Source of the DNA: Candidatus Manganitrophaceae bacterium | GTDB lineage: Bacteria > Nitrospirota > Nitrospiria > SBBL01 > JAADHI01 | Direction of reading: 5' to 3' | Length of the DNA: 35,298 bases | NCBI GenBank assembly: GCA_013151935.1 | Contig: JAADHI010000053.1 | Location: 1 to 35,298 of the forward strand | Shown here: in pieces, positions 1 through 35,298 of the stretch | Position numbering within the stretch: position 1 is the stretch's first letter | Layout of the letters: every line of letters begins with the position of its first letter | Notes under the pieces: generated by a model | The model's database searches: none | What the model saw: only the letters and a program-made list of their open reading frames with translations | What the model was told of the DNA's origin: nothing | Translations under genes and position numbers: made by a program

Positions 1-76
1 TAGATTTATTCATCTCTAATGCCTTAAAATAACTGTTAACTTTAGAATTAATGAAATGACCTAACCTAATTATTGT

Positions 77-98
77 ACGGATTTTTCATCCGTTTTTT
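77..98 (+). terminator. Short hairpin followed by a T run (ACGGAT-ttttc-ATCCGT-TTTTT), possible intrinsic terminator
   Basis: Perfect 6-bp inverted repeat followed directly by T's. Confidence 0.45.
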
Positions 99-348
99 AG
101 GCGTTTATCCTGAATAAAAATCTTTAATAATCCTATTATTTTTTGTTCTAAACAGATAGAATTCTGCCTAATCCTCTCCCATATCCCGCATTCTACATTT
201 ACTGAGCCTCTAAAGATTTTCCGCGACCAAAGACTGGCCCTCAGGATAAAGCCTTTCTTTTGAGCAAACTGCAAGTCCCTCAAAAGACGCTCCTTCATCC
301 TGACAAGGAGTACTAGGGATCTTGCTTGTTTAATGCGTAACATCTGTC

Positions 349-376
349 CACTGGATTTCCGCTTTCGCGGAAATGA
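349..376. repeat. REP-like palindromic repeat (CACTGGATTTCCGCTTTCGCGGAAATGACGC region)
   Basis: ATTTCCGCTTTCGCGGAAAT near-perfect palindrome; resembles 28848-28876. Confidence 0.55.
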
Positions 377-550
377 CGCTTGTATGACATTAATCTTTAG
401 TCTGATAAGGAAGAGCCGAATATGTCATATGAAAAAACAAAAGTCAAAACAGCCTATATTCCCCAAAATAAAATTGGATTCTTATCATATGTCCGAAGAT
501 TTGGAATGGCAGGGTCATCCTGATACACAGGCGAAGTGTTCTATGAGGAC

Positions 551-886
551 TTATTTGAGTTGTTTGTAGCCATAATATATTTTTGAATTTCTTGTCCCGA
601 TATTTTTAATGCTGTGTTTGCACTTTGCGGGGATAAATAATTCTTGATTCCGTTTCAATTGAAATGTTTTCCCTTCAAGGGTCACTTCAGTCTTTCCATT
701 GCCGTTCACGAATAACTCGTCCTGATTTTCATGAACGGCATTTGAGACGCCTTTCTCAAGCTCTAGATTCCCCGTTTCAAAAGAGAAACCGCGTTCAAGC
801 CAGTTTGCTCTCAATTCGTCTTCTGTCATCTCTATGTCTTTCTTGCTTCGGTCCGGATATCCGGTGCTAGACCCATGCGAAAACAA
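551..886 (-). CDS. Cupin-domain protein (small, cupin_2-like); true start may be the internal Met at MTEDELRANW
   Basis: ORF with ...DELFVNGNGKTEVTLEGKTFQLKRNQELFIPAKCKHSIKNIG..., typical of the conserved cupin barrel. Confidence 0.6.
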   Translation of the reverse strand: MFSHGSSTGYPDRSKKDIEMTEDELRANWLERGFSFETGNLELEKGVSNAVHENQDELFVNGNGKTEVTLEGKTFQLKRNQELFIPAKCKHSIKNIGTRNSKIYYGYKQLK

Positions 887-894
887 AGACCCGA

Positions 895-1581
895 TCAGCC
901 TATCTGTTCTTGAGGGATATTGATGACCAGTGTTACGCCTTTTTCATTTACATTATTTTCAAAAACCATCCATCCACCGTGTTGTTTGACGATTTGTTGT
1001 GAAATCGCAAGCCCTAAGCCCGATCCATTGCGTTTCGTCGTGAAAAAGGGAAAAAAGATTTTTTCTAGATTTTCTGGTGGAATGCCTGGGCCGCTGTCTT
1101 GTATTTTAATCATTAAATGCTGTTTAGGTCTCTTGACTTGAATTTCAAGCCTGCCCTTGCCCTGCATCGCCTGAAGGGCATTGAGTATCGCGTTAACCAA
1201 GACTTGATGCATTGCATCGGGATCAAGTCGAGCTTGCGGCAAGTGCTCAGGAATGTCTGTCCGAATCACTTGTATTGCATTTTGTTCCGGTGTTATGGCG
1301 AAGCTTAAGGCTTTTTGGATGAGTGTGCCGATGTCGACTGTTTCGTATTGTAGCTCAGGGACTCTGCCGTATTGTAGAAATTCGCCCAGGAAACGGTTGA
1401 GGCGTTTGACTTCAGTGACAATGGCTTCAGCCAGTGCCTGTTGGTTTTTGTCCTGCGTTTTTTGTGCAAGTAACTCGACCAGAGATTGGATGACCGCGAG
1501 TGGATTTCGGATTTCGTGAACGACGCCGACAGAGAGCATTCTGAGGGCAGAAAATTCTTCTTCTGTTTTTGTAGTTGACAA
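895..1581 (-). CDS. Soluble sensor histidine kinase (HisKA + HATPase_c), no obvious sensor domain
   Basis: H-box VGVVHEIRNPLAVIQSL, N-box LVNAILNALQAM, G1 DSGPGIPPENLEKIFFPFFTTK, G2 GSGLGLAISQQIVKQHGG. Confidence 0.9.
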   Translation of the reverse strand: MSTTKTEEEFSALRMLSVGVVHEIRNPLAVIQSLVELLAQKTQDKNQQALAEAIVTEVKRLNRFLGEFLQYGRVPELQYETVDIGTLIQKALSFAITPEQNAIQVIRTDIPEHLPQARLDPDAMHQVLVNAILNALQAMQGKGRLEIQVKRPKQHLMIKIQDSGPGIPPENLEKIFFPFFTTKRNGSGLGLAISQQIVKQHGGWMVFENNVNEKGVTLVINIPQEQIG

Positions 1582-1741
1582 GGGAAAGGGAACCTTTTTA
1601 GAATCTACAGATTTTTCTGAGTGCTTTACAGAGCACTCAATGTTATCACCATCGTTATGGCTAAAGTAAGTGGGTTTTTGTACGTGTAAGGATGTTCTAA
1701 CATTAAGACGCTGAATCAGTGAAATAAGTGGAGGCAGTATT

Positions 1742-2947
1742 ATGGCAAAGGTATTAGAAGGACCGGGGATGCGGCTCCTTTCAAAATGGGGTATGGCAGT
1801 GCCGAATTATGTGGTGATTACCGAAGCGGCACAGATCGATAATTTGTCCGAGGCCAACCCCTGGCTGAGAGAATGTAAATTGGTGGTTAAAGCCCATGAG
1901 GCCCTCGGGGGTCGGATGAAGTTGGGTTTGGTTAAAGTCGGACTCGATTTAGACGGTGCGCGGGCTGCGGCGAAAGAAATGATTGGTAAGGCTGTGGCCG
2001 AAGTGACGATTTCTCAGGTCATTATCTCTGAGATGGTGGAACACGACGAGGAATATTATCTGGCGGTCACATCGACCCGTGATGGTGCGGAAATTCTCTT
2101 GACCAGTATGGGAGGCATTGAAGTCGAAGCCAATTGGGAAAAAGTGAAAAAACTTGCAGTGCCTTTGGGTGCTGATCCTGATATGCAGGCTTTGACAGAT
2201 TTGGCAAAGGATGCGGGTTTTGACGAAGCTTTGCTGCCACGTGTTGCCAGTTTTGCAAATAAGCTTTTCAAATGTTACGACCAGGAAGATGGCAGCTATC
2301 TGGAAATCAACCCCCTGGTGAGGCGCAGTTCCAATGGCGAACTAACCGCATTAGATGCTGTGACAATGGTGGATGGGGATGCACGTTTTCGTCACCCGGA
2401 TTGGAATTTCAATTTTGCCTCTGAATTTGGTCGTCCCTACTCGGACAATGAAAAAGTCATTATGGATATTGACTCTAAAGTAAAGGGTTCTGTGAAATTT
2501 ATTGAAATTCCCGGGGGCGATACGGCCTTGCTTCCCGCAGGTGGCGGGGCTTCGGTTTATTATTCAGATGCGGTATTGGCGATGGGTGGGACGCTGGCGA
2601 ATTATGCGGAGTATTCCGGTGATCCGCCCGACTGGGCTGTTGAAGCCTTGACAGAAAAAGTGTGCGCCCTTAAAGGCATCAAACGCATTATTGTGGGCGG
2701 TGCCATTGCGAACTTTACCAATGTAAAAAAGACTTTTTCCGGTATTATTAAGGGATTTCGAAAAGCCAAGGCTGATGGGAAATTGGAAGATGTTTCGATT
2801 TGGGTTCGGCGTGGCGGCCCTTTTGAAAAAGAGGGTTTGGCTGCAATGAAGGTGCTTGAGGGCGAAGGGTTTGATATTCATGTTTATGATCGTTACACCC
2901 CTCTGACTGATATCGTGGACTATGCAATTGTGGGAGGTGGCAAATGA
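1742..2947 (+). CDS. aclB: ATP-citrate lyase, small (ATP-grasp) subunit
   Basis: 401 aa ATP-grasp succinyl-CoA-synthetase-beta-like protein; SD GGAGG upstream; ATGA overlap with the aclA-like ORF. Confidence 0.88.
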   Translation: MAKVLEGPGMRLLSKWGMAVPNYVVITEAAQIDNLSEANPWLRECKLVVKAHEALGGRMKLGLVKVGLDLDGARAAAKEMIGKAVAEVTISQVIISEMVEHDEEYYLAVTSTRDGAEILLTSMGGIEVEANWEKVKKLAVPLGADPDMQALTDLAKDAGFDEALLPRVASFANKLFKCYDQEDGSYLEINPLVRRSSNGELTALDAVTMVDGDARFRHPDWNFNFASEFGRPYSDNEKVIMDIDSKVKGSVKFIEIPGGDTALLPAGGGASVYYSDAVLAMGGTLANYAEYSGDPPDWAVEALTEKVCALKGIKRIIVGGAIANFTNVKKTFSGIIKGFRKAKADGKLEDVSIWVRRGGPFEKEGLAAMKVLEGEGFDIHVYDRYTPLTDIVDYAIVGGGK

Positions 2948-4755
2948 GTATTATTACCAATAAAGAGACACGTGTCGTGATTCAGGGTGGCCCTGCGGGG
3001 GTCAGTGCGGCAAAACGCATGGCGGAATTTTGCCATTTAAGCCAGATTCCTTTTAATGTGTTTGTTTTTCCGCCCAGTGCAGGAAAAACAAACGAGATTG
3101 CCTTTGGCAGTACCCTTGTTTCAGTGCCCATTTTCAAAAGTGTTGCGGCTGCGACGGAGGTTTTTCCTGAGATTAACACCTCCTTGATTTATATCGCCCC
3201 AAACCGTGCCTTTGCAGGCACGATGGAAGCACTGGATGCACCCAATATTAAGCTCGTTTCTATGATTACGGAAGGTGTGCCTGAAAAAGACGCCAAACAA
3301 CTGAGAATCGAAGCTGAAAAACGGAATAAAGTGTTTAACGGCCCTTCTTCTATTGGTGTGATTTCTGCTGGAGAGTCGCGTCTCGGTGTCATTGGTGGAT
3401 CCTACGATAACCTCATGCTGTGTAAGCTGCATCGTCAGGGCTTTGGTGTGATTACAAAATCGGGGGGTCTTTCAAACGAAATCATGTGGATCTGTAGCCA
3501 ATTTGCGGATGGCATCACCACTGCGATTGGCATTGGTGGAGATACCTATCCCGGCTCAGATTTTGTGACCTATCTCGAAAAATTTGAAGATGATCTCCAG
3601 ACCAAAGTTGTGGTGATGGTGGGTGAAATGGGTGGCGATTTAGAAGAAAAAGCCGCCACGTGGTTTGGCGAAAAGAAACGTCGCATTCAACTGATTGCCG
3701 TTGTCTCGGGGTATTGCCAGGAACAATTGCCCAAGGGTATGAAGTTTGGTCATGCCGGTGCAAAAGAAGGTCTGCATGGCGAAGGTTCAGCCAGAAACAA
3801 AGCGGAAGCCCTAAAAGCCGCGGGTGCCATCGTGCCAGATACTTTTGGCGGCTTAGGCCCTGCAATCAAAGCAGCTTACGAAGAAATTCTTGCCAGCGGA
3901 GCCTTAGAGGGAAAAGAAGAGCTTGCGCCACGACACTTACCTAGAACCATTGAAGAAACGATTAAAGATGGCGATGTTTTTGCTGAGCCTTTGATTAAGT
4001 CCTCCATTTGCGACGACCGGGGTGAGGAACCACTTTATAACGGGTATCCTGCCTCCGAGCTGATTGATAAAGGCTATCAGATTCCCCATGTCATTGGTCT
4101 GCTTTGGGACAAACGTCTGGTCACGCCCGTTGAAGCAGAGATCATCAAACGTATTGTTATATTGTCTGCGGATCACGGCCCTTGTGTCTCGGGGGCTCTG
4201 GTGACCATTATTGGCGCGTGTGCGGGTATTAGCATGGCGCAAGCGGTGGCAGCCGGGATGATTATGATCGGCCCACGTTTTGGTGGTGCGGTCACCGGTG
4301 CCGGAAAATGGTTTAGTTACGGGGTCAAAAACAAAATGTCGGTCGATGATTTTCTCACGCACATGAAAAAAAATGTTGGCCCTGTGCCGGGTATTGGTCA
4401 TCGTGTGAAATCACTGCGCAACCCAGATAAACGTGTCAAATCCTTGATTGCGTATGTCAAATCCACAGGGATTCCGACACCCCATCTTGATTTTGCCTTG
4501 GCGATTGAGGAAAAAACGACAGCCAAAAAAGACACCTTGATTTTAAATGTAGACGGCACGATGGCGGCGATCTTGGTGGATTTACGTTTTCCTGTTGATG
4601 CCTTGAACGGATTTTTCATCCTTTCCAGAACCATCGGGATGATTGGTCATTGGATCGACCAAAAACGAGAAGGAAGTCGCCTCATCCGTCTCTTCAAATA
4701 TCTGGCGAATTACACCTCTCACAAAAAGAGAGCCGTGCCACCACTCGATTCCTAA
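2944..4755 (+). CDS. aclA: ATP-citrate lyase, large subunit (CoA-ligase + citrate-synthase-like domain)
   Basis: 603 aa; phospho-His-type motif KFGHAGAKEG, C-terminal citrate synthase-like region (GPCVSGALVTIIGACAG, GIGHRVKS, PTPHLDFALA). Confidence 0.92.
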   Translation: MSIITNKETRVVIQGGPAGVSAAKRMAEFCHLSQIPFNVFVFPPSAGKTNEIAFGSTLVSVPIFKSVAAATEVFPEINTSLIYIAPNRAFAGTMEALDAPNIKLVSMITEGVPEKDAKQLRIEAEKRNKVFNGPSSIGVISAGESRLGVIGGSYDNLMLCKLHRQGFGVITKSGGLSNEIMWICSQFADGITTAIGIGGDTYPGSDFVTYLEKFEDDLQTKVVVMVGEMGGDLEEKAATWFGEKKRRIQLIAVVSGYCQEQLPKGMKFGHAGAKEGLHGEGSARNKAEALKAAGAIVPDTFGGLGPAIKAAYEEILASGALEGKEELAPRHLPRTIEETIKDGDVFAEPLIKSSICDDRGEEPLYNGYPASELIDKGYQIPHVIGLLWDKRLVTPVEAEIIKRIVILSADHGPCVSGALVTIIGACAGISMAQAVAAGMIMIGPRFGGAVTGAGKWFSYGVKNKMSVDDFLTHMKKNVGPVPGIGHRVKSLRNPDKRVKSLIAYVKSTGIPTPHLDFALAIEEKTTAKKDTLILNVDGTMAAILVDLRFPVDALNGFFILSRTIGMIGHWIDQKREGSRLIRLFKYLANYTSHKKRAVPPLDS

Positions 4756-4772
4756 ATCGATAAAGATCACAA

Positions 4773-4818
4773 AACGCAGAGGCAATCTGTATCCTTGATT
4801 CAAGGTTGTCTCTGCGTT
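4773..4818 (+). promoter_or_regulatory. Intergenic stem-loop between aclA and aconitase (AACGCAGAGGCAA ... TTGTCTCTGCGTT), no T tract
   Basis: 13-bp inverted repeat with one G-T wobble; nested palindrome CCTTGATTCAAGG in the loop. Confidence 0.5.
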
Positions 4819-4881
4819 AAAATCAGGCGCCCCGTCCCGCAGGAAATTTGAAGATAAGACGGGGGAGCCCTTTTTAAGGAG

Positions 4882-7134
4882 ATGACAATGTCAACTAAAA
4901 CAATAGAAACACAGTATCAGCAGATGTCCGTCCGCGTGGATGCCATGCGTAAGAAAGTCGGTCACCCTTTAACACTGACCGAAAAGATTCTTTTTTCTCA
5001 CTTAGACAATCCTGAAGCTCAAGTTTTAGAACGTGGAAAAGCCCAACTTGCTCTCCGTCCTGACCGAGTGGCCATGCAGGATGCGACGGCTCAGATGGCC
5101 ATGCTGCAATTTATTCAGGCCAAGAAAAAACGTGCTGCTGTGCCCACAACCATTCATTGTGACCATTTAATTCGGGCACAAAGTGGTGCAAAAGAAGACA
5201 TTGATCGTGCCATTGCCGAAAACAAGGAAGTGTATGATTTTCTTGCTTCTGCTTCGGAGAAATATGGCATCGGTTTCTGGAAACCGGGTGCGGGCATCAT
5301 TCACCAGGTTGTGCTTGAAAACTATGCCTATCCGGGTGGATTGATCATCGGTACAGATTCCCATACACCCAATGGCGGTGGTTTGGGCATGCTCGCAATT
5401 GGTGTGGGTGGCGCAGACGCAGGCGAAGTCATGGCAGGTCTACCTTGGGAAGTTTTACATCCCAAGCTCTTAGGGGTGCGTTTGACCGGTTCTCTTCAGG
5501 GTTGGGCCTCTGCAAAGGATGTGATTCTGTCTTTACTTGGAAAATTGACGACAAAGGGTGGAACAAATAAAATTGTCGAGTATTTTGGTCCGGGTGCTGA
5601 AACGATCAGTGCAACAGGAAAAGGCACCATTACCAACATGGGGGCCGAGTTGGGGGCGACCACTTCTGTTTTTCCCTATGATCACAAGATGGCCGCCTAT
5701 TTGAAAATTACGGATCGTGCGGATATTGCGGCCTTGGCCGAAGAAAACAAAGCCCTTTTAACCGCCGACCCGGAGGTCTTGGCTGATCCTGAAAACTATT
5801 ATGATGAGGTGGTTGAAATCAACTTGTCCGAATTAGAGCCTTATGTGGTTGGCCCACATTCTCCTGATTTGGCCCGTCCCATTTCTGCATTGGGTGATGA
5901 AGCCCGTGAAAAAGGGTATCCCATGGAAGTCAGGGCGGCCTTGGTTGGAAGTTGCACGAACTCCTCTTATGAAGACATTACCCGTGCAGCCCATATCGCT
6001 CGCCAAGGCTTAAAGGCGGGTCTGAAAGCCAAAGGCATCTTTTTGATTTCTCCAGGTTCCGAACGGATTTATCACACCATGAAACGTGATGGGTTTATGA
6101 AAACCTTTGAGGAAATGGGCGGTACTGTTTTAGCGAATGCCTGTGGCCCTTGTATTGGGCAGTGGAAACGCGAAGATGTGGAAAAAGGCACGGCCAATTC
6201 AATTTTTAGCTCCTTTAATCGCAATTTTAAAGCCCGGAACGACGGCAATACAGAGACACTTTCTTTCTTGAGTAGTCCTGAGCTTGTCACTGTGATGGCT
6301 TTTGCAGGAAACCTGGGTTTTAATCCGCTCACGGATAGCTTGGAAACAGCAGACGGCACAAAAATTAAATTCGAACCCCCGCAAGGGCAGGAACTTCCGG
6401 CCAATGGTTTTGCAAAAGGGGAAGAGGGTTTGATTCCTCCTGCAGCAAATGGGGATGGTATTTCCGTGATCGTTCCAGAGGAAAGTGAGCGCTTACAACT
6501 GCTTGCGCCGTTTCCGATCTGGGATGGCAAAGATTTTGAGGATTTGATTGTATTGCTTAAGGTCAAAGGCAAATGCACCACAGATCATATTTCTCCGGCT
6601 GGCCCCTGGCTACGTTATCGAGGTCATTTGGATCGCATCAGTGACAATATGTTTTTGGGGGCGAACAACGTTTTTACCGATACCCCGGGAAAAGCAAACG
6701 ACATGCTTTCCGATGAAAAAGACCTCACCCCCGCACAAGTCGCGCGACGCTACAAGTTAAAGGGCGCGGCCTCCATTGTGATTGGGGACGAAAACTACGG
6801 GGAAGGCAGCTCTCGCGAGCATGCCGCGATGTCGCCGCGTTTTCTGGGTGTCAAAGTCGTGATTACCAAAAGTTTTGCGCGGATTCATGAGACTAATTTG
6901 AAAAAACAGGGAGTCTTGCCGCTGACTTTTGCCCATCCGGATGACTGGGAAAAGATCGGAGAAAGTGATCGTGTGAGTGTGCGGGGTTTGGCCGATTTAG
7001 CACCGGAAAAACCGGTTGATGTCGTGATCCTGAAAGATGGCAAGGAAACCTGTATTCAAACAAATCACAGTTTGACGGAACAACAGGTGCTCTGGTTTAA
7101 GGCCGGTTCAGCCTTAAATGCCCTGAATGCATGA
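4882..7134 (+). CDS. Aconitate hydratase; initiation probably at the internal ATG at 4888 (MSTKTIETQYQQ)
   Basis: 750 aa; Fe-S cysteine motifs GSCTNSSYEDI and ANACGPCIGQW, swivel domain GDENYGEGSSREHAAMSPRFLGVKVVI. Confidence 0.93.
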   Translation: MTMSTKTIETQYQQMSVRVDAMRKKVGHPLTLTEKILFSHLDNPEAQVLERGKAQLALRPDRVAMQDATAQMAMLQFIQAKKKRAAVPTTIHCDHLIRAQSGAKEDIDRAIAENKEVYDFLASASEKYGIGFWKPGAGIIHQVVLENYAYPGGLIIGTDSHTPNGGGLGMLAIGVGGADAGEVMAGLPWEVLHPKLLGVRLTGSLQGWASAKDVILSLLGKLTTKGGTNKIVEYFGPGAETISATGKGTITNMGAELGATTSVFPYDHKMAAYLKITDRADIAALAEENKALLTADPEVLADPENYYDEVVEINLSELEPYVVGPHSPDLARPISALGDEAREKGYPMEVRAALVGSCTNSSYEDITRAAHIARQGLKAGLKAKGIFLISPGSERIYHTMKRDGFMKTFEEMGGTVLANACGPCIGQWKREDVEKGTANSIFSSFNRNFKARNDGNTETLSFLSSPELVTVMAFAGNLGFNPLTDSLETADGTKIKFEPPQGQELPANGFAKGEEGLIPPAANGDGISVIVPEESERLQLLAPFPIWDGKDFEDLIVLLKVKGKCTTDHISPAGPWLRYRGHLDRISDNMFLGANNVFTDTPGKANDMLSDEKDLTPAQVARRYKLKGAASIVIGDENYGEGSSREHAAMSPRFLGVKVVITKSFARIHETNLKKQGVLPLTFAHPDDWEKIGESDRVSVRGLADLAPEKPVDVVILKDGKETCIQTNHSLTEQQVLWFKAGSALNALNA

Positions 7135-7145
7135 TTGACTTATAA

Positions 7146-7835
7146 ATGACAGTCTCTTCAGCAAAAGAAAAAACATCTCACACCGTGAAGGTTGAGATTA
7201 TGGGGAAGCAGCATTACGTCCCCGAAGGTCTGACGATGCTGCAGGCCATGTGGCACACGGGTCATGAATTGACCCGTGGTGTCGGATGCCTTGGTGGTAT
7301 TTGTGGGGCCTGTCCCTCAAAATATACAACTCCCGAAGACGCTAAAATTAAGACGGCCTTGGCTTGCCAGACCCAGGTTGAGGAGGGTATGTCGTTTTCC
7401 TTAACTGCGGCCTACTATCCCAACCGTAAAGTTGTTTCTGATTTCAAAAAAATGGAAGATCCGAAACAGGAGATTTTCCGTCTTTACCCGGAAACAGCCC
7501 TTTGCCGAAACTGTGATGCCTGTACTCGGGCCTGCCCCAAGGGTATTGATGTGCGCACCGGGGTTTGGAAGGCGGCTTTTGGTCAGTTTAAAGAGGGAGC
7601 CGATCTGTTTCTTTCTTGTGTCATGTGCAGTCTTTGTGTGCCAGTTTGCATCGCCGATATTGCCCCCAACCAGGTTGGGCTTTACATGCGTCGGGCGCAG
7701 GGGATCTTTTTTAATGAAAAGTCCAGTCATCTTTTGGCCCGTTTGGAAGAGATTGAGCAGGGCAAGTTTGATGCAGAATGGGAGCAGCTTTTAAGTCTAT
7801 CGGACGAGGCCATTATCTCTAAATCCTTGGCTTAA
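7146..7835 (+). CDS. Fumarate reductase/succinate dehydrogenase-type iron-sulfur subunit (N-terminal 2Fe-2S-like + C-terminal 4Fe-4S domains), copy 1
   Basis: GVGCLGGICGACP, CRNCDACTRACPKGID and CVMCSLCVPVC motifs. Confidence 0.8.
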   Translation: MTVSSAKEKTSHTVKVEIMGKQHYVPEGLTMLQAMWHTGHELTRGVGCLGGICGACPSKYTTPEDAKIKTALACQTQVEEGMSFSLTAAYYPNRKVVSDFKKMEDPKQEIFRLYPETALCRNCDACTRACPKGIDVRTGVWKAAFGQFKEGADLFLSCVMCSLCVPVCIADIAPNQVGLYMRRAQGIFFNEKSSHLLARLEEIEQGKFDAEWEQLLSLSDEAIISKSLA

Positions 7836-7855
7836 TTAGCCCTTAAAAAGGGAGA

Positions 7856-8500
7856 TTGATCATTTCAAGATCTGTAGCGATTACCCTTGATGGCGAAGCA
7901 CATCAGGTTCCGGAGGCCATTACGATTATTCAGGCCATGTGGCATCTGGGTCGGTCGATGGAAAAAAATATCGGTTGTCTCGGTGGCGCTTGTGGTGCTT
8001 GTGTTGTTGTAACGCGTTTGCCTGGACAGATGCTTCCTCACACCGCTCTCGCCTGCCAAATGATGGTTGCCGAAGGTTTGAATGTCAGCTTTCTTCAGGG
8101 CGATCCTTCTCAAAAAGCACTTGCCCCATTGCCCGCAGAATCTCCCAGTCGTGAGACGGTTTTTCAATATTATCCCGAAACAAAACGCTGTGTGGCTTGT
8201 GGTGCCTGTACCACAGCCTGCCCCCAAAAGATTGATGTCATGGCCGGTGTGCGTGAGATGATGATGGGGGATCTTGCCGTGGTTGCAGAGCGTTTTACCA
8301 CTTGTGTTTCATGTGACCTGTGTGCTGTTGTTTGTGAATCTCGCATTCGTCCTTATCGCATGGGTTTATATGCGCGACGTTTGGCGGGCGCATTTCATCC
8401 CCAAAAACCCCTGCAACTCCTTAATCGTATTGAAGAAATCGCTTCGGATAAATTCAAGGCAGAGTGGGAGGACGTGATGCAGGTGGGCAAAAATGTCTAA
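7856..8500 (+). CDS. Fumarate reductase/succinate dehydrogenase-type iron-sulfur subunit, paralogous copy 2; start codon uncertain (TTG 7856 or ATT 7862)
   Basis: IGCLGGACGACV, CVACGACTTACPQKID, CVSCDLCAVVC; clearly similar along its length to 7146-7835. Confidence 0.8.
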   Translation: MIISRSVAITLDGEAHQVPEAITIIQAMWHLGRSMEKNIGCLGGACGACVVVTRLPGQMLPHTALACQMMVAEGLNVSFLQGDPSQKALAPLPAESPSRETVFQYYPETKRCVACGACTTACPQKIDVMAGVREMMMGDLAVVAERFTTCVSCDLCAVVCESRIRPYRMGLYARRLAGAFHPQKPLQLLNRIEEIASDKFKAEWEDVMQVGKNV

Positions 8501-8512
8501 GGAAAATGATGT

Positions 8513-10099
8513 ATGAATGCGTTTGAACTTTCAAAACAAGCGGTGATTGATGGACGTGAGGCCCGCAAAAAGGGAGAGATGCCACGTCTTTCAGAAGACG
8601 AAAAAAAGGCCCTTTTAAGCCGTTACCATCCTGATTTAAAAGAGGAAGCGTATACCACGATTCGCATCGGTGTGAATAAAGGCCAAAAAACCGTTCATGA
8701 GGTCGTCCGTTTGTTGGAAGGTGAGAGTCCTCTGGCCGAAAATCCTCCTGATCTGACTCCGAAACATCAAGTGGATGTGCTTGTGATTGGTGGCGGGGGT
8801 GCAGGAGCGAGTGCGGCATTGATGGCGCAGTCCGCAGGTTCAAAGGTTCTTATGTCGACCAAGTTGCGGCTTGGTGATTCAAATACGGTCATGGCCGAAG
8901 GCGGGATGCAAGTGGCCATTTCTCCCGAAGATTCACCCGTACGCCACTTTTTGGATACCCTAAAAGGGGGTCAAATGGCGAATGATCGCACACTCTTAAA
9001 AACCTTGGTTTCGGAAGGCCCGGCAAATGCGAAGTGGCTGATGGATTTGGGGGTGATGTTTGATCGGGAGGAAGATGGCAACTTAAGTATCCGATCGGGG
9101 GGCGGAAGCAGTCTGCCACGTTTGTTACGATGTAAAGATTACACGGGTCTTGAGCTGATGCGTGTCTTAAAAGATGCCGTTTTAAATGAAGACATTGAGA
9201 TCTTGGAGTTTAGTCCCGTAATCGAGTTTCTTACCGATGGTAATGGTACTTGTACGGGTGCGGTCTTAAAGGATTTGGATACCGATAAACGCATTGTGGT
9301 TCAAGCAAAAACTGTCATTTTGGCGACAGGGGGTATTGGTCGTCTTCATATTCAAGGGTTTCCCACAAGCAATCACTATGGGGCAACGGGAGATGGGCTT
9401 GTTTTGTCTTATCGTGCCGGTGCTGAGCTTAAATTTCAAGACACTTTTCAATATCATCCCACGGGCTCTATTTTTCCTGAAGCCATGGCGGGGCTGTTGG
9501 TGACCGAAGCCATCCGTTCTGTTGGTGCCCAGCTTCTGAATGTAAAGGGCGAACGTTTTGTTTATGAATTAGAAACACGCGACGCCGTGGCCTCGGCGGT
9601 TATTCGAGAATGTGAAGAAGGGCGAGGGGTTGAAACGCCTGCCGGGCGCAAAGGCGTTTGGCTGGACATGCCCTTGGTGGATGTCCTTCATGGTGAGGGG
9701 ACATTGGCAGATCATTTCCCAAATATGCTGCGGCAGTTTTCACGTTACGATATTGATATTACAAAAGCGCCTGTTTTGATTTACCCGACACTCCACTATC
9801 AAAATGGTGGGGTGAAAATTGATGTAGAGGGTGAGTCCACTTTGAAAAATCTTTTTGTGGCCGGTGAAGCCTCCGGCGGGATTCATGGTCGAAACCGCTT
9901 GATGGGTAACTCTCTGCTCGACATTGTTGTCTATGGTAGACGTGCGGGTGTGGCTGCGGCAAAAAGGGCGAGTGCCTTGGGTTTTTGTCCCTTGACGCTG
10001 AAACATCTTGAGGATTTTAAAACGCAGAAAAAGGCTGCGGGAGTCGTTTCTGAAACAGTTTCACCGATTCTTTTTCCAGATTATGTGAATAAGGGATGA
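8513..10099 (+). CDS. frdA: Fumarate reductase/succinate dehydrogenase flavoprotein subunit
   Basis: VDVLVIGGGGAGASAALMA FAD motif; QYHPTG, GERFVYE, TLHYQNGGVKID, LFVAGEASGGIHGRNRLMGNSLLDIVVYGRRAG motifs. Confidence 0.9.
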   Translation: MNAFELSKQAVIDGREARKKGEMPRLSEDEKKALLSRYHPDLKEEAYTTIRIGVNKGQKTVHEVVRLLEGESPLAENPPDLTPKHQVDVLVIGGGGAGASAALMAQSAGSKVLMSTKLRLGDSNTVMAEGGMQVAISPEDSPVRHFLDTLKGGQMANDRTLLKTLVSEGPANAKWLMDLGVMFDREEDGNLSIRSGGGSSLPRLLRCKDYTGLELMRVLKDAVLNEDIEILEFSPVIEFLTDGNGTCTGAVLKDLDTDKRIVVQAKTVILATGGIGRLHIQGFPTSNHYGATGDGLVLSYRAGAELKFQDTFQYHPTGSIFPEAMAGLLVTEAIRSVGAQLLNVKGERFVYELETRDAVASAVIRECEEGRGVETPAGRKGVWLDMPLVDVLHGEGTLADHFPNMLRQFSRYDIDITKAPVLIYPTLHYQNGGVKIDVEGESTLKNLFVAGEASGGIHGRNRLMGNSLLDIVVYGRRAGVAAAKRASALGFCPLTLKHLEDFKTQKKAAGVVSETVSPILFPDYVNKG

Positions 10100-10169
10100 T
10101 CGTGATTATCCTAAAACTAAAATCAATCTTGTGAATTGATTGACTAACCTTGAGTCCTGGGAGGAAAAG

Positions 10170-10598
10170 ATGAATTTTTTTAAGTTGTGGTTTTTTGTCG
10201 GCGTTTTGTTTTTGGTCAGCGTTTTTGTTCCCCGAGCAAATGCCGGAACCCCTTCGCCCGAAGGCGCTGAGCTCTACATCATTTCACCTAAAGACGGTGA
10301 AACGGTTTCAAAAAGTGTTACCATTCGTTTTGGTCTTAAGGGTATGGGCGTGGCCCCGGCCGGGACAGATAAAGCCAAGACTGGTCATCATCACTTGATG
10401 CTTGATGGTGAAAAACTGCCGCCGATGGATCAGCCCATGAACAAAGAAGTTGTGAAACATTTTGGCGGCGGTCAAACTGAAGTGACACTCTCTCTTTCGC
10501 CCGGAAAGCATACACTTCAGTTGATTTTAGGGGATAAGGCACATGTGCCACATAAGCCTCCTGTGGTCTCGAAGTCCATTACCATTACCGTGAAATAA
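10170..10598 (+). CDS. Secreted DUF4399-like protein (signal peptide)
   Basis: [25 protein letters not shown] signal peptide; [14 protein letters not shown] and [20 protein letters not shown] motifs; SD GGAGG upstream of ATG 10170. Confidence 0.75.
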
Positions 10599-10609
10599 AA
10601 AGGAAAACC

Positions 10610-11770
10610 ATGAATATTCATGAATATCAAGCAAAGGCCCTCTTTGCGACCTACAAAATCCCGGTTCCCAAAGGGAATGTGGCCTTCTCCGCAGATGAAG
10701 CGGCGACGATTGCGGCGACATTGGAAAGCGCTGTGTGTGTTGTAAAGGCGCAAATCCACGCGGGCGGTCGAGGGAAAGCCGGTGGTGTCAAACTCGCAAA
10801 AACACGCGATGAGGTCATTCCTTTCGCCAATGAAATTCTGGGAAAGATTTTAGTGACGCCGCAGACAGGCCCCGAAGGCAAAGAGGTTAGAAAACTGCTG
10901 ATAGAAGAGGGTGCGGATATCCAGAATGAGCTGTATGTGAGTCTCGTAGATGATCGGGCCACGGGTTCGATTGTGATTATTGCCAGCACCGAAGGGGGCA
11001 TGGAGATCGAAGAAGTGGCCGAAGCGACGCCTGAAAAAATCATCCGCTGTGTGGTTGATCCTGTTTTGGGTTATCAGGCCTATCAAGGCCGATCAGTTGC
11101 CTTTCAGATGGCACTGCCGAAAGAAGTGATCGGGCAGTTTGTCAAATTACTTGGAAATCTCTATCGTCTTTTTGTCGAAAAAAATGCGACACAAATCGAA
11201 ATCAATCCTCTCATTATCACCGGAGACAATCGTTTGATTGCCTTGGATGCCAAAGTGGGTTTTGATGACAGTGCGCTTTTTAAACATCCTGATATCAATG
11301 AATTACGTGATTTAGACGAAGAAGATCCACTCGAAACCCGAGCCGCCCAGCATGGTCTGAACTATGTCAAATTGGATGGAAAAATCGGCTGTATGGTCAA
11401 TGGGGCGGGGCTTGCGATGTCTACGATGGATGTCATTAAACTGGCTGGCTCTGAACCCGCCAATTTTCTGGATGTGGGGGGCGGGGCTTCAAAAGAGACG
11501 GTTCAACAGGCCTTTCAAATTTTATTAGACGACCCGAATGTGAAAGGGGTTTTTGTCAATATTTTTGGTGGCATCGTGCGTTGTGACCGCATCGCAGGTG
11601 GCATTATTGAAGCTGCAAAAGAGGTGGATTTAAATGTCCCGCTGGTGGTGCGTTTGGAAGGCACCAATGCAAAAGAGGCAAAAGACATGCTGGCGGCTTC
11701 CGATATTAAACTCATTGTGGCCGATACTCTTTGGGATGGCGCACAAAAGATTGTAGCCGCAGTGACTTAA
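10610..11770 (+). CDS. sucC: Succinyl-CoA synthetase beta subunit (ADP-forming type)
   Basis: [59 protein letters not shown]. Confidence 0.96.
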
Positions 11771-11780
11771 AGGAGTTTTC

Positions 11781-12653
11781 ATGTCTATTTTAGTCAACAA
11801 AGATTCAAAAATATTGGTGCAGGGCATTACGGGAAAAGAGGGTTCTTTTCACGCAGCGGCCTGCAAAAGCTACGGCACACAGGTGGTTGCAGGGGTGACA
11901 CCAGGCAAAGGGGGACAGGTCTTTGAAGGCATCCCCGTTTTTAATACCGTTGAGGATGCGGTGCATGAAACCGCAGCTGATGTCGCGCTGATTTTTGTGC
12001 CGCCGCCTTTCGCAGCCGATGCGATTATGGAATCTGCCGCTGCCAGTGTGCCTTTGATTATCTGTATCACCGAAGGCATTCCGGTCATGGATATGATGAA
12101 GGTGAAGCGCTTTTTGGCGGATAAACCTGTGCGGCTTATCGGTCCAAATTGTCCGGGTTTGATTACGCCGGGCGAATGTAAAATTGGCATCATGCCGGGT
12201 TTTATTCACAAAAAAGGCAATGTCGGCGTGGTCTCTCGCAGTGGCACCTTAACCTACGAAGCCGTGCTGCAATTGACCGATTTGGGCTTGGGGCAATCGA
12301 CCTGTATCGGCATTGGGGGCGATCCTGTGAATGGCACGAATTTTATTGATGTGCTTGAAATGTTCGAAAAGGACGGCGAAACCGAAGCCATTGTCATGAT
12401 TGGCGAAATCGGGGGTGATGCGGAAGAATTGGCTGCAGAATACATTCAGAAAAATGTCAGCAAACCAGTGGTCGCTTTTATCGCAGGCATGACCGCCCCC
12501 CCTGGACGGCGTATGGGGCATGCGGGTGCCATTGTTTCCGGGGGAAAAGGAACGGCGGCAGACAAGATGGCGGCGCTTGAATCGGCGGGGGTGACCGTTG
12601 TGAAAAACCCTGCAATGATTGGGGAAGCGATACAAAAAAGTCTCGTCAAATAA
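11781..12653 (+). CDS. sucD: Succinyl-CoA synthetase alpha subunit
   Basis: [70 protein letters not shown]. Confidence 0.96.
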
Positions 12654-12721
12654 CGGAAGTCTTAAGGTTTTTATTTTATGGCAATGGTTTTAAAAATCGT
12701 GATTTAATTGCCTTTTTCTAA

Positions 12722-12757
12722 AAAGCACTGGAGAATGAAGCGATTTTCCAGTGCTTT
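12722..12757 (+). terminator. Stem-loop downstream of sucD (AAAGCACTGGA ... TCCAGTGCTTT), weak or absent T tract
   Basis: 11-bp perfect inverted repeat, extendable by 3 bp with one G-T wobble. Confidence 0.5.
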
Positions 12758-12863
12758 AGCGCTGTTTCTTCCTCTTCGTAAAAATTCTGGTTCTAAAAAT
12801 GATCATATGTTTTTCTTATAAAAGCCTCATTCCCGTAAAGGCCAAAAAGCGGGTGGTCTATTC

Positions 12864-13655
12864 ATGAGTGAATGGATGAAGGCGATCCTCCTGGGTTTGG
12901 TCGAAGGCTTGACGGAATTTATCCCCGTTTCGTCAACCGGACACTTGATTGTGACAGGAGACCTGCTGCAATTTAAAGGGAGTGCGGCCTCAACGTTTGA
13001 AGTTTTCATCCAACTGGGTGCCATTCTCGCGGTTCTTTTACTTTATAAAGAACGATTTTACGGCCTGCTTGATTTTAAAAAAAGAGAAGGTTTATCAGGC
13101 ATGAATGGTCTCATTCTGCTTGGCATCACAACCACTCCGGCCCTCATTTTTGGATTTTTAGTGCATGGTTACATCAAAACCTACTTGTTTAATCCTTTTA
13201 CCGTTGCACTGGGTTTAGGTGTGGGTGGTGTAATCATGATTGTCGCTGAGTCTAAACTGCCTCGACCTAGGATCAAAAAAGTGGATGAATTTAAAAAATT
13301 GGATGCTTTATGGGTCGGTCTCTTCCAATGTCTTGCAATGTGGCCGGGTGTGTCACGATCAGGTGCGACCATTGTGGGGGGAATGTTGGTTGGTATTGAG
13401 CGCAAAACCGCCGCAGAATATTCATTCTTGGCGGCCGTTCCGGTCATGTTTGCTGCGACGGCTTATGATCTTTTCAAAAGCCGCGCTTTTTTATCGTCTT
13501 CAGACATCCCCATTTTTATGATTGGTTTTGTCGTGTCCTTTATTTCTGCCTGGTTTGCCATCAAGTTTTTTATTCATTTGTTGGGAAAATGGACTTTAAA
13601 ACCTTTTGGCTGGTATCGCATTGTCATCGCGCTCTTGATTCTGGCTTATTTATGA
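12864..13655 (+). CDS. uppP: Undecaprenyl-diphosphatase (BacA family)
   Basis: GLVEGLTEFIPVSSTGHLI and GVSRSGATIVGGMLVGI motifs. Confidence 0.96.
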   Translation: MSEWMKAILLGLVEGLTEFIPVSSTGHLIVTGDLLQFKGSAASTFEVFIQLGAILAVLLLYKERFYGLLDFKKREGLSGMNGLILLGITTTPALIFGFLVHGYIKTYLFNPFTVALGLGVGGVIMIVAESKLPRPRIKKVDEFKKLDALWVGLFQCLAMWPGVSRSGATIVGGMLVGIERKTAAEYSFLAAVPVMFAATAYDLFKSRAFLSSSDIPIFMIGFVVSFISAWFAIKFFIHLLGKWTLKPFGWYRIVIALLILAYL

Positions 13656-13698
13656 TGGAAGACTGTGGGACTAAAAAACGAAGGAGTAAATCTATAAC

Positions 13699-14862
13699 AT
13701 GAACGTTTCCAACTCGGATCAATCTGTCCCAATCTGGAAATTGGTCTTGGTCTTTATCGCTGTAATCGCTTTAACCGTCCTTGTTCTTAAAGGGCCTCCT
13801 ACATCAAAAGAAAAAACAGGGGCAATCCCGGTAGAAGAAAAAGTCATCCTTGATCTTGATTTGCTTTTTTCTGCGGAAACCCTGGTTTCAGAAGGGGAGT
13901 TTGTCATCTTCGGTCGTCATCAGCCTGTCATGGAAACCAGTCCCTCAGGAAAATTTGACCGGATGCCGATAGGAAAAGGAAAGTGTGCCCATTGCCATAT
14001 CTTTGTCGAAGGCCAAAGACAAGACATTGGGCCCAATCTGATCGGTCTCGAGCAGAGATCACACACACGACTCCAGGAAGCCCGTTATAAGATGTTTTCA
14101 GAGCAATATAGAGATACGCCTGAAGCTGTTTCTGGATTAAAAGCAACAGCGACAACAGGGGGTGAATACATCCTGGAATCCATCTACTGTCCGAGCTGTT
14201 ATGTGGTTGCAGGCTTTGCTTTGCCCGAAAGCAATGACCTGGTCAGTAAAATGCCTGTCATGAACCACATGCCCTATCAATTGAGTGATTACGAAATAAT
14301 TGCCATTGTATCCTACCTGCAAGCCACCACCTCGTCTGGGGGACTTAGCAAGGTCACGGCAGTTGAAGACTGGCAAAATTATTTTAAGAAAGAATTGCCG
14401 CTCCCCGAAGATGCTCCCAAGGTTTTTGCTTCGAGTGTGGGGCTGGCTGTCACCGAAAAAATGACGGCTTCAGTCGAAGAAGTCATTAAAAGAAATGGCT
14501 GTTCCGTTTGTCACAAGATTCCCGGTATTGAGATTGCCCAAACAGGTCTCATCGGCCCCATTCTGGCAATGAAAAGTACAGCCCCACGGCGTTTGGCCTC
14601 GAAAGAATACCAAAAAGCAGTTTTAGAAGGGCGTGCAAAAGCAATGACAAATCGAGAATACGTCAAGGAGTCGATTTTAAACCCAAGCGCTTTTATTTCG
14701 CCCGGTTTTCGAGGGGGAGACGGAATGCCTTCCGACTACGGTCAGAAGATGACTTTGGGAGATCTGGATAAACTGCTTTCCTTTCTATTGGCGATTGATG
14801 AAACAATGATCAATAAAAAAGACCGCTCATCCCCTCTTGGTTTGACTGAATTGACCCGGTAA
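13699..14862 (+). CDS. Membrane-anchored diheme cytochrome c
   Basis: N-terminal TM segment; two CxxCH motifs (CAHCH, CSVCH), each followed by an ESI-x2-PS-type segment and a distal Met region. Confidence 0.85.
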   Translation: MNVSNSDQSVPIWKLVLVFIAVIALTVLVLKGPPTSKEKTGAIPVEEKVILDLDLLFSAETLVSEGEFVIFGRHQPVMETSPSGKFDRMPIGKGKCAHCHIFVEGQRQDIGPNLIGLEQRSHTRLQEARYKMFSEQYRDTPEAVSGLKATATTGGEYILESIYCPSCYVVAGFALPESNDLVSKMPVMNHMPYQLSDYEIIAIVSYLQATTSSGGLSKVTAVEDWQNYFKKELPLPEDAPKVFASSVGLAVTEKMTASVEEVIKRNGCSVCHKIPGIEIAQTGLIGPILAMKSTAPRRLASKEYQKAVLEGRAKAMTNREYVKESILNPSAFISPGFRGGDGMPSDYGQKMTLGDLDKLLSFLLAIDETMINKKDRSSPLGLTELTR

Positions 14863-15064
14863 CAAAAAAGGGTCTGTCGTATAAATTGAATAATTGAATA
14901 TCTCACAAATTTTATAAGATTTTATTCCCTTCCGATAGAGGGGCTTCCTGTGATGAGTCAATTGATTCTTGCCGGGTTTTATTATACCCTGAGCCTCAGA
15001 TGATGGTTTTTTTACTTTAAGATCTGCGTGGAGATTTGCCACAAAACCCAGAGGAGCGCATAAA

Positions 15065-15451
15065 ATGACCATGACCCCATTGGCACTGCTTATGCACAGG
15101 AATATCGAGGAAATTTCTCACCTGGCAAGTCTGCACGAAGCCGCACAGCAGATGCGTGATAAATCAGTCGGATCTCTTCTTGTTACGCATGGAGAGCAGA
15201 AAATCGGTATTGTCAGCGATCAGGATTTTGTTCGAAAGGCATTTGCCGAAGGCTTAAGCGCAGATACAACGACGATTGATGCCATCATGAGTCAACCGAT
15301 TATTACTATTGATATTGATCAGACTGCAAAAGAAGCCAATGTCAAGATGGCGGAGGAGGGGGTGCGGCATCTGATCATCACGGACAGAGAAAAAGTGGTG
15401 GGGATCATTTCAATGCGGGATCTAGTCCTCTGTTTTAAGAACAGAATTTAA
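15065..15451 (+). CDS. CBS-domain pair protein
   Basis: SVGSLLVTHGEQKIGIVSDQDFV... and GVRHLIITDREKVVGIISMRDLV repeats. Confidence 0.9.
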   Translation: MTMTPLALLMHRNIEEISHLASLHEAAQQMRDKSVGSLLVTHGEQKIGIVSDQDFVRKAFAEGLSADTTTIDAIMSQPIITIDIDQTAKEANVKMAEEGVRHLIITDREKVVGIISMRDLVLCFKNRI

Positions 15452-15500
15452 GATGTTTAGGCTGTGTCGAGATAACCCTCTTTTCAGCAGATTCAAAATA

Positions 15501-15540
15501 AAAAAAGCCGAAGACTTTATAAAGTCCTCGGCTTTTTTTT
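15501..15540. terminator. Bidirectional intrinsic terminator between convergent genes
   Basis: AAAAAAGCCGAAGACTTT-AT-AAAGTCCTCGGCTTTTTTTT: 12-bp stem with one mismatch, A/T tracts on both sides. Confidence 0.9.
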
Positions 15541-15559
15541 AGTTTTTTGATTTTGTCTT

Positions 15560-15955
<396 letters not shown>

Positions 15956-16043
15956 TTAAATAAGATGTTCAAACAAGATTCTTGTATATATCACGGCATT
16001 TTCTGGGTTGTCAATTTTTTTAAGATGCCTTTTTTTGAACCTT

Positions 16044-16526
16044 TTACGCGTTAATCGCATTCAGAACCTGATCGACATGTCCTTTTACTTTTACGCCATA
16101 AATGGCTTCGATGATCTTACCGTCTTTTCCGATGACAAATGTTGAGCGTTCAATGCCCATGTATTCTCGACCATAATTCTTTTTGAGTTTAAAAACACCG
16201 TAGGCTTTGCAAGCCACGGTATCGGGATCACTCAATAAAGGGAAATTGAGTGTTTGTTTGTTGACAAAGTTTTGATGCGATTTCAAAGAATCACGACTGA
16301 CGCCGAGGATGACCGTATCTTTTTGATCAAACTGTGCCGAAGCATCCCGGAAGTCACAGGCTTCTATCGTGCACCCTGGGGTACTGTCTTTGGGATAAAA
16401 ATAAAGCACAACATTTTTTTTGCCCTGAAAGCCCGCAAGATCAACATCTTCTCCACGATCCGAGGTCAATACAAAAATGGGGGCTTGATCTCCTGGTTTT
16501 AAAACCACTGGTGTTGCATCTGACAT
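16044..16526 (-). CDS. bcp: Thioredoxin-dependent peroxiredoxin, Bcp/PrxQ family
   Basis: YFYPKDSTPGCTIEACDFRD; GIERSTFVIGKDGKI. Confidence 0.93.
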   Translation of the reverse strand: MSDATPVVLKPGDQAPIFVLTSDRGEDVDLAGFQGKKNVVLYFYPKDSTPGCTIEACDFRDASAQFDQKDTVILGVSRDSLKSHQNFVNKQTLNFPLLSDPDTVACKAYGVFKLKKNYGREYMGIERSTFVIGKDGKIIEAIYGVKVKGHVDQVLNAINA

Positions 16527-16541
16527 AGATTCTCCTAATTT

Positions 16542-17435
16542 TTAATGAATTTTTTGAATGAGGGGCGCTGTTGGCATGAGATGATGTTTCATCCCAAGCG
16601 ATTCAGGGCTGTAACCCATGGCCAAACCCAAGAGTTGCGGCAAATGCAGTACAGGCATATCAAGCGTATGGCTGAGGCCTTCTTTTTTTTGATGGATTTT
16701 TTCAGCATCTTTTTGATAAATATCTAAACCCATATGGCAAAGCGGACAGGGGGTCACCATGGCATCTGCTCCCGCCTTTTTTGCGGAACCCACACGATTT
16801 GCAACCAATTCGGTTGCAATTTTTTCTTTTTCTAAAAAAACAGGGAAACCACAGCACTTTGTTCGACCGTCATATTCGACCGGATACGCACCCATTGTTT
16901 TGATCAATTTTTCGAGAGACTGGGGGTTCTCCCAGTCGTCAAAACCTGTGGCAGATTCTGGTCTTAAAATGTAACAGCCGTAAAATGGCGCAATGGACAC
17001 ATCGGTGAGTGGATTGGAAATAAAAGGTTTCAGTGCCTCAAGGCCAAAATCTTTCACCAGAATCCATTGGATGTGTTTGACCTTCACGGTGCCATTATAA
17101 GTGAGACCCGTTGATTTTTGTAGACCGAGGTTAATGCGTTTTCGTAAGCTTTTATCTTTCTGTAATTTTTTATTGATACCCCCTAAGACCCCCTGACAAG
17201 TTCCGCAGACGGTCATGATATCGAGATGAAGTGCTTCTGCCGTTGCGAGGGTTCTGGCATTTAAGGTGTAGGCCAAGTCAGGGTCGGCTTCTGAAATGAC
17301 ACCCGCACCACAGCAATTAAAGGCGTCCAGCTCATGGACTTCAATGCCTAAACCGTTTACGACTTTCATTGTGGATTGGTGAAGTTCTGGTGTTGCCCCT
17401 TTTCCCGCGCAGCCGGGGTAATAGGCATATTTCAT
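16542..17435 (-). CDS. HdrB/SdhE-like cysteine-rich (CCG domain) protein
   Basis: [55 protein letters not shown] overlap with the upstream Fe-S gene. Confidence 0.88.
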
Positions 17436-18376
17436 TTTTTTCTCCCTTTGAAAATGGCACGAACGGCTTTGTGACCCGCTGGTGGATCAGCAAAAGGGTT
17501 CGGCGACTTTCCGTGAATGAGCATTTTAATGCCCAGTGGAATCATTTGAAACATTTTTTTGAAATTTCCCCAGGTCATTAAAAGAGGAAGTTTTGTTTCA
17601 TTGAGACGTCCTTCTTCCCCCACGACTTCGGTAAATTTTGTAATGTGTAAGGCGCCAATGGATTCTGTCATGTTTGCTGCGATGGATAAGCGTCGCAGCC
17701 GCACAATTTGCTCCATCGGGGCCACGTCCTTGGGGCAAACCTGAACACAATAAACACAACGCACACAATCCCAAATCCCATTGTCTTCTTGAAGTGCTGT
17801 CAGTCGGTCGATTCTCATTTCGTCTCTGGGGTCAACCTGAATACGGTAGGCTTTTGCCAGGGCCGCAGGACCCAGAAAATCAGAGGAGGCTTCAAAGCTG
17901 TTACAGGCGGAAAGACAAGCCCCACACATGATACAGGCGTCTGCATTTTCAAGGTCTTCTTGAATGTTTGTTAAGGTCTCACTTTGTACAGGGGCATCAT
18001 CATTTTGTCTCTCAACATAAGGTTTGACCGCCTTAAGTTTTTGCCAGAAAGGGTCCATATCCACAACCAGATCTTTAATGACGGGCATTTTATCCATCGG
18101 GCCGACCTGTAACTTTCCGTGACGAGAAATCTCCTCAAGTACCGAAGTACGACAAGCCAGCTTTTGAATGCCGTTGATCATCATCAAATCGGAGCCACAA
18201 ATGGAGGCCCGACAGGAAGCGCGAAAAGTGAGTGTGCCATCGATCTCTTCTTTAATTTTGATGAGTGCGAGCAGCACTGTGGTTTCACGTCCGGCATCCA
18301 GGGTGTAATCCACCCAATGGGCTTTTTTGATCTCACTTTCGGGGTTAAAGCGCTGAATTTTTATCGTGATGCGCAT
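17432..18376 (-). CDS. Succinate dehydrogenase/fumarate reductase-type iron-sulfur protein (SdhB-like)
   Basis: [25 protein letters not shown] 2Fe-2S domain; [13 protein letters not shown] and [15 protein letters not shown] 4Fe-4S domain. Confidence 0.88.
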
Positions 18377-18425
18377 CAGGGTTTGTACTCAGGTTTTAAG
18401 GGGCAGGGTCCTTGTAAAAATTATT

Positions 18426-18707
18426 TTATCCAAATTTGTAGGAAATACCATAACCCCCTTTGGGATAATGCATTTCGATATTGTCGAATTGGTTACAGGC
18501 CACGACACAGGCCCCCATTTCCATACAGTTTTCCCATCCGACGACGATTTTTTTGCTTTCTTCATCCCATTTGTAAACACCTGCGGGACAAACCCATGTA
18601 CATTGTTTGTGCTCACATTGCAGACAGACATCAGGGGTTTTGATTTTAAGGTGGGGTTCAGAATCGACTTTGTATTGATCCAGAAAGAGTTTGTCTTCTA
18701 GTTTCAT
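18426..18707 (-). CDS. FixX-like ferredoxin
   Basis: CEHKQCTWVCPAGVYKWDEESKKIVVGWENCMEMGACVVAC...YPKGGYGISYKFG, matching the FixX pattern (PAGLY ... CLECGTC ... YPRGxFGVxFRYG). Confidence 0.8.
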   Translation of the reverse strand: MKLEDKLFLDQYKVDSEPHLKIKTPDVCLQCEHKQCTWVCPAGVYKWDEESKKIVVGWENCMEMGACVVACNQFDNIEMHYPKGGYGISYKFG

Positions 18708-18709
18708 TG

Positions 18710-19258
18710 CTATACCGTGACCTCTTCAGGGGCGCGCCAATATTGCTCAAATTCAGCGAGGTGGGTTAATGTTGAAAAATCACGCATACGATCCAGAAAG
18801 ACCTTTCCAAGCAGGTGATCGATCTCGTGTTGCAATACGACGGCAAGGAAGCCTTCGGCTTCAAAGGAGATCGGGTTCATTTCACGATCAAATGCGCTGA
18901 CCGTTATTTTATTGTGACGCCATACCTTTCCCCTCAGATCTTCCACACTCAGACAGCCTTCCCAGCCTTCAATTATTTCTTCAGAATGATTTGTTAGTTT
19001 TGGATTAACCAGAATCATCAGGGGGTGGTCGGGGGCATCCGGGTAACGATTGTTTCCCGTTGATTTCAGAATGACAAGCTGTTTACTTTGACCCACCTGT
19101 GGTGCGGCCAAACCGATGCCATCCATTTTTTCCATCGTTTCGATCATGTCGTCCAGAAAGGTTTGGAAATCGGGATCGTGACACTCATCTGCTGTAATGG
19201 ATGCCGCAATTTTTCGAAGAATAGGGTTTCCTAATTTGGCGACTTCTAGTACTGCCAC
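18710..19258 (-). CDS. def: Peptide deformylase; GTG start at 19258 preferred over the track start at 19291
   Basis: GIGLAAPQVG, EGCLSVE, QHEIDHLLGKVF motifs; SD GGAG 7 nt before GTG. Confidence 0.93.
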   Translation of the reverse strand: MAVLEVAKLGNPILRKIAASITADECHDPDFQTFLDDMIETMEKMDGIGLAAPQVGQSKQLVILKSTGNNRYPDAPDHPLMILVNPKLTNHSEEIIEGWEGCLSVEDLRGKVWRHNKITVSAFDREMNPISFEAEGFLAVVLQHEIDHLLGKVFLDRMRDFSTLTHLAEFEQYWRAPEEVTV

Positions 19259-19404
19259 AAGATATCTCCATGAATAAGACTCATATCCCAATGTACCATG
19301 TCATCTTCCACTCTGCAACGCTACTTTGTGTCAAAAATCAGAAAATTGACAGCTTTTTCAAGCCCCTGTATCATGGGCCTCTTTTGATTTAGAGCGATCA
19401 TTTC

Positions 19405-22020
19405 ATGGCCTCACAATTCTATATTATTGATGGCAGTTCTTATATTTACCGTGCTTTTTACGCGATTCGCGAGCTCTCTAATTCCTCCGGTCTGCCGACG
19501 AATGCCACCTACGGATTTACAAAAATGCTGCTCAAAATCATCCACGAAAAGAAACCGGATTATTTGGGGATCGCTTTTGATGCAAAAGGCCCCACATTTC
19601 GCAGCGAAATCTACGCCGAATATAAAGCCAATCGTCCGCCCATGCCGGATTTAATGCGCCCGCAAATTCCCTATATTCACAAGATGGTCAAAGCCCTGAA
19701 AATTCCTTTTCTCGAAAAATCAGGACTGGAGGCAGATGATTTGATCGGCACCTTGGCAAACTTAGGGGAGGCCGCTGGTTTGCAGGTCGTCATCGTCACG
19801 GGTGATAAAGATATGAATCAATTGATTACCCCCAATATTACCGTCTACGATTCGATGAAAGACAGGGTACTCACTGAAGCCGGAATTCAAGAAAAGTTTG
19901 GCATAGCGGCCAATCAAATTGTGGATATGATGGGTTTAATGGGCGATACTTCTGACAATATTCCCGGTTTGCCTGGTGTCGGTCAAAAAACAGCCATCAA
20001 GCTCATCCAGGAATTTGGCAGCATTAAAAATCTACTTCAACACACCGCTGATGTGAAGCGGCCAAAACTCAGAGAAACGCTTGAATCTCAGAAGGAACTG
20101 GCCCTGCTCAGTCGAGCATTGGTTTTAATTAAAACGGATTGTGACCTAGACTTTGTACTCGAAGATTACAAAGTACAGGCCCCGGACGCCAAATTGCTGC
20201 TTCCGCTTTGCCAGGAATTAGAGTTTCCTGGTCTCATTAAAGATCTCTTGCCCAAAGAAAAAGCCCCGGAGTTGCGTTTTGAAATCGTAGATGAAAAGGC
20301 GCTGGCGCCAGTCATTCTACAAATCAAGACAGAGGGCTCTGTCGCAATTCGACTGCTTTCAAGTGACCTTAATGCCATGTATGCCAAAGTACTGGGGATT
20401 GCACTTGTTACGGCATCGGGCAAACGGGTCTATTTTCCCTTTCCAAAAGACCAAGGCCTTCCCCAAGACCTCTTAGATCTGTTGGCCGCAGCCGAAGTGC
20501 TCTTTTACGGCCATGACCTCAAACCTTTTTTGACCATACTCAATCGGCAGGGCATCGTATTTGGGGCACAGATTTTTGATATAAAAATCGCAGCCTATCT
20601 CATCAATCCAGTCAAAAGGGATTACAGTTTAGAAGCCCTTATGCTCGAATACCTCAAGGAACACCTTGAGGCCGAAACCCCAACGCTCTTTTCAAAGAAT
20701 GACCACAGCGCGGAAGTATCTGCGCCGGTCTTGTGCCGTGAAGCCGATGCCATCCTGCGTCTTTCTAAATTGCTTGAAAATAAGCTTGAGTCACGGTCGC
20801 TTAAAAAGCTCTTTGAAGAAATGGAAATATTGCTTGTCCCCGTGCTTTCTGAAATTGAACAAAATGGCGTGAAAATAGACAGCGACCTGCTTAACAAAAT
20901 GTCGGATGAGCTCAGCATAAAGCTTGCCACCGTGACCGAAAAAATCTACGCACTTGCTGGCAGTGCATTTAACATCAATTCTCCCAAGCAACTCTCAGAG
21001 ATCCTGTTTAACCGTCTGGGCCTCAACCCCATCAAAAAAACAAAAACGGGCTACTCTACAAATGAAGACGTGCTCACGCAACTTGCGATCCATCATCCCT
21101 TGCCGGAAGAGATTCTTAATAGCCGACAGATTGTCAAACTCAAGTCTACTTATGTCGATGCCCTGCCCAAACTTGTACATCCTGAAACCGGACGTATTCA
21201 TACACAGTTAAATCAAGCCGTCGCTGCGACGGGCCGACTCAGCTCCACCGAACCCAACCTGCAAAATATTCCCATCAAGGGCGACATGGGCCGTCGCATC
21301 CGCGAAGCTTTTATTGCTGAGCCGGGCAATGTCATTCTTTCTGCGGATTACAATCAAATTGAATTACGGCTGCTGGCGCATCTCTCCGGTGATCCCGAAT
21401 TATTGGCTGCTTTTCAAAACAACGAAGACGTGCATACACGTACCGCGATGGAACTGTTTCAACTGCACAAAGACGAGGTCACACCCGACATGCGTCGTGC
21501 CGCAAAGTCTGTCAATTTTGGCATTATTTACGGCATCAGCCCCTTCGGACTTGCAAAAAATATCGGCGTCTCTCTGCCCGAAGCCAAAGGATACATTGAT
21601 CGCTATTTCGAACATTATGCTGGAGTGCGTGATTTTCTGGATGAAACCCTGAAAACTGCGACAGAAAAGGGATACGTCACAACGCTCTTCGACAGACGGC
21701 GGGATATCCCAGAGCTTGCAAGCCATAATCATTTTACACGTGGGGTCGGGGAGCGCCTGGCCACCAATACCCCCTTGCAAGGCAGCGCTGCCGACATCAT
21801 TAAAATCGCCATGATTCATGTCTCAGACTGGATGTCTGAAGAGAAAGTTAAAAGTCTCATGACCCTGCAAGTCCACGATGAACTGCTTTTTGATGTGCCG
21901 GAAGACGAAGTGCCGCTCATGCACAAAAAAATCAAAGCCCTCATGGAAGGGGCGGCCCAATTGAAAGTTCCGCTGACAGTCGATGTCGGCATCGGCTTAA
22001 ATTGGGCCGAGGCACATTAG
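19405..22020 (+). CDS. polA: DNA polymerase I
   Basis: 871 aa; 5' nuclease domain (VTGDKDMNQLI, MGDTSDNIPGLPGVGQKTA) and family A polymerase motifs (SADYNQIELRLLAHLSGD, RRAAKSVNFGIIYGIS, LQVHDELLFDVPE). Confidence 0.97.
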   Translation: MASQFYIIDGSSYIYRAFYAIRELSNSSGLPTNATYGFTKMLLKIIHEKKPDYLGIAFDAKGPTFRSEIYAEYKANRPPMPDLMRPQIPYIHKMVKALKIPFLEKSGLEADDLIGTLANLGEAAGLQVVIVTGDKDMNQLITPNITVYDSMKDRVLTEAGIQEKFGIAANQIVDMMGLMGDTSDNIPGLPGVGQKTAIKLIQEFGSIKNLLQHTADVKRPKLRETLESQKELALLSRALVLIKTDCDLDFVLEDYKVQAPDAKLLLPLCQELEFPGLIKDLLPKEKAPELRFEIVDEKALAPVILQIKTEGSVAIRLLSSDLNAMYAKVLGIALVTASGKRVYFPFPKDQGLPQDLLDLLAAAEVLFYGHDLKPFLTILNRQGIVFGAQIFDIKIAAYLINPVKRDYSLEALMLEYLKEHLEAETPTLFSKNDHSAEVSAPVLCREADAILRLSKLLENKLESRSLKKLFEEMEILLVPVLSEIEQNGVKIDSDLLNKMSDELSIKLATVTEKIYALAGSAFNINSPKQLSEILFNRLGLNPIKKTKTGYSTNEDVLTQLAIHHPLPEEILNSRQIVKLKSTYVDALPKLVHPETGRIHTQLNQAVAATGRLSSTEPNLQNIPIKGDMGRRIREAFIAEPGNVILSADYNQIELRLLAHLSGDPELLAAFQNNEDVHTRTAMELFQLHKDEVTPDMRRAAKSVNFGIIYGISPFGLAKNIGVSLPEAKGYIDRYFEHYAGVRDFLDETLKTATEKGYVTTLFDRRRDIPELASHNHFTRGVGERLATNTPLQGSAADIIKIAMIHVSDWMSEEKVKSLMTLQVHDELLFDVPEDEVPLMHKKIKALMEGAAQLKVPLTVDVGIGLNWAEAH

Positions 22021-22043
22021 AAATTTATCATTAGGGAATACAT

Positions 22044-22454
22044 ATGACTAAAAAAGTACGCGCACTGTTGATTACGTCCGGTCTCATCATCTTTCTGTCT
22101 TGGGCTTTTCGATTTTATGTGCTTTTCACACGTTGGGGGACAGATCGTTTTTCTATGTTTAATGCCTTTATCGCACTCATCTTTTTCAGCATAGGACTTT
22201 TCCTGCTTTGGATGGTAAAACAAGACAAAAAACTGATCCGTCGCGACTACACAATTCTCATTGTGAGTGCAATTTTCACTCTTTTTTGGTGGGGAAATCG
22301 TTGGCAAAAAGTCTGGTTCCATCCCGAAAATGATCCCAACCCCCGGCCGCACCTGCATCTGGCTTCGCTTTATTTGGTGATGGGTGCTTTATTATTGTTG
22401 ACAGGCTGGATGGGTCGAAAAAAACTTGCACAAGAATCAAAAAATCGTGACTGA
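22044..22454 (+). CDS. Small hypothetical membrane protein (about 4 TM)
   Basis: Several hydrophobic segments; positioned after polA with an ATG start. Confidence 0.6.
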   Translation: MTKKVRALLITSGLIIFLSWAFRFYVLFTRWGTDRFSMFNAFIALIFFSIGLFLLWMVKQDKKLIRRDYTILIVSAIFTLFWWGNRWQKVWFHPENDPNPRPHLHLASLYLVMGALLLLTGWMGRKKLAQESKNRD

Positions 22455-22759
22455 CTATAAATGCAAACGAAATTTTGTGAAATTGTTTGATGGCACAAGA
22501 GGGGATGGATGAGGCTTGCGGGAGATTGTAAAAGCTTGAAAACGAGGGAAGATTTTATCTCTTAGGAAAAGAGAAGCCAAATCACATCTTTTATCATTTC
22601 TAATACGTCGATGATGCCGCCCATTGTCGTCTCCAATTACACTTTGAGTAGAGAAAATTATGTCCTGCCTAAAGAATACTATAAGCCCCATTTCAAAAGC
22701 AATGGTCAGCCTCTTCCATCAGGGGATGAGTCTGAAGTAGGTTAATCCTGTTCATAATG

Positions 22760-23400
22760 GAGGAATGAAGACCATTATGAACGACACACAATTAAAAACC
22801 ATTGAAGTAATCAAAATTTTTCTATCAGGAATGGGATTCATCACACCCTCTCTCAAGAAGCACAATCGTAACTAATTACTTTGAAAGTGTTTCTTGAGGG
22901 CGATTTTAGGCTGTTTTGGCCCGATTACTGTGCGACCTCTATCCCGATGAGAAAGGGCTTTTTGTTTCTGGTCGCCATCATGGACTGGCATTCCAAAAAA
23001 GTCCTCTCTTGGCGACCGACGGTGTTCCTGTCATTTTCAACAGCGATCAGGGCTGCCAATTCACCAGCGCCGACTTCACTCAGGTCCTTAAAAATAAAGG
23101 GATTAAAATTAGTATGGATGGGAAAGGACGGTGGGTCGACAAGGTGTTCATCGAGCGACTCTGGCGCAGCCTAAAATATGAGGACGTGTATCTCAAAGCC
23201 TACGACTCAGTTGCAGAAGCAAAAGAAGGCATCGGCATTTGGATGACTTTTTATAATCAAGACAGGCGGCATGCTAGTCTTGAAAGGATGACACTGGATC
23301 AGGTGTATTATAAACTGCCTTCAGGATTACCTGAGGCAGCATGACAATCGACTCAGGATTTCACTTATAAATGCCATTAGCCTGTTTCAACTCTGGGGTC
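22760..23400 (+). mobile_element. Decayed IS remnant: DDE (rve) transposase C-terminus with internal deletion/frameshift, plus an upstream fragment resembling another transposase N-terminus
   Basis: IFNSDQGCQFTSADFTQVLKNKGIKISMDGKGRWVDKVFIERLWRSLKYEDVY...FYNQDRRHASL in one frame; FLFLVAIMDWHSKKVLSWR in another frame just upstream; MNDTQLKTIEVIKIFLSGMGF at about 22777. Confidence 0.8.
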
Positions 23401-23418
23401 CACTTCTCAAATAAACAA

Positions 23419-25620
23419 TTATTGTACACTCAAATTTGTCGGTGGAGAGGGCGGCGTGGTGTCTGGAGGAAATTCTCCTGTATTAACAACACTAAAGTCC
23501 CCATCCGGACTAAATGACACATGCCAATCCCCAAAACGTACCTCACGATCAGAAATACGAGATACGGGAACAGGACTCTGATTACCGACCTCAATAACAA
23601 GCAAAAACTCGAGTTGTTCAGGAGCATTGTTAGCGCTTTTCACAAAGAGGTTTCCCAGTCCATTCGCTTTTACTTTGGCGGCAGCTTTTTCTTTTTTCTC
23701 TGCATCAGTACCAAGCTTGTCATAGAGGTCACTTAAATAATCTGAATAACCTATACTGTCTGCACCAGCGTCTTTTCCATACCATTTTTTTTCAGGTGGC
23801 GGGCTTCTCATCTCATCATTCTTACCACCTACCCATGAAATAGTGTGATTGAGCGGCCCTACAATCGTGGTATACATTCCGGGTATTGAATACGCATTTG
23901 CGGTGATATCGGGGGGGACGGCTAAGCGCATAGACCAAGCACGTCTGAGGTTTGTCGGGACATCCGAGTAATTGTAGGCCACTATAAAATCTCGGTTTTC
24001 ATCCATAATATGAAGGATGCTTTGCCTTGCCGTTCGAACTCCCGGTGCCTTCAGTAGTTTTGCGTATTCCGTGCTAATACCACGATAGGTGTTGTTAATG
24101 ATGATGTTGTCGGGACCACCAGGGAAATACCCTGCCTGACTCACAGCCTCGTAAGCATGATTCGCACGATTAGGCCCCAAACCCCAATATGTTGAATTTT
24201 GTCCTTTTGTTTCCGTCGGATTACTCGGGTCATAAATCCAAAGTCCTGAGAAATAGCCTTCGGATGCAGCTGTCTTATTTGGCTCCGCTGGAACAGCAAG
24301 CGGTTCTTGTCCACGGTGTATTGCAAAAGAACCACTGCTGGGCTCATACCGATTTGTATCCATATACCGGGAATAAGCGCTTAGTGTCAGGACATCATTA
24401 TCCCAAGTCCTGGAACTGACAAACAAGTCCGAACCTCGGATGTATTTCGCTGTTGGAAGCCCCAGTTCCTGAGGTGATTTGGGGACTACGCGCAAGTCGC
24501 CAAGAATTAAGCGATGGACTAAGAGAGATTTGTGTCTTCCCCACTTCTCAACCATCCATCGTGCTAATGCAGCGGCATCCGGATCAATGTCCCGATATAT
24601 TCCTGTAAGGAACTCAGGCATGACTTGTCCTAAATTGGAAGGCGCCTTATTCTTTATATAGGCCCAGTGGGAAGGCAGTTTTCTGAAGAAGTCGCTTCGT
24701 GCCCACATTGGCTGAGTCGTGGCAGTTTCCCAGGCCCCCATTGGTAAAAAAGAATGCAGATACATGGCATAATAACCCTGTCCCAGTTTCCCATAAGTTC
24801 CTGCCTGAGAGCCGCCCCCATCATCAAGGGAGACTGAAGCTAACATATCGAGGAAACCAGAGCCTCTGATGGGGCCGTACGGCCCCATCACACGAGGGTC
24901 TTCATCATAGACCCACTTTAAAATGTCTTGAGCCCACTTATCATTAATGCCATCACCGGCAATTGCCAATGCCAAGATTGGGTAGTGTAATTCCTGATGT
25001 CGAGCCCATACATCGTTCCAATACCGCGATTTACCTCGATCACTCGGATTGTAGTTGAAATTTGATTTAATACGTTCAAAGGCTCTTTCTTTTTCTTCAG
25101 GTGTAAGTAGTGGAAATACCCAATCAAAAACAAGAATTGGCTCGACCCATTCACCAGCTATTTCTAGACCCTTAACATCGCCAAAATTTCCCGACAGAAG
25201 CCAGTTCTTCGCTGCATTTCCTCTGACCTTTTCTTCTTCAGCCTCCAAATCAACTTCTTCAAGCAAATACAAAAACGCGCTCGCGATCGCGCTTCCAGAA
25301 TCAGCCTCATCTCTCAATTGATTCATGTCATTGGCATAAACAAGATCATCAAGTTTCTCACGTATCCCCGGTAAATTGTCTTTCGTTAGAAATAATCGAG
25401 GATGACCAGAAATGACCTGTCGTTGCTCTGCCGAAGGGGGAGGAGTGCGAAAGGTCCATGTTTCTCCATTAATATTGACAGAAGTTGTTGCTAGAAGACT
25501 GTCAGCTGCGGGTTGGGCATGAAGCTTGGATGCATTCGTCATCACAAGGAAAAATAGGAATCCTACCCAGATAGGAAGTAGCAAGAAAGGAAGTTTTAAT
25601 TTTTTATCTGTCTTTTTCAT
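23419..25620 (-). CDS. Secreted heparinase II/III or alginate-lyase-like protein with a C-terminal linker
   Basis: N-terminal signal/TM (FLLLPIWVGFLFFLVMTNASKLHA); SGHPRLFLTKDNLPGIREKL opening typical of polysaccharide-lyase-type proteins; C-terminus PPDTTPPSPPTNLSVQ. Confidence 0.55.
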   Translation of the reverse strand: MKKTDKKLKLPFLLLPIWVGFLFFLVMTNASKLHAQPAADSLLATTSVNINGETWTFRTPPPSAEQRQVISGHPRLFLTKDNLPGIREKLDDLVYANDMNQLRDEADSGSAIASAFLYLLEEVDLEAEEEKVRGNAAKNWLLSGNFGDVKGLEIAGEWVEPILVFDWVFPLLTPEEKERAFERIKSNFNYNPSDRGKSRYWNDVWARHQELHYPILALAIAGDGINDKWAQDILKWVYDEDPRVMGPYGPIRGSGFLDMLASVSLDDGGGSQAGTYGKLGQGYYAMYLHSFLPMGAWETATTQPMWARSDFFRKLPSHWAYIKNKAPSNLGQVMPEFLTGIYRDIDPDAAALARWMVEKWGRHKSLLVHRLILGDLRVVPKSPQELGLPTAKYIRGSDLFVSSRTWDNDVLTLSAYSRYMDTNRYEPSSGSFAIHRGQEPLAVPAEPNKTAASEGYFSGLWIYDPSNPTETKGQNSTYWGLGPNRANHAYEAVSQAGYFPGGPDNIIINNTYRGISTEYAKLLKAPGVRTARQSILHIMDENRDFIVAYNYSDVPTNLRRAWSMRLAVPPDITANAYSIPGMYTTIVGPLNHTISWVGGKNDEMRSPPPEKKWYGKDAGADSIGYSDYLSDLYDKLGTDAEKKEKAAAKVKANGLGNLFVKSANNAPEQLEFLLVIEVGNQSPVPVSRISDREVRFGDWHVSFSPDGDFSVVNTGEFPPDTTPPSPPTNLSVQ

Positions 25621-25639
25621 ATGAGTTCTCTCCTATCAA

Positions 25640-25655
25640 TGTGAATATTTTCACT
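25640..25655. promoter_or_regulatory. CRP/FNR-like inverted repeat TGTGA-N6-TCACT upstream of the 23419-25620 gene
   Basis: TGTGAATATTTTCACT, 9/10 match to TGTGA-N6-TCACA half sites. Confidence 0.35.
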
Positions 25656-26325
25656 GATCGAATTTAAAACGATAAATACATCTTTTGGTGAGATATAACA
25701 GAAATATCCGTATTTACTTTGTCATAGGAGTCTGTCGGACTCCTAGTGCCTCTTTCGGCATCTGAGTCGTTATGAGGTTGTTAAATTAAGGACATTTCAC
25801 ATAAATTTCAAGTGTCTCAAGATTGCGACATGAAATGGTCGCAAAATATCGCGGCGATTTTGGTTTTTGTGTCCATGACCTGCGCTTGTTTTATAGTTCT
25901 CCAACTTTTTTACGGCTGAAATATTTACTGTTCGTACGGTTTTGTAATCGACGAAACCAGAAAACAGACCCTACAAACCACGGAGGCCACAGGAAAGTTG
26001 TAGAGAAAAGAGAGAGAAAAAGCAATGCGAAAAAGCGTGTTGAGGCGGAAATGAATTTAATCAAGGGAGGCCAGTGCATTTGGGCAATCAGAAACACACT
26101 GTTTCCGTTCCCAGGGTCTTGAACAGTCAACTGGGATAATACATGAGAAGGGTGGGTTAGGAAATGAGTGATAATGAAGTCGCCCGACAATGAAATCGAG
26201 CAAAATATCTGCTCTTTAAATAAATCGATGAACAGGAGGCTGCTTAAGTCAATAACCCCTATTCTTCAGACTCATTTCTCCATTGGAATAGACTTGGTCT
26301 CCCAAATACGGGAATTCATCATTTA

Positions 26326-26955
26326 TCAGAGATTAAAGCGCAGGTTTTGAATTTTTAGATCTATTTTTTCTTTGAGTTTTTCCGCTTCTTGAAAACCGGG
26401 ACGAACGTCAAGGGCTTCTGTTACGGCATCCAGTGCTTCAAAATCTCGACCCAGGAGGAGCAGCACTTCGGCTTGTTCCTTCCAGGCCACAGCATCGCTG
26501 GCATTTCGCCGAATCAACAATTTATAGACGGCGAGTGCTTCTTTCAAACGATCTAAATCCAGCAAGACCGCGCCTTTGTTGTGTAAGGCCCGAGTGAGAA
26601 GGGGACGAATTTCCAGTGCTTTTTTAAAAGCCGCCAGCGCTTCTTCCTGGCGTTCCAGTTTGAAGAGGGCCTCGCCTTTGTAATTCCAGGCTTCGGCATC
26701 GTCTTCTTTGAGTAAAATCGCTTGATTGAAGGCAAACAATGCATCGTGGTAACGGCCTTCTCGAAAGAGTGTCGTCCCACGCCGATTCCAAGCTTTGGGG
26801 TTGTTGGCAAGATTATCCTCAGAAATGACATCAAATCCAGTCGATGAATCTGTTTGTTCACTTTCCGGAGGATCTATTATCGCAGCGAAAAGCAAAGCGG
26901 GGACGAAGAATGCGCCGTATAAACAGAGGCGTATTAAGAATGGGGGATGGGGCAT
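26326..26955 (-). CDS. TPR-repeat protein with N-terminal signal/TM segment
   Basis: Start at MPHPPFLIRLCLYGAFFVPALLFA; TPR repeats (AWNRRGTTLFREGRYHDALFAFNQAILLKEDDAEAWNYKGEALFKLERQEEALAAFKKALEI). Confidence 0.85.
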   Translation of the reverse strand: MPHPPFLIRLCLYGAFFVPALLFAAIIDPPESEQTDSSTGFDVISEDNLANNPKAWNRRGTTLFREGRYHDALFAFNQAILLKEDDAEAWNYKGEALFKLERQEEALAAFKKALEIRPLLTRALHNKGAVLLDLDRLKEALAVYKLLIRRNASDAVAWKEQAEVLLLLGRDFEALDAVTEALDVRPGFQEAEKLKEKIDLKIQNLRFNL

Positions 26956-27059
26956 CTGATTTAAACTCGCAAAGCGGAAAATGGGATAAACACATATTAA
27001 AGAAGTGACTTGGAAATTGTAAGGGAGTCGCCTGCAAAGGTGCAAGATTAAAATCAAAA

Positions 27060-27089
27060 TTGACAAGGTCGCAGGAGGCGGTCTAGTAT
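27060..27089 (+). promoter_or_regulatory. Putative sigma70-type promoter for the proteasome operon
   Basis: TTGACA (27060-27065), 18-nt spacer, TAGTAT (27084-27089). Confidence 0.5.
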
Positions 27090-27152
27090 TTATTTCTTCC
27101 TCTGCTATCGCAGGGAGTGTATACACATATTTTTTTCAAGGAGGTCACACCC

Positions 27153-28841
27153 ATTAGCGATCAGAATCCTTTTAACGCAAGTGACGATGCTTCAGCGTCC
27201 AGAGCGTCTGCTCAGCAGACCGTCCTTCAACTCATTGACCTGCTCTTGCTTGAAGTCGTGGAAGAGGGCCCTCGACTGGTCTTAGGCCGACTTAGAGAGC
27301 AAGTCCTCAGTGCCGACCTTCAGGCACAGGCGACGACAACCGAGCTCAAAAAACTCACAGAAGTCGTCAAAAAAGTGACCTCACCCGCCAATCGCATCGG
27401 TACCTTGCTCAGCTTGCCAACAAAAACAACCGCACATATCGTGGTCGGGGGCGCGGAATATTACGCAAACATCGATCCGAGACTTGAAGAGAGTGAACTC
27501 GAAGTCGGCATGCAGATCTTGGTCAATGAGGCCTTTACCGTGCTCAAAACACTCGACTATGACAAAAGTGGTGCCCTCATGAAAATTAGCGACCTATTGT
27601 CCGACGGTCGTATTCGTGTCGCACAGGAAACAGGTGCAAATTCGACCTTATTGATTCGTGCGGCAATGCTCAAAGATGAAAAGCTCAAAGTTGGCGACGA
27701 AGTCCGCACCGATGCCAGCCATCGTGTCGCTGTCGAACGTGTGGAGGCCTCGCAAAAGAAAAATTACTTTTTAGAGGAAAGCCCAACGACGACCTGGGAT
27801 GACATCGGGGGACAAAAAGAGGCCATCAAATCCATTCGAGATACCTTAGAACAACCTCTGCTTTACCCCGAACTCTACCAACGCTTTCAATACAGCCAAC
27901 CCAAAGGGTTTTTACTCTACGGGCCGCCCGGCTGCGGAAAAACACTCATCGGGAAAGCCACGGCTGCCGGCATTGTGAAACAGCTCCAAAAAGAAAAGAA
28001 AGAAAAAGTTGAAGAATATTTTCTCCACATCAAAGGCCCCGAAATCCTGAACATGTGGTTGGGTGAAAGCGAACGCATGGTGCGTGACATCTTCGCGCAA
28101 GCGCGGGAAAAGGCTAATTCTGGCTACTTGCCCGTGGTTTTTATTGATGAAGCCGAATCCATCTTAGGGACCCGACGTTCTTCGCGCACGCAAAATATCT
28201 TAAGCACCCTCGTCCCCATGTTTTGTGCCGAAATGGATGGCGTCGCCTCGCTCAAAGAAATGGTGATCATCCTGGCCTCCAACCGACCGGATCTCATTGA
28301 TCCCGCCATCCTCCGACCGGGTCGCATTGATCGAAAAATAAAAGTGGGTCGACCCGACAAAGCCTCCACTCGCGATATTTTTGCAATTTATCTCTCAGAA
28401 AAACTGCCCATCGCGCAAGATTTAGTAGATGAAGCACAGGGCGATTTAGAAAAAGCCCGTCAAATTCTGATTGAATGTTGTACAGAAGCACTCTTTCAAG
28501 ACAATGCGGAAAACAAGATGATTGAAGTACGTCTTCGTAGTAACCGACGCGAAATCCTCTATCGCAAAGACCTCGTCAACGGTGCGATTATCGCTTCCAT
28601 TGTCGAACGCGCGAAAGAAACGGCCATCAAGCGTGCCATTGCGGGAGAAGCAGAAGGTCTCAGAAAAAATGACCTACTGGATGCCTTGTCTGCCGAATAC
28701 AAAGAAGGGGAAATTCTCCCCCCCACGGGTATTCTCGAAGACTGGCTGACCCTCATTGACCACGATCCAAAAAACGTGGTGGGTATTTCTCTTTTAAATG
28801 AAGAAAAAAGATCAAACGGAATTCAGAAAAGTATTATTTAA
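27153..28841 (+). CDS. arc: Proteasomal AAA+ ATPase (ARC/Mpa-like); probable ATT start at 27153 (the track starts at GTG 27117)
   Basis: N-terminal helical region then SPANRIGTLL OB-type domain, WDDIGGQKEAIKSIRDTLEQPLLYPELY, Walker A GPPGCGKT, Walker B VVFIDEAES, second region ASNRPDLIDPAILRPGRIDRKI; upstream of dop/pup/prcBA. Confidence 0.92.
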   Translation: MSDQNPFNASDDASASRASAQQTVLQLIDLLLLEVVEEGPRLVLGRLREQVLSADLQAQATTTELKKLTEVVKKVTSPANRIGTLLSLPTKTTAHIVVGGAEYYANIDPRLEESELEVGMQILVNEAFTVLKTLDYDKSGALMKISDLLSDGRIRVAQETGANSTLLIRAAMLKDEKLKVGDEVRTDASHRVAVERVEASQKKNYFLEESPTTTWDDIGGQKEAIKSIRDTLEQPLLYPELYQRFQYSQPKGFLLYGPPGCGKTLIGKATAAGIVKQLQKEKKEKVEEYFLHIKGPEILNMWLGESERMVRDIFAQAREKANSGYLPVVFIDEAESILGTRRSSRTQNILSTLVPMFCAEMDGVASLKEMVIILASNRPDLIDPAILRPGRIDRKIKVGRPDKASTRDIFAIYLSEKLPIAQDLVDEAQGDLEKARQILIECCTEALFQDNAENKMIEVRLRSNRREILYRKDLVNGAIIASIVERAKETAIKRAIAGEAEGLRKNDLLDALSAEYKEGEILPPTGILEDWLTLIDHDPKNVVGISLLNEEKRSNGIQKSII

Positions 28842-28847
28842 ATCGTG

Positions 28848-28876
28848 GATTTCAGCCTTCGCGGGAATGATGCTTG
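28848..28876. repeat. REP-like palindromic repeat (GTGGATTTCAGCCTTCGCGGGAATGATGC)
   Basis: Similar to the sequence at 349-376; matches the GGATTYCCGCYTTCGCGGGAATGAYG-type repeat common in many proteobacterial and metagenomic genomes. Confidence 0.55.
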
Positions 28877-28886
28877 AGGAGAGGAT

Positions 28887-30434
28887 GTGAAAGAAGGTAT
28901 GCAAGAAGGCCAGCCGGAATTTCGACAACTCTTTGGCATCGAAACCGAATACGGCATTATCCGTGAGGATGTGGATGAGAGTGATCCCGTTGTCGAATCC
29001 ATGGAATTGGTGCGCTGCCATAAGCGCCCTTTTCGCGCCGACTGGGATTACAGTGCCGAAGACCCCATGCAGGACGCCCGTGGTTTTCGGGTCAAGACCC
29101 TACAGCAAGAGCAAGAAGAGTTAGACTTCGAAAAGTTAGACCGCCATCGTCCTTTTTCCTTTCACGAAATGAAAAGTGACCTGATGTTGGAAAACGGGGC
29201 GCGTTTTTACAATGACCACACCCACCCCGAATATTCAACACCCGAATGCAGCACGCTCTTAAGCCTCATCGCCCACGACCGCGCCGGAGAACGTATTTTA
29301 AGAGAATGTGCCATCGCCCGAAACAAGATCTTAGATCAGAAGGATGCCCTGCAACTCTACAAAAACAACACTGATTTTCACGGTCACAGTTACGGTTGTC
29401 ACGATAACTACCTGCTCCCCCGTAGCCTCCCCTTTGAAGCCCTGGTGCAGCACCTCATTCCCTTTTTGGTCACCCGCCAAATCTTTGCCGGTGCCGGAAA
29501 AATCGGCATCGAAGACCACAGGGGATACACACAAAATGGCTTTCAGCTCTCACAACGGGCCGACTTTTTTGAAACGGAAATCAGCATCGACACCATGCAC
29601 GCCCGTCCCATTTTAAACACACGGGATGAACCCCACGCCGACCCGGCGCTTTTCCGAAGATTACATCTTATTTTGGGCGACTCCAACATGTCTGAATATA
29701 CGACCGCGCTTAAGATTGGCACGACCTCCCTGGTGCTGCGACTGATCGAAAAAGGACTCGCCCCGACAAACAGTGCCCTCAGAGAACCCGTCAATACCCT
29801 CAAAGCCCTCTCGCGTGACTGCACATTAAAACAAAACCTGCCATTGAACAATGGAAAACACATCTCGTCTATCGATCATCAGCGTCTCTTTCTGGAAGCC
29901 GCACGCAAGGCTTTTTCAAATGAGCGTGAAGAAACATCATGGATACTCCAACACTGGGAAAGTACACTGGATGCACTCGACAGTGACCCGATGCAACTCA
30001 CTGATCGCATTGATTGGGTCACTAAAAAGTGGCTCTTAGAAACATTTATGGATGCAGAAAATTGCGACTGGAGCGATTCTCGTTTGCCTGGCCTGGATCT
30101 GGAATATCACAACATCGACCCCGAACGCGGTTTGTATCTGGGTCTTGAAATGGACGGCCAAATGCGACGTTTTGTGACTGACGCCGACATCAAAAAAGCC
30201 ATGAGCACCGGCCCCCGTGATAGCCGATCTGGTTTACGTGGTCTCATTGTGCAAAAATTTTTAAAAGACATCAAAAAAATCCAGTGGGAAAAGATTGTCT
30301 TTTCGGGGGGAAAAGCCAGGGTCTACAAACTCGACCCCGCAATGACCCCGGATGAAATTGAAACAGAAATGCAGCGGATAGAATCATGCCGTAGCGTAAA
30401 AGCACTCATGGAAAAGAGTGCCGAAACTGTTTAA
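28887..30434 (+). CDS. dop: Deamidase/depupylase of the Pup/UBact system (Dop-like)
   Basis: QLFGIETEYGII; long insertion between strand motifs (FRADWDYSAEDPMQDARGFRVKTLQQEQEELDFEKLDRHRPFSFHEMKSDLMLENGARFYNDHTHPEYSTPEC) consistent with the Dop loop; GTG start after SD GAGGA. Confidence 0.88.
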   Translation: MKEGMQEGQPEFRQLFGIETEYGIIREDVDESDPVVESMELVRCHKRPFRADWDYSAEDPMQDARGFRVKTLQQEQEELDFEKLDRHRPFSFHEMKSDLMLENGARFYNDHTHPEYSTPECSTLLSLIAHDRAGERILRECAIARNKILDQKDALQLYKNNTDFHGHSYGCHDNYLLPRSLPFEALVQHLIPFLVTRQIFAGAGKIGIEDHRGYTQNGFQLSQRADFFETEISIDTMHARPILNTRDEPHADPALFRRLHLILGDSNMSEYTTALKIGTTSLVLRLIEKGLAPTNSALREPVNTLKALSRDCTLKQNLPLNNGKHISSIDHQRLFLEAARKAFSNEREETSWILQHWESTLDALDSDPMQLTDRIDWVTKKWLLETFMDAENCDWSDSRLPGLDLEYHNIDPERGLYLGLEMDGQMRRFVTDADIKKAMSTGPRDSRSGLRGLIVQKFLKDIKKIQWEKIVFSGGKARVYKLDPAMTPDEIETEMQRIESCRSVKALMEKSAETV

Positions 30435-30448
30435 TAAGGAGAAAAATC

Positions 30449-30616
30449 ATGCAATTTGAACGACGTGAAAAACCGATGGATCCCATTGAGAAACCGCGGG
30501 AAGAAGGTGGGCCGAAAAAACCGGATACGGATAGTTCCCGGGATAAACTGCTTAAACGGATGCGAAAGGTTGACCCGAAACAAAGTGAAAAATACCGACA
30601 ACGCACCGGGGAATAA
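30449..30616 (+). CDS. ubact: Pup/UBact-family ubiquitin-like protein modifier, 55 aa (not in the supplied ORF track)
   Basis: MQFERREKPMDPIEKPREEGGPKKPDTDSSRDKLLKRMRKVDPKQSEKYRQRTGE; SD AAGGAG 7 nt before ATG; lies between dop and prcB, as pup does in actinobacteria. Confidence 0.93.
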   Translation: MQFERREKPMDPIEKPREEGGPKKPDTDSSRDKLLKRMRKVDPKQSEKYRQRTGE

Positions 30617-30635
30617 CTCAGGAGATGTAGAAATA

Positions 30636-31427
30636 ATGATAGCCGGAAACTTTTTAGACTTACTCAAACAAGAACACAGCCCTTTTGTTTCAGCGCCGAA
30701 TCTGCTTCACACCGCTCCTGCTTCGACGCAAACGGCTCTGACTTCTGCGACAACCATCCTGGCCTTTAAATATCGGGAGGGTCTGCTCATTGCGGGAGAT
30801 CGTCGTGCAACCGCAGGCAATATGGTGATGTTCGACCGGGCCGATAAAGTCATCGATATCGACCGTCATTCTGTGATGGCGATCGCAGGTTCACCCGCGA
30901 CCGCTTTTGAGATGGCCCGCGTGCTCTCACACAGTTTTCAATATTATCGCCGTAGCCAATTGCAGGATCTCTCTCTTGAAGGCAAAGTCCGTGCGCTCTC
31001 CAGACTGCTCAAAGAAAATGTCCCGGCGGCTGTGCAGGGCATCGGCACTGTTGTCCCGATTTTTGTGGCTTATGATCCTGAGAATGCTCAAAAACACATC
31101 TATTTCTACGATATGCTCGGTGCTGAATTTGAAGTGGTCGATTTTGCGACGACCGGTTCCGGTTCCCCAGGAATTCGCGGCGTTTTGCACTTTTACAATC
31201 GTTGGAATTCCGAACCGATCTCGGCGCTTTCTCAAGACGATGCCGTGGTCTTGGCCATGCGTCTGCTCGAAACAGCGGCGGAACATGATTCGGCCACGGG
31301 GGGGATTAAAACAGCGGCTCAGGTCTTTCCGACCGTCAAAACCATCACGGAAGAAGGGGTTCGCTCCCTGTCCTTAGCCAATCTAAAATCTTTGTACCAT
31401 GAGAAAGTAGAGAATCGCCATGTTTGA
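30636..31427 (+). CDS. prcB: 20S proteasome beta subunit; start at ATG 30636, not 30456
   Basis: TTILAFKYREGLLIAGDRRATAGNMVMFDRADKVI with catalytic N-terminal Thr after propeptide; SD GGAG at 30621-30624. Confidence 0.95.
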   Translation: MIAGNFLDLLKQEHSPFVSAPNLLHTAPASTQTALTSATTILAFKYREGLLIAGDRRATAGNMVMFDRADKVIDIDRHSVMAIAGSPATAFEMARVLSHSFQYYRRSQLQDLSLEGKVRALSRLLKENVPAAVQGIGTVVPIFVAYDPENAQKHIYFYDMLGAEFEVVDFATTGSGSPGIRGVLHFYNRWNSEPISALSQDDAVVLAMRLLETAAEHDSATGGIKTAAQVFPTVKTITEEGVRSLSLANLKSLYHEKVENRHV

Positions 31428-32157
31428 AGAACCCTACCGCTGGGCCGAAGCCGTCTCCAATAGACGTGAGTATTTGGAAGACCAACTGCAATCAGGAAGC
31501 CCCGTCGTTGCCCTCCCCTGTATTGAGGGAATTTTGTTGCTCTCCGTCTCGGCCGGGACACAAAAAGTCTATGAGATCTATGACCGCGTTGCTTTGGGTG
31601 CACTGGGTCATCCGGCTGATGTCGAACGACTCAGAAACATCGTCATCGACATGGCCCACCTCGAAGGTTTTAATCGCTCTCCCTCAGATGTGAGTGCGCG
31701 CCGTCTGGTTCAATTCGGCTTGGCCCCCCCTGTCAAACAAGCCTTTGAAGAAATTGGACGCGCCCCCTATATTGCACGCCTCTTGATTGCCGAGTTGGGT
31801 AAAGATCAAAGCCGCATCTTCTACAGTCTCAACTACGATGGTGTTTTTAAAGAGACCCACACAGGCCTCGTGCTTGCAACACCGGGCGAGGCCACCGAAC
31901 GTTGTGAATCCGCATTGAAAAATTGTGAGGGACTTGAAAACCGTGCAATGTCTGAGGTCTTTGGCGAAGCCTTCAAACTCTGGGGTCTTGCCGAAGTGGC
32001 AGAGGACAGCCGTGAAAGTCATCTTCGAGACGTGCTCAAAGATCGGGAAATTGAAGCCATGCTGCTCTCAGAAAGTGTGCCCGGCCCATGTAAAGTGCGC
32101 CCATTATCCAAAACAGAAATGATGACCTTCTCTCAGCCTTGGAGAGCACCTGCATGA
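31420..32157 (+). CDS. prcA: 20S proteasome alpha subunit
   Basis: Overlaps the prcB stop by 8 nt; PrcA-like fold and order; EEPYRWAEAVSNRREYLEDQLQSGSPVVAL... matches actinobacterial-type alpha subunit layout. Confidence 0.9.
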   Translation: MFEEPYRWAEAVSNRREYLEDQLQSGSPVVALPCIEGILLLSVSAGTQKVYEIYDRVALGALGHPADVERLRNIVIDMAHLEGFNRSPSDVSARRLVQFGLAPPVKQAFEEIGRAPYIARLLIAELGKDQSRIFYSLNYDGVFKETHTGLVLATPGEATERCESALKNCEGLENRAMSEVFGEAFKLWGLAEVAEDSRESHLRDVLKDREIEAMLLSESVPGPCKVRPLSKTEMMTFSQPWRAPA

Positions 32158-33566
32158 GACCGCCTCATCTCTTCGGCATCGAAACGGAATACGGTCTTCT
32201 GCATACGGATATGAATGATCCTCATGCCGCCGAGCGTCTTTCGCATGGAGTCAGGGATCATCTTTTTGATAAAAAGCGCGTGGGTCTACTCGACATGCAT
32301 CATCGTGCCCACGACGAACCCGCCGGAAACGGCGGGTTTTTATTAAATGGCGGTCGGTTTTACATCGACATGGGGCATGTCGAATACGCCACACCGGAAT
32401 GTACGCGTCTCAGCGAATTGGTGGCTTTCAATCGCGCAGGCGACCTGCTCTTGCATCAAAGTTTAGACGAAATGGGGTTGCTTGAGTCTGCGAGTTTCAT
32501 CAAAAACAACATTGATTACGAAACCGGTGCCACCTTCGGTGCGCATGAAAATTACTTGGTTTCCCGTGATTTTCCCTTTACACAAGAAGGTCTCGCACAG
32601 CTTGTGCCTTTTTTAACCACCCGCCAAATCTTCAGTGGCACCGGAAGGCTCGGTGCCAATTTTGTGCCGGAAGGTTTTGTCGCCCTGGGAGATGCAAAAT
32701 TCCCGGACATTCCCTTCCAAATTTCACAACGTGCCGATCACATTGTCAGCGACCTCTACCAATGGGTCCAGTTCAGTCGTGCCATTATCAATACCCGCGA
32801 TGAACCCCTGGCCGATCCAGAACGTTTTCGCCGGATGCATTTGTTACTGGGAGATTCCAATCTCTGCGAATATGCCACCGCCCTAAAAATCGGCACCACG
32901 GCGCTTGTGCTCGACCTCATTCACGAAGGTCTGGCCCCGATACTCGATCTGCTTGAACCTGTGATGGCCCTCAAAATCATTTCACGTGATCCCACCCGCC
33001 GCTGGAAGATCCGATTATTGGACGGCAGGGAAACAAGGGCCCTCGACATACAACGCGCTTATTTAGAGGCCGCTAAGAAGTACCTTGCGGGAGAAAATGA
33101 TGACACCGATTGGACACTTCAAGCCTGGGAAACCATGCTGAACGATCTGGAAAAGAACGATGTCGAAGTCTTGGTCGGTCGGGTGGATTGGGCCTCTAAA
33201 TTGAGCTTGTTCACACAATTCAAAGAGAGCGAAAATTTAGACTGGCAAGACCCCTGGCTCAAGAGCCTCGACCTGGAGTATCACAACCTGGATCCGGAAC
33301 GGGGCCTCTACCTCGCCCTTGAAAGTGAAGGCAAGATCGCACGCTTGAGCACGGATGAGGCCATCCAACAAGCCACTACAATGCCACCGGTGGCAAGCCG
33401 GGCCGCTGGTCGGGCCTACCTCATTCGCAAACTCATGGAAAAACCCGCGCCCTACGTCATTAACTGGGCTTCTTTCTATCTCGAAAAAGACGTGCTCGGC
33501 ACCACAGACCCCTTTAAAAACTACCTCAAAGAAGCCAAGGCGATGTGGGAAAATCAGAGCATATAA
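32154..33566 (+). CDS. pafA: Pup/UBact ligase (PafA-like); start at ATG 32154, overlapping the prcA stop as ATGA
   Basis: HLFGIETEYGLLHTD; GGRFYIDMGHVEYATPECTRLSELVAFNRAGD; lacks the Dop loop; GGAG upstream of ATG. Confidence 0.88.
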   Translation: MRPPHLFGIETEYGLLHTDMNDPHAAERLSHGVRDHLFDKKRVGLLDMHHRAHDEPAGNGGFLLNGGRFYIDMGHVEYATPECTRLSELVAFNRAGDLLLHQSLDEMGLLESASFIKNNIDYETGATFGAHENYLVSRDFPFTQEGLAQLVPFLTTRQIFSGTGRLGANFVPEGFVALGDAKFPDIPFQISQRADHIVSDLYQWVQFSRAIINTRDEPLADPERFRRMHLLLGDSNLCEYATALKIGTTALVLDLIHEGLAPILDLLEPVMALKIISRDPTRRWKIRLLDGRETRALDIQRAYLEAAKKYLAGENDDTDWTLQAWETMLNDLEKNDVEVLVGRVDWASKLSLFTQFKESENLDWQDPWLKSLDLEYHNLDPERGLYLALESEGKIARLSTDEAIQQATTMPPVASRAAGRAYLIRKLMEKPAPYVINWASFYLEKDVLGTTDPFKNYLKEAKAMWENQSI

Positions 33567-33642
33567 ACCCCAGATTTAATCAGAGCTTCCTCAAACTGTA
33601 TATTTCTCAATCTTGATCTGTATCGTAAATGTTGACCCTTCC

Positions 33643-33687
33643 GGGATCGTCACCCCCCTCTTTTGAGGGGATTGACGATCCCTTTTT
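33643..33687 (+). terminator. Strong intrinsic terminator after pafA
   Basis: GGGATCGTCA-CCCCCCTC-TTTT-GAGGGGAT-TGACGATCCC followed by TTTTT. Confidence 0.9.
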
Positions 33688-33748
33688 GGAATGATAGAAC
33701 ACACCCATACATTGACTGACTTTTCCTTATTCGGGTTTGGATTCCAAA

Positions 33749-34633
33749 ATGTTTCCTTCCGCTCTCTGTACAAAAACAGCACTTCTATTGGTTTCCAGGT
33801 TTCATTTCACGCTCGTCGTGACATCGCCGATTTATCTTCCCAAAAACAAAGGTGCAACACTCCGTGGCGGTTTTGGCAATGCCTTAAAAGCCGTCTGCTG
33901 TACTGTCCCGCATACGGCTTGTTCTGATTGTCCCCGCTTTAGGGTCTGTGCCTATCCCACGCTTTTTGAGACGCCCCTCCCCATTGCCGCAACACGCATG
34001 GTAAAAGGAAATGCGATACCACGTCCCTTTGTCATCGAACCGCCCCTTGGGGAAAAAATGTGTTATGCGCCGGGAGATGTGATGACCCTTTCGCTGGTTT
34101 TGATCGGAAAAGCCAGTGCATCCCTGCCGTATTTTGTTCGGGCTTTTGAGGTCTTGGGAAAAGAGGGACTCGGAATGGGGCGAGGGCATTTTAAGGTCGA
34201 GACCGTTCAGTTGCTAGAGACCGAAAAAGAACCTGTAGTGGAATGCCAAAACATCACCCTTCATTTTTTGACACCGACCCGGATTGTTGTAAAGGGTCAG
34301 GCAAAAAAAGACCTCGACTTTCCCCTTCTATTTCGCACCCTGCTTCGCCGCATCGAAAATTTAAGGGCTTTTCATGGGGTGAATCATGACGGGGCACTCG
34401 ACCCGCCCGTACATGCCGAGGCGGTTCAAGTTATTTCAAGCAGCTTAAAGTGGATTGAGCAGGAACGTTATTCCAGTCGACAAAAGCAAAACATGCCACA
34501 AGACGGCTTTGTGGGAAAAATCAGCTTTGAAGGAAATCTCGGGTCATTTTTACCTTATTTGAGCTTGGGCGAATTAGTGCATGTCGGGAAAGGTGCCACT
34601 TTTGGTATGGGGCGGTTTGAGATCAATACTTAA
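33749..34633 (+). CDS. cas6: Cas6-like CRISPR pre-crRNA endoribonuclease (RAMP family)
   Basis: RGGFGNALKAVCC....C.DCPRFRVCAYPTLFE N-terminal motif, and the C-terminal glycine-rich RAMP signature LGELVHVGKGATFGMGRFEI. Confidence 0.82.
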   Translation: MFPSALCTKTALLLVSRFHFTLVVTSPIYLPKNKGATLRGGFGNALKAVCCTVPHTACSDCPRFRVCAYPTLFETPLPIAATRMVKGNAIPRPFVIEPPLGEKMCYAPGDVMTLSLVLIGKASASLPYFVRAFEVLGKEGLGMGRGHFKVETVQLLETEKEPVVECQNITLHFLTPTRIVVKGQAKKDLDFPLLFRTLLRRIENLRAFHGVNHDGALDPPVHAEAVQVISSSLKWIEQERYSSRQKQNMPQDGFVGKISFEGNLGSFLPYLSLGELVHVGKGATFGMGRFEINT

Positions 34634-34652
34634 AGATTAGTGAAGAAGAGTC

Positions 34653-35060
34653 TTAAAGCGGATAGTGTTTCAGGTCGGGACAGTGTTCAGTGATAAAACC
34701 ATAGTCATGATCTCGATGAAGCAGGAGGCAAGTGTAATCAATAGTGATTGTCGCGATGAGTGCATCCATTGCCGAAACAGTAACGCCCTTTCTACGAAGA
34801 GCAAAAGCCAGATTCGCAGCAAGAGACCAATGGTTATCCGTAACCTGCAACCATCGAAGTCCCTGAAGGCAGTCTTCAACATCCATTTTTTCCCGCAGGC
34901 TGCGGCATCCTTGAATCAGTTCAATAACGACCGGCCCTGCAACCGCGACGCGGTTTTCATCAAGAAGCGCGCTCAGGGCCGTCTTAATCTCTGGAAAACC
35001 CTTACGCGCGAAGAAGCAGATCCATGCACTTGTATCCACAAAAACCGGGGTTTGATTCAT
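34653..35060 (-). CDS. vapC: VapC-type PIN-domain ribonuclease toxin
   Basis: FVDTSAWICFF, VVIELIQGCR, SAMDALIATITIDYTCLLLHRDHDYGFI; ATGA overlap with antitoxin. Confidence 0.9.
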   Translation of the reverse strand: MNQTPVFVDTSAWICFFARKGFPEIKTALSALLDENRVAVAGPVVIELIQGCRSLREKMDVEDCLQGLRWLQVTDNHWSLAANLAFALRRKGVTVSAMDALIATITIDYTCLLLHRDHDYGFITEHCPDLKHYPL

Positions 35061-35296
35061 TTGCTGTCTTTCGTCAGTGAGGCCTGCCTTGTTTCTCTCA
35101 AGTGTCTTGCGGTCTTCAGATCCCCAAGATCCCAGGTGATCGCACCGCTTCCGCTCATCTCCTTTAAGCGCTCCCGTTGCCGAAGTTTAACAAAGGCTTC
35201 CAGCGCACGATGCACAGTCTCTTTCTTGGTCTTTGACTGTGAAAGCGTCAGTGCTTTTTTCAAAAGCACCTCGTCAATATCAATGAGTGTTTTCAT
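35057..35296 (-). CDS. vapB: VapB-type antitoxin
   Basis: MKTLIDIDEVLLKKALTLSQSKTKKETVHRALEAFVKLRQRERLKEMSGSG. Confidence 0.88.
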   Translation of the reverse strand: MKTLIDIDEVLLKKALTLSQSKTKKETVHRALEAFVKLRQRERLKEMSGSGAITWDLGDLKTARHLRETRQASLTKDSK

Positions 35297-35298
35297 GG

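Follow-up and report, generated by a model that had tools for sequence, protein, structure and literature searches.

A UBact gene between dop and prcB in a Candidatus Manganitrophaceae genome that also carries a Pup operon

The contig analysed here (the window, 35,298 nt) holds a short reading frame between the genes for a Dop-type enzyme and a proteasome beta subunit, and the preliminary description had taken its product for a modifier of the Pup/UBact type. This raises the question of which tag, if any, the frame encodes and how such a tag would be used. We identify the gene as UBact with high confidence. Less expected was that this genome, like most of the class, also carries a complete Pup operon besides that of UBact. 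Taken together, the data make it very probable that UBact is a Pup-like modifier with its own conjugation-degradation pathway, probably insulated from the Pup pathway beside it. Table 1 lists the features discussed below.

Table 1. Features of the UBact locus in the window and the Pup operon of the source genome (last row)
Feature	Location	Strand	Basis and remarks
UBact-type proteasomal AAA ATPase (Mpa/ARC family)	27117..28841	+	profiles; ends in KSII, not GQYL
Dop_U, depupylase-type enzyme with Dop-loop	28887..30434	+	profiles, alignment, tree
UBact Shine-Dalgarno sequence AAGGAG	30436..30441	+	7 nt 5' of ATG 30449
UBact, 55-aa ubiquitin-like modifier	30449..30616	+	translation, Pfam and NCBIfam profiles, AlphaFold2 model
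PrcB_U, 20S proteasome beta subunit	30636..31427	+	profiles; predicted catalytic Thr39 after propeptide
PrcA_U, 20S proteasome alpha subunit, divergent	31420..32157	+	pocket Lys present; basic residue at R26-equivalent site absent
PafA_U, putative UBact ligase	32154..33566	+	without Dop-loop; catalytic Asp present
Pup operon, ATPase-Dop-Pup-PrcB-PrcA-PafA	G000 contig C27, L101:12-6490	-	complete; Pup ends KGGE

The frame runs from ATG to TAA and translates to MQFERREKPMDPIEKPREEGGPKKPDTDSSRDKLLKRMRKVDPKQSEKYRQRTGE, exactly as quoted in the preliminary description, which was also right about the Gly-Glu tail and about the ribosome-binding site of its own; this site lies just 3' of the dop stop. 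The protein ends in QRTGE, which fits the short-protein end R-[TS]-G-[EQ] and is like the end found in relatives; comparable Shine-Dalgarno sites lie 5' of most UBact starts there. It scored 63.9 bits against the Pfam UBact family (PF20513; cut-off 27.8, E 1.1e-17) and 67.6 bits against the NCBIfam UBact equivalog (NF033388; cut-off 35, E 7.9e-19). The Pup families (PF05639, TIGR03687) gave no match to the frame in Pfam and NCBIfam with E up to 1, and the only PF05639 match of the genome sits on contig C27. Pup identity is thus excluded by the profiles, and of the two kinds of modifier that had been suggested it is UBact that the scores support. The profile search found a single UBact in the source genome and none in any of the 14 control genomes.

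We then have to ask if the short frame might be open by chance, the true coding frame being the longer ORF at 30456-31427. The two frames do overlap, and the longer one is mechanically open; it is present in the six-frame list in another frame, as had been described, and is prcB over-extended upstream; the gene's true start, ATG 30636, is preceded by a separate AGGAG. This upstream extension is not common to relatives, as its open length varies and it is absent in several. We collected 80 related loci with the window's Dop as query (Nitrospirota, Poribacteria, Latescibacterota, Armatimonadota and others). A UBact ORF occupies the dop-prcB slot in 76 of them; two loci end 5' of the slot, and in the remaining two (L080, L081) the slot holds a classic Pup ending ...EENAEEFVKNYVQ[KR]GGQ. 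Against the nearest relative (L002) we counted 27.5 synonymous differences over 34.8 sites (pS 0.79, saturated) and 11.5 nonsynonymous differences over 130.2 sites (pN 0.09); the UBact frame is under strong purifying selection. A chance ORF is already refuted by conservation and substitution pattern, with the UBact E-values and the Shine-Dalgarno site also standing against it, and we regard its probability as practically nil. The preliminary description had named as its undoing a lack of profile matches together with a lack of frame conservation or synonymous bias; matches, conservation and bias were all found. It had also called the gene hidden, which is valid only for a length-filtered ORF list because public profile libraries recognise it.

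Across the relatives the C-terminal half of the aligned UBact proteins is near-invariant, with GE at the C-terminus in 68 and GQ in 11; the invariant columns include R5, P22, M38, Y49, Q51, R52 and G54. The closest UBact that we found is 87% identical to that of the window, which represents another Nitrospirota lineage. The first description of UBact, from Gram-negative bacteria, reportedly dates from 2017, and to our knowledge its conjugation has so far been proposed from sequence alone. The window protein resembles this family (PF20513; NF033388) in profile score, length of 55 aa, RTGE end, dop-prcB slot and partner genes, and we found no difference in kind. UBact is therefore an already known family, of which the window gene is a further sequence. 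Additional copies were encountered in some places. An Armatimonadetes contig carries a second, divergent UBact-like ORF directly 3' of the normal one (L077:7682-7879), ending VMERMRRVKPDMARHYKQRPGQ. In a Nitrospira contig (L010) the UBact operon is partly duplicated, with UBact present twice (7533-7727 and 10079-10273) beside truncated copies of the enzymes, and a single-contig genome shows a weak second UBact-like match of 24 bits, below the cut-off (G066:C1:1039871-1040017).

The AlphaFold2 model of UBact (pLDDT 73) displays a loose N-terminus followed by helices at 28-39 and 45-53, a two-helix arrangement of low confidence (pTM 0.25). Pup forms two helices on Dop and PafA, and the modelled C-terminal helix pair of UBact resembles these (PMC8599861; PMC5286830). 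The structure search found no solved structural relative of UBact itself.

The genes around UBact form a tight operon in the order ATPase-Dop-UBact-PrcB-PrcA-PafA, which is the order of the actinobacterial Pup system (PafA, Dop, Mpa/ARC, PrcAB). The two systems have related enzymes, ATPases and 20S subunits, the partner enzymes being of the Pup_ligase family, and a disordered tag ending in G-[EQ]; in L080 and L081 classic Pup fills the very slot of UBact. Just 3' of pafA the window has a Cas6-family gene (33737-34633). The ATPase is predicted to have an N-terminal helical arm (23-46/50-88), a double OB and an AAA domain. The ATPase, Dop, PrcB, PrcA and PafA of the window each score below their NCBIfam cut-offs. 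PafA_U reached 329.9 bits against the PafA equivalog TIGR03686 (cut-off 551.3) and 320.1 bits against the Dop model, nearly its PafA score, and its best PDB matches are Dops. Since the Dop-loop is absent and the gene is placed in this operon, we infer that PafA_U is the UBact ligase. Where a locus extends far enough to include them, proteasome core genes almost always adjoin UBact, and UBact probably labels proteins for destruction, as the parallel with Pup suggests. It might instead be a signalling tag that alters its targets but does not lead to their degradation, a role proposed for pupylation in those actinobacteria that retain it although they have no proteasome (PMC3511204); given the adjoining core genes, we consider this very unlikely.

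Searched with the Pup profile, the source genome yielded a single classic Pup, outside the window, in the operon on contig C27. All six products of that operon score above their NCBIfam cut-offs, and its partner proteins are 27-44% identical to those of the window. Its total is four genes of the Pup_ligase family, two for proteasomal ATPases and five of the proteasome family; the fifth of these last, alone on contig C61, is probably HslV. A binning artefact is an unlikely source of the second operon because both tags occur in 14 single-contig genomes and the C27 enzymes group with those of their own genus. We searched 147 genomes of the class Nitrospiria with the UBact and Pup profiles. UBact was present in 103 and Pup in 142 of them: 100 genomes carry both tags, 3 only UBact, 42 only Pup and 2 neither. 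Genomes with both tags mostly have four Pup_ligase genes and Pup-only genomes mostly two; among the both-tag genomes tested, most have two ATPases and two core pairs. Outside the class, both tags were detected in all five Poribacteria tested, and UBact without Pup in all 12 tested genomes from Latescibacterota, Armatimonadota and others. At three loci (L110, L117 and L119, families f6 and f13) the Pup gene stands apart from Dop and proteasome genes, with none within the 16 kb fetched.

Two tag systems in one cell could share their components. The same enzymes, ATPases and cores would then serve both UBact and Pup, with UBact conjugated and the second operon acting as a back-up or regulatory copy. 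Some likenesses point this way. The systems have a common ancestor (Dop_U and Dop_P are 44% identical), and both tags end in Y-x-Q-[KR]-x-G-[EQ]. However, the helical half of UBact is basic and that of Pup acidic. The net charge of the last 30 residues ranges from +1 to +7 for UBact (mean +4.5, 93 rows) and from -6 to -10 for Pup (mean -6.9, 25 rows), and these ranges do not overlap. The same holds for the ATPase tails: the 76 UBact-type ATPases all lack the docking tyrosine of GxYx and end in [IV][IV], as with KSII in the window, whereas all ten Pup-type ATPases end in G[HQ]YL. A motif of the latter type docks Mpa on the proteasome core (PMC8755798). In the core pocket a conserved lysine meets the regulator's carboxylate and a conserved arginine stacks on its tyrosine, as described for Bpa, which has the same motif (PMC6466877). 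This carboxylate-binding lysine is kept in both types of PrcA (84/84 UBact-type, 14/14 Pup-type), which again would suit shared use. The site of the pocket arginine, which we take to be Mtb R26, carries R or K in 14/14 Pup-type PrcA and in only 5/84 of the UBact type. UBact-type Dop and PafA show matched charge reversals: at 18 alignment columns the charge has changed the same way in both enzymes, in 12 of them towards acidic, and 15 of the columns fall within residues 335-413 of A. cellulolyticus Dop. Published positions of Pup groove residues were not found in the literature search; the changes in these columns would fit a groove that meets a basic tag but could also reflect shared ancestry. 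The ATPase arms do not simply complement the tags in net charge (mean arm charge -0.45 for the UBact type and -1.9 for the Pup type). Finally, a tree of 74 sequences separates Dop_U, PafA_U, Dop_P and PafA_P into four groups without any mixing of clades. Overall we consider shared use of the components unlikely, and these signatures suggest two insulated tag-proteasome pathways in one cell.

The tree pairs the enzymes by system: Dop_U stands next to PafA_U, and Dop_P next to PafA_P. A constraint holding all Dops together was worse (p-AU 0.043), also with the loop columns removed and actinobacterial rows added (p-AU 0.010), and a single old Dop/PafA split common to both systems is thus disfavoured, for a grouping chosen after inspection of the tree and with long branches present. 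Both Dop_U and PafA_U keep the active-site Asp in the alignment. The alpha-loop of PafA and its one-residue insertion after the catalytic Asp were not encountered in the window PafA_U; the Nitrospirota PafA_U show Dop-like spacing at this site (DMGHVEY) and an alpha-loop unlike that of PafA. Dop can be converted to a ligase by mutations and loop removal (PMC7947786). Given the post-hoc grouping and the long branches on one side, and the Dop-like features and this precedent on the other, we treat a separate origin of the UBact ligase as a lead and not as a result. Only tentatively do we suggest the wider scenario in which most Nitrospiria run complete Pup and UBact pathways side by side, insulated from each other through the reversed charge of the tags and a re-matched docking of ATPase and core. 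In this scenario the UBact ligase and depupylase also diverged from each other independently of the Pup pair; either ligase and hydrolase may have separated on two occasions, or a depupylase may have given rise to the UBact ligase.

In the pathway that we propose for UBact, PafA_U would activate the side chain of the C-terminal Glu and link it to lysines in the targets. As UBact already ends in Glu, it would not have to be deamidated first. Dop_U would take UBact off its targets. The helical C-terminal half of the tag may dock on the helical arms at the N-terminus of the UBact-type ATPase; the ATPase would thread the disordered N-terminus of the tag and pass the substrate on to the PrcA_U/PrcB_U core. 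This route would be insulated from that of Pup by the charge of the tag, by matching surfaces on the enzymes and by a distinct docking of ATPase and core.

The proteasome subunits of armatimonadetes, nitrospirae and verrucomicrobia have been set apart from the actinobacterial ones (PMC5666114), and this Gram-negative subcluster parallels the split between UBact and Pup types observed here. A term search of that paper gave no mention of Pup or UBact, so two tags per genome are not treated there. We also found no description of Pup and UBact coexisting in one genome in the literature searched, to which the original UBact paper did not belong. Genomes with both tags allow two homologous systems with defined sequence differences to be compared within one cell. 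These differences should decide the matching of tag, ligase, depupylase, ATPase and core, and tagging specificity becomes directly testable. If the tree is right, the UBact ligase would be a natural case of the change from depupylase to ligase that has been made by mutation (PMC7947786). What now calls for an explanation is the retention of two tag pathways by so many Nitrospiria, and the way in which these are kept apart.
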